A DNA stretch of 64,000 nt from Thiolapillus brandeum (GTDB lineage: Bacteria; Pseudomonadota; Gammaproteobacteria; Chromatiales; Chromatiaceae): the NCBI RefSeq assembly GCF_000828615.1, contig NZ_AP012273.1, forward strand, positions 124,001 to 188,000, given 5' to 3'. This document shows, piece after piece, positions 1 to 64,000 of the stretch. The translations under genes and the position numbers were made by a program. Below the pieces are notes generated by a model that saw only the letters and a program-made list of their open reading frames with translations, made no database searches and had not been told where the DNA came from. Positions within the stretch are counted from its first letter, which is position 1, and every line of letters starts with the position of its first letter.

Positions 1-2
1 GT

Positions 3-83
3 GACCGGCGGCGCTTTCTGCAGAACTGGAAAGAGGAACTGCGACAGCGTTTCCAACGCCTGTTGGGCGGGGGATTCGGGTAG
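3..83 (+). CDS. C-terminal tail of an upstream gene (partial)
   Basis: An open frame enters from the left edge and ends at TAG 81-83. The 26 visible residues are rich in Arg and Gln and end in a glycine-rich tail (LLGGGFG), like a basic amphipathic C-terminus. It reads toward the polysaccharide genes that follow, so it may be the last gene of an upstream envelope cluster. The family cannot be named from so little sequence. It could also be a chance open frame. Confidence 0.4.
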   Translation, partial: DRRRFLQNWKEELRQRFQRLLGGGFG

Positions 84-118
84 AATAGCGCCATATTCTG
101 GATCAATCGGGTTTTTTC

Positions 119-1861
119 ATGATCATACTGGGAGTAGCGGGCGCGGTGAGCCATGATCCTTCGGCGGCTCTGTTCGTCGATGGCGAGCTGGTGGCGGCGG
201 CGGAGGAAGAGCGTTTCATCCGCGATAAGCATGCCAAGGGGCGTTTTCCCTACGAGGCGACCCGCTATTGTCTGGCGGAAGCCGGCATCCAGCCTGGGCA
301 GGTGGATGTGGTGGCCTTTCCCTATGCGAAGATCCCCCTTTCCAGTCCGGCCCGCTGGCATTATGCCGCCCGTCACTGGTACGCGCCGGACCGGGCTCTT
401 ACGGCCCTGCTGCATGGCAATCGCCGTTACCACCGCAACCGTTCCCTGCTGGAGAAACTGGTGGCGGACCTGGGCATCAACAATGCCCGCCTGGAAATGG
501 TGGAGCACCACCTGGCCCATGCCAGCAGCGCCTACCACCTGAGTGGTTTCAAGGAGAAGACCGCCATCCTGGGCATCGACGGCAAGGGAGAATACGCCAC
601 CACTTTCTTCGGCTATGGCGAGAATGGGCGCATCCACAAGATCAGGGAGTTCTACGATCCGGATTCCCTGGGCGGCGTGTACGGCGCCATGACCGAATAC
701 CTGGGCTTCGAGATGCTCGATGGCGAATTCAAGGTCATGGGCATGGCCCCCTATGGCGATCCTTCCCGTTTTGATTTCTCCCGCCTCATGGACTACAGCG
801 ACCGGGATTTCAGGGTGAATACCCGGCTGGTCAACGTCATTGGTCTGCGCCGTTGGAAGAATGCCCAGGGCAAGGGCATGTATTTCAGCCCCAAGCTGGT
901 GGACTGGCTGGGGCCGCCCCGGGAAGGCGACGAGATCGACGACCCCTACGTGGACTATGCCGCCAGCATGCAGGATCTGCTGGAAAAGGTGTCCCTGGGG
1001 CTGATTGGGCATTATCTTGGGGATATTCTCGAAGAAACAGGCAAACTGGCCTTTGCCGGCGGTGTGGCTCTGAACGTCAAACTCAACCAGCGCATTCTTG
1101 CCAGGGATGACGTGCAGGAGCTGTTCGTGCAGCCCGCGGCCTCGGATGCTGGCACGGCCATCGGTGCCGCCTCTTATGTGGCCAACCAGATGGGTGATGA
1201 GATCCAGCCCATGCGCCACGCCTATCTTGGCCCCCGCTATACCAATGAACAATGCATCGCTGCGGTGGAAGCCCACCCCCGCAAGCCCGCCTGGGAGCGG
1301 ATCGAAGATACGCCTCAGCGAACCGCAAAGTTGCTGGCTGACGGCAACCCCGTGGCTTGGTTCCAGGGGCGCATGGAATTCGGCCCCCGTGCCCTGGGTA
1401 ACCGCTCCATCCTCGGCGCTCCCAACGTGCCGGGCATCGCCGACCGCATCAATGAACAGATCAAGTACCGGGAGCGCTGGCGGCCCTTCTGTCCCAGCAT
1501 CCTCGACCGGGTGGCCCCGGACATGTTGCAGACGGATCATCCCGCCCCCTACATGACCATCACCTTCGACGTGGGGGAAGGCTGGAAGGAGCGGGTGCCC
1601 GAAGTGGTTCACGAGGACGGCACGGCCCGGGCCCAGGTGGTGACCCGGGACACCAATCCCCGCTACTATGCCCTCATCGAGGAACTGGAGAAGCTCACGG
1701 GCAACGGCGTGATACTCAATACCTCCCTCAACCGGCGTGGCGAACCCATGGTCTGCTCGCCGGAGGATGCCCTGAATATGTTCTACGGCTCGGACCTGCA
1801 ATATCTGGTCATGGAAGATATTCTGGTGACCAAGAATCCTGACTCGGAAACGCAAGCATGA
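119..1861 (+). CDS. Carbamoyltransferase, NodU/CmcH family
   Basis: This 580-residue protein should transfer a carbamoyl group from carbamoyl phosphate to a hydroxyl of a sugar or small molecule, through a carbamoyl-adenylate intermediate. The N-terminal half has the ASKHA/Kae1-like fold, with the metal-binding [11 protein letters not shown] segment at residues 130-140 and [12 protein letters not shown] just after. The C-terminal domain has the family hallmark GPRALGNRS at 422-430. Length matches full-size NodU/CmcH proteins. The stop overlaps the ATG of rfbB (ATGA), so it is translationally coupled to dTDP-rhamnose synthesis. That suggests it decorates an O-antigen or exopolysaccharide sugar. 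The actual acceptor is inferred, not shown. Confidence 0.9.
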
Positions 1862-2922
1862 AGAAACTGCTCGTCACCGGCGGTGCCGGTTTTATCGGTT
1901 CGGCGGTGATTCGCCATCTCATCGGGAACACCGACTACCAGGTGGTGAACCTGGACAAGCTCACCTACGCGGGCAACCTGGAATCCCTGGCGCCCGTATC
2001 CGGCAGCGAGCGCTATGTCTTCGAAAAGGTGGACATCTGTGATGCCCCCGAGGTGGCGCGGGTCTTCCGCGAGCATCGGCCTGACGCCATCATGCACCTT
2101 GCCGCCGAGTCCCACGTGGACCGTTCCATCGACGGCCCGGCGGAATTTATTCAGACCAACGTGGTGGGCACCACGGTGCTGCTGGAGGCGGCGCGCAGCT
2201 ACTGGAACGAACTGGACGGCGCGGCGAAGTCCGGCTTCCGCTTCCACCATGTGTCCACGGACGAAGTCTATGGCGACCTGGACGACGAGGGCCTGTTCAC
2301 CGAGGACACCCCCTACCAGCCCAGCTCTCCCTATTCGGCGAGCAAGGCCTCCTCGGATCACATGGTGCGCGCCTGGCACCGCACCTATGGCCTGCCGGTG
2401 GTCATCACCAACTGCTCCAACAACTACGGGCCTTACCAGTTCCCGGAGAAGCTGATTCCCCTGGTGATCCTGAATGCCCTGGCGGGCAAGCCCCTGCCCA
2501 TCTACGGCAAGGGCGACCAGGTGCGCGACTGGCTGTACGTGGATGACCATGCCCGGGCCCTGCTGCAGGTGCTGGAACAGGGCGAGGATGGCCAGACCTA
2601 CAATATCGGCGGCCACAACGAGAAGACCAACCTGGAAGTGGTGCAATCCCTGTGCGCCATTCTGGATGAAAAACGCCCGGAACATCCCGGCGGGGTGGAT
2701 CGCTACGCCGACCTCATCACCCATGTCACGGACCGTCCCGGCCATGATCTGCGCTATGCCATCGACGCCGGCAAAATAGCCCGGGAACTGGGCTGGACGC
2801 CGGAGGAAACCTTCAATACCGGCCTGGAGAAAACCGTGGACTGGTACCTGGAAAACGACAGCTGGTGCCAGCGGGTGCTGGACGGCAGCTACCGGGGCGA
2901 GCGTCTGGGGGTGATCGAATGA
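1858..2922 (+). CDS. rfbB: dTDP-glucose 4,6-dehydratase
   Basis: Second enzyme of dTDP-L-rhamnose synthesis; it converts dTDP-glucose to dTDP-4-keto-6-deoxyglucose with a bound NAD. It is 354 residues long, normal for RmlB. The Rossmann motif GGAGFIG is at residues 8-14, the catalytic TDE triad at 134-136 and the YxxxK pair at Tyr159/Lys163, so this is an extended SDR with the dehydratase signature. It overlaps the preceding carbamoyltransferase by 4 nt and the following rfbA by 4 nt (ATGA at both junctions), as expected for one tightly coupled operon. Confidence 0.97.
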
Positions 2923-3794
2923 AGGGCATCGTGCTGGCCGGCGGATCCGGCACCCGGCTGCACCCGGTGACGCGCAGCATCTCCAAACAGTTGCTGCCCG
3001 TGTACGACAAGCCCATGATCTACTATCCCCTGAGTACCCTGATGCTGGCAGGGTTGCGGGAAGTGCTGATCATCTCCACGCCACACGATCTGCCCCTGTT
3101 CCGGCAGCTGCTGGGGGATGGCAGCCAGTGGGGCATGCGCCTGGAGTATGCCGAGCAACCCAGTCCTGACGGCCTCGCTCAGGCATTCATCATCGGTGCG
3201 GATTTTATTGGCGACGACAACTGTGCCCTGGTGCTCGGAGACAACATATTCTACGGGCATGATTTCGCCAACCTGCTGGAAGAGGCTTTTCAGCGGGAGC
3301 AGGGGGCGACGGTGTTTGCCTATCCCGTGCACGATCCCCAGCGCTATGGTGTGGTGGAATTCGACGAGGATTTCCAGGCCTTGAGCCTGGAGGAGAAACC
3401 CCCCAAACCCAAGTCACGCTATGCCGTTACCGGGCTATACTTCTATGATAACCAGGTCATTGATATTGCCCGCAGCATCAGACCTTCGCCCCGGGGTGAA
3501 CTGGAGATTACCGATGTGAACAGGTGTTACCTGGAAAAGAGGGAGCTGCAGGTGGAAGTCCTGGGCCGGGGTATGGCCTGGCTGGATACGGGTACCCATG
3601 ATTCCCTGCTGGACGCGGGACAATTCATTCAGACCCTGGAATCCCGCCAGGGACTCAAGGTGTGTTGTCCGGAAGAGATCGCCTGGCGCATGGGCTGGAT
3701 CGATGGTGAACAATTGCTGCGCCTGGCGGTGGAGCTGGGCAAGAGCGGCTACGGAAGTTACCTGGAAGGACTATTGGAGGAGCAGATTCTATGA
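2919..3794 (+). CDS. rfbA: Glucose-1-phosphate thymidylyltransferase
   Basis: First enzyme of the dTDP-rhamnose pathway; it makes dTDP-glucose from dTTP and glucose 1-phosphate. The start chosen is the ATG at 2919, inside the ATGA overlap with rfbB. It places the nucleotidyltransferase signature GGSGTRLHP at residues 8-16, as in RmlA; an upstream in-frame ATG at 2865 would add a meaningless 18-residue extension. The product is 291 residues, the usual RmlA length. It contains the conserved LGDNIFYG and EEKPPKPKS stretches. Its stop overlaps rfbC by 4 nt. Confidence 0.97.
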
Positions 3795-4351
3795 ATGTTC
3801 TGGAGACCGATATCCCCGGGGTGCTGGTCATCGAGCCGGACCTTCATGGGGACGATCGTGGCTGGTTCATGGAGACCTGGCAGGAGAGGCGCTATGCCGA
3901 AGCCGGTATCCGTGGGCCTTTTGTGCAGGACAACATGGCCCACTCCCGTCATGGCATCCTGCGCGGTCTGCACCTGCAGCATCCTCATGCCCAGGGCAAG
4001 CTGGTGCAGGTGGTGCTGGGCGAAGTATTCGATGTGGCAGTGGATGTTCGCAGGGGATCGCCCCATTTCGGGAAATGGGTGGGGGTGATACTCTCAGGCG
4101 AAGATCACCGTCAGCTCTGGGTGCCTCCCGGGTTCGCCCACGGTTACCTGGTCACCAGCAATGAGGCGGTATTCAGCTACAAATGCACAGAGTACTATCA
4201 TCCGGAAACCGATTTGAGCATCCGTTGGGATGACCCGGAAATTGGCATCGACTGGCCCATAGTGGGGCATCCCAGCCTGTCGGAAAAAGATGCTTCTGCC
4301 CTGTTGCTCAAGGATGTTCCTCCTGATCGCCTGCCGGAGTATACCCCATGA
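3791..4351 (+). CDS. rfbC: dTDP-4-dehydrorhamnose 3,5-epimerase
   Basis: Cupin-fold epimerase acting on dTDP-4-keto-6-deoxyglucose at C3 and C5 in dTDP-L-rhamnose synthesis. The protein is 186 residues, standard for RmlC. Recognisable segments are FVQDNMAHS (44-52), the catalytic histidine in RGLHLQ (His61) and [17 protein letters not shown], followed by [10 protein letters not shown]. It overlaps rfbA and rfbD by 4 nt each, completing the coupled order B-A-C-D. Confidence 0.97.
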
Positions 4352-5250
4352 ATTATGAGAAACCCCGAATCCTCCTGTTTGGACACAATGGCCAGATTGC
4401 CTGGGAATTGCGCCGCTGCCTGGCAACCCTGGGTCATGTGGTAAGTGCCGGGCTCGATGGCGCTGATCATGAGCTGGATCTTACTGACGCTGAGGCCTTG
4501 AGCCGGTTGGTACACGAGCTGAACCCCGGACTCATGGTGAATGCAGCGGCCTACACCGCAGTGGATCAGGCTGAATCCGAGACGGAACTGGCCTGGCGGC
4601 TGAATGCTGAAGTGGTTGGGGAGATCGGCCAGTTGGGTGCCGCCATGGATTGTCCGGTGCTGCACTATTCTACGGACTATGTGTTTTCCGGCCAGGGGGA
4701 TCGCCCCTGGAAAGAAAACGATGAACCCGATCCCCGGAGTGTGTACGGCAGGTCCAAGCTGGGAGGTGAGCAGGCCCTGCTGGGTTCCCGGGCCGATTGC
4801 CTGATTCTGCGTACCGCCTGGGTGTACGGCGGGCGGGGGAGTAATTTCCTGCTCACCATGCAGCGCCTGTTCCGGGAAAAGGATAGCCTGGGGGTGGTTG
4901 GCGATCAGTTTGGCGCACCCACCTGGTCGAGAATGATCGCCGAGGCCAGTGCCCAGTTGCTGGCCCAGTGCCGCACGGAAGATGGCGGCTTCAGCTTTGG
5001 TGAACATCGGGAGGAGATTTTTCATCTCAGTTGCGAAGGTCAGGCCAGTTGGTATGACTTTGCCTGCGCCATTCTCGAGGCGGGTAGCGAAAGCTGTGAA
5101 CTCAAGAGCCTGAGGACAGAAGAGTACCCCACGGCCGCAGCGCGTCCGGCCTATTCGGTGCTCAATAACAACCGCCTGTGGCAGGCCTGGGGCATACGGC
5201 TGCCCGAGTGGCGTGAAGCCCTGGCCTTGTGTCTGGAAGAGCAGGGCTGA
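4348..5250 (+). CDS. rfbD: dTDP-4-dehydrorhamnose reductase
   Basis: Last step of dTDP-L-rhamnose synthesis: NAD(P)H-dependent reduction of the 4-keto group. It is 300 residues long with an N-terminal nucleotide-binding motif FGHNGQIAWEL, the AAAYTAVDQAE segment, STDYVFSG, and the SDR pair Tyr133/Lys137 in SVYGRSK. The start ATG is in a 4-nt overlap with rfbC. It ends the rml part of the operon. The next gene starts only 15 nt downstream, so transcription probably continues into the lipid A genes. Confidence 0.96.
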   Translation: MNYEKPRILLFGHNGQIAWELRRCLATLGHVVSAGLDGADHELDLTDAEALSRLVHELNPGLMVNAAAYTAVDQAESETELAWRLNAEVVGEIGQLGAAMDCPVLHYSTDYVFSGQGDRPWKENDEPDPRSVYGRSKLGGEQALLGSRADCLILRTAWVYGGRGSNFLLTMQRLFREKDSLGVVGDQFGAPTWSRMIAEASAQLLAQCRTEDGGFSFGEHREEIFHLSCEGQASWYDFACAILEAGSESCELKSLRTEEYPTAAARPAYSVLNNNRLWQAWGIRLPEWREALALCLEEQG

Positions 5251-5265
5251 TAGCGGCAGGGAATC

Positions 5266-6192
5266 GTGGCGAACAAGTTCAAGGGGATGCCCCTTTACCA
5301 TCCTCGTCTGTGGCCCAGCTGGGCAGGAGTGGGGCTGCTGCGTCTGGTGGCCTTTATGCCCTATGGCCTGGTGCAGCGTTTGGGCCCCTGGCTGGGGCAG
5401 GCTTATGCCCGGGTGTTGCCCAAGCGGCGCATCATTGCCAGAACCAATATCGAGCTGTGTTTCCCGGATCAGTCCCCCGAATGGCGGGAGCGGCTGTTGC
5501 GGGAAAGTTTCGACAGTCTGGGCATTACCCTGTTGGAGGCCCCCCTGGCCTGGTGGGCCTCCCGTCGGCGCATGGCCAGGCTGGCGCATGTCCATGGCCT
5601 GGAAAACCTGCAGAATGCGCTGGCATCAGGCAAGGGAGTGTTGCTGTTGTCCGCCCATTTGAACAGCCCGGAGTTTGGTGGGCGGCTACTGGTGCATGAG
5701 CAGATCTATGCTGCCATGTACCGCCCGAGCAACAATCCGGTAATCGACCGGGTTATCCGCCGGGCGCGCGGCAAGTGGTTGTCCAGCCTGATTCCCCGGC
5801 ACAATGTGCGCGGCGTGGTTCGCGCTCTTAAACAGGGTGAGGCCGTATGGTATGCTGTGGATCAGAATGCAGGACGCCGTGAATCCGTGTTTGCCGACTT
5901 TTTTGGCATTCCCGCGTCCACCAACCCGGCCACGGCCCGGTTGGCGAAACTCAGTGGCGCTGTTGTCGTTCCCTTTCGCGCCGTGCGCAGAAAGGATGGC
6001 AAGGGCCATGATCTGTACCTGGAGCCGCCCTGGGAGGACTATCCCAGCGGCGATCTTGTAGCTGATACTCAACGGGTGAACGACCTGGTGGAGAAATGGG
6101 TGCGCGAAACGCCCGAACAATACATGTGGATACACCGCCGTTTCAGAACCCGCCCACAACGCTCCGATCCCCGCATCTATCCGGTTGACTGA
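5266..6192 (+). CDS. Lysophospholipid/lipid A acyltransferase, LpxL (HtrB) family
   Basis: Member of the lipid A secondary acyltransferase family, inner-membrane associated, which adds a fatty acyl chain to Kdo2-lipid IVA. The 308-residue product has the family HX4E catalytic motif at His131/Glu136 (HLNSPE), followed by a YRPSNNP segment and a GxxxxxxDQNAG segment near the middle that fit the acyl-acceptor pocket. Translation starts at GTG 5266, preceded by GGCAGGGA. It directly precedes msbA, whose ATG follows the stop without a gap. That supports a role in making or modifying lipid A. Which position it acylates cannot be told. Confidence 0.88.
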   Translation: MANKFKGMPLYHPRLWPSWAGVGLLRLVAFMPYGLVQRLGPWLGQAYARVLPKRRIIARTNIELCFPDQSPEWRERLLRESFDSLGITLLEAPLAWWASRRRMARLAHVHGLENLQNALASGKGVLLLSAHLNSPEFGGRLLVHEQIYAAMYRPSNNPVIDRVIRRARGKWLSSLIPRHNVRGVVRALKQGEAVWYAVDQNAGRRESVFADFFGIPASTNPATARLAKLSGAVVVPFRAVRRKDGKGHDLYLEPPWEDYPSGDLVADTQRVNDLVEKWVRETPEQYMWIHRRFRTRPQRSDPRIYPVD

Positions 6193-7989
6193 ATGAGCCG
6201 AAAATACCGTCGTCCGCATACCACTTTCGTGGAAAGCAAAGAGCTTTACCTGCGCCTCCTCAAGCACGTGCGTCCCTACTGGCAGGTGTTTGCCCTGGCC
6301 ATCCTGTTCATCGTCATTCTGGCGCTTACCGAACCGGCCATTCCGATTCTCATGAAACCCCTCATGGACGGCGCCTTTGTTGAGAAGGATGAAACCTACA
6401 TGTTCTGGGTGCCCATCTGGCTGTTGTTGCTGTTCCTGATTCGGGGGGTTTCCAATTTCATCAGCCGGGTGGCCTTCCAGTGGGTCTCCGGCATGGTGGT
6501 GCTGGATCTGCGCAGGGAGATGTTCGAGCGTATTCTGACGCTTCCGGTACCTTTCTTCGATGCTCATGCCACGGGCAATCTGATCGCCAAGGTTACTTAT
6601 GATGTCACCCAGGTGACCACGGCCGCCACCCGGGTGCTGATCATTCTGCTGCGGGATTCCCTGTCCATCGTCGGCCTGCTGGGATACATGGTCTTCCTGA
6701 ACTGGCGTTTTACCCTGGTGGTGTCCATCATGCTGCCGGTGATGTTGGCCTTCGTGCGTTTCATCTCCGCACGTATGCGGCGTTCCAGCCGTGAACTTCA
6801 GGAAACCATGGGGGAAATGACCCATGCCCTGGAAGAAGCAACCCGGGGCAACAAGATCGTCAAGGTGTATGGCGGCGAGAACTATGAGCGCAGGCGCTTC
6901 TTCAAGCTGGCCAATTGGGTGCGTCGCTATCGTTTCAAGCTCAAGGTGGCGGATGCCACCAGTGTGCCGGTGGTGGAGTTCATCGGTGCGATCATGATCG
7001 CCGTGCTCATCTACCTGGGTACCGGGCAGGTGGACAATGAAGCCATGACCGTGGGGGAATTCACCGGCTTCTTTACCGCCATGGGTTTGCTTTTCGCGCC
7101 CATCAAACGGCTGACCGCCATCAACCAGCCCTTGCAAACGGGCCTGGCGGGGGCTGAATCGGTGTTCAATCTGGTGGATGAAGTTCCGGAAAAGGATACG
7201 GGTACCCGTGAACTGACTGAAGTGAAGGGCGCGGTTCGCTTCGAAGATGTGGGGTTTCGCTATGCGCAGGCGGAGGGCGATGCGCTGAATGGCATCAGTT
7301 TCAGTATTGAGCCGGGTCAGAGTGTGGCTCTGGTGGGGCCATCGGGCAGCGGCAAGACGACCATTGCGGCGCTGATCCCGCGATTTTATGAGCCGACTTC
7401 CGGACATATTCGTATCGATGATATTCCTTTGGATGAAATCCGCCTGGGCAGCTTGCGCAGCCAGATCGCCTATGTGGGCCAGGAATCCATACTCTTCAAT
7501 GATAGTGTGGCCGCCAATATTTCCTATGGCGCCAGCGAACCGCCCGACCGTGAAACACTGGAAGCGGCCGCCAGGGCCGCCCATGCCCTGGACTTCATCC
7601 GGGAGCTGCCGGAAGGTTTCGATACCATGGTGGGCGAGGATGGCGTGCGCCTCTCCGGGGGACAGCGCCAGCGTATCGCCATTGCCCGGGCTTTGCTCAA
7701 GGACGCACCCATCCTGATCCTCGATGAGGCGACTTCCGCCCTGGACACGGTATCCGAGCGGCATGTGCAGGCGGCGCTTCAGAACCTGACCCGCAACCGT
7801 ACCACCCTCATTATTGCCCACCGCCTGTCCACTATTGAGAATGCTGACGTGATCATGGTGGTCAGTCAGGGGCGTATCGTGGAATCAGGTGCGCATCAGG
7901 AGCTCATGGCCCGGGGCGGGGAATATGCGCATTTGTATAACAATCAGATCGTCCTGGACGAAAAAAAGGTGAAAAGTGAATCAGAATGA
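6193..7989 (+). CDS. msbA: Lipid A export ABC transporter MsbA
   Basis: Half-size ABC exporter (598 residues) that flips lipid A-core across the inner membrane. The N-terminal half has six predicted membrane segments (about residues 30-300). The nucleotide-binding domain has Walker A GPSGSGKTT near 382, the LSGGQRQR signature near 488, Walker B ILILDEA near 507 and the H-loop IIAHRLS. It begins right after the stop of the LpxL-type acyltransferase and overlaps the next methyltransferase by 14 nt. Length and context both match MsbA rather than a peptide or multidrug exporter. Confidence 0.95.
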   Translation: MSRKYRRPHTTFVESKELYLRLLKHVRPYWQVFALAILFIVILALTEPAIPILMKPLMDGAFVEKDETYMFWVPIWLLLLFLIRGVSNFISRVAFQWVSGMVVLDLRREMFERILTLPVPFFDAHATGNLIAKVTYDVTQVTTAATRVLIILLRDSLSIVGLLGYMVFLNWRFTLVVSIMLPVMLAFVRFISARMRRSSRELQETMGEMTHALEEATRGNKIVKVYGGENYERRRFFKLANWVRRYRFKLKVADATSVPVVEFIGAIMIAVLIYLGTGQVDNEAMTVGEFTGFFTAMGLLFAPIKRLTAINQPLQTGLAGAESVFNLVDEVPEKDTGTRELTEVKGAVRFEDVGFRYAQAEGDALNGISFSIEPGQSVALVGPSGSGKTTIAALIPRFYEPTSGHIRIDDIPLDEIRLGSLRSQIAYVGQESILFNDSVAANISYGASEPPDRETLEAAARAAHALDFIRELPEGFDTMVGEDGVRLSGGQRQRIAIARALLKDAPILILDEATSALDTVSERHVQAALQNLTRNRTTLIIAHRLSTIENADVIMVVSQGRIVESGAHQELMARGGEYAHLYNNQIVLDEKKVKSESE

Positions 7990-8704
7990 CGCCATGGCGC
8001 CGGAAGTCGGGGAAGGCGAGCTGGATTTCTCCGGCAAGTATTCCAAACAGAAGGCCGATGAATATTATGAGAAACACCTGAGTACTTTTGGGCGGCGCTT
8101 TTCCAACCGTTGGGAACATGGCATGGCGCGCCGGGCCCTGCGTCTGGCCGGGAATCCTTCTTCTGTCCTGGACCTTCCCTGTGGGGCTGGCCGTTTCTGG
8201 GATCTTCTGGCAGAGGATCCGGAACGTGAATTGTATGCCGCGGATTACAGTGAAGGCATGCTGGTGGTGGCAAAACAACTGCAGCCCGATGCGATTGCAT
8301 CCCGTTTCCAGGTTTTCCAGACCTCGGCCTTCGACATCAGGATGGAAGATGAGTCCGTGGACAGCATTTTATGTATGCGTTTGCTGCATCATGTGGGAGA
8401 ACGTGCGGATCGCATGCGCATCTACCGGGAATTCCATCGCGTGACCCGGGATACCGTATGTATCTCCCTGTGGGTGGATGGAAACTACAAGGCCTGGCGG
8501 CGCCTGAAACTTGAACAGGACAGAAGCACGGGGCGCAAACCCCGAAAGCGCAACAAAAACTTCCAGAATCGTTTCGTTCACCGGCGAGCTGATCTGGAAC
8601 AGGAGTTTGCCGAGGCGGGGTTTGATATACTGGGGAAAGTGGATTTCTTGCCGGGGTATTCCATGTGGCGTACTTATGTGCTGGGCAAGAAACGGGAGCA
8701 GTAG
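7976..8704 (+). CDS. SAM-dependent class I methyltransferase
   Basis: A 242-residue Rossmann-fold methyltransferase. SAM-binding motif I is VLDLPCGAGRFWDLL (about residues 62-76), followed by the acidic loop AADYSEGML and the SILCMRLLHHV segment typical of Methyltransf_11 proteins. It starts at GTG 7976 inside the 3-prime end of msbA; an ATG six codons later at 7994 is an alternative start. Because it is coupled to msbA and the LPS-kinase-like gene, a role in modifying LPS core or lipid A is plausible. The substrate cannot be read from sequence. Confidence 0.85.
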   Translation: MNQNDAMAPEVGEGELDFSGKYSKQKADEYYEKHLSTFGRRFSNRWEHGMARRALRLAGNPSSVLDLPCGAGRFWDLLAEDPERELYAADYSEGMLVVAKQLQPDAIASRFQVFQTSAFDIRMEDESVDSILCMRLLHHVGERADRMRIYREFHRVTRDTVCISLWVDGNYKAWRRLKLEQDRSTGRKPRKRNKNFQNRFVHRRADLEQEFAEAGFDILGKVDFLPGYSMWRTYVLGKKREQ

Positions 8705-8709
8705 TCGAT

Positions 8710-9402
8710 ATGGGAAAGGTGATCTCCAAGGCGGAGTATGAAGACCTCGTGGCAGACGCCAAAGTGCTGGAAGAACAGTCCTTCGGGGTCAAGGTCTGGC
8801 TGTTGCCGGACAAACGGATCGTTAAAATGTTTCGCCTCAAGCGCCCTGTCAGCTCAGGACGCCTGTATCCCTACAACGTCCGCTTCGCCCGCAATGCACG
8901 TCGTTGCCTGGCTCGGGGAGTGGCTGCTCCCAACATCCGGGAAACCTTCTATTGTCCGGATATTCAGCGCCACGGGGTGATCTACGATCTGTTGGAGGGA
9001 GACCCTTTTTTCGAACTCCTGCCGGAAACCCCGGATGAAACTTTGTTCCGCACCTTTGCCCGCTTCCTGGGTGAGTTGCACGAAAAAGGCATCTACTTCC
9101 GTTCCGTGCATCCAGGCAATGTGCTGTTGCGTCCGGATGGCAGCATGGGCCTGATCGACATTCAGGATATGCGTTTCTGGCCCTGGGCACTTACCCGGAA
9201 GGTGCGCGCGAGAAATTTCCGTCATCTGTACAATAGTGATTATCACAGCAAAGTCATGCGTGATTTTGGTTTCGAGCGTTTTGCCGATCTGTATCTCGAG
9301 GAACTCCCTCGGGATGAAGGATACAAAAACAGTATGCGACCACTGATTCTGGACTGGGACAAGGCCTGGGAAAGGAAAAAACGCAAGCCGGTTTCGGTGT
9401 GA
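8710..9402 (+). CDS. LPS core kinase-like protein (WaaP/InaA-type fold)
   Basis: A 230-residue protein with the small protein-kinase-like fold used by LPS heptose and Kdo kinases. The catalytic-loop equivalent is RSVHPGNVLL and the metal-binding equivalent is GLIDIQDMRF. An N-terminal lysine-bearing strand (KVWLLPDKRIVKMFRLKR) may bind ATP. The start is ATG 8710, six bases after the methyltransferase stop; the longer frame from 8665 lies inside that gene. It sits between msbA and hldE, so phosphorylation of inner-core LPS is the likely job. The exact sugar is unknown. Confidence 0.75.
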   Translation: MGKVISKAEYEDLVADAKVLEEQSFGVKVWLLPDKRIVKMFRLKRPVSSGRLYPYNVRFARNARRCLARGVAAPNIRETFYCPDIQRHGVIYDLLEGDPFFELLPETPDETLFRTFARFLGELHEKGIYFRSVHPGNVLLRPDGSMGLIDIQDMRFWPWALTRKVRARNFRHLYNSDYHSKVMRDFGFERFADLYLEELPRDEGYKNSMRPLILDWDKAWERKKRKPVSV

Positions 9403-9424
9403 CAAGATTTTGGAGAGCAGCACT

Positions 9425-10276
9425 ATGAAAAACATAATGAGCATGGCTATAGCTGGCCTCTTTCTGTTGGCAGGGAGTGTTACGGGGGGAGAGCGTACGC
9501 CCGAGCCCATCAAGACTCTGTCACCCAACACCGGCTCGGACATCGAGCTGAAACTGTCCTATGAGAGCTTTCAGGGAATGGAACTGGATGAGGCCGACAA
9601 CTTTGATGGCTGGACTACGACGGCTGAAGTGTCCGTGCCTTTCCTGGAAAGGTTTCGCCTGCGCCTGACCTATCCGTTTAGAACAGAAGGCGATGCGGAT
9701 CTGAAGGATGATCAGCTCGTGATGCCTGGCGAATCCATCGATATCGAGGGCAATGGCGGCGTATTCGATTTCTTCACTCTGCAGTTCGAACATCAGCTCA
9801 AGGGCATGGAAGAGGACGGATACGGATTGTCCTACTACGTTGGTGGCGGCGCGGTGCCTTCGCGCCTGGATACCACCAAAGCGCGTCCCAATGGTGGTTT
9901 TGACGCCTTCAACCATACCGGCACAGTCATCCTGGGCGGTGTGCGTCTGGATCGCCAGCATGGATTTGGCCATGGTATTTTCAATCTCGGCCTGCGCTAC
10001 TATGCGAGTTCCGATGACCTGAGCCCGAGCAGCAATGATTCCTTTACCGTGGCGGATCTCAAGGGCGCACTGGTGTTCAATCCGTGGGGGCCGGTCCACC
10101 CGGTGGTGGAATTGACCTACCTGGGAGATTTTTCAGATGTAAACCAGTTTTCCCTGATTCCCGAGCTGGTGGTTCCCCTGGGACGGAATGTGGATCTGAA
10201 AGCCGGCGCCACCATTGGACTGGGAGGCAATGGCAGCGAATTCGGGGCCCAGGCGCAAGCCGTCGTCAAATTCTGA
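9425..10276 (+). CDS. Outer-membrane beta-barrel protein, unassigned
   Basis: A 283-residue protein with a clear Sec signal peptide (MKNIMSMAIAGLFLLAGSVTGG). The rest is rich in alternating aromatic and polar residues and ends in VVKF, a C-terminal phenylalanine typical of beta-barrel outer-membrane proteins. ATG 9425 is preceded by TTGGAGAGCAGC. I do not recognise the family; segments such as YYVGGGAVPSR and LGLRYYASSDD suggest an outer-membrane transporter-like barrel. It sits between the LPS-kinase-like gene and hldE. Function is unknown. Confidence 0.75.
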   Translation: MKNIMSMAIAGLFLLAGSVTGGERTPEPIKTLSPNTGSDIELKLSYESFQGMELDEADNFDGWTTTAEVSVPFLERFRLRLTYPFRTEGDADLKDDQLVMPGESIDIEGNGGVFDFFTLQFEHQLKGMEEDGYGLSYYVGGGAVPSRLDTTKARPNGGFDAFNHTGTVILGGVRLDRQHGFGHGIFNLGLRYYASSDDLSPSSNDSFTVADLKGALVFNPWGPVHPVVELTYLGDFSDVNQFSLIPELVVPLGRNVDLKAGATIGLGGNGSEFGAQAQAVVKF

Positions 10277-10292
10277 ATGCCTGTCTGAGTTC

Positions 10293-11723
10293 ATGAGTAC
10301 TCTGCCGGATCTATCTAGGGCCCGGGTGCTGGTAGCGGGTGATCTTATGCTGGACCGTTACTGGCATGGAGCGACGGAGCGCATCTCTCCTGAAGCCCCC
10401 GTGCCCGTAGTGCATGTGCGTGATGAGGAGGGGCGCCCCGGTGGCAGTGGCAATGTAGCCGTGAATATTTCCGCCCTGGGCGGCAGGGCTTCCCTGCTGG
10501 GGCTGGTGGGCGAGGATCAGGCCGCTGACAGCCTGGAATCAGCATTGCAACAGGCGGGGGTGAATACCCACCTGTTTCGGGAAAAAACCTATCCCACCAT
10601 TACCAAGCTGCGTGTCATCAGCCGTCATCAGCAACTCATTCGCCTGGATTTCGAGGACGGCTTTCCCGAGCATGATCCGTCAGGCATGTTGCACTGTTTC
10701 CAGGCCCTGCTGGCGGAACATGATGTCGTGGTGCTCTCTGATTATGGCAAGGGAACCCTGGCAAATCCCCAGGCCTGGATCGACCTGGCGCGACAGGCCG
10801 GCCTTCCGGTGTTGATCGACCCCAAGGGAAAAGATTTCTCCCGCTACCGGGGCGCCACCCTGATTACACCCAACCTGTCCGAGTTTGAAGCCGTCGCAGG
10901 TTCCTGCGGCAACACCCGGGAACTTGAAACCGCGGCCCGCAAGCTCCTGGACGACTGTGCTCTCGAACATCTTCTGGTGACCCGTGGCGAACAGGGCATG
11001 AGTCTTTTCAATGCCCATGATGAAGCGCACCATCTGCCCACCCGGGCCAGGGAAGTCTTCGATGTCACCGGCGCCGGGGACACGGTCATCGCCACTCTGG
11101 CAACCGCCCTGGGCGCGGGACAGAGCATGGAATCAGCCACTGCTCTGGCCAATCTGGCGGCAGGCATAGTGGTTGGCAAGCTGGGTACCGCCAGTGTCAG
11201 CGCGGTCGAAATGGAGCACGCCCTCCAGGAGCAACGTCTGGCGGAACACGGCGTGGTCAGCGAGGATGTGCTCATGAATCTGGTGACGGCGGCGCGGAAT
11301 CGGGGCGAGCGGGTGGTATTCACCAATGGCTGCTTCGACCTGTTGCATGCCGGCCACGTCACCTATCTGGAACAGGCGAGCAAGCTGGGCGATCGGCTGA
11401 TAGTGGCCGTCAACACAGATGAAACCGTACGTCAGCTCAAAGGGCCGGAACGTCCTGTGAATCCCCTGGAAAACCGCATGCACGTGCTGGCTGCCCTGGG
11501 TTTCGTGGACTGGGTGGTGCCTTTTGCCGAGGAAACGCCGGAGCGTCTCATATGCCGTCTCCAGCCAGACCTGCTGGTCAAGGGCGGTGACAATGATCCG
11601 GACAGGATTCCCGGTGCTGCCTGTGTGCGTAAAGCCGGTGGTGAAGTCAAGGTGCTCAGTTATGTGGATGGAGTATCCACCACTTCCATTGTTGACAGTA
11701 TCGCGGCGCGCTCCCGGGAGTAG
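10293..11723 (+). CDS. hldE: Bifunctional heptose 7-phosphate kinase / heptose 1-phosphate adenylyltransferase
   Basis: Two-domain enzyme making ADP-D-glycero-beta-D-manno-heptose for the LPS inner core. The N-terminal PfkB-type kinase (residues about 1-310) has GRPGGSGNVAVN and the anion-hole motif DVTGAGDTV. The C-terminal nucleotidyltransferase (about 340-476) has FTNGCFDLLHAGHV and ends with VKGGDNDPD and YVDGVSTTSIVD. The start at ATG 10293 gives 476 residues, the usual HldE length; an upstream frame from 10215 overlaps the preceding gene and lacks family sequence. Context with waaA and the LPS kinase-like gene agrees. Confidence 0.97.
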   Translation: MSTLPDLSRARVLVAGDLMLDRYWHGATERISPEAPVPVVHVRDEEGRPGGSGNVAVNISALGGRASLLGLVGEDQAADSLESALQQAGVNTHLFREKTYPTITKLRVISRHQQLIRLDFEDGFPEHDPSGMLHCFQALLAEHDVVVLSDYGKGTLANPQAWIDLARQAGLPVLIDPKGKDFSRYRGATLITPNLSEFEAVAGSCGNTRELETAARKLLDDCALEHLLVTRGEQGMSLFNAHDEAHHLPTRAREVFDVTGAGDTVIATLATALGAGQSMESATALANLAAGIVVGKLGTASVSAVEMEHALQEQRLAEHGVVSEDVLMNLVTAARNRGERVVFTNGCFDLLHAGHVTYLEQASKLGDRLIVAVNTDETVRQLKGPERPVNPLENRMHVLAALGFVDWVVPFAEETPERLICRLQPDLLVKGGDNDPDRIPGAACVRKAGGEVKVLSYVDGVSTTSIVDSIAARSRE

Positions 11724-11903
11724 TCCTGTTCAATTTACCCGGTACACTATTGGCATGACGATTTCTTCGAGGATATTGCCGCCTGCATCCGGGATGTGGC
11801 GGGAAGGGGTTTCGCTGCCGCTGGAAAGGCATTGTGAAAAGCCGGGAAATTTGCTCCCGGGGAATGCTGCCCGCAGGCGGAAGCGTGGGAGCGCCGGGTT
11901 TTG
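11724..11903. other. Non-coding gap between hldE and the FAD oxidoreductase
   Basis: These 180 bases hold no recognisable gene. A 49-codon open frame (11755-11904) overlaps the next start by one base, but its translation has no recognisable features and no ribosome binding site. No terminator-like hairpin was seen, so hldE and the genes after it may be cotranscribed. Confidence 0.5.
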
Positions 11904-13061
11904 ATGGTTCGCCCTGACTTACTCATCTTCGGGGGTGGTATTGCCGGTCTGTGGGTTCTGTCGCGTGCCCGGCAGGCCGGCTACCAGGCCCTGCTGCTGG
12001 AATCCCGGGCCCTTGGCGGGGTGCAGTCCATCGCTTCCCAGGGCATCATTCACGGGGGCACCAAATACGCGCTCAAGGGTAGCGTTACCGAATCCACCCG
12101 CACCATCGCCGATATGCCCGGCATCTGGCGCAAGGCATTGGCGGGTACTGGGGAAGTGGATCTGTCCGGGGTGCGTCTGCTGTCGGAACACCAGTATCTA
12201 TGGTCCAGTGGCAGTCTGAGTTCCTCCATGGCCAGTCTGTTTGCCAGCAGGCTCATGCAGAGCCGGGTTGCTGCGGTAAGGAAAAATGAATTGCCACCAC
12301 CTTTCGATGTCCCGGCGTTTCGTGGCAGTCTGTATCGGCTCGAGGAACCGGTGCTGGATACGGCGGCCCTCATGGGGGAATTGGCCCGGCAGCTGGCGCC
12401 TTACTGTCATGCCTACGATCCGGCGCAACTGAAGCTGTCCCCCCAGGGGCTGCATATTGGTGAGGTGCAGATCAGGCCCCGCAAGGTATTCCTGGCTGCG
12501 GGCAAGGGCAATGCCGATCTTCTGCAGCGCTGGGGAATGGATGCTCCCCGCATGCAGACCCGCCCCCTGCATATGGTCATGCTCAAGGGGGATTTGCCTC
12601 CGGTGTATGCCCATTGCCTGGGGGCCAGCGCCAATCCGCGCCTGACCATTACCACCTATCCCGGAAAAGTCGGGGACAGTATCTGGTATCTGGGTGGGCA
12701 GTTGGCAGAGAAAGGGGTGAATCTTGGTGCAGAGAAACAGATCCAAATTGCAAGGTCCGAGCTTGGAAAACTGCTGCCCTGGGTGGATTTGTCCGGGGCC
12801 CGCTGGGCCACCCTTAAAATCGATCGGGCTGAAGTGGCCACGCCTGGTGGCCGACGTCCGGAAGACTGTTATCTTGGGGGAAACGGAGCGGTGTTGAGCG
12901 CCTGGCCGACCAAGCTGGCTTTTGCCCCCAGGTTGGCGGAGCAGGTGTTGGTGCATCTGAGGGAAACTGGCATCGGGCCTGGCGCAGAGGCCATTGCCTC
13001 CCTGCCATTGCCGCCCCCGCCCCTGGCGACCCTTCCCTGGGAGACGGCAACATGGAGTTGA
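11904..13061 (+). CDS. FAD-dependent oxidoreductase (DAO/GlpD-like)
   Basis: A 385-residue flavoprotein. The N-terminal dinucleotide-binding motif IFGGGIAGLWVL is followed by LLLESRALGGVQSIASQGIIHGGTKYAL, a stretch typical of DAO-superfamily enzymes that oxidise an amine or hydroxyl next to the flavin. The start is ATG 11904; the TTG one codon earlier is equally in frame. Its stop overlaps the aldo/keto reductase by 10 nt, so the two are translationally coupled. They lie between hldE and waaA, which suggests work on a sugar or envelope intermediate, but the substrate is unknown. Confidence 0.75.
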   Translation: MVRPDLLIFGGGIAGLWVLSRARQAGYQALLLESRALGGVQSIASQGIIHGGTKYALKGSVTESTRTIADMPGIWRKALAGTGEVDLSGVRLLSEHQYLWSSGSLSSSMASLFASRLMQSRVAAVRKNELPPPFDVPAFRGSLYRLEEPVLDTAALMGELARQLAPYCHAYDPAQLKLSPQGLHIGEVQIRPRKVFLAAGKGNADLLQRWGMDAPRMQTRPLHMVMLKGDLPPVYAHCLGASANPRLTITTYPGKVGDSIWYLGGQLAEKGVNLGAEKQIQIARSELGKLLPWVDLSGARWATLKIDRAEVATPGGRRPEDCYLGGNGAVLSAWPTKLAFAPRLAEQVLVHLRETGIGPGAEAIASLPLPPPPLATLPWETATWS

Positions 13062-13825
13062 GACCCCTTGGCAGCACGGGTATCCAGGTGAGCCCCCTGG
13101 GACTGGGCACGGTCAAGTTTGGCCGCAATCAGCAGGTAAAGTATCCCAAAGCCTTTGAGATTCCGGATGATGCGCGCATGGTGCATATCCTGGAGGTGGC
13201 CCGGGAACTGGGTATCAATCTTCTGGATACGGCCCCCGCCTATGGCACGGCTCAGGAGCGCCTGGGAAAACTCATGCCTGGCCCGCGTGATTCGTGGGTC
13301 ATCGTCTCCAAGGTGGGAGAAATTTTTGAAAACGGCCGTTCCCGCTTCGATTTCAGCCATGCCTATACGCGCACGGTGGTGGAGCAGAGCCTCAAGGCAT
13401 TGAATACGGATTATCTGGATTGTGTGCTGATCCATTCTGATGGGGATGACCTGCGCATCCTCGAACAGGAAGGTGCTCTGGATGCCCTGCGGGAACTGAA
13501 GGAGAAAGGACTGATTCGCGCCCATGGCATGTCGTCCAAGACCGTGGAGGGCGGTTTGCGCGTCGTCAGGGACATGGATCTGGTGATGGCCACGGCCAAC
13601 CTGGAGTATGCTGATGAACGGCCGGTACTCGAAGCCGCCCACGAGCAGCACAAGGGGGTTCTGATCAAGAAGGGCCTCATGAGCGGTCATGTTCAGGGCC
13701 GGGAAGGTGTACGCACTGCCATGGAACATGTGTTTTCCCTGCCGGGAGTGAGCAGCATGATCGTTGGAACCATCGATGAAGGGCATTTGCGCCAGAACGC
13801 TGCTCTCGCGGAAACCCTGACATGA
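13052..13825 (+). CDS. Aldo/keto reductase
   Basis: A 257-residue TIM-barrel oxidoreductase. It has the N-terminal LGSTGIQVSPLGLGTVKFG, the catalytic Asp/Tyr segment LLDTAPAYGTAQERLG, the catalytic lysine in VIVSKVGE, and the strand LDCVLIHSDGDD. It is shorter than canonical AKRs (about 320) and ends with GVSSMIVGTIDEGHLRQN, the usual cofactor-binding end. It overlaps the FAD oxidoreductase upstream by 10 nt and waaA downstream by 4 nt. The coupling suggests the two redox enzymes act on one pathway. The substrate is unknown. Confidence 0.85.
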   Translation: MELRPLGSTGIQVSPLGLGTVKFGRNQQVKYPKAFEIPDDARMVHILEVARELGINLLDTAPAYGTAQERLGKLMPGPRDSWVIVSKVGEIFENGRSRFDFSHAYTRTVVEQSLKALNTDYLDCVLIHSDGDDLRILEQEGALDALRELKEKGLIRAHGMSSKTVEGGLRVVRDMDLVMATANLEYADERPVLEAAHEQHKGVLIKKGLMSGHVQGREGVRTAMEHVFSLPGVSSMIVGTIDEGHLRQNAALAETLT

Positions 13826-15081
13826 GAATGCTCTATACCCTGGTGCTGTATCTGATGCTGCCTGGGGTGCTGCTGCGCCTGCTGTGGCGTAGTTTGCGGG
13901 TACCAGCCTACCGCGAGCGCTGGAAGGAACGTTTTGGCAGGCCGGAGATTGGAGCACCTTCCGGGGGAGTGTGGATTCATGCCGTTTCCGTGGGAGAAGT
14001 GCAGGCCATAGAACCCCTGGTGCGGCACCTGCGCGAGCAGCATCCCGATCTGGCCCTGACGATTACCACCGCTACGCCAACGGGTTCGGAGCGGGTAAGA
14101 CTGCTGTTTGGCTCAGATGTGTATCACAGCTATTGCCCCTATGATCTGCCCTTCGCAGTGCGGGGCTTTCTGCAGCGTGTGCGGCCGCGTATGCTGATCA
14201 TGGTGGAAACGGAGATCTGGCCCAACCTTCTGGCAATCTGTGAGCAGCAGGGTATTCCCACTCTGTTGGCCAATGGACGGCTGTCCCACCGCTCCGCCCG
14301 GGGGTATGGGCGCCTGGGGAGGTTCACCCGCCGGGTGTTTTCCGGTATCCGGGCCGTAGCGGCCCAGTCCGGGGCCGATGCCGAGCGCTTTATCGATTTG
14401 GGTGTCCCTCCGGAACGTGTCAGTGTCACCGGCAGCATCAAATTCGACATGCGCATTCCCGCCAGCGTTCAGGAGCAGATACAGGTATTGCGCCGCGCCT
14501 GGGGTGATCGTCCTGTGTGGGTGGCCGCCAGCACCCATGAAGGGGAAGAGGAGCAGGTACTGGCTGCCCACCGAAAACTGCTGGAAGCTGTTCCCACGGC
14601 GCTATTGGTACTGGTTCCCAGGCATCCCGAGCGCTTCGACCGGGTGGCCGCCCTGGTGGTGCGCCATGGCTTCCCCATGTGCCGACGCAGCCTGGAGCAA
14701 CCCTGTGGTGAGAACACCCAGGTGTTTCTGGGGGATACCATGGGGGAACTTCCGGTTTTCCTCGGGGGAGCCGATGTGGCCTATATCGGCGGCAGTCTGG
14801 TCAAGGTGGGTGGGCACAACATGCTGGAAGCGGCTGCTCAGGGGGTGCCGGTGGTATTTGGTCCCCATGTATTCAACTTTTCCGGGATTGCGCGTTTGCT
14901 TCGGGACCGGGAGGCGGGGGTAATGGTGGAAGATGGCAGCCGCCTGGCCGAGCAGGTGGCTGCCTGGCTGCAGGATGCCAGTGAGCGTTCCCGTATCGGG
15001 GAGAATGGGCGTCAGGTGGTGGAAGAGAACCGAGGTGCCCTGCAGCGGCTGGCAGCCCTTGTGGATGATCTGCTGGCTTGA
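13822..15081 (+). CDS. waaA: Kdo transferase
   Basis: GT-B glycosyltransferase (419 residues) that adds Kdo to lipid IVA at the inner membrane. It has an N-terminal membrane anchor (LYTLVLYLMLPGVLLRLLW), GVWIHAVSVGEVQA, MVETEIWPNLL, ASTHEGEEE and the C-terminal GGSLVKVGGHNMLEAAA that binds the CMP-sugar. Length and motifs fit WaaA/KdtA. The ATG lies in a 4-nt overlap with the aldo/keto reductase stop. It is the last gene of the + strand LPS block; the next gene is convergent. Confidence 0.96.
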   Translation: MRMLYTLVLYLMLPGVLLRLLWRSLRVPAYRERWKERFGRPEIGAPSGGVWIHAVSVGEVQAIEPLVRHLREQHPDLALTITTATPTGSERVRLLFGSDVYHSYCPYDLPFAVRGFLQRVRPRMLIMVETEIWPNLLAICEQQGIPTLLANGRLSHRSARGYGRLGRFTRRVFSGIRAVAAQSGADAERFIDLGVPPERVSVTGSIKFDMRIPASVQEQIQVLRRAWGDRPVWVAASTHEGEEEQVLAAHRKLLEAVPTALLVLVPRHPERFDRVAALVVRHGFPMCRRSLEQPCGENTQVFLGDTMGELPVFLGGADVAYIGGSLVKVGGHNMLEAAAQGVPVVFGPHVFNFSGIARLLRDREAGVMVEDGSRLAEQVAAWLQDASERSRIGENGRQVVEENRGALQRLAALVDDLLA

Positions 15082-15094
15082 GTGCGGTTCAAGT

Positions 15095-15754
15095 TCAGAA
15101 AGTAAACCCTGATGGCTCCGGCAAAAGTTCCAGAGGCGCCAGATCCGTCTCGAAAAGAAAATCCTGTACGAATTCATCGCCATGGCGTGTGATGAGGGTT
15201 GCTTCCATGACCGGGGATTCCCCTATGATCATGAACAGGCGCCCTTCCGGTGCCAGCAGGCGTTCCAGACGGTCATCGTAGCGGGGCAGGGAACCGGTCA
15301 CGGCAATGGCATCGAAACCACCTTCCGGAAGATCCGCAAGGAAGGCATTGCCCAAATGCAGGTGGATATTGTTGGCGGCCTGTAGCGCCAGTTTCTCTTC
15401 TGCGGTTTTGACCAGGGCCTCGTAGATGTCATAGCTGACCACCGAGTTGCCCAGGGCTGCCAGGCAGGCCGTGACGAAACCGCTGCCGGTGCCCACTTCC
15501 AGAACCTGGTCGCTGGGTTTTACCGCCAGGGATTGCAACATGCGGGCTTCGAGCTTGGGTTCCATCATGACCTGGCCATGTCCCAGGGGAATGCGTGTGT
15601 CGCTGAAAGCCAGGGAGCGGTAGGCATGGGGTACGAACTGTTCCCGGGGGACATCCTGCATGACCTGCAGTACCCGGTCGTCGAACACATCCCAGGGACG
15701 TATTTGCTGCCAGGCCATGTTGTAGCGGGCTTTATCGAGATTGAGTTCGGGCAT
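15095..15754 (-). CDS. Protein-L-isoaspartate O-methyltransferase family protein
   Basis: A 219-residue SAM-dependent methyltransferase of the Pcm family, which methylates isoaspartyl residues so damaged proteins can be repaired. It shows LEVGTGSGFVTACLAALG (SAM motif I), REQFVPHAYRSLAFSDTRIPLGHGQVMMEP and the post-motif segment FDAIAVTGSLP. The start at 15754 has AGGAAA about 7 nt upstream; the reading frame continues upstream to 15817 but without family sequence. It is convergent with waaA, with only 13 nt between the stops. True Pcm usually has an SxP substrate loop that I cannot confirm here. Confidence 0.8.
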   Translation of the reverse strand: MPELNLDKARYNMAWQQIRPWDVFDDRVLQVMQDVPREQFVPHAYRSLAFSDTRIPLGHGQVMMEPKLEARMLQSLAVKPSDQVLEVGTGSGFVTACLAALGNSVVSYDIYEALVKTAEEKLALQAANNIHLHLGNAFLADLPEGGFDAIAVTGSLPRYDDRLERLLAPEGRLFMIIGESPVMEATLITRHGDEFVQDFLFETDLAPLELLPEPSGFTF

Positions 15755-15853
15755 GATGGTTTCCTGCATTCTGAAAATGGTATCTGAAAGAGTAAGCGGA
15801 TTCATATTCCCAGGCAAGGGAAACGCCAGGCTGAGGGTGGTGTTTGAGTCCTG

Positions 15854-16105
15854 TTAGCCGCCGGTGACAGGGGGGAAGAAGCCCACTTCATCCCCATCTT
15901 TGACACGGCTGTCGTCCTGGGCCATTTCCTGGTTCACGGCCCCCAGAACCCGTTCATCACCGCTGAAGACCTCTTTCCACACGCCACCCCGCCGGGTCAG
16001 CTGGTTTTTCAGGTCGCCCAGGGTCTGGATGCCATCCGCCGGCAGGGATTCGCCTTCACTTCCCAGGCGTTCTTTCAGACTGGCGAAATAGAGCAGCCGG
16101 ATCAT
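15854..16105 (-). CDS. moaD: Molybdopterin synthase small subunit
   Basis: Ubiquitin-like sulfur carrier (83 residues) that, as a C-terminal thiocarboxylate, gives sulfur to precursor Z in molybdopterin synthesis. The C-terminus is VGFFPPVTGG, with the obligatory terminal Gly-Gly, and the N-terminus IRLLYFASLKERLG is typical. It overlaps moeA by 4 nt. The large subunit MoaE is not adjacent, so the rest of the moa set must lie elsewhere. Confidence 0.93.
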   Translation of the reverse strand: MIRLLYFASLKERLGSEGESLPADGIQTLGDLKNQLTRRGGVWKEVFSGDERVLGAVNQEMAQDDSRVKDGDEVGFFPPVTGG

Positions 16106-17343
16106 GACAGCAGCTCACTGAAAGGCATGAACTGAACCTGGTCCCCGGTTTTGATGGTCTGGTTTTCCGGCAGCACCACCAGTCCGTTGGCCCAGGTCGT
16201 GGAACTGAGTACCGCGGATGAACGGCTGGGATGGACGCTCACCCGGTCGCTGCCATCGGCTTGTTTCTCCAGGCGGGCACGGTGAAACTCCCGGCGCTTG
16301 TCCGGCTTGTTCCAGTCGAATCCTGCGGTGGCCTGGATGGTCGTGGGCATCACCTCGGACAGTCCGGCCAACTTGCGGATAAACGGCCGGCCGAACAGTA
16401 GAAAGGTGACGAACAGGGATACGGGGTTACCCGGGGTGCCAAGGAAAGGAGTATCGCCAATATGTCCAAAGGCTACGGGCTTGCCCGGGCGGATGGCCAC
16501 TTTCCACATGTTCAGTTTTCCCAGGGCTTCCACGGCGGGCTTGACATGGTCTTCTTCACCGACGGAAACGCCACCCGAGGCGATCACCAGATCAGCCTGT
16601 CCCGCCGCATTTGTCAGGGCGGCCTTGGTGGCCTCCAGCGTATCTTCCACCTGTCCCAGGTCGATGACCTCGCAACCCAGGGCGCGCAGCATGCCCGCCA
16701 GGGTGAAGAGATTGGAGTTGTAGATCATGCCGGGTTTCAGGGGCTGGCCGGGCATCAACAGCTCGTCGCCGCTGGCGAGTACTGCCACTCTGGGGCGGCG
16801 CCAGACCTGGAGCTGGCCCACGCCTACGGAGGCGGCGAGGCCCAGGTGTTGGGGCAGCAGGCGCACTCCGGGCTGGATGATCTCCTCGTTCTGGCGTATG
16901 TCTTCCCCCCTGCGCCGGATATGGGCGCCGGGCTGGGGCAGGGCGTTGATGATCACCTCACCGTTCTGTTCGCAGGTGAGCTCCTGCATGACCACGGCGT
17001 CCGCGCCCTCGGGTACCGGGGCACCGGTGAAGATGCGGGCAGCGGTGCCGGGTTCCAGGGCCTGGGGAGCGGTGCCGGCGGGAATGCGCTGTGAGATTCT
17101 CAGAGAAGTGCCGGCAGCAGGGATGTCTCTGGTTCGGACGGCATAGCCATCCATGGCGCTGTTGTCCCAGCCGGGGACGTCGATGCCGCTGTTCACCGGG
17201 GCGGCCAACACCCGTCCCAGGGCATCGTGCAGGTTCAGGGTTTCCGTGTCCTGCATGGGCCTGGCATGGGAAAGCAACAGTTCCACGGCTTCTTCATAGG
17301 GTTTGAGGTCGGAAACGCTGGGAGTGCAGTCACAGCCTGACAT
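16102..17343 (-). CDS. moeA: Molybdopterin molybdenumtransferase
   Basis: MoeA (413 residues) inserts molybdate into adenylylated molybdopterin. Visible landmarks are the N-terminal LSHARPMQDTE and VPGWDNSAMDGYAVR, the catalytic-domain stretch DLVIASGGVSVGEEDHVKPAVE, the GKPVAFG and LGTPGNPVS loops, and a C-terminal beta-barrel domain ending in LVVLPENQTIKTGDQV. It overlaps moaD downstream and is separated from moaB upstream by one base, a compact moaB-moeA-moaD unit. Confidence 0.96.
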   Translation of the reverse strand: MSGCDCTPSVSDLKPYEEAVELLLSHARPMQDTETLNLHDALGRVLAAPVNSGIDVPGWDNSAMDGYAVRTRDIPAAGTSLRISQRIPAGTAPQALEPGTAARIFTGAPVPEGADAVVMQELTCEQNGEVIINALPQPGAHIRRRGEDIRQNEEIIQPGVRLLPQHLGLAASVGVGQLQVWRRPRVAVLASGDELLMPGQPLKPGMIYNSNLFTLAGMLRALGCEVIDLGQVEDTLEATKAALTNAAGQADLVIASGGVSVGEEDHVKPAVEALGKLNMWKVAIRPGKPVAFGHIGDTPFLGTPGNPVSLFVTFLLFGRPFIRKLAGLSEVMPTTIQATAGFDWNKPDKRREFHRARLEKQADGSDRVSVHPSRSSAVLSSTTWANGLVVLPENQTIKTGDQVQFMPFSELLS

Positions 17344-17344
17344 G

Positions 17345-17875
17345 TTACTTCTCCATCAATCGGGGAATGAGTACGGCAAAATTGCAGGGGCGGGTGCGGA
17401 TATCCAGTTGGGGTTGGATGATTTTGCCCCAGGCGGTGCGGCAGGCGCCGGTGGAGCCGGGGATACAGAACAGGAAGGTGCCATTGGCCAGGCCCGCCAG
17501 GCAGCGGGACTGCAGGGTCGAGGCGCCGATCTCCTCGAAAGAGACCTGCCGGTAGAGTTCGCCAAAGCCCTCTACCTCCTTGTCCAGCAGTGGCAGGACC
17601 GCTTCCGGGGTGCTGTCACGCCCGGTGACGCCGGTGCCGCCGGTGGAGATGACGACTTCGACTTCCGGGTCGGCGATCCAGGCGGAGAACTGGGCCCGCA
17701 TCTGGTAGATGTCATCGGGGACGATCTTCTTGCCCATGAATTCATGCCCGGCCTCCACCAGGGCATCGCGCAGGTAGTCTCCGGACTTGTCCGTTGCATC
17801 CGTGCGGCTGTCGGAGACCGTGAGCACGGCGATTTTCAGGGGGCGGAATTCCTCATTGCCGGTGGCGTGTCCCAT
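17345..17875 (-). CDS. moaB: Molybdenum cofactor biosynthesis protein B
   Basis: A 176-residue MoaB/MogA-fold protein, taken to adenylylate molybdopterin before metal insertion. Diagnostic segments are [37 protein letters not shown] and [18 protein letters not shown]. The length and ending match MoaB more than MogA. It opens the moaB-moeA-moaD group and lies 9 nt downstream of the PfkB kinase, so it may be read from the same transcript. Confidence 0.95.
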
Positions 17876-17884
17876 GTCTGGCTC

Positions 17885-18817
17885 CTAAAACTCATAATCA
17901 AAGGTCTGATGGAATCTTGCCTTAAATTCATCCAAAGTGAAATGATGATTCTGGGTTCCCGCGTGTTCGATCTTTATCGCGCCCATGAGAGATGCGATGC
18001 GCCCCGTGGTTTCCCAGTCCATCTCGTGCTGCAGGCCGTAGAGCAGGCCGGCCCGGTAGGCGTCGCCGCAGCCCGTGGGATCTTCCAGACTGGCGGCTTT
18101 TGCGCTGGGGATTTCCAGGATTCCATTCCCGGTGTAGATGCTGGAGCCTTCCCCGCCCCGAGTGACGATGATGGCGTCCACCATTTCGGACAGTTCACGG
18201 ATGGACTTGCCCGTGCGCTCGGCCATCAATCTGGCCTCGTAGTCGTTGAAGGCCAGCCAGGTGGCCTGTTCGGCAAAGCGCATCAGGTCGTCGCCATCGA
18301 ACATGGGCATGCCCTGGCCAGGGTCGAAGATGAAAGGGATGTCCCCTTCGGCAAACTGGGTGGCATGGTCGATCATGCCCTGGCGGCCGTCCGGGGATAC
18401 CAGTCCCAGGGTGACGCCCCGGGTATCACTGACCCTGTTCAGGTGGGAATGATTCATGGCGCCGGGGTGGAAGGCGGTGATCTGGTTGTCGTCCTGATCC
18501 GTGGTGATGTAGGCCTGGGCGGTATATTCCCCGTCGATGATCTTCAGGTGGTTCCGGCTCACCCCCTGGGCATCCATCCACTCGGCGTAGGGCTGGAAAT
18601 CGGTGCCCACGGTGCCCATGGGGGCGCCGGCGCCGCCCAGGAGTTTCAGGTTGTAGGCGATGTTCCCCGCGCAGCCGCCGAACTCCCGGCGCATATCCGG
18701 CACCAGGAAGGAAACGTTCAGGATATGTACCTGCTCGGGCAGGATGTGGTTTTTGAAACGGTCATGGAAAACCATGATGGTATCGTAGGCAAAAGAGCCG
18801 CAAATCAGTGCAGACAT
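17885..18817 (-). CDS. PfkB-family carbohydrate or nucleoside kinase
   Basis: A 310-residue ribokinase-fold kinase. It begins with GSFAYDTIM and carries the substrate-lid glycine motif FGGCAGNIAYNLKLLGG. Near the C-terminus DPTGCGDAYRAGLLYGL is the anion-hole/catalytic motif, with Asp as general base and Cys replacing the more usual Ala in GAGD. The N-terminal pattern resembles adenosine kinase-like PfkB proteins. It lies between dgkA and moaB on the same strand. The phosphate acceptor cannot be settled. Confidence 0.85.
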   Translation of the reverse strand: MSALICGSFAYDTIMVFHDRFKNHILPEQVHILNVSFLVPDMRREFGGCAGNIAYNLKLLGGAGAPMGTVGTDFQPYAEWMDAQGVSRNHLKIIDGEYTAQAYITTDQDDNQITAFHPGAMNHSHLNRVSDTRGVTLGLVSPDGRQGMIDHATQFAEGDIPFIFDPGQGMPMFDGDDLMRFAEQATWLAFNDYEARLMAERTGKSIRELSEMVDAIIVTRGGEGSSIYTGNGILEIPSAKAASLEDPTGCGDAYRAGLLYGLQHEMDWETTGRIASLMGAIKIEHAGTQNHHFTLDEFKARFHQTFDYEF

Positions 18818-18830
18818 GTTTTTTCCAAAA

Positions 18831-19211
18831 TCAAGAAATAAAATGGGGCAGCAGTATCAGCCCCCAGACACAAAGAAACAGACAGATCGCCAGAAACACT
18901 GCGGCGGAACCGATGTCCTTGGCCTGGCCGGACAGGGGGTGCTGCTCGGAGCCGATACGATCCACGACGGCTTCGATGGCGGAGTTGAGCATTTCCATGA
19001 GAGGTACCAGCAGCCAGCTGCCCAGGAGCAGGGCGCGCTCCACCCCGGTCTGACCCAGCCATAGGGCCAGGGGGATGATGAGCAGGGAAGCGGCCGCCTC
19101 CTGGCGAAATGCCGCTTCGCTGCGGAAACAGGAGGAAAAGCCTTTCATGGAGTAGCCAAAGGCCTTGATCAGCCGGGTGAAGCCTGTGTTGCCGGGTTTA
19201 CCTGCGCTCAC
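18831..19211 (-). CDS. dgkA: Diacylglycerol kinase
   Basis: Small integral-membrane kinase (126 residues) that phosphorylates diacylglycerol, recycling the lipid left by periplasmic glucan or LPS modification. It has three hydrophobic segments and the signature EMLNSAIEAVVDRIG followed by GQAKDIGSAAVFLAI, with the catalytic Glu and Asp of the DagK family. It starts immediately after the gcvPB stop, so it appears to be the fifth gene behind the glycine riboswitch, an unusual partner for glycine cleavage. Confidence 0.95.
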   Translation of the reverse strand: MSAGKPGNTGFTRLIKAFGYSMKGFSSCFRSEAAFRQEAAASLLIIPLALWLGQTGVERALLLGSWLLVPLMEMLNSAIEAVVDRIGSEQHPLSGQAKDIGSAAVFLAICLFLCVWGLILLPHFIS

Positions 19212-20669
19212 TCAGCTGGCCTCATCCGGTTGCCAGCGCAGATCCAGCTCCCGGGCGGCTTTTACGTCGTCCAGGCGCCGCACGGGCAGATTGTAGGGAG
19301 CGCCTTTTACCTGTTCTGCATCCGTTTCGGCTTCTTTGCGGATCTTCACCATGGCTTCGATGAAGGCGTCCAGGCTCTCCCTGGCTTCTGTTTCCGTGGG
19401 CTCGATGAGAAAGCACTCGGGTACCAGCAAGGGGAAATAGGTGGTGGGCGCATGCATGCCGTAGTCCAGAAGGCGCTTGGCAAAGTCCATGGCGTTCACC
19501 CCCAGTTCCTTTGCTTCTTTCTTCAGGGTGATGATGAACTCGTGGGTGGCGCGGCGCTCGGGGTAGGCGGCGTCGAAACCCGCTTCCCTGAGTTTCTTCA
19601 GCATATAATTGGCGTTCAGCGTCGAGTAGTCGGCTACCCGGCGCATGCCTTCATCACCGAGCATTTTTGCATAGATATAGGCGCGCAGCAGAATCCCGGC
19701 ATTGCCTGCGAAGGCGCACAGGCGGCCTATGCTCTGGGGCCGGTCCTGTTCCTCCAGCCATTGGTAGCCGTCACCGTCCGTGGTCACCAGGGGGACGGGC
19801 AGGAAGGGCTGCAGGCGCTGGCTTACTCCCACCGGGCCGGCGCCGGGACCGCCGCCGCCATGGGGTGTGGAGAAGGTCTTGTGCAGGTTCATGTGGATCA
19901 CATCGAAACCCATGTCTCCGGGGCGCACCCGGCCCAGGATGGCGTTGAGATTGGCGCCATCGTAGTAGAGCAGGCCACCAGCCTCGTGAACCCATTGGGC
20001 GATTTCCTCGATGCGCCGCTCGAACACGCCCAGGGTGGAGGGGTTGGTGAGCATGATGCCGGCAGTCTGGGGCCCCAGGGCCGCCTTCAGGGCGTCCATG
20101 TCCACGTCACCATCGTCCCGGGTGGGAATCTCCCTGGCCTGGTAGCCACACATAACTGCGGAGGCCGGGTTGGTGCCGTGGGCGGCATCGGGCACCAGGA
20201 TCTCGCTTCTTTCCGTGTCGCCTCGGGCATCGTGATAGGCGCGGATCATGGCGATCCCGGCAAATTCTCCCTGGGCTCCCGCCATGGGGGCGAGGGATAC
20301 GGCGGACATGCCGGTGACTTCCTTGAGGATTTCCTGGAGCTCGTACATGGCGCTCATGAAGCCCTGGCTGTGGGTGTCCGGCGCCAGGGGATGGCGATTC
20401 ACCAGTCCCGGCAGCATGGCCAGGCTGTTGCAGGCCCGGGGATTGTATTTCATGGTGCAGGAGCCCAGGGGATAGAACTGGGTGTCGATGGAGAAGTTCT
20501 TCTGTGACAGGCGGGTGTAGTGGCGTACGGCCTGCATTTCGGAGACTTCGGGCAGGCGGGGTTGGTGCTTGCGCAGGAACTGCCGGGGGATGCCGGACAG
20601 GCTGCCTGCTGATGCCGGAGCCTGGGCCTGAGCCCGGCGGCCGGATTTTGAATGTTCGAATATGAGCAT
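19212..20669 (-). CDS. gcvPB: Glycine dehydrogenase (decarboxylating) subunit 2
   Basis: C-terminal half of the P-protein of the glycine cleavage system as a separate 485-residue polypeptide. It carries the PLP lysine in [16 protein letters not shown], and the segments [23 protein letters not shown] and [18 protein letters not shown] are characteristic. With GcvPA it decarboxylates glycine and passes the aminomethyl group to lipoyl-GcvH. It lies 19 nt downstream of gcvPA. A split P-protein is common in thermophiles and Gram-positives and is found in some gammaproteobacteria. Confidence 0.96.
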
Positions 20670-20688
20670 CTTTGTGGCGTATCCTGAA

Positions 20689-22092
20689 TTAGTCGAATTT
20701 GGCCATGGTGGCGCAGGCGCCCTGTTTTCTCGAAGCCAGAACCTGTTGCATCTTCAGTCGATACTTTTCCATGTCGCCCTCACTGCGGTTTTCCGTGGCG
20801 CAGACCAGCAGGGCATTGTCTCCCAGCTCCGGGTAGTGCCGGGCCAGGTCATAGCCTCCCAGTACGTTGTGCGCCGCCAGAGTACGCAGTGCCCGGCGCG
20901 CCTCCAGGGGCAGGCGCAGTACGGTTTCATGGAACACCGGGCCACTGAAGGCCGGTTCGATCTCTCCCAGACTGGTGAGCTTCTCTACCAGCAGGTTCAG
21001 GTTGGCATGACTTTTGGTTCCGGCCCGGGCCAGACCTTCGGCGCCCAACAGGCTCATGTGGATGGTAGCGGCGGTGACCATCAGACCCTGGTTGGTGCAA
21101 ATGTTGGAAGTGGCCTTGGAACGGCGGATATGTTGTTCCCGGGCCTGCAGGGTGAGGGTGAAGCCTACCCGGCCTTCCAGATCCACGGTGCGGCCGATGA
21201 TGCGCCCCGGCATCTGGCGCACCAGTTTCCGGGTACAACACATGAAGCCGAAGTAGGGGCCGCCGGAGGACAGGGGTGCCCCCAGGGGCTGGCCGTCGCC
21301 GCAGGCGATGTCCACACCTTTCACGCCCCATTCTCCAGGAGGCTGGAGGACGGCCATGGCCAGGGGATTGACCAGGCCGATGGCCAGCATGCCATTGGCC
21401 CGGGCGAAGTCGGTCATTTCATCCACGGGTTCCAGCACCCCGAAGAAATTGGGCTGGGGGATGACCAGGGCGGCGAAGTCCTCGCCCTGATGACGTGCCA
21501 GATCGTCCAGGTCGGTCTGGCCGGTGGTGGCCTCATAAGCCACTTCCAGCAGTTCGATGCCCTGGTTCTTTACCAGAGTATGCACTGTGGCGCGGTAATG
21601 GGGATGCAGGCTCCGGGGCATGAGTATGCGCCGGGACTTGCTCTTGCGGTTGGCGCGCACGGCCATGAGCACGGCTTCGGCCAGGGCGGAAGCGCCGTCA
21701 TACAGGGAGGCATTGGATACCTCCATGGCCATGAGTTCGGTCATCATGCTCTGGTATTCATAGAGCAACTGCAGGGTGCCCTGGCTGGCCTCGGCCTGAT
21801 AGGGAGTGTAGGCGGTGTAGAACTCGCCCCGGGTGGCCAGTTGCCAGACAGCAGAGGGAATATGGTGATCATAGGCGCCAGCACCGATGAAACACAGGGG
21901 TTGTCCGTCTGATCGGGCCTTCTCCTGCATGAGCTGGCTGATTTCCTGTTCCCAGAGTCCGGGACCCAGGGCGCTCAGGTCGCCGCAGCGCAGGTTGTCC
22001 GGAATTTCATCGAACAGATCGTCGATGCCGCTCACGCCTATGGCGTCCAGCATCTCCCGGGTTTCATCTTCGGTGTGGGGTATGAATGGCAT
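20689..22092 (-). CDS. gcvPA: Glycine dehydrogenase (decarboxylating) subunit 1
   Basis: N-terminal half of the split P-protein (467 residues). It begins [20 protein letters not shown] and has [38 protein letters not shown] and [14 protein letters not shown], all typical of GcvPA. It lacks the PLP lysine, which is in GcvPB, so the two must form a heteromer. It lies between gcvH and gcvPB in the riboswitch-controlled operon. Confidence 0.96.
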
Positions 22093-22134
22093 CTTCCAAA
22101 CTCATAGTGGCGGGGCCTGGGCCCGGCGCCGGGG

Positions 22135-22527
22135 TCAGTGATCTTCCGCCTCGACAGCGGCGGCATAGGCCTGTGCGTCCAGCATGCTGTCCAACTGGCT
22201 GGCATCACTCAGCTTGATCCTGAAGATCCAGGCACCGTAAGGATCTTCGTTGATGGCTTCGGGAGTGTCCGCCAGGTCTTCATTGACGGCCACCACTTCT
22301 CCGTCAACGGGGCTGTACACGTCGGAAGCGGCCTTGACGGATTCCACCACGGCGCATTCGCTCCCGGCGGACAGGTTGGCGCCTGCTTCGGGCAGTTCCA
22401 CGAAGACCAGGTCGCCGAGAAGTTCCTGGGCATGGTCGGTAATGCCGACACTGACGGTGCCGTCACCTTCGTCTTTCACCCATTCGTGGGATTTGCTGTA
22501 CTTCAAGTTGTCGGGGATAGTGCTCAT
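22135..22527 (-). CDS. gcvH: Glycine cleavage system H protein
   Basis: Lipoyl carrier protein (130 residues) shuttling the aminomethyl group between the P and T proteins. The lipoylation lysine is Lys65 in [13 protein letters not shown], and the start [17 protein letters not shown] matches the family. An upstream in-frame ATG at 22572 would run back into gcvT and adds nothing, so 22527 is chosen. It lies 16 nt downstream of gcvT. Confidence 0.97.
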
Positions 22528-22543
22528 GATTGAATCCTCTGCA

Positions 22544-23638
22544 TCAGATGAGGGGTTTGCCGTTGCGTACAAAAGGTGGTTTGACCCGTTTTACCGGCAG
22601 CCTGCGGCCGCGGATATCCACTTGCAGTTCATCGCCTGCGTCCGCGGCAATACGCGCCAGACCGATGGATTTTTCCAGGGTGGGGGAATAGCCGCCGGAA
22701 GTGATTTCACCGACTTCGCGTTCGCCTGCGTAGAGTTTCTGGTGGTTGCGCAGTACGCCTTTACCTTCCAGCACCAGGCCGGTGAAGTGTGGGGTGTCCC
22801 CCATGTTTTTCTGCACCACCAGGGCGCTGCGGCCAATGAAGTCCCGCAAATCGGCGAAGGACACCGTCCAGGCCAGGCCGGATTCCAGGGGGGTGTGGTC
22901 TTCATCCATGTCCTGGCCGTAGAGGTTCATGCCGGCTTCCAGGCGCAGGGTGTCTCTCGCGCCCAGGCCGCAGGGCCGGACTCCGGCATCAGCCAGGGCT
23001 TTCCACAGATCCACCACCTGCTCCTGGGGAAGCATGATTTCGAAGCCGTCTTCCCCGGTGTAACCCGTGCGCCCCACGAACCATTCTCCATTGGTACAGG
23101 CGCTGAAGGGTTCGAGCTGAGCCGCCTGTTCCTGCAGATCATTGGGAAGCAGGGGCAGGGCCTTGTCCCTGGCTCCGGGGCCTTGTACGGCAATCATGCC
23201 CAGGTCGCGGCGGGGCTGGATCTTCACTTCGTAGTCCCCGGACTGTTCCTGCATCCAGGCAATGTCCTTGTCCGTGGTAGCGGCATTCACCACCATGCGG
23301 TACCAATCGTCGTTCACGTAGTAGACGATGAGATCGTCGATAACGCAACCGTTCTTGTAGAGCATGCAGGAATACAGGGCCTTGCCCGGGGTCTTGAGCT
23401 TGCCGACATCGTTGGCCAGCAGCCAGGAGAGGAATTTCTTTGCGTCCGGCCCGTGCAGATCCACTACGGTCATATGGCAGACATCGAACATGCCGGCATT
23501 GCGGCGCACGGCATGATGTTCTTCGATCTGGGAACCATAATGCACGGGCATGTCCCAGCCGCCGAAGGGAACCATGCGGGCGCCCATGTCCCGGTGGGTC
23601 TGGTTGAGGATGGTCTTCTTGTCCACGGGGTTCTCCAT
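22544..23638 (-). CDS. gcvT: Aminomethyltransferase (glycine cleavage T protein)
   Basis: Folate-dependent T-protein (364 residues) that releases ammonia and makes 5,10-methylene-tetrahydrofolate from the H-protein intermediate. Landmarks are [53 protein letters not shown] and the C-terminal [21 protein letters not shown]. It is the first gene after the tandem glycine riboswitch and opens the gcvT-H-PA-PB-dgkA group. Confidence 0.97.
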
Positions 23639-23654
23639 CGAATGAATCAGGATT

Positions 23655-23855
23655 CCCGCCCCTCTGTCCTGGTACCTGAGAGTTTGGGCGCAATCCGCGC
23701 CTGCCCCGTCGGTGGGCGGTAAATCCGCCGCTCTCCAGAGTCAACCCGTCGCACGGTTGGCGACATGCCCCGCAGTCCTTTTGCCTGAGCGATTCCGGGC
23801 GGAATTGCGCCTTCGGCGTCGTGTCCGGGATGTCGGCACGATCTCTCCCGCGGCA
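23655..23855 (-). promoter_or_regulatory. Tandem glycine riboswitch upstream of gcvT
   Basis: Read on the - strand, two glycine-aptamer copies lie in series. Aptamer 1 spans about 23855-23766: it opens GGGAGAGATC, has the CCGAAGG core segment, and closes with CTCAGGCAAAAGGACTG. Aptamer 2 spans about 23742-23655: it opens TCTGGAGAGC, has CACCGACGGGGCAGGC, and closes with AACTCTCAGGTACCAGGACAGA. The short linker and order match the classic cooperative tandem architecture. It ends about 17 nt before the gcvT ATG, so control of translation start or of early termination is possible. Boundaries are by eye. Confidence 0.95.
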
Positions 23856-23859
23856 GCTG

Positions 23860-24270
23860 GGGTTGGAATGGGCCAATACTACAGATTCGGCCCTGAGTTG
23901 CCAAGTTGGCACGGTACCGCAAGTACTCAGGCGGACAAGGGAAGCGCCCCTTTTTCCTGTGGATCGACGGGTTTTGGGTGCGTTCATGAGCAAGAATCTC
24001 TCATCGATGTCACTCCGGTTTTTGTCACTGCCCGCCAATCGCGGTATGCTGTCTATCACATGGCATTCACAATGCAAAGAGTATTTCAGGATTGTATGGG
24101 GTTTCGGGTCTTCAAGTTTGCCATGATGATTGAAAGCCCCTCCATCAGGATATTGTTCGGAAAACGCTGTTTTTCAACAGCCTGCCATGGGACGTTCCTA
24201 CTAGAGATACGGATATCCTTGTCGAGGGAGAACATAGCCCATTACCCACAATAGCAATGATACCCTGGCT
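23860..24270. other. Intergenic region between riboswitch and diguanylate cyclase
   Basis: These 410 bases separate the divergent gcv operon and the GGDEF gene, so they should hold both promoters. I see no convincing sigma70 pair. One stretch, about 24170-24186 (TTTTTCAACAGCCTG), resembles an end of the inverted-repeat element at 31848-31950, so it may be a decayed or solo copy of that repeat. No gene was recognised. Confidence 0.4.
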
Positions 24271-25359
24271 GTGGATCATCTGGTTCAGGCCGAGAAGCTG
24301 AAGCTGCTCTACCATCAGTCTTTTCCGGCCATCTTTGCCAGCCTGTTTACCGGCATCCTTGTATGTGTGCTTCTGTGGCCTGTTCAGCAGCATAGCCTGT
24401 TGCTGGGTTGGTATGGTGTTCTGCTGCTGTCTGCTTTGGCCCGGGGGCTGTTGTTCATTCGGTACTGGTATGTCAGGCCGGACGACGCGTCTGTATTGTC
24501 CTGGGAAAAGCCCTATTTCATCACCCTGTTGGCATCCTCGCTGATCTGGGGCATCGGGGCGGTAGTCATCATACCCGCGGAATCCCTGCTGCATCAGGTG
24601 GTGGTGTTTCTGTTCCTGGTGGGGATGGCCGGTGGCGCCCTTGGGGTGTATTCAGCGCATCGGGCCATGACCCTGGCCACCATTGGTTGTGTGTTGTTGC
24701 CCATGAGTTTCTGGTTCCTCATGCAATGGCAGTTGATCCCCCTGTTGCTGGTATTGGGCACCTTGCTTTTCCTGGTAACGGTGTTCAAGGCGGGGGCGGT
24801 GTTGTCCGTGGCCATGGATCGCAGTTTTCGCCTGGGACATGAGTTGGAGGCGGCGCGAGCTGCGGCTGAGTACCGGGCTCACCGGGACGCTCTGACCGGA
24901 CTGTACAACCGGCGCGCATTCTATGAATTGGGCGAAGGCATGATGTCCAATGCTGGCGAGGGCCTGATGGCCATGATCGTGGCGGATCTGGATCATTTCA
25001 AACGCATCAATGACAGCTGGGGGCATCCCGCTGGTGACAAAGTGCTCCAGGAAGTTGGAGAGATCTATCTTGGCTGCCTGCGCAATGACGATCTTTGCGC
25101 ACGGCTGGGTGGCGAGGAGTTTGGCGTGTTACTGAGAGTGGACAGTCTGGAACAGGCTTGCGCCATTGCCGAGGATCTGAGGCTTTGCCTGGAGAATCAG
25201 GGCATCGACTGTGATGGTGAGAAGCTCTTCGTTACTGCAAGCTTTGGTGTGGCGGCAGGGCATGAAAAATTGGAAGCGTTGTTTCGTGATGCGGATTCCG
25301 CCCTGTACCGGGCCAAGATGGATGGGCGAAACCGCGTGGAGTGTGCCCATCTCCATTGA
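24271..25359 (+). CDS. Membrane-bound diguanylate cyclase (GGDEF)
   Basis: A 362-residue protein with six hydrophobic segments in about residues 15-185 and a C-terminal GGDEF domain from about 200. The domain begins HRDALTGLYNRRAF and has ADLDHFKRINDSWGHPAGD and the active-site loop RLGGEEFGVLLR, a GGEEF version expected to make cyclic di-GMP. No RxxD product-inhibition site is placed five residues before GGEEF. The start is uncertain: GTG 24271 has no clear ribosome binding site and the frame is open back to TAG at 24235. Confidence 0.85.
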   Translation: MDHLVQAEKLKLLYHQSFPAIFASLFTGILVCVLLWPVQQHSLLLGWYGVLLLSALARGLLFIRYWYVRPDDASVLSWEKPYFITLLASSLIWGIGAVVIIPAESLLHQVVVFLFLVGMAGGALGVYSAHRAMTLATIGCVLLPMSFWFLMQWQLIPLLLVLGTLLFLVTVFKAGAVLSVAMDRSFRLGHELEAARAAAEYRAHRDALTGLYNRRAFYELGEGMMSNAGEGLMAMIVADLDHFKRINDSWGHPAGDKVLQEVGEIYLGCLRNDDLCARLGGEEFGVLLRVDSLEQACAIAEDLRLCLENQGIDCDGEKLFVTASFGVAAGHEKLEALFRDADSALYRAKMDGRNRVECAHLH

Positions 25360-25422
25360 TCGGGCGCTTCTCCCGTCCCCTATCACCCGCAGGTTACATC
25401 TGTGCCGGGATGATGATGGGGT

Positions 25423-26628
25423 TCACTGGGTCAGGGAGGGATGGTCTCCCGAGGTGCCCAGGGCATTGCGGATCAGCAGTTTGCGCACGGGTGTCAGGCG
25501 GTTGGCCATATTCATTCCAAGGTTGCGGGCAACTTTCAGGGGCGGCAGATCGTTGCTGAACACCCGTTTGAACATATCCATGGCGCCTTGCATGGCGATA
25601 TTCTCTCCCTTGCGGGCGCGTTCGTAACGGCGCAGGACGGGGTGTGATCCCAGGGGTTGGTGGTGTTCCCGGGCGTGTTGCAGCACGTCCACCAGTTCCG
25701 CCATGTCCAGCAGGCCGAGGTTCACGCCCTGGCCTGCCAGGGGATGGATCACATGGGCGGCATCGCCCACCAGGGCCAGACCGGGTTTGATGTATTGCCT
25801 GGCATGTAGCAGGCGCAGAGGAAAGGCGCCGCGTTCGCCCAGAAGTTCCAGCCTGCCCAGGCGCTGTTCGCTGGTCCGGGCCAGCGCGGCATTGAATTCC
25901 TCTTCCTCCTGGCCCATGAGTACTCCGGCCTGTTCCGGGCTGGTGGACCAGACGATGGAGAACAGGTCTTCCTCCATGGGCAACAGGGCCAGGGGGCCAC
26001 TGGGCATGAAGCGCTGCCAGCAGCTGGCCTGGTTGCCCAGTTCGGCACGTACTGTGCAGACTACGGCGGTCTGGTCATAACCCCAGCCCCCGGTAGAGAT
26101 ACCCGCCATATCGCGCAGGGCGGAACGGGCGCCGTCCGCGGCCACCACCAGGGCGGCGCTGAGGCGCTGGCCGTCATTGAGGGTGACTTCCGGACCATGT
26201 TCATCCAGCTTCAGGCCGCTGATGCTGGCCGGGCAGAAGATTTGTACCTTGTCCAGCTTCTCCAGTCGTTGCCAGAGGGCCAGTTGAATAATGCGGTTTT
26301 CGATGATGTGGCCCAGGTCGGGCTCACCGATGTCTGCGGCATGAAAACGGATCTCCGCGCCGCCGGATTCCCAGACCACCATTTGTTCGTAAGGGGTTGC
26401 GCCCAAGGCCTGCATGTCCTGCCAGACTTCCAGGTTGCTGAAGATGTTCTGGGAGGCGCGGCTGATGGCGGAGACGCGGATGTCGTGGCTGTGTGCCGGC
26501 CAGTCCCGGGCGGGAGCCTGGCGTTCGATGAGGGCGACACGGAAATCCCGTTCGCCCAGGGCGCAGGCCAGGGCCGCGCCGACCATGCCGCCGCCGGCGA
26601 TGATGATGTCATGGGAGGCTTCGCTCAC
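25423..26628 (-). CDS. ubiI: Ubiquinone biosynthesis flavin hydroxylase UbiI-type
   Basis: FAD monooxygenase (401 residues) of the UbiH/UbiI family hydroxylating the ubiquinone ring. It has the FAD motif IIIAGGGMVGAALACAL, the DG motif VVAADGARSALRDMAG, and GDAAHVIHPLAGQGVNLGL. The start is GTG 26626-26628, overlapping the ubiH stop; upstream codons belong to ubiH in another frame. Order pepP-ubiH-ubiI equals that of Escherichia coli. A separate coq7 gene in this window makes UbiF unnecessary, so C5 hydroxylation is the favoured assignment. Confidence 0.85.
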   Translation of the reverse strand: MSEASHDIIIAGGGMVGAALACALGERDFRVALIERQAPARDWPAHSHDIRVSAISRASQNIFSNLEVWQDMQALGATPYEQMVVWESGGAEIRFHAADIGEPDLGHIIENRIIQLALWQRLEKLDKVQIFCPASISGLKLDEHGPEVTLNDGQRLSAALVVAADGARSALRDMAGISTGGWGYDQTAVVCTVRAELGNQASCWQRFMPSGPLALLPMEEDLFSIVWSTSPEQAGVLMGQEEEEFNAALARTSEQRLGRLELLGERGAFPLRLLHARQYIKPGLALVGDAAHVIHPLAGQGVNLGLLDMAELVDVLQHAREHHQPLGSHPVLRRYERARKGENIAMQGAMDMFKRVFSNDLPPLKVARNLGMNMANRLTPVRKLLIRNALGTSGDHPSLTQ

Positions 26629-27833
26629 AGGGGCAGTCCTCGTGACAGGCGCGGCAGGCGACCATGCAGGCCCATGGCCGCGCGGGCAATGGCGTGGCGG
26701 GCAGGAGGCAGGGCTTCCAGCCCCAGCACCCCCAGGTTGCGAGCCAGCTTCACTGGCAGGAAATCGTTGCTGAAACTGCGTACCAGCAGGTTGGTGGCTT
26801 CCACCACGCCCCGCTGATCCCGCTGACGCCATTGCTGATACCGGGTCAGGCTGTCCAGGTCGGCCGGGTCTTGTTCCTGGCGCCAGGCGTTCAGAACCAC
26901 CTCGGCCAGGGCCGCGACATCGCGCAGTCCCAGGTTAAAGCCCTGGCCGGCCACCGGGTGCAGGGTGTGGGCGGCATTGCCGATGACCACGGCGCGTTGT
27001 TGTACGGTGTCGGGTACCCATAGCTGAGACAGGGGATAGGACGCACGTTTCCCCACCTGTTGCAGGCGCCCCAGGCGCCAGCCGAAGTTTCTCTGCACGC
27101 GGTCGAGGAACTGCCGGTCATTCAGGGACAGGACTTCGCCCACCTCCTCATCCGCCACGGTCCATACCAGGGCGCAGCGGGATTCGGTCATGGGCAGCAG
27201 GGCCATGGGGCCGTTGGCGGTGAAGCGTTCCCAGGCCGCATTGCCGTGAGGCTGGCCGGGGGTGATGTTGGCGGTGATGGCGCTCTGGTGGTATTCCCGC
27301 CTGCGGGTTTCGAAACCCAGCTGCTGACGCACCAGAGAGTGGCCACCATCGGCCGCCACCAGCAGGCGTGCCTGAAGCTCTCCTTCTTCCAGTCCGATGC
27401 GGGCCCGGTCCGCTTCCACCCTTGCCCACTGCACCCGGGCCGGAGCGATGATGTCCAGGTCGTCCAGGCTTTCCAGCGCAGGCAACAGCCCGGCGCCCAG
27501 ATCCCGGGCGGTGATGACATAACCCAGGGCAGGGACTTTTTCCTCATCGGCATGCAGGTGGGTGAACCCGAATCCACCCTGTTCCGAGACGTGGATGTGC
27601 TCGATGGGCTGAGCCTGGCCATGCATGGCCGACCATACTCCCAGGGCGGAGAAGATCCGCCGGGAGCCATAAGACAGGGCGATACCCCGGTCGTCGTAGT
27701 TGGGTACGGCGTCCACTTCCAGAGGGGCGGCCTCCACCAGGCCCAGGCGCAGGCCGTGACCGGAAAGGGCGATGGCCAGGCTGGCGCCGGCCATGCCGCC
27801 GCCGATGATCAGAATGTCATATTGCCGGTTCAT
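26625..27833 (-). CDS. ubiH: 2-polyprenyl-6-methoxyphenol hydroxylase
   Basis: FAD monooxygenase (402 residues) of ubiquinone synthesis. It begins ILIIGGGMAGASLAIALSG and has LVAADGGHSLVRQQLG and IGNAAHTLHPVAGQGFNLGL; the usual GDAAH is GNAAH here, which is normal for UbiH. It overlaps pepP upstream by 4 nt and ubiI downstream by 4 nt. The assignment to ring C1 hydroxylation rests on conserved order next to pepP, since UbiH, UbiI and UbiF are close paralogs. Confidence 0.88.
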   Translation of the reverse strand: MNRQYDILIIGGGMAGASLAIALSGHGLRLGLVEAAPLEVDAVPNYDDRGIALSYGSRRIFSALGVWSAMHGQAQPIEHIHVSEQGGFGFTHLHADEEKVPALGYVITARDLGAGLLPALESLDDLDIIAPARVQWARVEADRARIGLEEGELQARLLVAADGGHSLVRQQLGFETRRREYHQSAITANITPGQPHGNAAWERFTANGPMALLPMTESRCALVWTVADEEVGEVLSLNDRQFLDRVQRNFGWRLGRLQQVGKRASYPLSQLWVPDTVQQRAVVIGNAAHTLHPVAGQGFNLGLRDVAALAEVVLNAWRQEQDPADLDSLTRYQQWRQRDQRGVVEATNLLVRSFSNDFLPVKLARNLGVLGLEALPPARHAIARAAMGLHGRLPRLSRGLPL

Positions 27834-29137
27834 TTTGCCATGATAGCTTCGATTTCTTCGATGGTCTTGGGCGCGTCCTTCGACAGGATTTCATGACCGT
27901 CCCTGGTGACCAGAATATCGTCCTCGATGCGGATGCCGATTCCCTGCCATTTCTTCGCCACCCCCTTGCTGCCCAGAGGAATATACAGACCCGGTTCGAT
28001 GGTAAGCACCATGCCGGGTTCCAGCTGCCGCCAGTGGCTGTCGATCTTGTAGTCCCCCACGTCATGTACGTCCATACCCAGCCAGTGGCCGGTGCCGTGC
28101 ATGAAGAACTTCTTGTATTTTTCGTTCCTGATCAGGGTGTTTACCTGGCCTTTGAGCAGGCCAAGCTTCACCAGGCCCCGGGTCAGGGTGCGTACGGCGG
28201 CTTTGTGTGGCGCATTGTAGGGACTGCCGGGTTTCACCTGTTTGATGGCGGCGAGCTGGGCATCCAGCACCAGCTGGTAGAGTTGGGCCTGGGGTTCGCT
28301 GAAGCGGCCGCTGACCGGGAAGCTGCGGGTGATGTCGGAGGCATACATCTCCAGTTCACAACCTGCGTCCACCAACACCAGATCACCCGACTGGAGTTTG
28401 CAGTCATTGTCCACGTAGTGCAGCACGGTGGCGTTGTCGCCGCCGCCAACGATGGGGTTGTAGGCCTGCTCCCGGGCGCCGCGTCTGGCGCATTCATGCC
28501 GAAAGTCCGCCTCCATCTGGTATTCCATCATTCCGGCCTTGCAGTCACGCATGATGCGCCTGTGTGCGGCGGCGGAGATTTTTGCCGCCTTGCGCATGAG
28601 TGCGATTTCAGAACGGGATTTGTACAAGCGCATGTCATGCAGGTAGTGATCCAGGGCGATGAATTCCTGGGGCGGATGCACGCCGCTGCGGCCCTTGCTG
28701 CGGAGTTGGCTCACCCAGTTGGACATTTGCTGATCCAGTTCCGGATTGCAGCCCATGGCATAGAAGACCCGTTCACATTGCTCCAGCATGCGCGGCAGGA
28801 TTTCATTGAGATCCGCGATGGGAAAGGAGTCGTCCGCGTCGTAGTCATTCACCGCACCTTCCTGGCCGGTGATGGGTCCGTCCCAGCGTTCCTTGTCCGG
28901 ATCCTTTTCCCGGCAGAAAAGGATGTATTCTCCCTGCTTGCGCCCGGGGATGAGTACCGCGACGGCTTCCGGTTCACCAAACCCGGTCAGGTAATAGAAG
29001 TCGCTGTCCGGGCGATAACTGTATTGCACGTCATTGTTGCGTTGTTTGGCTGCGGCGGCAGGCAGGATGGCAATGCTGTCTTTGCCCATCATGCGCATGA
29101 GCTGGCGCCGGCGGCGTTTGAATTCAGTCCTTGTCAT
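27830..29137 (-). CDS. pepP: Xaa-Pro aminopeptidase
   Basis: Cytosolic dinuclear metallopeptidase that removes the N-terminal residue before proline. The pita-bread catalytic domain shows the five ligands: Asp in VLVDAGCELE, Asp in ASDITRSFPVSG, His in HGTGHWLGMDVHD, Glu in TIEPGLYIP and Glu in GIRIEDD. The N-terminal domain has SYRPDSDFYYLTGFGEPEAV. I chose ATG 29137 (435 residues) because AGGCAGGA lies just before it and the N-terminus then aligns with E. coli PepP; ATG 29152, five codons earlier, is the alternative. Confidence 0.93.
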   Translation of the reverse strand: MTRTEFKRRRRQLMRMMGKDSIAILPAAAAKQRNNDVQYSYRPDSDFYYLTGFGEPEAVAVLIPGRKQGEYILFCREKDPDKERWDGPITGQEGAVNDYDADDSFPIADLNEILPRMLEQCERVFYAMGCNPELDQQMSNWVSQLRSKGRSGVHPPQEFIALDHYLHDMRLYKSRSEIALMRKAAKISAAAHRRIMRDCKAGMMEYQMEADFRHECARRGAREQAYNPIVGGGDNATVLHYVDNDCKLQSGDLVLVDAGCELEMYASDITRSFPVSGRFSEPQAQLYQLVLDAQLAAIKQVKPGSPYNAPHKAAVRTLTRGLVKLGLLKGQVNTLIRNEKYKKFFMHGTGHWLGMDVHDVGDYKIDSHWRQLEPGMVLTIEPGLYIPLGSKGVAKKWQGIGIRIEDDILVTRDGHEILSKDAPKTIEEIEAIMAK

Positions 29138-29660
29138 CTTGTCCTGCCTCATGCCAGATGAGTGAAGTGGCGACCCACAGATATTCTTCCAGTTGCATCA
29201 GGGCTTCTTCCGCTTCATCGTGATCACCGAACTCCTCGACGTCCATGCGGGCAATCTCGCTGAAATCCCTGAGGGCCTCACCGGCATCGCTGTTCAGCAA
29301 ATCCTGCTGCTGTTCCCCGCCCAGGCCGAAACCGTACAGAAATCCCTGAGCCCAGTCGCGCAGGGCCAGGGCGCGTTCGTTGATGGGCGCATCTTCTCCC
29401 GGCAGCATTAGGGTCAGAGGCATCTGGCCGTCCCGCAATTCGGTAGCAGTGTGTATCCACAGATTTTCAAGTTCTTCCAGGCACGCATGTACCTCGGGAC
29501 TTTCCTCGTCCATTGGGTCGCATAGCACCTGGCGCCAGTTGCGGTTCCTGGTGCAGAGCATACCGGTGAGTATGCCGTGAGTCTCTGCGGGAGAGTAGGC
29601 CAGGCCGGCAGCACCAAGCCTGTCCCACAATGTCTGGTAGTCGGGGTTGTAAGCATTCAT
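29124..29660 (-). CDS. ygfB: YgfB/YecA (UPF0149) family protein
   Basis: A 178-residue acidic, mostly helical protein of the UPF0149 family. It has the early AAGLAYSPAETHGILTGMLC and later WAQGFLYGFGLGG, both typical. It overlaps pepP and starts the ygfB-pepP-ubiH-ubiI operon. The family has been tied to metal-containing or metal-associated proteins and, in Pseudomonas, to repression of an antitermination-controlled beta-lactamase pathway. Nothing here fixes its role. Confidence 0.9.
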   Translation of the reverse strand: MNAYNPDYQTLWDRLGAAGLAYSPAETHGILTGMLCTRNRNWRQVLCDPMDEESPEVHACLEELENLWIHTATELRDGQMPLTLMLPGEDAPINERALALRDWAQGFLYGFGLGGEQQQDLLNSDAGEALRDFSEIARMDVEEFGDHDEAEEALMQLEEYLWVATSLIWHEAGQDDKD

Positions 29661-29771
29661 GGGCGAATGTTATCAGATTGGCACAGGATATTGCGTTTCC
29701 CGCCAGCAGTATTGACCCGGCAATGGCTGAGTCTCGATGAAATCCTCACCGGGTCGACAGGAACACAGCCA

Positions 29772-29800
29772 TTGACCCCGGGCCCCATGCCATCTATATT
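29772..29800 (+). promoter_or_regulatory. Sigma70-like promoter for the coiled-coil gene/zapA operon
   Basis: A -35 box TTGACC (29772-29777), a 17-nt spacer and a -10 box TATATT (29795-29800) lie directly before ATG 29811. A start site 6-8 nt after the -10 box would give a 5-prime leader of only about 3-5 nt, with no Shine-Dalgarno sequence. A 6-bp inverted repeat (ATCTAT/ATAGAT) straddles the -10 region. Confidence 0.65.
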
Positions 29801-29810
29801 TCCATAGATC

Positions 29811-30044
29811 ATGGATAAGCAGCCCGACAAGTCAGGATCCCACCAGGCCTTTGAGATTCTCGAAGAGCAGATCGTCTCGCTTATTGAAACCTGTGCCTAT
29901 CTAAAGGAAGAGAACCGTTTGCTGCGTGCTCAGCAGGAGCGCCTGCAGGAAGAACGCGCTGCCCTCATGGAGAAGAACCAGACCGCCCGCAGCCGTGTGG
30001 GCGCCATCATCACCCGTCTCAAATCCCTGGAAGCCAACACGTGA
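29811..30044 (+). CDS. Small coiled-coil protein (TIGR02449-type, ZapB-like)
   Basis: A 77-residue protein predicted to be one long coiled coil: ILEEQIVSLIETCAYLKEENRLL followed by QQERLQEERAALMEK, with heptad leucines. It ends in AIITRLKSLEAN. The same small gene sits before zapA in many gammaproteobacteria, so a cell-division or Z-ring partner role is reasonable by context. Its stop overlaps the GTG of zapA by 4 nt (GTGA). The start has no ribosome binding site and lies about 10 nt after a -10 box, suggesting leaderless translation. Confidence 0.8.
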   Translation: MDKQPDKSGSHQAFEILEEQIVSLIETCAYLKEENRLLRAQQERLQEERAALMEKNQTARSRVGAIITRLKSLEANT

Positions 30045-30355
30045 GCAAGGGAGCCAAGACCCTGTCGGTCAACATTCTGGATAAGGAATACCGCGTTGCC
30101 TGCCAGCCGGGTGAGGAAGAGGCGCTGTTGGCATCCGCCATGGAACTGGACGAACGCATGCGGGCTATTCGCCAGTCCGGCAAGATCATTGGCACCGAAC
30201 GTATTGCCGTAATGGTTGCCCTGAACATGGCTCACGAACTGCTGAACATGAACCGGGAAGGCAGCGAAGGGGATGCTTCCCTGGAACGACGTATGCGCAA
30301 TCTGCAGGATAAGGTCGAGGTTGCCCTGCATCAATTCAATCAGCTGGAACTTTAG
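30041..30355 (+). CDS. zapA: Cell division protein ZapA
   Basis: A 104-residue FtsZ-binding protein that bundles FtsZ filaments. It has the N-terminal beta region TLSVNILDKEYRVACQPGEEEALLASA, the helix LDERMRAIR and a long C-terminal coiled coil from about residue 55. It starts with GTG in a 4-nt overlap with the coiled-coil gene. It lies directly upstream of 6S RNA, as in E. coli. Confidence 0.93.
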   Translation: MSKGAKTLSVNILDKEYRVACQPGEEEALLASAMELDERMRAIRQSGKIIGTERIAVMVALNMAHELLNMNREGSEGDASLERRMRNLQDKVEVALHQFNQLEL

Positions 30356-30382
30356 GGAAAAACGGAGTAGCCTTTTAGTTGA

Positions 30383-30574
30383 AGGCATCCTCTGCGGTGT
30401 CCGTGAGCTGACTTTGTAATCCCTTGAGCCTTAGTACACTAGACAGGGGATCTGATTCTCACCGCGGTGTGCATGTCCGCCTTGAGCGGAAAGCCTGAAC
30501 GGTGACAGGGATTCCCACTTGAACCTGCCGGTTCAAGGTCTCAAGTCAGCAGCGGCACAGGCGGAGGATGCCTT
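30383..30574 (+). ncRNA. ssrS: 6S RNA
   Basis: The region between zapA and fau has the long closing stem of 6S RNA. AGGCATCCTCTGC at 30383 pairs with GCGGAGGATGCCTT at 30561-30574. A conserved interior follows: TGAGCTGACTTTGTAATCCC near 30406, and GGTCTCAAGTCAGCAGCGGCACAG near 30536. The RNA mimics an open promoter and sequesters sigma70 RNA polymerase. Length (about 190 nt) and position between zapA and fau match the gammaproteobacterial standard. Ends are approximate. Confidence 0.95.
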
Positions 30575-30580
30575 TACTTC

Positions 30581-31168
30581 ATGAACCCTTCCCTCGACCA
30601 ACGGCGGCGGATACGCGCCAGGCGGCGCAAGCTTGATCCTGCCTATCGCCGCGCTGCAGCAACAGCGGCCTGCAAGCAGTTACTCTCCCTGAATCGTTTT
30701 CAAAGCGCCCGACGTGTTGCGCTCTATCTTGCCGCAGATGGTGAACTGGATCCGCTTCCTGTTCTGCGGAAGGCATGCGCCATGGGTAAGCATTGTTACC
30801 TGCCGGTACTGCATCCCGTGCGAGAGCAAAGCCTTTGGTTCGTGCGTTGGCAACCGGGTGAAGCGCTTCATCCCAACCGCTATGGCATTGCGGAACCCCG
30901 ATGGAAACCGCAAGGCCTGGTGAAGCCCTGGGCACTGGATCTTGTGCTCATGCCGTTGGTGGCTTTCGATGAACAGGGAAATCGCATGGGCATGGGGGGC
31001 GGTTACTATGACCGGAGCTTTGCCTGGCGCTTCCATCGGCATTTTTGGAAAGGCCCCGAGCTTGTAGGTTATGCCTACGAATTGCAGAAGCTAACACGAA
31101 TAAGGGCTTCCAAGTGGGATGTTCCCATGGACGCAATTGTTACTGAAAGTACGGTATACATGGGCTGA
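30581..31168 (+). CDS. fau: 5-formyltetrahydrofolate cyclo-ligase
   Basis: ATP-dependent enzyme (195 residues) that returns 5-formyl-THF to the folate pool as 5,10-methenyl-THF. The conserved C-terminal motif is MGMGGGYYDRSFA (about residues 130-142), preceded by LVLMPLVAFDEQGNR, and the N-terminus has RRRIRARRRKLDP. It begins 7 nt after the 6S RNA end, so it is probably made from the same primary transcript, as for ssrS-ygfA in E. coli. Confidence 0.95.
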   Translation: MNPSLDQRRRIRARRRKLDPAYRRAAATAACKQLLSLNRFQSARRVALYLAADGELDPLPVLRKACAMGKHCYLPVLHPVREQSLWFVRWQPGEALHPNRYGIAEPRWKPQGLVKPWALDLVLMPLVAFDEQGNRMGMGGGYYDRSFAWRFHRHFWKGPELVGYAYELQKLTRIRASKWDVPMDAIVTESTVYMG

Positions 31169-31291
31169 AATCAATTTGTAGTATGAGTATGTCGTGTCTT
31201 GATTGCCTGCCGGGTTTGTAGAGGGACGTTGGCCGGGTTGCTGATCAGGGTTGCTTGTAGTCACTTAACCCACGGTAAATACTGGTATTTA

Positions 31292-31319
31292 TTGATGATT
31301 TGTTTATACTCGATATGAT
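31292..31319 (+). promoter_or_regulatory. Putative promoter of the histone-like gene
   Basis: A TTGATG box (31292-31297) and a TATGAT box (31314-31319) are separated by 16 nt and lie about 54 nt before the ATG at 31373. Both boxes match sigma70 consensus at four or five of six positions. Confidence 0.5.
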
Positions 31320-31372
31320 GGATGCGTAACTGGAATGCATCCCGTGTTATGTAACTGCAATTGGGGGAACTC

Positions 31373-31822
31373 ATGGCAAAGAAGACATCCAAAAAGAAGA
31401 CCGCTAAGAAGAAGGCTGCTGTCTCCAAGAAAGCCGCCAGGAAAAAGATTGTGAAGAAGGCAGCCAAGAAGAAAGTCGCCAAGAAAAAGGTTGCTAAAAA
31501 AGTGGCGAAGAAGAAGGTCGCCAAGAAAAAGGTCGTGAAGAAGACCGCAAAGAAAGTGGCGAAGAAAAAGGTCGCCAAGAAGGCAGCGAAAAAGAAAGTT
31601 GCCAAGAAAAAGGTTGTGAAAAAGGCGGCCAAGAAAAAAGTTGCCAAGAAAAAAGTTGTTAAGAAAAAGCCGGCAAAGAGAGTTGCCAGGAAGGCAGCGA
31701 AGAAAAAAGTCGCCAAGAAAAAGGTCGTAAAGAAGGCCGCCAAGAAAAAAGTTGTCAAGAAAAAGCCAACCAAGAAGGTTACGAAAAAGAAAGCCGTGAA
31801 GAAAAAGATCCGCAAGAGGTAA
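31373..31822 (+). CDS. Lysine-rich histone H1-like / AlgP-type protein
   Basis: A 149-residue protein made almost wholly of Lys, Ala and Val in degenerate repeats of the type KKVAKK, KKAAKKK and KKKVVKK. There is no other domain. The extreme positive charge implies binding to DNA or another polyanion, like eukaryotic H1 tails, AlgP of Pseudomonas and other bacterial H1-like proteins. The start at ATG 31373 has TTGGGGGAACTC ahead of it. The repeats exist at DNA level too (units near AAGAAAGTCGCC), so length variation between strains is likely. No partner gene is adjacent. Confidence 0.85.
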   Translation: MAKKTSKKKTAKKKAAVSKKAARKKIVKKAAKKKVAKKKVAKKVAKKKVAKKKVVKKTAKKVAKKKVAKKAAKKKVAKKKVVKKAAKKKVAKKKVVKKKPAKRVARKAAKKKVAKKKVVKKAAKKKVVKKKPTKKVTKKKAVKKKIRKR

Positions 31823-31847
31823 ACAGCGGTGTTTCCATAGTGCAGCA

Positions 31848-31950
31848 TTAACAGCCTGTTGAAAAATACCATTTTTTGGCAGTCTGATTGCCGCACAAGG
31901 ATGTCCGAGTTGAAAAAGCCCATGGAAGGGCTTTTTCAACATCCTGTTAA
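31848..31950. repeat. 103-bp inverted-repeat element with TTAA ends (MITE-like)
   Basis: The ends are imperfect inverted repeats of about 19 bp. The left end starts TTAACAGCCTGTTGAAAAA at 31848; the right end closes with TTTTTCAACATCCTGTTAA at 31950, with two mismatches between arms. A second hairpin is nested at the right end. The TTAA right terminus is also the duplicated target of the adjacent IS701-type element. A 42-bp relative of the right part recurs at 49067-49108. No coding sequence inside. It could be a non-autonomous mobile element or a terminator repeat. Confidence 0.6.
31909..31940. terminator. Hairpin terminator after the histone-like gene
   Basis: A perfect 13-bp stem (GTTGAAAAAGCCC at 31909-31921 with GGGCTTTTTCAAC at 31928-31940) closes a 6-nt loop. 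The T-rich 3-prime arm makes it terminator-like in both directions. It is nested in the inverted-repeat element. Confidence 0.6.
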
Positions 31951-33416
31951 TTCTACTTTGTCACATTAGACCTTGAGCATTTGAGGCGATGGATGTATCA
32001 TTAAGTTACTGTTTCATAAAGGAATATTACGATGACCTCGTAAATTCCCCAACACCCCGCTGGAAAAGGCCCTTCAGCGGCTCCCAAAGCGCCTCTGCGC
32101 CCATCTTGAGCCATTTTCGACATTTCTGTCATCTCGCACCCGCAACGTCTGTAGTGCCTTCCAGAGCTATATCCGGGGATTGTTCCAGGCCTCCCGCGGG
32201 AGTTTGTTGCGCATGAGCGAGGTGGTTGATACCGATTCTCAGGCCTTGCACCACCTGCTCACCGAAGCGGGCGTCGATTGGGACGGGCTCAGCGGCGAAG
32301 TGGCCCGCCAGGCGGATGCACTGCTTGGTGGTGACCAGGCCGCGCTGATTCTCGATGAAAGCGCCTTTGTCAAGAAAGGGAAGGCATCAGCCGGTGTGGC
32401 CCGTATGTGGAATGGCCGACTGGGCAAGGTGGACAATTCCCAGGTCGGCGTCTTCTCGGCCTTGTGCCGGAACCAACGGGTGACTCTGCTCGATAGTCGA
32501 TTGTATCTGCCCAAGACCTGGGTCGAGGATGCCCAGCGCTGCCGCCGGGCACATATTCCGGAAGAGGCCCGGCAGCTGCGGAGCAAGTGTGATTTGGCGC
32601 TGGAACTGGTCGATACGGCCCGCCAACACAGCGTCCGATTCGGTTATGTGGCCGTTGATGGGGGTTACGGCAAGGATCCGGTCTTTCTCCGCCGTCTCGC
32701 GGCGCGCTCATTGTGCTTTGTGGCCGATGTCCACAAGGATCAGCGCATTTGGCTGGAAGATCCTGCGCCCTGCCAACCCGTCACAAGCGGTCGTGGACGT
32801 CCGGCAAAAAAACGGCGCACCGACCGGCCTTCGCTGACCGTGGCCGAATGGGCGGCACGACAACCGGCAAGTGCCTGGAAGGTGGTCAAACTGCGCCAGG
32901 GTGAGAAAGGCACATTGAAGGCGGAATATCTGCATGCCCGCGTATGGGTATGGGACGGCAAGGAAGAGACCGCCCGCCATTGGCATCTGCTGGTCCGCCG
33001 CGAATGCGGCGCCGGCACGCCGTCGCACTATGTGCTCTCCAACGCCGATGCAGACGCCTCCACGACCCGTTTGGCGCGGATGCAGGGTTGCCGTTTCTTC
33101 ATCGAACATGCTTTCCGGGAAGCCAAGAGTGAGTTGGCCATGGCGGACTATCAGGTACGCCGTTGGGATGCCTGGCATCGCCACATGGCCCTGGTTAGGA
33201 TCGCCATGCTGTTTCTGCTCAAGGAGCGTCTGGCAATACAGGATGATGTACCCATGCTCTCACTGGCTGACTTGGTATTGGCGATCGATCAGCTGTTGCC
33301 GAGACCAGAACCTACGCCCGAGCGTATTGCCCGTATCATTCAGCAGCGACACCGACGAAGGCAAAAGGCCCTCGAATCCTGCCTGCGACGGGAGCTGGAA
33401 ATATGACAAAGTAGAA
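31951..33416 (+). mobile_element. IS701-family insertion sequence (1466 bp)
   Basis: The element is bounded by 13-bp perfect terminal inverted repeats, TTCTACTTTGTCA at 31951-31963 and TGACAAAGTAGAA at 33404-33416. They are flanked by TTAA on both sides (31947-31950 and 33417-33420), a 4-bp target duplication as expected for IS701 elements. Inside is one transposase gene whose stop TGA is part of the right repeat. It has inserted into the right TTAA terminus of the 103-bp inverted-repeat element. Intact ends and duplication point to a fairly recent insertion. Confidence 0.92.
31989..33406 (+). pseudogene. IS701-family transposase, frameshifted near the N-terminus
   Basis: The catalytic part (from about 32180) has the IS701-type DDE motif: LILDESAFVKKGKASAGVARMWNGRLGKVDNSQVGV carries the first Asp in a KKG context (residues quoted in parts), then YVAVDGGYGKDPVF with the second Asp and FFIEHAFREAKSELAM with the Glu. 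Upstream codons in the same frame read QRLPKRLCAHLEPF and SYIRGLFQASRGSLL without a start codon and reach a TGA near 32032. The ATG 31989 frame gives MDVSLSYCFIKEYYDDLVN and then loses similarity. Joining the two near 32040-32060 needs loss of one base (a -1 step), so the gene is probably broken, unless programmed frameshifting occurs. Confidence 0.8.
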
Positions 33417-33568
33417 TTAAGCTGCGGTAGTTTTGCAGGCTGTTTTTTACGGGCTGGCTTCCCAGTCCAAAACAAGGCACTGATGTCTTCTTGGGTCAGC
33501 AGTACAGGGATGTACTGCTGTTGCTTCCCTTATCGGTATATCCCTTTCCGGTCTTGCTTGCGAAGGTA

Positions 33569-35095
33569 TCAACCTGCCCCGGCAAAAAGCTGATAGGCGG
33601 GATTGCCGGTCTCTTCATGGTATCGGTATCCCAGTTCCCTGAGGTAGTCACGGAACTCACCAGCCTCCGCTTTATTGAGTTGTACTCCCACCAGAACCCT
33701 GCCGTAGGCAGCGCCGTGGTTGCGGTAATGGAACAGGCTTATGTTCCAGCCCCGGGTCAACCCGGATAGAAAATCCAGCAAGGCGCCAGGGCGCTCCGGA
33801 AAGACAAAACGATACAATCGTTCATTCTTTACCTGAGGCGCATGACCACCCACCATATAGCGGATATGTAACTTGGCGGTTTCATTATCGGTGAGGTCTG
33901 TGACGCCAAAACCTCTCCCTTGCAGGCGTTCGATGATGTTGTCGCGTTCCTCACTTCCATCTGACAACTCAATGCCGCAGAATACATGGGCGCGCTTGTC
34001 ATCGAAGTAGCGGTAGTTGAACTCGGTGACATTGCGCTTGCCCAATAGCCGGCAGAAGCTCAGAAAACTACCTGGGCGCTCTGGAATTTCCACGGCAAAC
34101 AGGGCTTCACGTTGCTCCCCCAGTTCTGCCCGCTCGGATACATGGCGCAGGCGATCGAAGTTGATATTGGCGCCACTGAGTACGGATATCAGACTGCCGG
34201 GCTTGTTGCGATTCTTTTTCTTCTGCAGGTACTTCTTGATACCGGCAATACCCAGGGCGCCTGCCGGTTCTGCGACACTGCGGGTATCGTCGTAAATGTC
34301 CTTGATGGCGGCGCAGATTTCATCCGTGGTGACCAGCACCACTTCATCCACGAGATCTCTGGCCAGCTTGAAGGTTTCTTTTCCTATCTGGCGTACGGCC
34401 ACCCCATCAGCGAACAGCCCGATTTGCTTCAGGCTCACCCGCCGCCCAGCCTGCAGGGCGTGATGTAGAGTAGGAGTATCTTCCGGTTCCACGCCAATGA
34501 TTTTAATCTCGGGGCGAACCCTTTTTATGTAGGCTGCCATGCCTGCGATAAGACCACCGCCGCCTACGGGGATGAACACTGCCTCAATGGGTTCTTCGTG
34601 CTGACGCAGCACCTCTGTGGCAACAGTGCCCTGGCCGGCGATGACGTCCGGGTCGTCGAAAGGGTGTACGAAGGTGAGTCCTTTCTCTTTCACCAGGGTT
34701 CGGGCATGCTCGTAGGCATCATCGTAGGAATCACCGTGCAGGATGATCTTTGCCCCCAGGTTACGTACCGTTTGTACCTTGATGGGCGGTGTGGTGGTGG
34801 GCATGACAATGAGGGCAGGCACACCCAGGCGTTTTCCGGCCAGAGCGACTCCCTGGGCATGGTTGCCGGCAGAAGCGGCGATCACGCCCTGGCGTTTTTT
34901 CTTTTCCGGCAGGTTGTATATCTTGTTGTAGGCGCCGCGTAATTTGAAAGAAAAAACGCTTTGCATGTCCTCGCGTTTGAGCCAGATGGGCGTGCCAAGA
35001 CGGGCCGAGAGGCGGGATGCAAAATCCAGGGGGGTTTCCCTTGCCACGTCATAGACTCGGGCGCGGAGAATTTTCTCCAGGTAACTGCGGGACAT
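33569..35095 (-). CDS. ilvA: Threonine dehydratase, biosynthetic
   Basis: PLP enzyme (508 residues) that deaminates threonine to 2-oxobutanoate for isoleucine synthesis. The PLP lysine is in [15 protein letters not shown] (about residues 46-60), the phosphate-binding loop is VGGGGLIAG, and [11 protein letters not shown] is conserved. The C-terminal third has two ACT-like regulatory domains (from about 325 and 420), as in the feedback-inhibited E. coli IlvA. It faces the IS across a 150-base gap that holds no other gene. Confidence 0.96.
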
Positions 35096-35174
35096 GGGGT
35101 ACTACCTGTTCAATGGCGTTTTGTTCATGGTAATGGTAATTTATCAGAGTTTGCTGATAAGGAGAAAAGAAACC

Positions 35175-35837
35175 ATGAATCAAGACGAATTGAAGCGCCA
35201 GGCAGCGCAAGCCGCGCTGGAATATCTTCCCGACAGCGGCGTACTGGGCATAGGCACCGGCTCCACTGTCAATCACTTCATCGATTTTCTGGCGGATGTG
35301 AAAAACCGCTTTGAGGGCGCGGTGTCCAGTTCCGAGGCCTCCACTGAAAGGCTCAAGGCCATCGGTATGCAGGTATTCGATCTGAATGCCGTGGGTGAGT
35401 TGGAGATCTATGTGGATGGTGCCGACGAATCCAATCATTCCCTGCACCTGATCAAGGGTGGCGGTGGTGCCTTGACACGGGAGAAAATCATTGCGGCGGC
35501 GAGCAAGAAATTTGTCTGTATTGCTGATGAAAGCAAGCTGGTGCATGTCATGGGCAAGTTTCCCCTGCCCGTGGAGGTGATTCCCATGGCCCGCAGTTAT
35601 GTAGCGCGGGAGCTGGTGAAGTTGGGTGGCACTCCTGTGTGGCGGGAGAATTTCATTACCGACAACGGCAATATCATTCTTGATGTGCAGAACCTGGAGA
35701 TCATGGAGCCGGTGAAGCTGGAAACGCAGATCAACCAGATTGCCGGGGTGGTGACCGTGGGAATCTTTGGTCACCGGCCGGCGGATGTCCTGATACTGGG
35801 GTCTGAATCCGGCCCGAAAACCATTCTTCCGGAATAG
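35175..35837 (+). CDS. rpiA: Ribose-5-phosphate isomerase A
   Basis: Interconverts ribose 5-phosphate and ribulose 5-phosphate (pentose phosphate or Calvin pathways). The start ATG 35175 has AAGGAG 9 nt upstream and gives 220 residues, the usual RpiA length; the frame extends upstream only into the ilvA promoter region. Motifs: [22 protein letters not shown] (catalytic Asp), [12 protein letters not shown] with the catalytic lysine/glutamate, and ADESKLV. It is divergent from ilvA. Confidence 0.97.
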
Positions 35838-35861
35838 TCTTCCCGGAGTGTACCGCCGCAA

Positions 35862-37799
35862 TCAGTTTGACGGCGGGTTGCGGCTTTCCTTTGCCCGTTG
35901 TTCATCCATAACAGCCGCTGCCGCATTGCCCATCTCCCGGTGCAAACGTGCCCGCAAGCGATAATGCCCCGGATTCCGGGGCTGGCGGCGGATGGCTTCG
36001 TTGATGTGCTGCATGGCGGTGTCTGTATTGCCCAGGGCAGTGTGGATGCGCGCCAGGTGAGAATGGGAATGGAGGTTTTCCGGCATGAGCTCCAGGGCTT
36101 GCCCGGCGGCTTTGGCGGCCCGGGACCAATCCTCTGTCTGCATGAGGTACCAGGTCAACCGGATATGCAGATTGCCTTTTCCGGGGAATATATCCATGGC
36201 CCTGGAGAGACAGGCCGTGGCGCCGGGAAAATTGGACTGATCCGCGAGAATGGCGGCGAGGGAAACCAGTGCAGGGCGGTACAGGGGGTAACGGGAGAGT
36301 ATGTCTTGAAACCGGGTTTTCGCCTCATCGCTATGGCCGTTGGCAGCCAGCAGTTCCCCTTGCAGATGCAGTAAGTCAGGATTGTCCATATCCAGGCTCA
36401 GCGCCTGGTTCAGAATCTTCTCGGCCAGGGGCGTTTCCTTCAGGCGGTACAGGATGCCGGCATATCGGGCCAGAAAGTCAGGGTTGTCCCGGAAATCGTC
36501 CAGACTGGCTTCAAGGCATTCCCGGGCCGCCGTCAGATTTCCCTGTGCCTGGTGAACCAGGGCGGCGGTGGCTCTCCCCAGAGGGCACTCAAGAAGACTA
36601 TCATCCAGGGTCTTTTGTGGATCGATGAGGAAGGTCAGCAGTTGTTTCTCCTTGTCGGACAGGGAAATCTGCCTGGCGAAATGATCGAGTTCGCCCTGCC
36701 GGGAGGCCATTTGTCTGGCCAGCCCCTGTAGCCATATGGCCCGGCTCCAGGGATCGGCTTTCTCGGGTATGCCCAGTTTTGCGGGGCTCCCGGATGTTAC
36801 CAGGAAGGATGTGCGTTCAGGCTGTATTAATGGGCTGGGGCAACCTTTCTGAAAGAGAATGCAGGTGCGGCTGTCCCGGTAGTCGTCCAGTTGCCTCTGG
36901 GTTATGGCGTCTGCCCGGCGTTGGGGGGTAGCGAGCAACCAGGTTTCCTGTGGCTCCCTGGCAAACAGTACGTGATGCAGGCCGCTGCCTTCCAGGCCCG
37001 CCAGATGGGTGGTTTGATAAAACAGGGCCAGTTGTTGTTGTGGGGGATGGAGTTGGGGGTGAAAGATACGGTAGCCCTGCTGTCTGAAATGGCGTTCCAG
37101 ATGATACTCGTTGCAGGCATGACGCATGTCCGGGGGTAGCAGCCGGCGTGATACATACACTTTTGGCTGATCTGTCGGGCGGCCCTGGCGTTCCCAGGCG
37201 GTTTTCCCAAGATGTTGGTATAGATACAACATCCCGGGGCTGATAGCACGGGACAACACGGCTTGTTGGGTGGGAATATGCAACTCTCCCACGCGCAGAT
37301 TTTGGGTGATGAAATGGATTTTCTCCCGGGGAATGTCCAGGAGATCCAGGAACTCGAACAGGCGTGCCACGGGTTCCGGGCTGCGGGCGTGAAAGTGGTA
37401 CAGATAGCCATCGAACTGCTGGGGGTTCATCAGGGGCCAGCAGCGGCTCAGACTCTCGAGCATGAAATGCCCATAGTGGTTGAAGAACCAGCCGAGATAG
37501 AGATACCGTCCGGGCAATGGTTGAAAATGTTCTGCGGTGGATATTCGGGGAGGATTGTCCCGGGTGAAATCCTTGCCGCGCCGGAGATGCCGGGAGCAAT
37601 CGAGATGTTGTCCCGCGCTGTTGTAAATACCACCCAGGGCTTTTTCAGAAGACACGAAGCGGGAAGCGGAAACCAGCGCCTGGGGGCAAACAATCACCTC
37701 GGCCCGGGGAAGTTGGTATTCCCGGATCTCGCGGTGAAGTGAAGCCTTTTCCCAGGCAGGAAGATAATCTTCAGGTTCAATATGGAGGCTGGGGTTCAT
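35862..37799 (-). CDS. Glycosyltransferase family 61-like protein with TPR repeats
   Basis: A 645-residue protein with two parts. Residues about 1-330 resemble the GT61/DUF563 glycosyltransferase fold: LYLGWFFNHYGHFMLESLSRCW, then KVYVSRRLL and EGSGLHHVLFAREPQETWLL. Residues about 440-630 are TPR units (LECPLGRATAALVHQAQGNLTAARECLEASL, then others ending HLARIHTALGNTDTAMQHINEAIRRQP; cited in part). The start at ATG 37799 lies shortly after the porin terminator; an in-frame ATG further upstream would extend into it. The sugar acceptor is unknown and no polysaccharide genes are next to it. Confidence 0.75.
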   Translation of the reverse strand: MNPSLHIEPEDYLPAWEKASLHREIREYQLPRAEVIVCPQALVSASRFVSSEKALGGIYNSAGQHLDCSRHLRRGKDFTRDNPPRISTAEHFQPLPGRYLYLGWFFNHYGHFMLESLSRCWPLMNPQQFDGYLYHFHARSPEPVARLFEFLDLLDIPREKIHFITQNLRVGELHIPTQQAVLSRAISPGMLYLYQHLGKTAWERQGRPTDQPKVYVSRRLLPPDMRHACNEYHLERHFRQQGYRIFHPQLHPPQQQLALFYQTTHLAGLEGSGLHHVLFAREPQETWLLATPQRRADAITQRQLDDYRDSRTCILFQKGCPSPLIQPERTSFLVTSGSPAKLGIPEKADPWSRAIWLQGLARQMASRQGELDHFARQISLSDKEKQLLTFLIDPQKTLDDSLLECPLGRATAALVHQAQGNLTAARECLEASLDDFRDNPDFLARYAGILYRLKETPLAEKILNQALSLDMDNPDLLHLQGELLAANGHSDEAKTRFQDILSRYPLYRPALVSLAAILADQSNFPGATACLSRAMDIFPGKGNLHIRLTWYLMQTEDWSRAAKAAGQALELMPENLHSHSHLARIHTALGNTDTAMQHINEAIRRQPRNPGHYRLRARLHREMGNAAAAVMDEQRAKESRNPPSN

Positions 37800-37822
37800 T
37801 GGGGAAGGATAACCCAGACATG

Positions 37823-37857
37823 AAAAAAGGGAAGTGCTCTCGCACTCCCCTTTTTGA
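37823..37857 (-). terminator. Rho-independent terminator of the porin gene
   Basis: On the - strand an A-rich upstream arm AAAAAGGGGAGTGC and the arm GCACTTCCCTTTTTT enclose a GAGA tetraloop, with one mismatch-like bulge and a T-run. It lies about 55 nt after the porin stop and before the GT61 gene, separating the two transcripts. Confidence 0.85.
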
Positions 37858-37912
37858 GTTTCCTGCCTGGACCTCAAATGGCCATCAGGCAAGGCGCTGG
37901 GTCAGGTTCCAA

Positions 37913-38851
37913 TCAGAACTTGTGAACCATGCCGAAGGAAACGCCGGACTGCTCACCAGAAGGATTGGTGGATTGCAGGCCGTGCTCAGAATCAGCATAC
38001 TGGACGTACATTTTGGTACGCTTGCTGAAGTTGTGATCCAGGCCGATCGCCCAGGCATCGCTCTTGGAGCCGTTATCAGGGTCAACTTGAGCCCACTCAG
38101 CTTTCAGTTTGTTGTTACCAAACTTCCAGGAACCGTTGATCACATAGTTGTCAGAGCTGGTCAGGTCGCCCTGGTCAGCATAGACAGCACCAATGTGGAA
38201 TGCGCCCATGTCGAAGCCAGCGCCAATACGCCAGTGGTTAGCGTCAGCGCCGCCTACCAAGTCGTCCAGTTGCTCATATGCGCCAGCCAGGAACAGGCCA
38301 CCGTTGCTGTACATGGCCGCTACGGAGTAAGCACCACCGAAGTCGCCGTCACCGTCGTAGTCTGCATCAGGAACAACAGCACCCACCAGGGTCAGGCCGC
38401 TGAAGTTGGGAGAAACATAGGCAATAGCATCGTTGGCACGGATATCAACCAGACCAGCAGTGGCATTGTAGTCGCCCATTTCGTCACCGAAGATATCCAG
38501 TTTTCCGGTGGACATTTTCATCGGGGTGTCGTGCTTACCATAAAGGAAGGTACCCCAGCCGCCGGCCAGGCCGATGTAGGTGTTACGGCCGGAACCAAAA
38601 CCGCCTTCTGCGGTGTTGTAGGTGGTTTCCATTTTCCAGATCAGTTTCAGGCCATCGCCCAGATCTTCGGAACCTTTGAAGCCGAGGCGGGAAGCGCGGC
38701 TGGTTACGTCATAAATGGAATCGCCGCTATCAGGGTCGACGAAATCGATAGAGGTGTGAACTTTACCATAAATGGTCACGTCGGCAGTAGCTGCCTGAGA
38801 AACCATGGGCAGGGCTGCAGCGACTGCCAGAGCTAGAAGCTTCTTTTTCAT
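37913..38851 (-). CDS. Outer-membrane porin (Porin_4 type)
   Basis: A 312-residue general porin. The signal peptide is MKKKLLALAVAAALPMVSQA, cleaved before ATADVTIYGKVHTSID. The barrel sequence is typical: SRLGFKGSEDLGDGLKLIWKMET, YIGLAGGWGTFLYGKHDTP, and a C-terminal strand ending SFGMVHKF with the final Phe needed for BAM recognition. Asp is abundant in loops, suggesting cation preference. It has a strong promoter and terminator of its own, as expected for an abundant protein. Confidence 0.93.
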   Translation of the reverse strand: MKKKLLALAVAAALPMVSQAATADVTIYGKVHTSIDFVDPDSGDSIYDVTSRASRLGFKGSEDLGDGLKLIWKMETTYNTAEGGFGSGRNTYIGLAGGWGTFLYGKHDTPMKMSTGKLDIFGDEMGDYNATAGLVDIRANDAIAYVSPNFSGLTLVGAVVPDADYDGDGDFGGAYSVAAMYSNGGLFLAGAYEQLDDLVGGADANHWRIGAGFDMGAFHIGAVYADQGDLTSSDNYVINGSWKFGNNKLKAEWAQVDPDNGSKSDAWAIGLDHNFSKRTKMYVQYADSEHGLQSTNPSGEQSGVSFGMVHKF

Positions 38852-38904
38852 TTGGAATACTCCGCTAAATTAAATTAGGTTAAAAACATGTCTAAGCAGG
38901 AGCA

Positions 38905-38933
38905 ATAATAGTTGCTTTTTTACAATAATGCAA
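38905..38933 (-). promoter_or_regulatory. Promoter of the porin gene
   Basis: On the - strand TTGCAT (38928-38933), a 17-nt AT-rich spacer and TATTAT (38905-38910) form a good sigma70 pair. It is about 54 nt from the porin ATG at 38851, within an AT-rich stretch unlike the surrounding DNA. Confidence 0.75.
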
Positions 38934-39002
38934 CACATTTTTGTAAAAAAATCACAAATTACCAAAGTGTTGCAGAAAAGTTACAGCCTGGAGGAGGGAA
39001 GG

Positions 39003-39037
39003 GTTGTCCTCCCCGGGAACAGGGGAGGACGACAAGG
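39003..39037 (-). terminator. Hairpin downstream of rpsI
   Basis: GTCCTCCCC and GGGGAGGAC form a 9-bp stem around TGTTCC, extendable to TTGTC/GACAA. It lies about 20 nt after the rpsI stop on the - strand. There is no long T-run, so termination may be weak or the hairpin may protect the 3-prime end. Confidence 0.5.
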
Positions 39038-39054
39038 CAAAAAGTCCTGACGAA

Positions 39055-39444
39055 TCAGCGCTTGGAGTACTGGGGACGCTTGCGGGCCTTGTGCAGTCCC
39101 ACTTTTTTGCGTTCTACCATGCGTGCGTCGCGGGTCAGGTAACCTGCCTGGCGCAGAGTGGAGCGTTGCTCTTCGTCATACTCCAGCAGTGCTCTGGCGA
39201 TGCCGTGGCGGATAGCGCCTGCCTGACCTGTTGTACCGCCGCCACTGACGGTAACGCTGACGCTGACCTTTTCCACCAGGTCGGTGGCTTCCAGAGGCTG
39301 GCGCACGATCATGCGGGCTGTCTCGCGGCCAAAGAATTTATCCAAAGGACGTCCGTTTACTGTGATGCTGCCGTCGCCGGGAGTAAGGAAAACCCGGGCT
39401 GCGGAAGTTTTGCGTCGGCCGGTGCCGTAATTTTGTTGTGCCAT
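39055..39444 (-). CDS. rpsI: 30S ribosomal protein S9
   Basis: A 129-residue ribosomal protein with the invariant C-terminal [10 protein letters not shown] tail that reaches the decoding centre, and the N-terminal [18 protein letters not shown]. It is preceded by rplM by 17 nt, the universal rplM-rpsI operon. Confidence 0.98.
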
Positions 39445-39461
39445 TGAGTCAGATCCGTATA

Positions 39462-39890
39462 TCAGATGTCGAGGGGTTTGGGTTGTTGCGCGGTATGAGG
39501 ATGCTCGGAACCGGCATAGACCTTGAGCTTGCGGAACATGGCGCGGCCCAGGGGGTTGCGCGGAAGCATGCCTTTGACGGCGGTTTCCAGTACGCGCTCC
39601 GGTGCCTTCTCCAGCAGCTTGGCCAGATTGATGGATTTCAGGTTGCCGACGTAACCGGTGTGGTGGTAATACATCTTGTCCTGCATCTTGTTGCCCGTTA
39701 CATGCAGTTTTTCTGCATTGATGACGACCACGTAGTCACCTGTATCCACATGCGGCGTATAAATAGGCTTGTGCTTGCCTTTCAGGTGCCGGGCAATTTC
39801 ACTGGCCATACGGCCCAGGGTCTTGCCTTCTGCATCCACTACATACCAGTCACGGCGGACTTCCGCCGGTTTAGCGCTTACCGTTGTCAT
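39462..39890 (-). CDS. rplM: 50S ribosomal protein L13
   Basis: A 142-residue ribosomal protein. It begins [27 protein letters not shown] and contains [29 protein letters not shown] and [12 protein letters not shown]. Start ATG 39890 gives the standard length; the frame runs on upstream to 39932 without family sequence. L13 and S9 are coupled, and L13 represses its own operon in E. coli. Confidence 0.98.
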
Positions 39891-39944
39891 TTGTCTCGTT
39901 CCCAAAAAAGCGAGGTTATCGCCATACTCCACGAAAGGGCGCGA

Positions 39945-39974
39945 ATAATACCTGACTTGAAAAGTAGATTCAAG
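39945..39974 (-). promoter_or_regulatory. Promoter of rplM-rpsI
   Basis: On the - strand TTGAAT (39969-39974), an 18-nt spacer and TATTAT (39945-39950) form a sigma70-type promoter about 55 nt upstream of the L13 start. The resulting leader is about 45 nt and could hold the L13 regulatory hairpin. Confidence 0.65.
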
Positions 39975-40132
39975 CCCTTTGTGGGCCTGATATCAGCGGC
40001 GCCGGGAAGAATTGGAATCTGCGAGTTCAACGGGGTATGTCGTTCCGCATCTTATTTACAGGAGTGAATCAGTGAAACTCCGCAGGGTCTGGCGAAAAAC
40101 CCGGGTTAAATCCATGGCTGAAGATGGAAGGC

Positions 40133-40161
40133 AAAAAAAAGCGCGGCAGGGGATGCCGCGC
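40133..40161 (-). terminator. Rho-independent terminator of the candidate small RNA
   Basis: An 8-bp GC-only stem (40154-40161 with 40141-40148 on the - strand), loop TCCCC and eight consecutive T at 40140-40133. This is the strongest intrinsic terminator in the window apart from those of major operons. It also stops any readthrough from the ferredoxin gene into rplM. Confidence 0.9.
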
Positions 40162-40237
40162 CAATCAATAACCACCAAAGGAGGATGGTGCATACTGATT
40201 TTCCATATAGGGGGAGGAGGAGAGGAAAATCAGTATG
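40133..40237 (-). ncRNA. Candidate small RNA with three C-rich, anti-Shine-Dalgarno-like loops
   Basis: Between rplM and the ferredoxin gene, the - strand shows a complete small transcription unit. From the predicted start near 40237, hairpin 1 has a perfect 14-bp stem (40224-40237 with 40191-40204) around a 19-nt loop, TCTCCTCCTCCCCCTATAT in DNA letters. Hairpin 2 (40173-40190) is a 5-bp stem with loop TCCTCCTT, complementary to AAGGAGGA. After an AT-rich linker, hairpin 3 (GCGCGGCA/TGCCGCGC, 40161-40141, loop TCCCC) is followed by eight T. All three loops are pyrimidine-rich, so the RNA could pair with ribosome binding sites. Hfq dependence is inferred from the linker and U-tail. Confidence 0.75.
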
Positions 40238-40241
40238 TAAC

Positions 40242-40263
40242 AATTCTCTAATATTAGAGAATT
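40242..40263. promoter_or_regulatory. 22-bp perfect palindrome over the small RNA promoter (putative operator)
   Basis: Half-sites AATTCTCTAAT (40242-40252) and ATTAGAGAATT (40253-40263) are exact inverted copies without a spacer. The site fills the -35/-10 spacer and covers the -10 hexamer, the position of a classic repressor operator. The regulator is not recognised; the sequence does not match Fur, LexA or FNR boxes. Confidence 0.7.
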
Positions 40264-40271
40264 CTTGTCAA
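40243..40271 (-). promoter_or_regulatory. Promoter of the candidate small RNA
   Basis: On the - strand a consensus -35 box TTGACA (40266-40271), a 17-nt spacer and the -10-like GAGAAT (40243-40248, four of six matches). The predicted start, about 6 nt further, falls exactly at the base of hairpin 1. The weak -10 suggests activation or de-repression through the overlapping palindrome. Confidence 0.7.
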
Positions 40272-40301
40272 GAGGATTTTGCATTGTGAATGCCATGCCG
40301 T

Positions 40302-40607
40302 TCAGATCGTCAGCCTTTCCACGATCTGCCCATGTTGCAGGTGGCGTGTTATGATTTCATCCAGGTCTTCTCTATCTATATAGGTGTACCAGGTTCCCTC
40401 GGGATAAATTACCAGTACCGGCCCTTGTTCACAGCGATCCAGGCAGCCGGCGTTGTTGATGCGAACCTGGCCCTTTCCATGGATACCCAGCTCCTTGCAG
40501 CGTTTTTTCAGATAGCTGCGGGCGTTTTCCGCTCCGAGGTCGGCGCAGCAGCTGCCCTCCTTGCGTTGGTTGGTGCAAACGAATACATGGTATTTGAAAT
40601 ACGGCAT
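40302..40607 (-). CDS. [2Fe-2S] thioredoxin-like ferredoxin
   Basis: A 101-residue protein of the (2Fe-2S) ferredoxin domain family, like the Azotobacter thioredoxin-like ferredoxins. Cluster cysteines are in HVFVCTNQR, the Cys pair GSCCADLG, and NNAGCLDRCEQGP, followed by VIYPEGTWYTYI. The start at ATG 40607 matches family N-termini (MPYFKYHVFVC); the frame continues to 40721 without family sequence. It is divergent from the GlcF-like gene, with 55 nt between starts. Confidence 0.9.
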   Translation of the reverse strand: MPYFKYHVFVCTNQRKEGSCCADLGAENARSYLKKRCKELGIHGKGQVRINNAGCLDRCEQGPVLVIYPEGTWYTYIDREDLDEIITRHLQHGQIVERLTI

Positions 40608-40662
40608 TCCCTGATACCCGGGCCAATGAAGGATACGCAGATTATACGCCAGGGGAACAGTA

Positions 40663-41802
40663 GTGATTTTTGAGGCTGCCCAATGCGTGAAATGCGGGCT
40701 TTGTCTTGCGCAGTGTCCCACTTACGGGCTCACGGCTAGTGAGGCCCAGTCCCCGCGGGGACGTATTGCCCTGATTCAGGCCCTGGACCGGGGGCAATTG
40801 CAGGGCGACCGGCATACTGCAGATCTCCTGGATAGTTGCCTGTTGTGCCGCCGCTGCGAAAAGGTCTGCCCTTCGGGGGTTCCTTTTGCCGCGCTCATGG
40901 ATAAGGGGAGAGCCATGGTTCGTCCTTCCCTGCCGGTGCAGGAGAAGTGGTTGGCTGCAATCCTGTCGCGTCCCTGGTTGTCCCGGGTACTCGTGGCTTC
41001 CGGAAAATTGTTGCCAAAAGGAGCGAGCCTGGGACGTTTTGCGGCACAGGCCAGCCTTCGTACTCTGGGGTTGAAGCCGCATTATTTTCCCAAAGGAAAG
41101 AAGGCGGCCGGAAGGGTTGGCCTGTTTGCCGGTTGCACTTCCGCTCTTCTGGACCGGGAAGCTGTGCAGGCAGCGCTGGCGCTTCTGCTCCAGGCCGGTT
41201 TCGAAGTGGTGGTACCTGTGGCGCAGCAATGCTGTGGTGCTCTGGATGCCCATGCGGGCAATGCCGGGAGGGCGGCGCGCCTGATGAAAGCCAATGAATC
41301 AGCTTTTCGGGATGCGGGGCCACTGGATGCCATTGTAAGCATTGCCACGGGTTGTGGTGCGCAGTTGCATGACTATGAATCCCTGCCGGCTCCCCACGAG
41401 GATATTTGCAGCTTCCTGGCCCGAAGGGAGGTGCTGGAGAAGCTGCGTTTCCGCGCCCTGGACGCGAGTATGGCGGTGCATCTGCCATGCAGCCTGGTGA
41501 ATGTGTTGCAACATGAGCAGGCGGTGTTGCGCCTGCTGGAAAGGATTCCCGGGTTGCGGGCTGCTGAAGTGGGCCGTCGCGGAGCCTGCTGTGGCGCGGC
41601 GGGTACTGCGGTATTGTTGCGTCCGCGAGTAGCTGAGCATCTGCGCACGCCCCTGGTCGAGGAAATAGCCGTGTTTTCCCCTGATGGGGTCTTGAGTGGC
41701 AATGTTTCCTGTCGCATGCATCTTGCTGCGGGTGATGATCAGGCCGGGCGGGCCTACCTGCATCCTCTGGTCCTGCTGGCACAACAATTGATCAGGGAAT
41801 AA
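40663..41802 (+). CDS. GlcF-like Fe-S protein (glycolate oxidase iron-sulfur subunit)
   Basis: A 379-residue Fe-S protein. Two [4Fe-4S] motifs are near the N-terminus: CVKCGLCLAQCP and CLLCRRCEKVCP. Two CCG-type cysteine-rich domains follow, with QQCCGALDAHAGN and ACCGAAGTAVLL. That arrangement matches GlcF, which passes electrons from glycolate or another 2-hydroxyacid. It probably starts at GTG 40663. GlcD and GlcE are not adjacent, so it may serve another flavoprotein. A heterodisulfide-reductase-like role is less likely. Confidence 0.8.
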   Translation: MIFEAAQCVKCGLCLAQCPTYGLTASEAQSPRGRIALIQALDRGQLQGDRHTADLLDSCLLCRRCEKVCPSGVPFAALMDKGRAMVRPSLPVQEKWLAAILSRPWLSRVLVASGKLLPKGASLGRFAAQASLRTLGLKPHYFPKGKKAAGRVGLFAGCTSALLDREAVQAALALLLQAGFEVVVPVAQQCCGALDAHAGNAGRAARLMKANESAFRDAGPLDAIVSIATGCGAQLHDYESLPAPHEDICSFLARREVLEKLRFRALDASMAVHLPCSLVNVLQHEQAVLRLLERIPGLRAAEVGRRGACCGAAGTAVLLRPRVAEHLRTPLVEEIAVFSPDGVLSGNVSCRMHLAAGDDQAGRAYLHPLVLLAQQLIRE

Positions 41803-41849
41803 AATGATCGTTTGTATGGGCACCTGTTTAACAATGGAATACCGGGATT

Positions 41850-42509
41850 ATGAGCACTGAATTCGAGAATCAACGCCACCTGACCAGCGCGGATCGATTG
41901 GTTGTCAATCTGGATCAGGCGCTACGCACCCTGTTTGGCCGTCCCCTGGTGACCGAGCGTTCCAACCCCGCAGAAACCTGCCGGGAATCCGAGCTTCCGG
42001 AGAGCCAGCGGGATCATGTGGCCCGTCTCATGCGCATCAATCACACGGGTGAAGTCTGTGCTCAGGCTTTGTATCAGGGGCAGGCCCTGACCGCCCGCCG
42101 CGAGGAAGTGAGGCGCAGCATGGAGCGCTCTGCTGCCGAAGAGAATGATCACCTGGATTGGTGTGAGCAGCGGGTGGAAGAACTGGGGGGGCGCTTGAGT
42201 CTGCTGAATCCTCTTTGGTACGCGGGTTCCTTCACCCTGGGGGCTGCAGCAGGACTGGCAGGGGACAAATGGAGTCTTGGCTTTGTGGCGGAAACGGAGA
42301 AGCAGGTAGAGGGGCACCTGGATGAACATTTGGCTCAGGTTCCCGAGTCCGACTGTCGTACCCGCGCTATTCTGGAACAGATGAAGGAAGACGAGATACG
42401 TCATGGCCGGACGGCCAAGTCCCACGGCGGGGCGGAACTGCCTGCGCCGGTGAAAGCGGCCATGAAATTCATGTCCAAGGTCATGACTACATCGGTCTAT
42501 CGCTTGTAA
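41850..42509 (+). CDS. coq7: 3-demethoxyubiquinol 3-hydroxylase (Coq7)
   Basis: Di-iron, oxygen-dependent hydroxylase (219 residues) of the penultimate steps of ubiquinone synthesis, replacing UbiF. Iron ligands lie in MRINHTGEVCAQALYQGQ, EENDHLDWCEQRVEELG, and the C-terminal MKEDEIRHG, each giving Glu and ExxH. It also has the membrane-dipping LWYAGSFTLGAAAGLAGDKWSLG. It lies 47 nt after the GlcF-like gene. Confidence 0.95.
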   Translation: MSTEFENQRHLTSADRLVVNLDQALRTLFGRPLVTERSNPAETCRESELPESQRDHVARLMRINHTGEVCAQALYQGQALTARREEVRRSMERSAAEENDHLDWCEQRVEELGGRLSLLNPLWYAGSFTLGAAAGLAGDKWSLGFVAETEKQVEGHLDEHLAQVPESDCRTRAILEQMKEDEIRHGRTAKSHGGAELPAPVKAAMKFMSKVMTTSVYRL

Positions 42510-42561
42510 TCAGTCCTGAATCCGGGGATTCAGTATCAACACACAATCACGAGGTTTGCCA

Positions 42562-43641
42562 ATGGATCGCAGAGATTTTCTGAAAAAGACCGGTATGGCG
42601 GCTGCGGCCGTCGGTGTGGGCGCCAGCAGCGTGGCTTATGCGGGTTCCACCATCAAATGGAAAATGGTTACCACCTGGCCCAAGAACTTTCCCGGTCTGG
42701 GTACCGGGGCCAATAATCTGGCGAAGCTGATCACGGAAATGTCCGGAGGACGTTTGAAGGTCAAGGTGTACGGTGCCAAGGAACTGGTGCCGGCCTTCGA
42801 GGTGTTCGATGCGGTTTCCCGGGGTACGGCGGAAATAGGGCATGCCTCCGCTTATTACTGGAAGGGCAAGGTACCCGAGGCCCAGTTCTTCTCCACCATG
42901 CCTTTTGGCATGACCGCCAATGAAATGAATGGCTGGATCTACTACGGTGGCGGCCAGAAACTCTGGGACGAGACTTACAAGCCGTTCGGCGTCATCGGTC
43001 GTCCCGCAGGCAACACCGGCGTACAGATGGGGGGCTGGTTCAACAAGGAGATCAATTCCCTGGCGGACATGAAAGGCCTGAAGATGCGCATTCCCGGTCT
43101 GGGGGGCGAGGTGCTCAAGCGACTCGGCGGTACGCCCGTCAACCTTCCCGGAGGTGAGCTGTTCACTGCCCTCACTTCCGGCACCATCGACGCCACCGAG
43201 TGGGTTGGGCCTTACAATGACCTGGCTTTCGGCTTGTACAAGGCGGCCAGGTACTATTATTACCCCGGTTTCCACGAGCCGGGCACTATTCTCGAAGCGC
43301 TGATCAACCGCAAGGCTTTCGAATCGCTGCCGAAAGACCTGCAGTCCATCGTCGAAAACGCCTGCCGGGTGGTCAATCAGGACATGATGGCGGAATACAG
43401 TGCGCGCAATCCCGGTGCGCTGGAGCAGTTGGTGAACAAGCATCATGTACAGCTGCGCGCCTATCCCAATGATGTACTGACCCAGTTGCGCAAGCTGTCT
43501 GCCGATGTGGCGGCTGATCTGGCCGCCCAGAACAAGGCCGCGAAAAAAATCTACGACAGCTACATGGCCTTCCTCGATGCCTCGAAGAAATACAGCCGCA
43601 TATCCGACCTGGCTTATCTCAATGCCCGGGACGCCGGATGA
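42562..43641 (+). CDS. TRAP transporter substrate-binding protein (DctP family), Tat-exported
   Basis: A 359-residue periplasmic binding protein. The N-terminus is MDRRDFLKKTGMAAAAVGVG, a twin-arginine (Tat) signal, and the mature part begins with IKWKMVTTWPKNFPGLGTGANNLAKLITEMSGGRL (quoted in parts), typical of the TakP/YiaO-like group that binds organic anions. The start ATG 42562 has GAGG 7 nt before it. There is no DctQ or DctM gene next to it, so the membrane partners must be elsewhere. It overlaps hemW by 4 nt. Confidence 0.92.
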   Translation: MDRRDFLKKTGMAAAAVGVGASSVAYAGSTIKWKMVTTWPKNFPGLGTGANNLAKLITEMSGGRLKVKVYGAKELVPAFEVFDAVSRGTAEIGHASAYYWKGKVPEAQFFSTMPFGMTANEMNGWIYYGGGQKLWDETYKPFGVIGRPAGNTGVQMGGWFNKEINSLADMKGLKMRIPGLGGEVLKRLGGTPVNLPGGELFTALTSGTIDATEWVGPYNDLAFGLYKAARYYYYPGFHEPGTILEALINRKAFESLPKDLQSIVENACRVVNQDMMAEYSARNPGALEQLVNKHHVQLRAYPNDVLTQLRKLSADVAADLAAQNKAAKKIYDSYMAFLDASKKYSRISDLAYLNARDAG

Positions 43642-44786
43642 CGGGACCCCTGCCGGGGGATGTGCCGCTTTCCCTGTATGTGCATATTCCCTGGTGCCTG
43701 CGAAAATGCCCGTATTGTGATTTCAATTCCCATGCGCTGAAGGGTGATTTGCCGGAGGCCGCTTATGTGCAGGCCCTGTTGGCGGATGTGGACGCCGATG
43801 CCCGGAAGCTTTCCGGCCGGGAAGTGCAAACAGTCTTTATCGGTGGTGGCACTCCCAGTCTGTTCAGTGGTGAGGCCATCGGGAATCTGCTGGCGGGGAT
43901 CCGGTCCCGCCTGTCTCTGGCGGAAGATGCCGAGATCACCCTGGAAGCCAATCCCGGCGCTGTAGATGCAGGGCATTTCGCCGCCTACCGGGAAGCCGGA
44001 GTAAACCGGCTGTCCATCGGTGTGCAGAGCTTCTCCGCGACCAAACTTGAGGCTCTGGGGAGGGTGCATGATCCGCGACAGGCCCGGGAGGCCTTTCATG
44101 TGGCACGCCGGGCCGGGTTCGGGAATATCAATCTGGATCTCATGTTCGGCCTGCCGGATCAGTGCCTGGATGAGGTGCTGGAAGATTTATCCCAGGCCCT
44201 GGCTCTGGCGCCGGAACATCTGTCCTGGTACCAGCTGACCCTGGAGCCCAATACGCTGTTTCATCACCAGCCCCCGGCAGTGCCTGGAGACGGGGTATTA
44301 TGGGAGATGCAGCAGGCCGGGCAGGCGCTGCTGGCGCAGCAGGGATATGTTCAATATGAGGTTTCAGGGTATGCCCGCAAGGGTTTTCAATGCCGCCACA
44401 ACCTCAATTACTGGCGGTTTGGCGACTACCTTGGTGCCGGTGCTGGTGCCCATGGGAAGCTTACCGGGGACGGGGCTGTAAGGCGTTACTGGCGTGAACG
44501 CCAGCCTCAGGCCTATATGGAAGCAGGTGGTGCGGTGGTGGCTGCAGAGCATGAACTGGATGAAAGCGATCGGCGCCTGGAGTTCATGATGAATGCGTTG
44601 CGCCTGAAGCAGGGTGTTCCCCTGTCCCTGTATGGTGACATGACGGGGTTGTCGCCGGATGGGCTGAGGGCAGCCCTGTCCCGGGCCCGGACCCGGGGAT
44701 TATTGACGGAAGCGGGAGACAGATTGCAGGCAACCTCTCTGGGGCAGCGTTTTCTCAATGACCTGCTGGTGATGTTTCATGAATGA
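43638..44786 (+). CDS. hemW: Heme chaperone HemW (radical SAM)
   Basis: A 382-residue radical-SAM-fold protein. The cluster motif is HIPWCLRKCPYCDFNSH (CxxxCxxC) with the additional Cys and Phe of HemW. GGGTPSLF, LEANPGAV and RLSIGVQSF are also present. HemW binds heme and passes it to respiratory proteins; unlike HemN it does not oxidise coproporphyrinogen. Its C-terminus overlaps rof by 8 nt. Confidence 0.93.
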   Translation: MTGPLPGDVPLSLYVHIPWCLRKCPYCDFNSHALKGDLPEAAYVQALLADVDADARKLSGREVQTVFIGGGTPSLFSGEAIGNLLAGIRSRLSLAEDAEITLEANPGAVDAGHFAAYREAGVNRLSIGVQSFSATKLEALGRVHDPRQAREAFHVARRAGFGNINLDLMFGLPDQCLDEVLEDLSQALALAPEHLSWYQLTLEPNTLFHHQPPAVPGDGVLWEMQQAGQALLAQQGYVQYEVSGYARKGFQCRHNLNYWRFGDYLGAGAGAHGKLTGDGAVRRYWRERQPQAYMEAGGAVVAAEHELDESDRRLEFMMNALRLKQGVPLSLYGDMTGLSPDGLRAALSRARTRGLLTEAGDRLQATSLGQRFLNDLLVMFHE

Positions 44787-45021
44787 AGAGGCCCCTTACC
44801 AACCCATCGATTGTGGTTTGCATAGTGAATATGAGTGGCTGGCCATGCACCAGGCGGAAGTGGTGCTGGTTTGTGAGACGACAGAGGGAGAACAGCAGCA
44901 GTTGCGGGGGCGGGTGCTGGATGTGTTCACCCGCCAGGGAGCCGAGTATCTGCGTCTGGAATCACGGGCCAAAGGTGTTCTGGATCTGCGCCTGGATCAT
45001 ATCAGGGAAATTAGTGCTTGA
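44779..45021 (+). CDS. rof: Rho-binding antiterminator (Rof/YaeO)
   Basis: An 80-residue protein with the family signature YQPIDCGLHSEYEWLAMHQ and the later RVLDVFTRQGAEYLRLE. Rof binds Rho and blocks RNA loading, reducing Rho-dependent termination. It overlaps hemW, so it should be made in proportion to it. Confidence 0.9.
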   Translation: MNEEAPYQPIDCGLHSEYEWLAMHQAEVVLVCETTEGEQQQLRGRVLDVFTRQGAEYLRLESRAKGVLDLRLDHIREISA

Positions 45022-45046
45022 TATTTGCCTGTTGCTTCCCTAAAAT
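45018..45046 (+). promoter_or_regulatory. Promoter of rpmE
   Basis: TTGATA (45018-45023), a 17-nt spacer and TAAAAT (45041-45046) make a near-consensus sigma70 promoter overlapping the rof stop. The leader to ATG 45115 is about 62 nt and has a short GGCC-AAA-GGCC hairpin just before the ribosome binding site (around 45092-45104), possibly an L31 autoregulatory element. Confidence 0.7.
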
Positions 45047-45114
45047 GCGCGATTCCGTGGCGCAGAGGCGTCAGATCAACGAATATTTAAGCGGCCAAAG
45101 GCCGGAGACGGAAC

Positions 45115-45315
45115 ATGAAAGCGGACATCCATCCTGATTACAATGACATCAAGGTGACTTGCAGCTGCGGCAATTCCTTTGAAACCCGTTCCACCCTGGG
45201 CAAGGATCTGCATATTGAAATATGCTCTGCCTGCCACCCATTCTACACCGGGCAGCAGAAGATCATGGATACCGCAGGTCGAGTGGACAAGTTCCGCAAG
45301 CGTTACGCTCGCTGA
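45115..45315 (+). CDS. rpmE: 50S ribosomal protein L31
   Basis: A 66-residue ribosomal protein with [35 protein letters not shown] and VDKFRKRY. It is the zinc-type (C+) form with a CxC and CxxC cysteine set, so it also serves as a zinc store. It has its own promoter and terminator. Confidence 0.97.
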
Positions 45316-45335
45316 GCCTGTCGCAGCCGTATGCG

Positions 45336-45361
45336 AAAAGGCGCCCTTGTGGCGCCTTTGT
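45336..45361 (+). terminator. Rho-independent terminator after rpmE
   Basis: AAAGGCGCC (45337-45345) pairs with GGCGCCTTT (45351-45359) over a CTTGT loop. It lies 21 nt after the rpmE stop and before malic enzyme. Confidence 0.8.
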
Positions 45362-45414
45362 CGTTTCCAGGGATGGCGTTTCGACCATTCTGTTTTGCCT
45401 TCCGGAGATCGCCC

Positions 45415-46683
45415 ATGAGTAAAAACGCTGACGCAGACATCAACCAGGCCGCGCTGGAATACCACGAGTACCCGGTGCCCGGGAAGATCAGCGTGGAGCT
45501 GACCAAGCCCACCGATTCTCCCCGTGACCTGGCCCTGGCTTATACCCCAGGCGTGGCGGAGCCGGTACGCCGTATTGCCGAAAATCCTGATGATGCCTAT
45601 CGCTATACCGCCAAAGGCAATCTGGTGGCAGTGATCACTGATGGCACGGCGGTTCTGGGTCTGGGCAATACGGGCGCCCTGGCGGGCAAGCCGGTGATGG
45701 AAGGCAAAGGCGTGTTGTTCAAGCACTTTGCCGGTATCGATGTGTTCGATATCGAGGTGGATGCTGCCAGTCCCACCGAGTTCATCGATACCGTCGTGCG
45801 CATTGCCCCCACCTTCGGCGGCATCAACCTGGAAGACATCGCGGCTCCCCATTGTTTCGAAATCGAGCAGGCGCTCATGGATCGCCTGGATATTCCCGTA
45901 TTCCATGACGACCAGCACGGTACCGCCATCATCATTTCCGCGGGCCTGCTCAATGCCCTGGAGATTCAGGGCAAGACCCTGGAAGATGCCCGTATAGTGG
46001 TGTTGGGTGCTGGTGCTGCCGGTATTGCCGCCGTGCGCCTGCTGTGCAACATGGGCGCGCATCGCAACAATATCCTGGTGCTCGACCGACAGGGTGTGAT
46101 CCACACGGGGCGGGAGAATCTCAATCCCTTCAAGTTCAGTGTGGCGGCGGATACGGATCGCCGTACCCTGGCAGAAGCCATGCATGGCGCGGATGTGTTC
46201 ATTGGGGTCTCCGGCCCTGATCTGGTGAGTGCGGAGATGCTCGCGAGCATGGCCGACAACCCCATTGTTTTTGCGCTCTCCAACCCGGTTCCCGAGATTC
46301 GCCCTGAAGTGGCCAACCAGGTGCGTGATGATCTGATCATGGCTACGGGACGTTCAGATTATCCCAACCAGGTCAATAATGTACTGGGCTTTCCGTTTAT
46401 TTTCCGTGGCGCCCTGGATGTGCGTGCCTGCTGTATCAACGAAGCCATGCAGATTGCCGCTGTCCATGCCCTGAAGAAACTGACCCACGAGCCCGTACCC
46501 GATAAGGTACTGGCGGCCTATGGGCTGGATCAACTGGAATCCGGCCCCCATTATATTCTGCCCAAACCCCTGGATGCCCGGTTGCGGGAGGCTATCCCGC
46601 CAGCAGTGGCGCGGGCTGCCGTGGAGACGGGGGTGGCTCAGGCGCCCTGGCCGGAACATTATCCACCCATGGACAGCCTCTGA
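45415..46683 (+). CDS. Malic enzyme (NAD(P)-dependent, short type)
   Basis: Oxidative decarboxylase of malate to pyruvate, 422 residues. It has the malic domain with [36 protein letters not shown] and the Lys/Asp catalytic segments, then a nucleotide-binding domain with [16 protein letters not shown], and NPVPEIRPE near the C-terminus. There is no C-terminal phosphotransacetylase domain, so it is the short type, unlike MaeB of E. coli. The start ATG 45415 follows GGAG by 8 nt; the frame upstream lacks family sequence. Confidence 0.93.
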
Positions 46684-46707
46684 TCGGAATCTGGCAGCCT
46701 GAAAGAC

Positions 46708-46735
46708 AAGACCGGGAAACCCCGGTCTTTTTTTT
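46708..46735 (+). terminator. Rho-independent terminator after malic enzyme
   Basis: AAGACCGGG (46708-46716) and CCCGGTCTT (46721-46729) form a 9-bp stem with a 4-nt loop, followed by a T-run of about eight. It separates malic enzyme from mdh. Confidence 0.9.
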
Positions 46736-46803
46736 GACGCTTGCTATGCTTGGTGCATACCCCGTTTGTGCAAAGGGGATAGAGAATATGAGGAGGAGTG
46801 AAA

Positions 46804-47739
46804 ATGAACAAGGTGGCCATCATGGGGGCAGGAAGAGTGGGGGAGACTACCGCCCAGATTCTTGCTGAACAGGAAATCTGTCGGGAAATCAGTTTGATAG
46901 ACATCCGTCCGGATACTCCCCAGGGCGTGGCCCTGGATATTCTGCAGACCTCGCCGTTTTTCAGTTTTGATACCCGGGTGGAGGGCAGCAACGACCCTGC
47001 TGCCCTGGCCGGGGCGGATCTGGTGGTGATTACCGCCGGTATTCCGCGTAAACCGGGCATGTCTCGTTCGGACGTGCTGGATACCAATGTGGCCATCATC
47101 GACAGTATCGTGGATGATATTCTGCGCTATGCGCCGGATGCCATGGTGCTCGTAGTGAGCAATCCCGTGGATGTCCTCACCTGGCGGGTATGGCAGCGCA
47201 CAGGCTGGCCCCGGGAACGCATCTTTGGTCAGGCCGGGGTTCTGGATGCCTCGCGCATGGCAGCCTTTATTGCCATGGAGACGGGGTTCTCCAGCCGGGA
47301 CATCACCACTTTGGTGCTGGGTGGGCATGGGGACAGCATGGTGCCTGTGCCGCGGTTTTGTACCATCAACGGGATTCCGGTCACGCAATTTATCAGTGAA
47401 GAGCGATTACAGGATATAATTCAGCGCACCCGGGAAGGTGGGGCCGAGATTCTGGCCCTGCGCAAGAACTCCAGCGCCTATGATGCGCCGGGAGCTTCCA
47501 TCGCCGCCATGGTGGATGCCATCAGCCATAATCGCAGGCGCCTGTTGCCTTGCGTGGCCATTCTTGAAGGTGAGTATGGCCAGCAGAATATTGCCATGGG
47601 TGTGCCCTGTGTCCTCGATGAACAGGGGTTGGCTGAGGTGGTGGTGCTGGATCTCAATAATGAAGAAAGCGAGGCTTTCCGGGAATCAGCCGCAGCCGTA
47701 GTGCGGGACATCGAACGACTAAAGACCAAAACAAGCTGA
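46804..47739 (+). CDS. mdh: Malate dehydrogenase, lactate-dehydrogenase-like type
   Basis: NAD-dependent malate dehydrogenase, 311 residues. It has the Rossmann motif VAIMGAGRVGETTAQIL, the acidic end of the second strand LIDI, and the substrate and proton-relay segment VLGGHGDSMVPVPRF, as in the tetrameric LDH-like MDH group rather than the dimeric enterobacterial type. Substrate Arg and His are in GIPRKPGMSRSDVLDTN and GGHGDSM. ATG 46804 is used because AGGAGG (46791) is 7 nt away; GTG 46798 is too close to it. Confidence 0.9.
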   Translation: MNKVAIMGAGRVGETTAQILAEQEICREISLIDIRPDTPQGVALDILQTSPFFSFDTRVEGSNDPAALAGADLVVITAGIPRKPGMSRSDVLDTNVAIIDSIVDDILRYAPDAMVLVVSNPVDVLTWRVWQRTGWPRERIFGQAGVLDASRMAAFIAMETGFSSRDITTLVLGGHGDSMVPVPRFCTINGIPVTQFISEERLQDIIQRTREGGAEILALRKNSSAYDAPGASIAAMVDAISHNRRRLLPCVAILEGEYGQQNIAMGVPCVLDEQGLAEVVVLDLNNEESEAFRESAAAVVRDIERLKTKTS

Positions 47740-47751
47740 CGGGGTTGTGTA

Positions 47752-49050
47752 ATGTCCGACAAGAAAGCAAAGATTATTCTGGAGCCTTCCGGCGCCAGCC
47801 ATGAGTTCGATCTGCTCTCGGGTACCGAAGGCCCCGATGCCATCGATATTACACGTCTTTATGGCCAGGCCGGGGTGTTCACCTACGATCCCGGTTTTGT
47901 CTCCACGGCCAGCTGCCACAGTTCCATTACCTACATTGACGGGAACGAGGGCATTCTGCGCTATCGTGGCTATCCCATCGAGCAGTTGGCGGAGAAAAGC
48001 ACTTTCATCGAGGTAGCCTATCTGCTGTTGTACGGCGAGCTGCCTGCCGCTGAAGAGCTGAACGGTTTCAGGGACATCATCACGCATCACACCATGGTCA
48101 ACGAGGCCCTGCTACGGTTCTTTGAAGGCTATCATTATGATGCCCATCCCATGGCCATGATGGTCGGGGTAGTGGGTTCCCTGGCAGGTTTCTATCACGA
48201 TTCCCTGGATATATATGATTCACATCACAGGGATATTTGTGCGCACCGGCTGATCGCCAAGATTCCCACTATTGCTGCGGCTTGCCACAAGCACAATATT
48301 GGTGAACCCGTCATGTACCCGCGCAATGATCTGAGTTATTCCGCCAATTTCATGCACATGCTCAAGGGCACGCCCTGCGAAGACTATGAGGTCGATCCAC
48401 TGGCGGAACGGGCTTTGGATCTGTTGTTCATTCTGCACGCGGATCATGAGCAGAATGCCTCGACCTCCACGGTGCGCCTGGCGGGCAGTTCCGGGGCCAA
48501 TCCTTTTGCCTGTGTTGCTGCGGGTATCACCTCCCTGTGGGGACCGGCCCATGGTGGGGCCAACGAGGCGGTGCTCAAGATGTTGGAAGAGATTGGCCAT
48601 GTCGGCAATATCGACAAATATATCGCCCGGGCCAAGGACAAGGATGATCCCTACCGGTTGATGGGATTCGGGCACAGGGTATACAAGAACTATGATCCAC
48701 GTGCACGCATCATTCGCAGTGTCTGCCACCAGGTGCTGGACAAACTGGCGGACAGCAATAATCCACTGTTCGAAATGGCGCTCAAGCTGGAGGAAATTGC
48801 CGCCAATGATGAGTATTTCCTTGAGCGTAAACTGTATCCGAATGTGGACTTCTACTCCGGCATTATCTATCGCGCCCTGGGAATTCCCGACAACATGTTC
48901 ACGGTTATGTTTGCCATTGCCCGAACCGTGGGCTGGGTGGCTCATTGGACGGAAATGGTTTCTGATCCCCATTTCCGTATCGGACGTCCCCGGCAGATTT
49001 ACGATGGTGCGCCCCAGCGGGACTATGTGCCCATGGCGGACCGGGGTTAG
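47752..49050 (+). CDS. gltA: Citrate synthase (type II)
   Basis: Condenses oxaloacetate and acetyl-CoA to citrate; 432 residues, the hexameric type II size. Active-site segments are [30 protein letters not shown] (His) and [15 protein letters not shown] (His), with the catalytic Asp later in the [10 protein letters not shown] stretch. It starts 12 nt after mdh, so the two citric-acid-cycle genes form one operon. Its 3-prime end meets a shared hairpin with mrcA. Confidence 0.96.
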
Positions 49051-49066
49051 CCCGGGGAAAATATTG

Positions 49067-49108
49067 GAGTTGAAAAAGACCCTGGAAGGGCTTTTTCAAC
49101 ATCCTGTC
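49067..49108. repeat. Second copy of the hairpin repeat, between gltA and mrcA
   Basis: This sequence (GAGTTGAAAAAG...CTTTTTCAACATCCTGT) matches the right part of the element at 31848-31950 over about 42 bases, with a few changes around the loop and TCAG instead of TTAA at the end. The stem (49069-49078 with 49091-49100, extended through CCC/GGG) serves as a bidirectional terminator between convergent gltA and mrcA. The mrcA stop lies within its end. Confidence 0.65.
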
Positions 49109-51539
49109 AGAACAGGTCGTCGGGTCTGACCGTTGTCGGCTTGCCATCGGTCGCGTCTTCTTCGGGTAGCTTGCCGCTGTCTGTTTCCTGCATGGGGGGT
49201 TCATGGCCCGGGCGGAATACCTCAAAACTGGTATTGCCGTTGTCTCCCGACACTTGCAGGCCCGTGTCATTGTCTATGCGTATGGTTACCAGATCCGATG
49301 GCATTTCCGGTGGGTCGTTGGGAATGTCCTCCAGGGCAACCTTCATGAAGGCGATCCAGGCAGGCAGAGCGACACGCCCGCCAACTTCTCCCTTGCCCAG
49401 GCGGCTGTTGTCATCAAAGCCTGTCCAGACGGTTGTCACGATATGCTGATTGTATCCCGTGAACCAGGCGTCGCGCTGTTCATTGGTGGTGCCGGTCTTG
49501 CCCGCCAGGTCGGAATGCCCCAGTGACCGGGCGCGCACGCCCGTGCCCCGCCGAATCACATCCTGCATCATGGAGTACATGATGTAGCGATTGTCTTCCG
49601 GCAGGGTGCGTGGTGCGCTACGGCAGGACTCGGAAGCAGAATCCGCTTCCGCTTCGGATGGCTCTGCTTCCCCGGTAACGGATCCACATCCCACGACCAG
49701 GGGATCCGCTTCATAAATGGTCTGACCGTTCTTTTCTATGTGGTCGATAAAATAGGGGTCGATGAGGTAGCCGCCATTGGCGAGTACGGCATAGGCCCGG
49801 GCCATCTGCCAGGGGGTGACTTCTCCGCTGCCGAGGGCCAGGGACAGAGCATGGGGCAGTTGATCCGGGTCGAAGCCGAAACGTTTTGCGTGCTCCAGGG
49901 CATGCTTGATGCCCATGGCGCGCAGCAGGCGAATGGAAACCAGGTTGCGGGATTTGGTCAGCGCCCAGCGCAGTCGTGTGGGGCCATAGAATTTGCCGCT
50001 GTAGTTTTCCGGACGCCAGGTCTCGTCATCGCCATTGCTCTCCATGACGACAGGTGCATCGTTGATGACGCTGGCAGCCGTGAAGCCCGCTTCCAGGGCT
50101 GCGGAATAGATAATGGGCTTGAAGCCGGACCCGGGCTGACGCTTGGCCTGGGTGGCGCGATTGAATTTGCTGGTCCGGAAGTCATACCCGCCCACCAGGG
50201 CATTGAGGGCGCCATTGGCAGGGTTGAGGGAGACCAGAGCACCGGCGACAGCGGGTATCTGGGACAGCTCCCACCAGCTTTCCCCCTTGTCATTGCTTCT
50301 TTCCCGAACCCGTACCAGGTCTCCGATCTGCAGGATGTCTGCCGCCGTCCCGGGCTTGTTGCCGCGATGGCTTTCGTCCACGTAGGGGCGGGCCCAGCGA
50401 AGTCCCTGCCATTCGATCTGCAGGCGGCGCCCCTTACCCAGATAGACAGTAGCGCTTTTTTCTTCGACGGATGTGACGATGGCGGGTAGCAGTTTGTGTA
50501 CGGTGGGGATGCCTGAGATGAGATCATCCAGTGCCTTTTCGTCTTCAGGCAGAGTGTCATAGTGCTTCTCAGCGCCGCGCCAGCCATGGCGCCTGTCATA
50601 GTCCTCCAGGGCCGTACGCAGGCCCTGGTTGGCTGCGTTCTGCAACTTGCTGCTGATGGTGGTGTAGACGTTCAATCCGCTGGTATAGGTCTCGGGGCCG
50701 AAGTCCCTGACCAGCTTTTCGCGCACCATTTCCGCAACCCAGGGCGCCTCGAGTTCGACTTCCGCATGATGCAGGGATGCGGTTACCGGCGCGGCCCTGG
50801 CTTGTTCGGCCTGCTCCCTGCTGATATACCCAAGGGCCAGCATGCGCCCGAGGACATAATTGCGCCGCAGTAGCGCTCTTTCGGGATTGGTGACCGGATT
50901 ATAGTTGGAAGGTGCCTTTGGCAGACCGGCAATCATCGCGGTTTCCGCCAGGGTGAGTTGATCCAGGGGGCGGCCATAGTAGACCTGGGCGGCGGCCTTT
51001 ATGCCATAGGCCCGATGGCCGAGATAAATCTTGTTCAGATACAGTTCCAGTATCTGTTTCTTGTTCAGTTCCTGCTCGATATGCAGGGCCAAAAAGATTT
51101 CGCGGATTTTTCTGGTGAAGGTGCGCTTGCGGGTCAGATAGTAGTTGCGCGCAACCTGCATGGTAATGGTGCTACCCCCCTGTTTCTTGTGTCCGGTGAG
51201 GGCGAGGGTGACGGCTGCCCTGATGAGGCCTGCGGGGTCTATGCCGTAGTGTTGAAAGAAATTCTGATCTTCTGCGGCAAGGAATGCGTTGACCATATCC
51301 TCGGGGATTTCTTCGTAGCTGACGGGATCACGGCGTTTCTCCCCGTACTGGGCAATGAGTTTGCCATCGGCGCTGAATATGCGCATGGGTACCTGGAGCT
51401 GGATCTTTAGAAGGTTTTCTGTAGATGGCAGTTCGCTGCGGAAGTGGAGGTAAGTGCCGCCAACGATGAGAGCCGCGGCGACAATGCCGAGCAGCACAAG
51501 AAGGGCGCCATATTTCAATGCTTTTGCAAACCAGATCAT
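49107..51539 (-). CDS. mrcA: Penicillin-binding protein 1A
   Basis: Bifunctional class A PBP, 810 residues. The N-terminal membrane anchor is YGALLVLLGIVAAALIVGGTYL, followed by a GT51 transglycosylase domain with AAEDQNFFQHYGIDPAGLIRA, and an OB-like insertion. The transpeptidase domain carries the SxxK serine in QPGSGFKPII, a SRN-type second motif (TKSRNLVSI) and KTGTTNEQRDAWF. It polymerises and cross-links peptidoglycan. It is divergent from pilM, the standard gammaproteobacterial arrangement. Confidence 0.96.
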   Translation of the reverse strand: MIWFAKALKYGALLVLLGIVAAALIVGGTYLHFRSELPSTENLLKIQLQVPMRIFSADGKLIAQYGEKRRDPVSYEEIPEDMVNAFLAAEDQNFFQHYGIDPAGLIRAAVTLALTGHKKQGGSTITMQVARNYYLTRKRTFTRKIREIFLALHIEQELNKKQILELYLNKIYLGHRAYGIKAAAQVYYGRPLDQLTLAETAMIAGLPKAPSNYNPVTNPERALLRRNYVLGRMLALGYISREQAEQARAAPVTASLHHAEVELEAPWVAEMVREKLVRDFGPETYTSGLNVYTTISSKLQNAANQGLRTALEDYDRRHGWRGAEKHYDTLPEDEKALDDLISGIPTVHKLLPAIVTSVEEKSATVYLGKGRRLQIEWQGLRWARPYVDESHRGNKPGTAADILQIGDLVRVRERSNDKGESWWELSQIPAVAGALVSLNPANGALNALVGGYDFRTSKFNRATQAKRQPGSGFKPIIYSAALEAGFTAASVINDAPVVMESNGDDETWRPENYSGKFYGPTRLRWALTKSRNLVSIRLLRAMGIKHALEHAKRFGFDPDQLPHALSLALGSGEVTPWQMARAYAVLANGGYLIDPYFIDHIEKNGQTIYEADPLVVGCGSVTGEAEPSEAEADSASESCRSAPRTLPEDNRYIMYSMMQDVIRRGTGVRARSLGHSDLAGKTGTTNEQRDAWFTGYNQHIVTTVWTGFDDNSRLGKGEVGGRVALPAWIAFMKVALEDIPNDPPEMPSDLVTIRIDNDTGLQVSGDNGNTSFEVFRPGHEPPMQETDSGKLPEEDATDGKPTTVRPDDLF

Positions 51540-53026
<1,487 letters not shown>

Positions 53027-53027
<1 letters not shown>

Positions 53028-53593
53028 TGGCAAATATCAACCTCCTCCCATGGCGCGAAAATCTACGCAAGAAGCGTAAGCGGGATTTCGGTTTCCAGCT
53101 GTTGTTCGCAATTCTGCTGGCCTGCCTCGCCACTTTCTTTTGGTATCTGCAAGTGCAGAAGCAGATCGAGTTTCAGGAAAGCCGGAATGCTTTCATCAAG
53201 GCGGAGATCGCCAAGGTGGATGAGAAGATCAAGGAGATCAAGGATCTGGAAAAAAAGCGGGCGGAACTTGTGGCAAGGATGAACGTCATCCAGGAACTGC
53301 AGGCCAGTCGTCCCATGGTTGTGCACCTGTTTGATGAGCTGGTTAAAACCATCCCCGATGGTGTTTTCCTGAAAAGTCTGGCACAGAAAGGCATTCAGGT
53401 CACACTCAGTGGTCAGGCGCAGTCCAATGCGCGGGTATCAGCCTATATGCGTGCTATTGATGCCAGTGACTGGATGAAGGATGCGGATCTGAAGGTGATC
53501 AAGAGCGGGGACAAGACCGCGACGGGCATGAGTGAGTTTCAACTGGTGGCAAAGCAGGCCAATCCCAATGCCAAGCAGGAAGCCGAACAATGA
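53027..53593 (+). CDS. pilN: Type IV pilus assembly protein PilN
   Basis: Bitopic inner-membrane protein, 188 residues. It has the conserved PilM-binding N-terminus MANINLLPWREN, one transmembrane segment at about 21-42 and a coiled coil (EIAKVDEKIKEIKDLEKKRAEL) leading into a periplasmic ferredoxin-like domain. It pairs with PilO. Confidence 0.95.
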
Positions 53594-53650
53594 GTGCAAA
53601 CGCCGAAAATCGTCGGCTGAACACTGTTTCCAACATGATGGTGTAACAGA

Positions 53651-54235
53651 ATGGATTTGAGTGATTTCAATGATCTGAGCCTGGACAACATCGGCGAATG
53701 GCCGGTTGTGGTCAAGGTGGTAACGGCCTTGATATTGTGTGCCGGCATTGTGGCTGCGGGTTATTACTATTTCATCGCGGACGAGTATGTGGCGCTGGAA
53801 AAGGTGACCAAAACAGAAAAAGTCCTGCGCGAGGAATTTGAGCGTAAACAGGCCAAGGCGGTGAATCTGGAGGCCTATAAGCTGCAGCTCAAGGAAATGC
53901 AGGAGTCCTTTGGCGCCATGCTGAGACAGCTACCGGACAAGACAGAGGTTGCGGCCCTGTTGGTCGATGTTTCACAGACGGGTTTGGCAGCAGGACTGGA
54001 ATTCAAACTGTTCCAGCCCATGCCGGAGATCAAGCAGGATTTCTATGCAGAGCTTCCCATCAAGATCAAGGTTGTTGGTGACTATCATGAGTTTGGGGAA
54101 TTCGTCAGTGGTCTGGCGGCCCTGCCCCGCATCGTTACCGTGCATGACGTCAAGATCAGCAAAGACAAGGACACTGGCAAGCTGGTAATGGAAGCGATGG
54201 CGAAGACTTACCGCTACCTGGAGGAGGCCGGCTGA
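53651..54235 (+). CDS. pilO: Type IV pilus assembly protein PilO
   Basis: Inner-membrane alignment protein, 194 residues, beginning MDLSDFNDLSLDNIGEWP. It has one transmembrane segment (about 17-39), a coiled coil to about 70 and a periplasmic ferredoxin-like fold. The family usually overlaps pilN; here a 57-nt gap holds an 18-codon frame (53590-53646) that begins inside the pilN stop. The stop overlaps pilP by one base. Confidence 0.95.
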   Translation: MDLSDFNDLSLDNIGEWPVVVKVVTALILCAGIVAAGYYYFIADEYVALEKVTKTEKVLREEFERKQAKAVNLEAYKLQLKEMQESFGAMLRQLPDKTEVAALLVDVSQTGLAAGLEFKLFQPMPEIKQDFYAELPIKIKVVGDYHEFGEFVSGLAALPRIVTVHDVKISKDKDTGKLVMEAMAKTYRYLEEAG

Positions 54236-54759
54236 TGAAATACCTGATTCCATCACTGATGATATTGTTGCTCGCGGGCTGTGCCAACCGGGATATGTCT
54301 GATCTGCGCAGCTATGTGGAAGAAGTCAAGAGCCGGCCACCTACGCCTATCGAGCCCATCCCCCAGATCAAGCAGTCTGAAACTTATCTGTACGTTGGTG
54401 GGGATCGTCGAAATCCTTTTGTTCCCACGGAGGACGATTCCGAGGTCATGGTTACTGACGCAGGTACCGGGCCGCGACCGGATCCGAATCGTCGCAAGGA
54501 AGAGCTGGAGTCCTATCCGCTGGATTCCCTGAAAATGGTTGGAACACTCGATCAGAACAAGTCCGTATGGGCGCTTGTGCAGTCCCCGGATGGAACCATT
54601 CATAGAGTCAAGACAGGGAATTACCTGGGGCAGAATGATGGCAGGATCATCAGCATCGAAGAAGAAAAAGTCAATGTAGTAGAACTGATTCCGAACGGCA
54701 GTGGCGGATACCTGGAAAGACAGGCGTCACTGACATTGGGCGAGCGAGATTCAAGTTAA
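54235..54759 (+). CDS. pilP: Type IV pilus assembly lipoprotein PilP
   Basis: A 174-residue lipoprotein with the lipobox LAGC, lipidated at Cys16, and an HR-domain region containing YVGGDRRNPFVP and the later LKMVGTLDQNKSVWALVQSPDGTIHRV. It links the inner-membrane PilNO complex to the PilQ secretin. Confidence 0.95.
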   Translation: MKYLIPSLMILLLAGCANRDMSDLRSYVEEVKSRPPTPIEPIPQIKQSETYLYVGGDRRNPFVPTEDDSEVMVTDAGTGPRPDPNRRKEELESYPLDSLKMVGTLDQNKSVWALVQSPDGTIHRVKTGNYLGQNDGRIISIEEEKVNVVELIPNGSGGYLERQASLTLGERDSS

Positions 54760-54771
54760 GGAGAGTCCGTA

Positions 54772-56883
54772 ATGGTAGGTGGCAAAATGGGTATCAACAG
54801 AAAAGTAATCCTTTGGGGGTTGCTGCTCGCAGTGTTCAGTGTTTCGAGTGCTGCGGCCAACACCCTGGATAAAATTACGTATTCCATCCTTTCCGGGGAA
54901 CGGGTGCAGATCGTAATGGAAACGAGCGAGCCGGTGCAGGGGGCAACCAGTTTTGCCACTGACAACCCGGCCCGCATCGCCATCGATTTACCTGGCACCA
55001 AGAGCGGCCTGGAATCGCGTACCAAGAACATCGGTTCCGGAAACGTCCGTTCGGTGACTGCTATCGAAGCAGGAGACAAGACCCGGGTGGTCGTAAACCT
55101 GTTGGATAAATCCACTTACGATATCCGGGAGCAGGGTAACAAAATCGTGTTGATGCTGAATGGCAAGGCCAGTGGCGCAGCACTAGGCAGCAGTGCCGGG
55201 ACGGCTCCAGCAGCAGCGGGTTCCAAAGAAACACAGCCCATGATCACCAATGTCGATTTCCGTCGTGGTGGCGAGGGTGTGGCCCGCGTCGAGATTACCC
55301 TGTCCGATCCCGATGTGGTGGTGGATATGCGCCAGGAAGGAACCAACATTGTTCTTGATTTCCTGGGTACGGGCGTTGATCCAGACCAGGCCCTCGAACT
55401 CGATGTCACTGATTTTGCTACCGTGGTGAAGAGCATAACCACCCGGCCGCATCGCAAGGATACGCGGGTCGTCATCAATACCCAGGGCGAATTCGAACAT
55501 CTTGCCTATCAGGCGGATGATCTCTACACCCTCGAATTCCGGGCGGTTAGCAAGGAAGAGAAGGAAGCACGCAAAAAGCGGCAGCTGGTTTACACCGGTG
55601 ACAAACTGTCTCTTAACTTCCAGGATATTGAAGTACGTTCCGTGCTTCAGTTGCTGGCTGACTTTACCGGCCTGAACATGGTGGTCAGTGATTCAGTGAA
55701 TGGCCGCATCACTCTGCGTTTGAAGAATGTTCCCTGGGATCAGGCTCTGGATATCATCCTCAAGACCAAGGGTCTGTCCAAGCGCCAGAATGGCAACGTG
55801 ATCCTGGTGGCGCCCACAGAAGAAATTGCAGCGCGTGAAAAGCTGGATCTGGAGTCGCAGAAGCAGGTAGAAGAGCTGGCACCGTTGCATTCCGAGCTTG
55901 TACAGGTGAATTATGCCAAGGCGGAAGATCTGGCCGAACTGCTCAAGTCCGAGGAGAACAAGCTGCTCTCCGAGCGAGGAAACGTCACCATCGATTCCCG
56001 TACCAATACTTTGCTGGTGCAGGATACGGCGGCCAAACTGACGGAAGTCCGCGCCCTGATAGAAAAACTGGATATTCCCGTACGTCAGGTTCTGGTTGAG
56101 TCCCGTGTGGTTATCGCCAATGATGATTTCGCCCGCGACATCGGCGTACGCTTTGGGTTCAACCGGGAAAACAGCATTGGTGGCAATTCCAGTCTGCTGA
56201 CGGCAGGCGGCCTGCCCGGACATACCTCCGGCACCTTTGGGTTTGCACCAGGCATCGAGAATGCTGCGGATAGTGGTGCTGAAGCGCTTATGGTGAATCT
56301 GCCTCAGCAACTGGCTCCCGGTCGTGGTGGCGCCGTCAACTTCCTGCTGGGCAAGGTGGGTTCTTACCTTCTGCAGCTGGAACTGACCGCCATGCAACAG
56401 GAAGGCCGGGGAGAGATCGTCTCCAGCCCGAGAGTGATTACTTCCGATCAGAACAAGGCGGTGATCAAGCAGGGTATCGAGATCCCTTACCAGGAGGCAA
56501 GTTCCAGCGGTGCAACCACTGTATCGTTCAAGGAAGCCGTACTGAAGCTTGAGGTTACTCCGCACATCACTCCGGATGATCGGATTATCATGGATCTGCT
56601 GGTTTCCAAGGATGATGCCGATTTCACCCGCGCCGTGCTGGGCGTACCTCCTCTGAACAAGCGGGAAGTCGAAACCCGGGTGCTGGTGGACAATGGCGAG
56701 ACCGTGGTTCTGGGTGGTGTATTCGAACGTGACCGCAAGGAGGCTGAGGAAAAGGTTCCCTTCTTTGGTGATCTGCCGGTCATAGGCTATGCCTTCAAGG
56801 AAACTCTCAAAACCGACCGCAAGAAGGAACTGCTGATTTTCATCACTCCGAAGGTTATCAAGGATTCGTTGAACGTCAGGTAA
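54772..56883 (+). CDS. pilQ: Type IV pilus secretin PilQ
   Basis: Outer-membrane secretin, 703 residues. The signal peptide runs to about residue 30 (SVSSAAA). Two AMIN domains (about 35-275) bind peptidoglycan. STN and N1 domains (VRSVLQLLADFTGLNMVVS and VLVESRVVIANDDF) precede the secretin domain, with VLKLEVTPHITPDDRIIMDL, VDNGETVVLGGVF and FITPKV. ATG 54772 has AAGGAG 8 nt upstream; a second ATG at 54787 is less well placed. Confidence 0.97.
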   Translation: MVGGKMGINRKVILWGLLLAVFSVSSAAANTLDKITYSILSGERVQIVMETSEPVQGATSFATDNPARIAIDLPGTKSGLESRTKNIGSGNVRSVTAIEAGDKTRVVVNLLDKSTYDIREQGNKIVLMLNGKASGAALGSSAGTAPAAAGSKETQPMITNVDFRRGGEGVARVEITLSDPDVVVDMRQEGTNIVLDFLGTGVDPDQALELDVTDFATVVKSITTRPHRKDTRVVINTQGEFEHLAYQADDLYTLEFRAVSKEEKEARKKRQLVYTGDKLSLNFQDIEVRSVLQLLADFTGLNMVVSDSVNGRITLRLKNVPWDQALDIILKTKGLSKRQNGNVILVAPTEEIAAREKLDLESQKQVEELAPLHSELVQVNYAKAEDLAELLKSEENKLLSERGNVTIDSRTNTLLVQDTAAKLTEVRALIEKLDIPVRQVLVESRVVIANDDFARDIGVRFGFNRENSIGGNSSLLTAGGLPGHTSGTFGFAPGIENAADSGAEALMVNLPQQLAPGRGGAVNFLLGKVGSYLLQLELTAMQQEGRGEIVSSPRVITSDQNKAVIKQGIEIPYQEASSSGATTVSFKEAVLKLEVTPHITPDDRIIMDLLVSKDDADFTRAVLGVPPLNKREVETRVLVDNGETVVLGGVFERDRKEAEEKVPFFGDLPVIGYAFKETLKTDRKKELLIFITPKVIKDSLNVR

Positions 56884-56910
56884 TTTCCAACTCGCAATGT
56901 TAGATGAAAG

Positions 56911-56934
56911 GACACGGCCTAGGCCGTGTCTTTT
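56911..56934 (+). terminator. Rho-independent terminator after pilQ
   Basis: A perfect palindrome GACACGGCCTAGGCCGTGTC (56911-56930) followed by TTTT. It lies 27 nt after the pilQ stop, ending the pilMNOPQ transcript before aroK. Confidence 0.85.
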
Positions 56935-56997
56935 CGTTGGATCCTGCCGATGACGTTATTCAGGTATAATCGGCGTTTTTTATCAGGTGATTGAACT

Positions 56998-57516
56998 ATG
57001 CTGAAACCCAGTCGTATCTTTCTGGTGGGCCCCATGGGGGCCGGCAAGACCACCATTGGCCGACAGCTGGCGCAATCTCTTGGTCTGGAGTTTGACGATA
57101 CGGATCAGGAGATCCAGAAGCGCACGGGTGTGGATATCCCAACCATCTTCGAATATGAAGGTGAAGAGGGTTTCCGGCGCCGTGAAATGAAGGCTATTGC
57201 AGAAATGGTGGAGCAGGACAATCTGGTGTTGGCCACTGGTGGCGGTGCGGTGACTCAGCCGGAAAATCGCCGTCTGCTGGCTGCTCGTGGCTATGTCATC
57301 TATCTCTCATGCTCCCCCGAGCAGCAGTATGAACGCACTTACAAGGACAAGAATCGTCCCTTGCTGGATACCGATGACCCTCTGCAGCGCCTGAAGGAAT
57401 TGAATCAGGAGCGTGATCCCCAGTACCGGGAAATTTCGGATCTGGTGGTGTCCACGGAAGGGCGTTCCGCCCAGGCCGTGGTGAAGGAGGTTGTCCGTCA
57501 TTTCGAGAATACCTGA
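56998..57516 (+). CDS. aroK: Shikimate kinase
   Basis: A 172-residue P-loop kinase that phosphorylates shikimate in aromatic amino acid synthesis. It has FLVGPMGAGKTTIGRQL (Walker A), the DDTDQEIQ Asp/Arg substrate region, GEEGFRRRE and the glycine-rich LATGGGAV. A -10 box TATAAT at 56965-56970 lies upstream, giving a leader of about 25 nt. It starts the conserved aroK-aroB pair. Confidence 0.96.
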   Translation: MLKPSRIFLVGPMGAGKTTIGRQLAQSLGLEFDDTDQEIQKRTGVDIPTIFEYEGEEGFRRREMKAIAEMVEQDNLVLATGGGAVTQPENRRLLAARGYVIYLSCSPEQQYERTYKDKNRPLLDTDDPLQRLKELNQERDPQYREISDLVVSTEGRSAQAVVKEVVRHFENT

Positions 57517-57525
57517 AGTTCCTCC

Positions 57526-58614
57526 ATGCCCCATATAATTTCCAGTCTTGACGTCGACCTGGGTGAACGCAGTTATCCGATTTACATCGGCCAGGATCTT
57601 TTGAGCGATGCGGAATTGTTTCGCCGCCATATCGCCTCACAGCAGGTGATGGTGGTGAGCAATGATACCGTTGCTCCCTTGTACATGCAGGCCCTTGTGG
57701 ACAGCTTGCATGGGATGCAATTGGAACAGGTCGTGCTGCCGGATGGGGAAAAGTACAAGACCCTGGATATCCTGAACCGGATTTTCGACGGCTTGCTGGG
57801 CTATCGTTTCGACCGTGGCTGTACCCTGATTGCGCTGGGTGGCGGTGTCATAGGCGATATGACCGGATTTGCAGCGGCCTGCTATCAGCGGGGCGTAAAT
57901 TTCATCCAGGTGCCCACTACATTGTTGTCCCAGGTGGATTCTTCGGTGGGTGGCAAGACGGGAGTGAATCATCCTCTGGGTAAAAACATGATCGGCGCCT
58001 TTTATCAGCCACAGGCTGTGGTGATCGATATCGATACTCTCAAGACCCTTCCGGCCCGGGAGCTGTCTGCAGGTCTTGCAGAGGTTATCAAGCACGGCAT
58101 TATCAAGGATGAAGGGTATTTTTCCTGGCTGGAAGCGCATATGCAGGATTTACGCAGTCTCGATGCAGAGGCATTGGCCCATGCGGTCAAGGGTTCCTGC
58201 ATCATCAAGTCCCGGGTGGTATCGGCAGATGAGCGTGAAGCCGGGCAACGGGCCCTGCTCAATTTTGGTCATACTTTTGGCCACGCCATCGAGACGGGTA
58301 TGGGCTATGGCAATTGGCTGCATGGCGAGGCCGTGGGGGCTGGCATGTGCATGGCGGCGCGAATGTCCCGTTTGCTGGGTTGGCTGAGCCCGGAGGAAGA
58401 GACGCGGATAACCGCGCTGATCGAGGCTGCGGGCCTGCCGGTGACGCCGCCGGATCTTTCTCCTGGGCGTTTCATGGAACTGATGTCAGTGGATAAGAAG
58501 GTCATGGCTGGCCAGCTGCGCCTGGTATTGCTCAAGGGAATAGGCAAGGCATTGATCAGCGAAGACTTTTCAATGGAAGTCCTGCAGGAAACCCTGCAGA
58601 GTTATACTGCCTGA
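57526..58614 (+). CDS. aroB: 3-dehydroquinate synthase
   Basis: A 362-residue NAD- and metal-dependent enzyme of the shikimate pathway. It has [48 protein letters not shown] (quoted in parts), the catalytic Glu/His metal ligands in AEVIKHGII and [10 protein letters not shown], and [10 protein letters not shown]. It is 9 nt downstream of aroK. The next gene, gltB, is a separate unit starting about 175 nt later. Confidence 0.97.
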
Positions 58615-58788
58615 CAGGTAGTTTCCCCCCAAAAATACTGGCCTGAATGGCATTTGTGCAGTATCCTAGCGGGTTCGTTGGAGGCGTTTGCATGCGCATC
58701 TGAAAGACTGCCGCACACCGGTGGTTCACGATATTCCATGGTTGCGGCCTTGCGGCTTGCGACCCCGTTACTGAAGAAGAGGTTTGCC

Positions 58789-61700
58789 ATGAGTTACGGT
58801 GCCTTGCCGCCGAAACAGGGCTTGTATGACCCTGCGAACGAGCATGATGCATGTGGTGTTGGTTTTGTGGCCGATATCAAAGGCCGCTGTACACATGAGA
58901 TCGTTGAACAGGGGTTGACCATACTCGATCGCCTGACACACCGGGGTGCTGTGGGTGCTGATCCCAAGGCCGGTGATGGCGCAGGCATTCTGTTGCAGAT
59001 TCCTGACGCCTTCTTCCGCAAGGTGCTGAATTTCGAGTTGCCCGAAGCAGGCGATTATGCCGTAGGCATGTTGTTTCTGCCTGCGGATGCCGATGCGGGG
59101 AATGAGGCTTGTGGCGTAGTGGAAAAATACATCCGGCAGGAAGGCCAGCGGCTGCTGGGCTGGCGGGATGTGCCGGTAAACAATGCCGACCTGGGTGAAA
59201 GCGTGCTGCCTACTGAGCCGCGTATTCGCCAGGTATTTGTTGGCCGGGGGGATTCCACACCGGACCAGGATGCCCTGGAGCGCAAGCTGTTCGTGGCACG
59301 CAAACAGATTGAAAATGAAGTTCGCGAGTCTGATCTGCAAGGCAGGAGTGATTTCTATTTTACCTCTTTGTCCACCCGAACCATTGTTTACAAGGGGATG
59401 TTGTTGGCAGTCCAGGTGGGGGACTATTACCCGGATCTGAAGGATCCGGATCTTGTCTCGGCCCTGGCCCTGGTGCACCAGCGTTTCTCAACCAACACTT
59501 TTCCCACCTGGGATCTGGCCCACCCGTTCCGCATGATCGCCCACAATGGCGAAATCAACACCATGCGCGGCAATGTCAACTGGATGGCCGCGCGCCGCCA
59601 CTCCATGGCCTCGGATATCCTGGGTGAGGATCTGGACAAGATCTGGCCCCTGATCCCCGAAGGGCAGTCTGATTCCGCCTGTTTCGACAATGCCCTGGAA
59701 TTGCTGGTCATGGGTGGCTATTCCATGTCCCATGCCATGATGCTGCTCATCCCCGAAGCCTGGGGAGGCAACAAGCTCATGGACGAGAAGCGCCGGGCCT
59801 TCTATGAATACCATGCTGCCCTCATGGAACCCTGGGATGGTCCTGCGGCCGTGGCTTTCACGGATGGCCGCCAGATCGGCGCCACCCTGGATCGCAACGG
59901 CTTGCGTCCCGCCCGCTACCTGATCACCGATGATGGCCTGGTGGTCATGGCTTCGGAAATGGGTGTGTTGGATATTCCCGAAGAAAAGATCGTCAAAAAA
60001 TGGCGTCTGCAGCCGGGCAAGATGTTCCTCATCGACATGCAGCAGGGACGTATCATCGATGACGAAGAGATCAAGACCCAACTGTCGGGCTCCAAGCCCT
60101 ACCAGGATTGGCTGGACAAGACTCAGATCCAGTTGCAGAACCTGCCGCCTGCCGTGGGCACCATGGCGCCGGATGAAGAAGTGCTGCTGGATAGGCAGCA
60201 GGCTTTTGGCTACTCCAAGGAAGATCTCAGCGTACTGCTCACGCCCATGGTCTGTACCGGCCAGGAAGCCATTGGTTCCATGGGTGCGGACAACCCACCC
60301 TCCGTGTTGTCCAACCGGCCCCGTCATCTGAGCACCTATTTCAAGCAGAATTTCGCCCAGGTGACCAATCCACCCATCGATCCCATCCGCGAAGAGATCG
60401 TCATGTCCCTGGTGTCCCTCATCGGCCCGCGGCCCAATCTCCTGGGGCTGGGAAGCGGCGGTGAAAACATGCGCCTGGAAGTCAAACAGCCCGTGCTCAC
60501 CAATGCGGATCTGGAGAAAATCCGCCAGATCGAGGACAACTGTGATGGTGCTTTCCGCACCCGCACCCTGAACATTACCTATCCCGCGGCCAATGGTCCG
60601 GCAGGGATGCGCAATGCCCTGAACGAGCTGTGCGAAGCAGCGGAAAAAGCCGTGCTGGATGGCTACAATATCCTGATTCTTTCGGATCGCCGGGTGGATG
60701 CCGACAATCTGGCCATCCCTGCGCTGTTGGCCACGTCTTCAGTGCATCATCACCTCATCCGCAAGGGATTGCGTACCGATTCCGGTCTGGTGCTGGAAAC
60801 CGGCGCGGCCCTGGAGGTGCATCATTTTGCCACTTTGGCGGGCTATGGCGCAGAGGCCATCAATCCCTATCTGGTGTTCGAAACCATCCAGGACATGCTC
60901 CCGGATCTGCCGGAAGAACTGGATTTCGATGAAGCCCAAAAGCGTTACATCAAGGCCGTGGGCAAGGGCCTGCACAAGGTCATGTCGAAGATGGGCATTT
61001 CCACCTACCAGTCCTATTGCGGCGCTCAAATCTTTGATGCCGTGGGCCTGTCCAGTGAATTCGTGGACCAGTACTTCACCGGTACCGCCACCACCATTGA
61101 AGGTATCGGTCTGGACGAAGTGGCTCGGGAAGCGGCGCGCTGGCATGAGAATGCCTTTGGCGATGCCCTCATCTACCGCAAGCAGTTGGACGTGGGCGGG
61201 GACTATGCCTGGCGTCAGCGGGGTGAGGCTCATGTGTGGACCCCGGATACCATTGCCAAACTGCAGCATGCCGTGCGTGGCAATGATGCCGGAACCTACC
61301 AGGAATACTCCTCCCTGATCAACGAACAGAGCGAGAAGTTGCTGACCTTGCGCGGCCTCATGGAATTCAAATGGGCGGACAACCCGGTTCCTCTGGAAGA
61401 AGTGGAGCCGGCGAAGGAGATCGTCAAGCGCTTTGCCACTGGCGCCATGTCTTTTGGCAGTATTTCCTACGAGGCCCATTCCACCCTGGCGGTGGCCATG
61501 AATGCCCTGGGCGGAAAGTCCAATACCGGTGAAGGCGGTGAAGAGCCCGAGCGCTTCAACCCCCTGCCGGACGGCTCGCGCAACCCGGAGCGTTCCGCCA
61601 TCAAGCAGGTGGCGTCCGGACGTTTTGGCGTCACTACCGAGTACCTGGTGAACGCCGACGACATCCAGATCAAGATGGCCCAGGGCGCCAAGCCCGGGGA

Positions 61701-63417
61701 AGGCGGCCAGTTGCCCGGTCACAAGGTGAACAAGCAGATCGCCCGGGTGCGTCATTCCACCCCGGGTGTGGGGCTGATCTCACCCCCGCCCCACCACGAC
61801 ATCTATTCCATCGAGGATCTGGCCCAGCTGATCCACGATCTCAAGAACGTGAATCCCAGGGCGCGCATCTCCGTCAAACTGGTTTCAGAAGTGGGTGTGG
61901 GCACGGTCGCCGCGGGGGTCTCAAAGGCCCATGCAGATCATGTCACCATCTCCGGCTTCGACGGCGGCACGGGCGCTTCACCCCTGACCTCCACCAAGCA
62001 TGCCGGTTCCTCCTGGGAGATCGGCCTGGCGGAAACCCACCAGACCCTGGTGCTCAACCGTCTGCGCTCACGCATCAGCGTGCAGGTGGATGGCGGCATG
62101 CGTACGGGTCGTGACGTGGCCATCGGCGCCCTGCTGGGGGCCGACGAATTTGGTTTTGCGACAGCACCGCTGATCGCAGAAGGCTGTGTGATGATGCGCA
62201 AATGCCATCTCAACACCTGTCCCGTGGGCGTGGCCACTCAGGATCCTGAACTGCGCAAGCGTTTCATGGGCAAGCCGGAGCATGTCATCAACTATTTCTT
62301 CTTCGTTGCCGAGGAGCTGCGTCAGATCATGGCCAGGCTGGGCTTCCGCACCGTGGAAGAAATGATCGGCCAGGCGGATCGTCTGGACATGCGCAAGGCA
62401 CTGGATCACTGGAAGGCTCAGGGGCTGGACTATTCACGACTGCTGACCAAACCCGAAGCAGCTCCCGGCGACAAGGTGTACAACTGCGAGGCGCAGGATC
62501 ACGGACTGGAGCAGGCTCTGGACAATGAGCTTATCGCCCGGGCGCAACCCGCCCTGGAAAAGGGCGAGGCCGTCCGGATCGAGGTGGATATCCATAACTA
62601 CAATCGCAGTTTTGGCGCCATGCTCTCTGGTCGGGTAGCGGAAAAATACGGCTTCGCGGGCCTGCCTGACGACACCATTCATATCAAGGCATCCGGCACT
62701 GCCGGTCAGTCTCTGGGTGCCTGGCTGGCACGTGGCGTGACTATTGAGCTTTCCGGAGAGGGCAATGACTACGTGGGCAAGGGATTGTCCGGCGGGCACA
62801 TTATTATCTATCCGCCTGCGGATTCCGCCATTGGCCAGGCTGAGGAAAACATCATTGTTGGCAATACCGTGCTGTATGGCGCCATAGCCGGGGAATGTTA
62901 TTTCCGCGGTGTGGCCGGTGAACGCTTTGCAGTGCGCAACTCCGGTGCTACAGCGGTAGTGGAAGGCGTGGGTGATCACGGTTGCGAGTATATGACTGGT
63001 GGTGTGGTGGTGGTTCTTGGCAGCACCGGCCGCAACTTTGCCGCCGGGATGTCCGGCGGCATCGCCTATGTACTGGATGAAGAAGGCAACTTCGAGCAGC
63101 GCTGCAACATGGCCCAGGTCGAGCTCGAGCCCATCAGGGAAGAGGACGATGCCCTGGAGCGCCTGGAACACCTGGGTGGCGATATGGAAACCAAGGGCCG
63201 GGTGGACGTGTCCCATGACATGACTCGCTTCGATGCCATTCGCCTGAAGCAGATCATCGAGCGTCATCTGCACTATACCAATTCCGATGTGGCGCGGAAG
63301 ATCCTGGACAACTGGGATGATTACCTCGACAGATTTGTCAAGGTAATGCCGGTGGAATACCGTCGCGCACTGCTGGAAATGCAGGCGGAGCAGGAGGCGG
63401 CCCGGGCCGCGAGTTGA
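58789..63417 (+). CDS. gltB: Glutamate synthase (NADPH) large subunit
   Basis: GOGAT large chain, 1542 residues. After a 21-residue propeptide the glutaminase nucleophile is Cys22 in [11 protein letters not shown]. The FMN-binding synthase domain has the long run [33 protein letters not shown]-like residues ([16 protein letters not shown]) and the [3Fe-4S] cluster [13 protein letters not shown]. The C-terminal GXGXG beta-helix domain contains [24 protein letters not shown] 58789 gives the normal N-terminus; the frame is open farther upstream without family sequence. gltD follows 54 nt later. Confidence 0.98.
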
Positions 63418-63471
63418 TCCACGCAGGCCGGGCTTCAGGCCGGCCTGCATAAGAGATTGGGTAATAGAGAA

Positions 63472-64000
63472 ATGGGTAAACCAACAGGTTTCATGGAATA
63501 CGAAAGGCTGGATCGCAGTTATGCGCCCGTGGCCGACCGTATCACGCATTATCATGAGTTTGTGATCCCCCTGGCGGAAGACCAGCTGCAGACCCAGGGC
63601 GCACGCTGCATGGACTGCGGCATTCCCTTCTGTCATCAGGGCTGTCCCGTGAACAATATCATTCCCGAGTGGAATGACTTGGTCTATCACGGCGACTGGC
63701 AGATGGCCCTGGAAGTGCTGCACTCCACCAACAACTTTCCGGAGGTCACTGGGCGCATCTGTCCGGCTCCCTGCCAGGAGTCCTGCACCCTGAATCTGCA
63801 GGATCAGCCGGTAACCATCAAGACCATCGAATGTGCCATCGTGGACAAGGGTTGGGAGCAGGGCTGGATCAAACCCCTGATTCCCGAGCATCGCACGGGC
63901 AAGCGGGTGGCCGTGGTGGGTTCGGGACCTGCAGGTCTGGCCTGTGCCCAGCAGCTGGCGCGCGCCGGTCACGATGTGGTGGTGTATGAAAAGGCGGACA
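63472..64000 (+). CDS. gltD: Glutamate synthase small subunit (partial, runs off the window)
   Basis: Only the first 176 residues are present. The N-terminus has two cysteine clusters for [4Fe-4S] centres: Cys46, 49, 54 and 58 ([13 protein letters not shown]), then Cys97, 101 and 105 (CPAPCQESC). The NADPH/FAD Rossmann motif GSGPAGL is at 160-166. It transfers electrons from NADPH to GltB. No stop occurs before base 64000. Confidence 0.97.

Follow-up and report, generated by a model that had tools for sequence, protein, structure and literature searches.

A candidate anti-Shine-Dalgarno small RNA between a ferredoxin gene and rplM in Thiolapillus brandeum and its relationship to the RF02278 double-hairpin RNAs

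The closest known systems to the small RNA analysed here are the double-hairpin RNAs ncS03, ncS05, ncS27 and ncS62 of Burkholderia cenocepacia (RF02278, the Rfam family "Betaproteobacteria toxic small RNA") and the S17 RNA of Bordetella pertussis. The CU-rich stretches of ncS27 and its siblings match ribosome binding sites, and overexpression of ncS27 slows growth (PMC5688073). S17 is 190 nt long, and RNase E shortens it to 67 nt by cutting close to where a CU-rich stretch between its hairpins begins; it carries a 27-nt block identical in the betaproteobacteria listed there, and acts by Hfq-dependent repression at ribosome binding sites (PMC11722255). Repression of BP2158 by base pairing at the leader was demonstrated with compensatory mutants, two other tested fusions were without response, and S17S is hardly toxic in E. 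coli (PMC11722255).

The window, the whole 64,000-nucleotide stretch of Thiolapillus brandeum DNA analysed, carries a small RNA unit on its minus strand between a ferredoxin gene and rplM. Our main reading, to which we assign a probability of roughly three in four, is that the unit encodes a stand-alone, trans-acting anti-Shine-Dalgarno RNA of an old proteobacterial lineage, which has been remodelled at the rplM locus of this genus. Among the literature matches listed, in which subscription journals are thinly covered, there was no such RNA for sulfur-oxidising gammaproteobacteria or for rplM.

Structure of the small RNA gene

All the elements of the complete unit described in the original prediction (promoter, two hairpins, terminator and a 22-bp perfect palindrome over the promoter) were confirmed on the minus strand and are collected in Table 1, with a transcript 5' end expected at 40237/40238. 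One detail had to be amended: the terminator has the UCCCC loop and the U tail, but its stem, which had been called GC-only, ends in one A-U and one G-U pair.

Table 1. Features of the small RNA locus and its surroundings, in positions of the window.
Feature	Position	Strand	Basis or remark
Promoter, TTGACA-N17-GAGAAT	40243-40271	-	10/12 consensus matches
-35 element, TTGACA	40271-40266	-	17-nt gap to GAGAAT
GAGAAT element	40248-40243	-	
Small RNA, ~105 nt, reads towards rplM	40133-40237	-	fold z -8.7; window type in 13/15 genus genomes
Hairpin 1, perfect 14-bp stem (40237-40224 / 40204-40191)	40191-40237	-	covariation, 13 congeners
Hairpin 1 loop, 19 nt, UCUCCUCCUCCCCCUAUAU	40223-40205	-	
Hairpin 2, CACCA / UGGUG stem	40173-40190	-	fold; conserved in 13/13 genus rplM-locus copies
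Hairpin 2 loop, UCCUCCUU	40185-40178	-	
Intrinsic terminator, UCCCC loop and U tail	40133-40162	-	4 terminator pairs with double changes, 32 sequences
Terminator hairpin	40162-40140	-	
22-bp perfect palindrome over spacer and -10	40242-40263		lineage-specific; operator role not supported
rplM, next gene downstream (product taken from its translation to be ribosomal protein L13)	39462-39890	-	translation, synteny
Second promoter-like site, before rplM	39973-39945		9/12 matches
Ferredoxin gene, next gene upstream (product presumed from its translation to be a small 2Fe-2S-type ferredoxin)	40302-40607	-	translation, synteny
coq7 (presumed from its translation), synteny marker	41850-42509	+	translation
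6S RNA (side observation)	30386-30571	+	RF00013, 99.4 bits
Tandem glycine riboswitch, two aptamers (side observation)	23654-23860	-	RF00504

The minimum free energy of the RNA is -42.0 kcal/mol, compared with -18.5 +/- 2.7 kcal/mol for 200 shuffled sequences, none of which folded as low. The original prediction would have been refuted by a lack of compensatory changes in the stems of related genomes, and hairpin 1 has such changes: over thirteen congeners it is paired in 179/182 cells, with double changes at seven of the fourteen pairs. In whole-arm shuffles, which ignore the relatedness of the sequences, the pairing was matched in 0/5000 trials (mean 169, best 178) and the number of double changes in 25/5000; for the ten distinct stems (137/140 cells paired) the figures, with the same disregard of relatedness, were 2/5000 and 57/5000. 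RNAalifold on seven of the thirteen congeners gave double changes at 5/14 hairpin 1 pairs. The set of 32 sequences that yielded the double changes in the terminator stem showed no covariation in hairpin 2, which is too invariant in sequence to yield any; its CCATCCTCCTTTGGTGG is kept in all thirteen rplM-locus copies of the genus. Taken together, these comparisons support a real small RNA gene that stands by itself and whose anti-Shine-Dalgarno-like loops are conserved.

Distribution and genomic neighbourhood

By BLASTN, matches to the small RNA were found in 162/194 genomes of the family. Nine of the ten sampled genus members, the window's genome included, matched over nearly the full length; in other genera the match mostly covered hairpin 2 and the terminator. 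A profile of the core (the 3' half), called R1 and built from 32 sequences, matches 15/15 genus genomes, G190 weakly (36.6 and 28.2 bits), 183/195 genomes of the order (52/56 genera, all of one family) and 114/274 genomes of the class (93/222 genera). The window type of RNA was found in 13/15 genus genomes, each time with an rplM match in the same stretch and in ten cases with a ferredoxin match as well. For genome G194 the queA-linked copy alone was found, and rplM was not found in it. G190 does have rplM, but upstream of it are other genes and no small RNA (L254, on contig G190:C141), which may be due to loss, to rearrangement or to a binning error.

Beyond the genus, rplM is present in the stretch at 33 of the best 40 R1 class matches, and ferredoxin, glcF or coq7 at 26. 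The exact 22-mer core CTCCTCCATCCTCCTTTGGTGG occurs in at least 118 named stretches; the taxa among the listed matches include Thiocapsa, Allochromatium, Halochromatium, Thioalkalivibrio, Thiothrix, Leucothrix, Thiomargarita, Arenicella, Sedimenticola and Thiodiazotropha, together with one Gallionellaceae record and a few unspecific titles, and no Bordetella or Burkholderia is among the listed exact matches. Among 120 listed copies of the 22-mer, 47 lie before rplM, 35 at queA/tgt, 27 elsewhere and four at fdx/coq7/glcF in stretches that do not reach rplM, and seven are too near a stretch end. The original prediction had no precedent for such an RNA at an rplM/ferredoxin junction. The counts of rplM-linked copies among both the best class loci and the listed 22-mer copies show that the RNA is no isolated case there: it belongs to a wide family, whose members lie at this junction more often than anywhere else.

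The listed rplM-linked copies are without exception (47/47) in the orientation of rplM, with a median of 230 nt from core to rplM match. This would suit an element acting in cis on the rplM-rpsI operon, as a leader or attenuator, in which the terminator would control read-through, perhaps for autoregulation by L13. We hold this explanation to be very improbable, because the listed copies at queA/tgt run against the direction of these genes in the cases listed, because 27 more lie in other contexts, and because rplM has a separate promoter-like site before it (Table 1). The preferred reading remains that of a stand-alone RNA. Multiple copies were also seen close together: three tandem cores spanning some 240 bases of a Thiotrichaceae MAG (L187:5782-6024), and close pairs of R1 matches in G353:C83 and G385:C27.

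Two forms of the RNA, their promoters and the palindrome

The window's genome has a second copy of the small RNA between queA and tgt, and the two loci differ in where the CU-rich site lies. Immediately before hairpin 2, a linear CCT is found in 0/13 rplM-locus copies of the genus versus 10/10 of its queA-tgt copies; it is present in 34/34 distinct copies from the other family genera and in 37/39 copies of the class. These copies were picked out by regular expression, after searches with queries that mostly carried the site, and L010 and L012 were missed, so that divergent copies are under-counted in these figures. Conversely, CCUCC in the hairpin-1 zone is present in all thirteen rplM-locus copies of the genus, in none of its ten queA-tgt copies, and in 1/34 copies of other family genera, 2/39 of the class and 1/82 of the 22-mer set, the last of which carry the linear CCT by construction. 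The rplM-locus copy of the genus has lost the single-stranded CUCCUCC between the hairpins, and its hairpin 1 is long and carries CUCC in the loop. As hairpins 1 and 2 abut in the window RNA, processing of the RNase E type seems unlikely for it.

Three loci (L010, L012 and L021) carry both a hairpin-1 CCUCC loop and the linear CCUCC. They were considered as intermediates but are no clear case of this, since L010 and L021 have tgt as their neighbour and L012 has none of the tested genes beside it, which makes parallel gain just as plausible as an intermediate state. A run of at least five C in the hairpin-1 zone of 8/39 class copies (e.g. L095, L104, L118, L122) is a possible extra C-rich seed.

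A broader history may be proposed, for which we see the odds as even. A single anti-Shine-Dalgarno small RNA, inherited near coq7, ferredoxin and rplM, would predate the split of beta- and gammaproteobacteria and would be an old core regulator, represented in Rfam by Burkholderia-like genomes alone. In the genus, the rplM copy would once have been processed and have had a single-stranded seed, and would now be a three-loop RNA that escapes processing; the ancestral form would survive in the queA-tgt copy, with both types in one genome. With a linear seed and a loop seed side by side, the effects of seed position and of RNase E processing on the choice of targets become testable.

The promoter layout is the same in 13/13 rplM-locus copies of the genus. 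For the class, the consensus TTGACA...ATATTAGAaaAT was derived from the 22/39 copies recognised by the promoter filter, which also recognised 27/34 copies of other family genera but only 1/10 of the queA-tgt copies of the genus. Upstream of the latter an inverted repeat was noticed by eye, TTGAGGATTATCAATG-like in 7/10 and TTTGACGATTGTCAATG-like in 3/10 (L049, L051-L053, L057-L060, L062, L063), which is a possible operator.

The palindrome over the window's promoter had been thought to imply a dedicated regulator, and on this point the comparison gives no support. It is perfect (11/11) in two of the thirteen congeners, the window (L043) and L050, at least 9/11 in six copies in all, the other four having 9-10/11, and reaches 5-7/11 in the remaining seven. 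There is no second site within three mismatches in the window, and a scan of the genome for the inner 18 bp, with up to three mismatches allowed, gives this one place and no other, by which a palindrome regulon was rejected. A genuine operator, bound by a regulator that just one sub-clade of the genus has, would agree with the well-preserved copies and with the absence of any match in 100 shuffles of the window; we nevertheless judge it unlikely, given the poor symmetry of the other seven copies, the single genomic site and the position of the right half within the class-conserved -10 region of the promoter.

Mode of action and comparison with described RNAs

In the trans-acting reading, a sigma70-type promoter would drive a stand-alone RNA of about 105 nt, the action of which is most likely in trans. 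Hairpin 1 has the CU-rich loop motif CUCCUCCUCCC, hairpin 2 has CCUCCUU and the terminator loop has CCCC, and these would pair with the purine-rich Shine-Dalgarno sequences of several mRNAs. Such pairing would block the start of translation, by analogy with the described RNAs. Hfq, which is encoded in the genome, would probably be bound to the U tail. This scheme builds on the layout, the fold, the covariation of hairpin 1 and terminator, the conservation, the synteny and the profile homology given here, and expression, Hfq binding, pairing and targets of the window RNA are what it would lead one to expect. The lineage would include the double-hairpin RNAs of betaproteobacteria (RF02278), with S17 as a probable further member.

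Prediction of targets by simple Shine-Dalgarno complement gave no signal above control, AAAGGAGG-N3-11-ATG being found 13 times in the genome and the reversed control also 13 times, and the 11-nt complement of loop 1 occurs in the genome only at the small RNA gene itself. These two results, and the short and generic nature of the loop motif, would also suit an RNA sponge, the CU-rich loops of which act on free 30S subunits, on S1 or on an RNA-binding protein instead of particular mRNAs. This we regard as quite improbable, since base pairing is the means by which the related S17 represses BP2158, with compensatory mutants as evidence (PMC11722255), and we favour pairing with mRNAs.

No Rfam family reaches its threshold at the window copy. 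The sub-threshold scores are 33.0 bits for ar14, 30.6 for ncS16, 27.9 for anti-hemB, 26.5 for ncS025 and 23.2 for RF02278 (gathering threshold 50), and suhB/mmgR (RF00519) gives 19.6 bits against a threshold of 41; by score the window copy is therefore not closest to RF02278, ar14 and ncS16 being higher. The best match, alpha-r14 / NfeR1 (RF02344, threshold 58.8 bits), resembles the window RNA in having three hairpins with anti-Shine-Dalgarno loops. In alpha-r14 / NfeR1 the motif CCUCCUCCC is found in all three hairpins, whereas in the window RNA it is complete in hairpin 1 only, with CCUCC in hairpin 2 and CCCC in the terminator; alpha-r14 / NfeR1 is moreover described as alphaproteobacterial and Hfq-independent (PMC10746234). 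The sX13 RNA of Xanthomonas likewise has three stems, whose C-rich loops repress mRNAs having G-rich motifs near the start; it is described as lying downstream of polA, in Xanthomonadaceae only, as Hfq-independent and as having CCCC rather than CUCC motifs (PMC3771888). The window copy lies before rplM and not at the polA site. The original prediction also named the CcsR/cuckoo RNAs and LhrC, which are characterised by repeated hairpins with CU-rich loops.

The link to RF02278 is seen best in other copies. It is the best Rfam match of the window's own queA-tgt paralogue (32.4 bits) and of a Thioalkalivibrio copy (34.1 bits), both below the threshold of 50. In the family 0/96 genomes are above the RF02278 cut-off and 52/96 have a weaker match; of 369 class genomes 103 have a match, two of them above the cut-off. 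R1 matches 30/30 of the best-scoring RF02278 loci at the same places, including the two members above the cut-off (33.4 and 25.1 bits), each of which has a coq7 match no more than 0.7 kb away. A whole-genome R1 search with stricter filters lacked the RF02278 place of G316, with one match there elsewhere. On the grounds of these reciprocal profile matches and of the coq7 neighbourhood, we take the gammaproteobacterial copies to be homologous with RF02278 and the window RNA to be a gammaproteobacterial branch of its line. We do not file the window copy as a member of RF02278, because no genome of the family exceeds the Rfam cut-off and the window copy is far below it. In the paralogue and in other genera a CU-rich single-stranded stretch is shared with RF02278, as are the CUCC-loop hairpin and the GC-rich terminator; several copies per genome and CU stretches matching ribosome binding sites are further common traits (PMC5688073). 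The RF02278 order of single-stranded CUCCUCC, CUCC-loop hairpin and terminator is absent from the rplM-locus copies of the genus, which are without the linear site, and the window copy differs in that its hairpin 1 is long and has CUCC in the loop.

Identity with S17 was dropped once the listed exact 22-mer matches proved to have gammaproteobacterial titles, and homology was tested by profiles and synteny instead; a guessed 27-mer for the S17 block had 0 exact matches in the searched genome contigs. S17, to which the window RNA is likened here by description and not by sequence, lies beside coq7 (PMC11722255) and shares this neighbourhood: coq7 is 1.6 kb from the window RNA, and in relatives including L106, L117 and L125 the distance is no more than 0.4 kb. 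The window hairpins abut, unlike those of S17, and the CU-rich linker is absent. S17 is described with a CU-rich Site 1, a Site 2 in the first loop and a Site 3 in the second (PMC11722255), and hairpin 2 of the window RNA is placed like Site 2 and its terminator loop like Site 3. The two RNAs are probably homologous, and a family known from few Burkholderia and Bordetella experiments would in this way be tied to a much wider set of RNAs in sulfur-oxidising gammaproteobacteria, which is without an Rfam family of its own and gains a common genomic neighbourhood.
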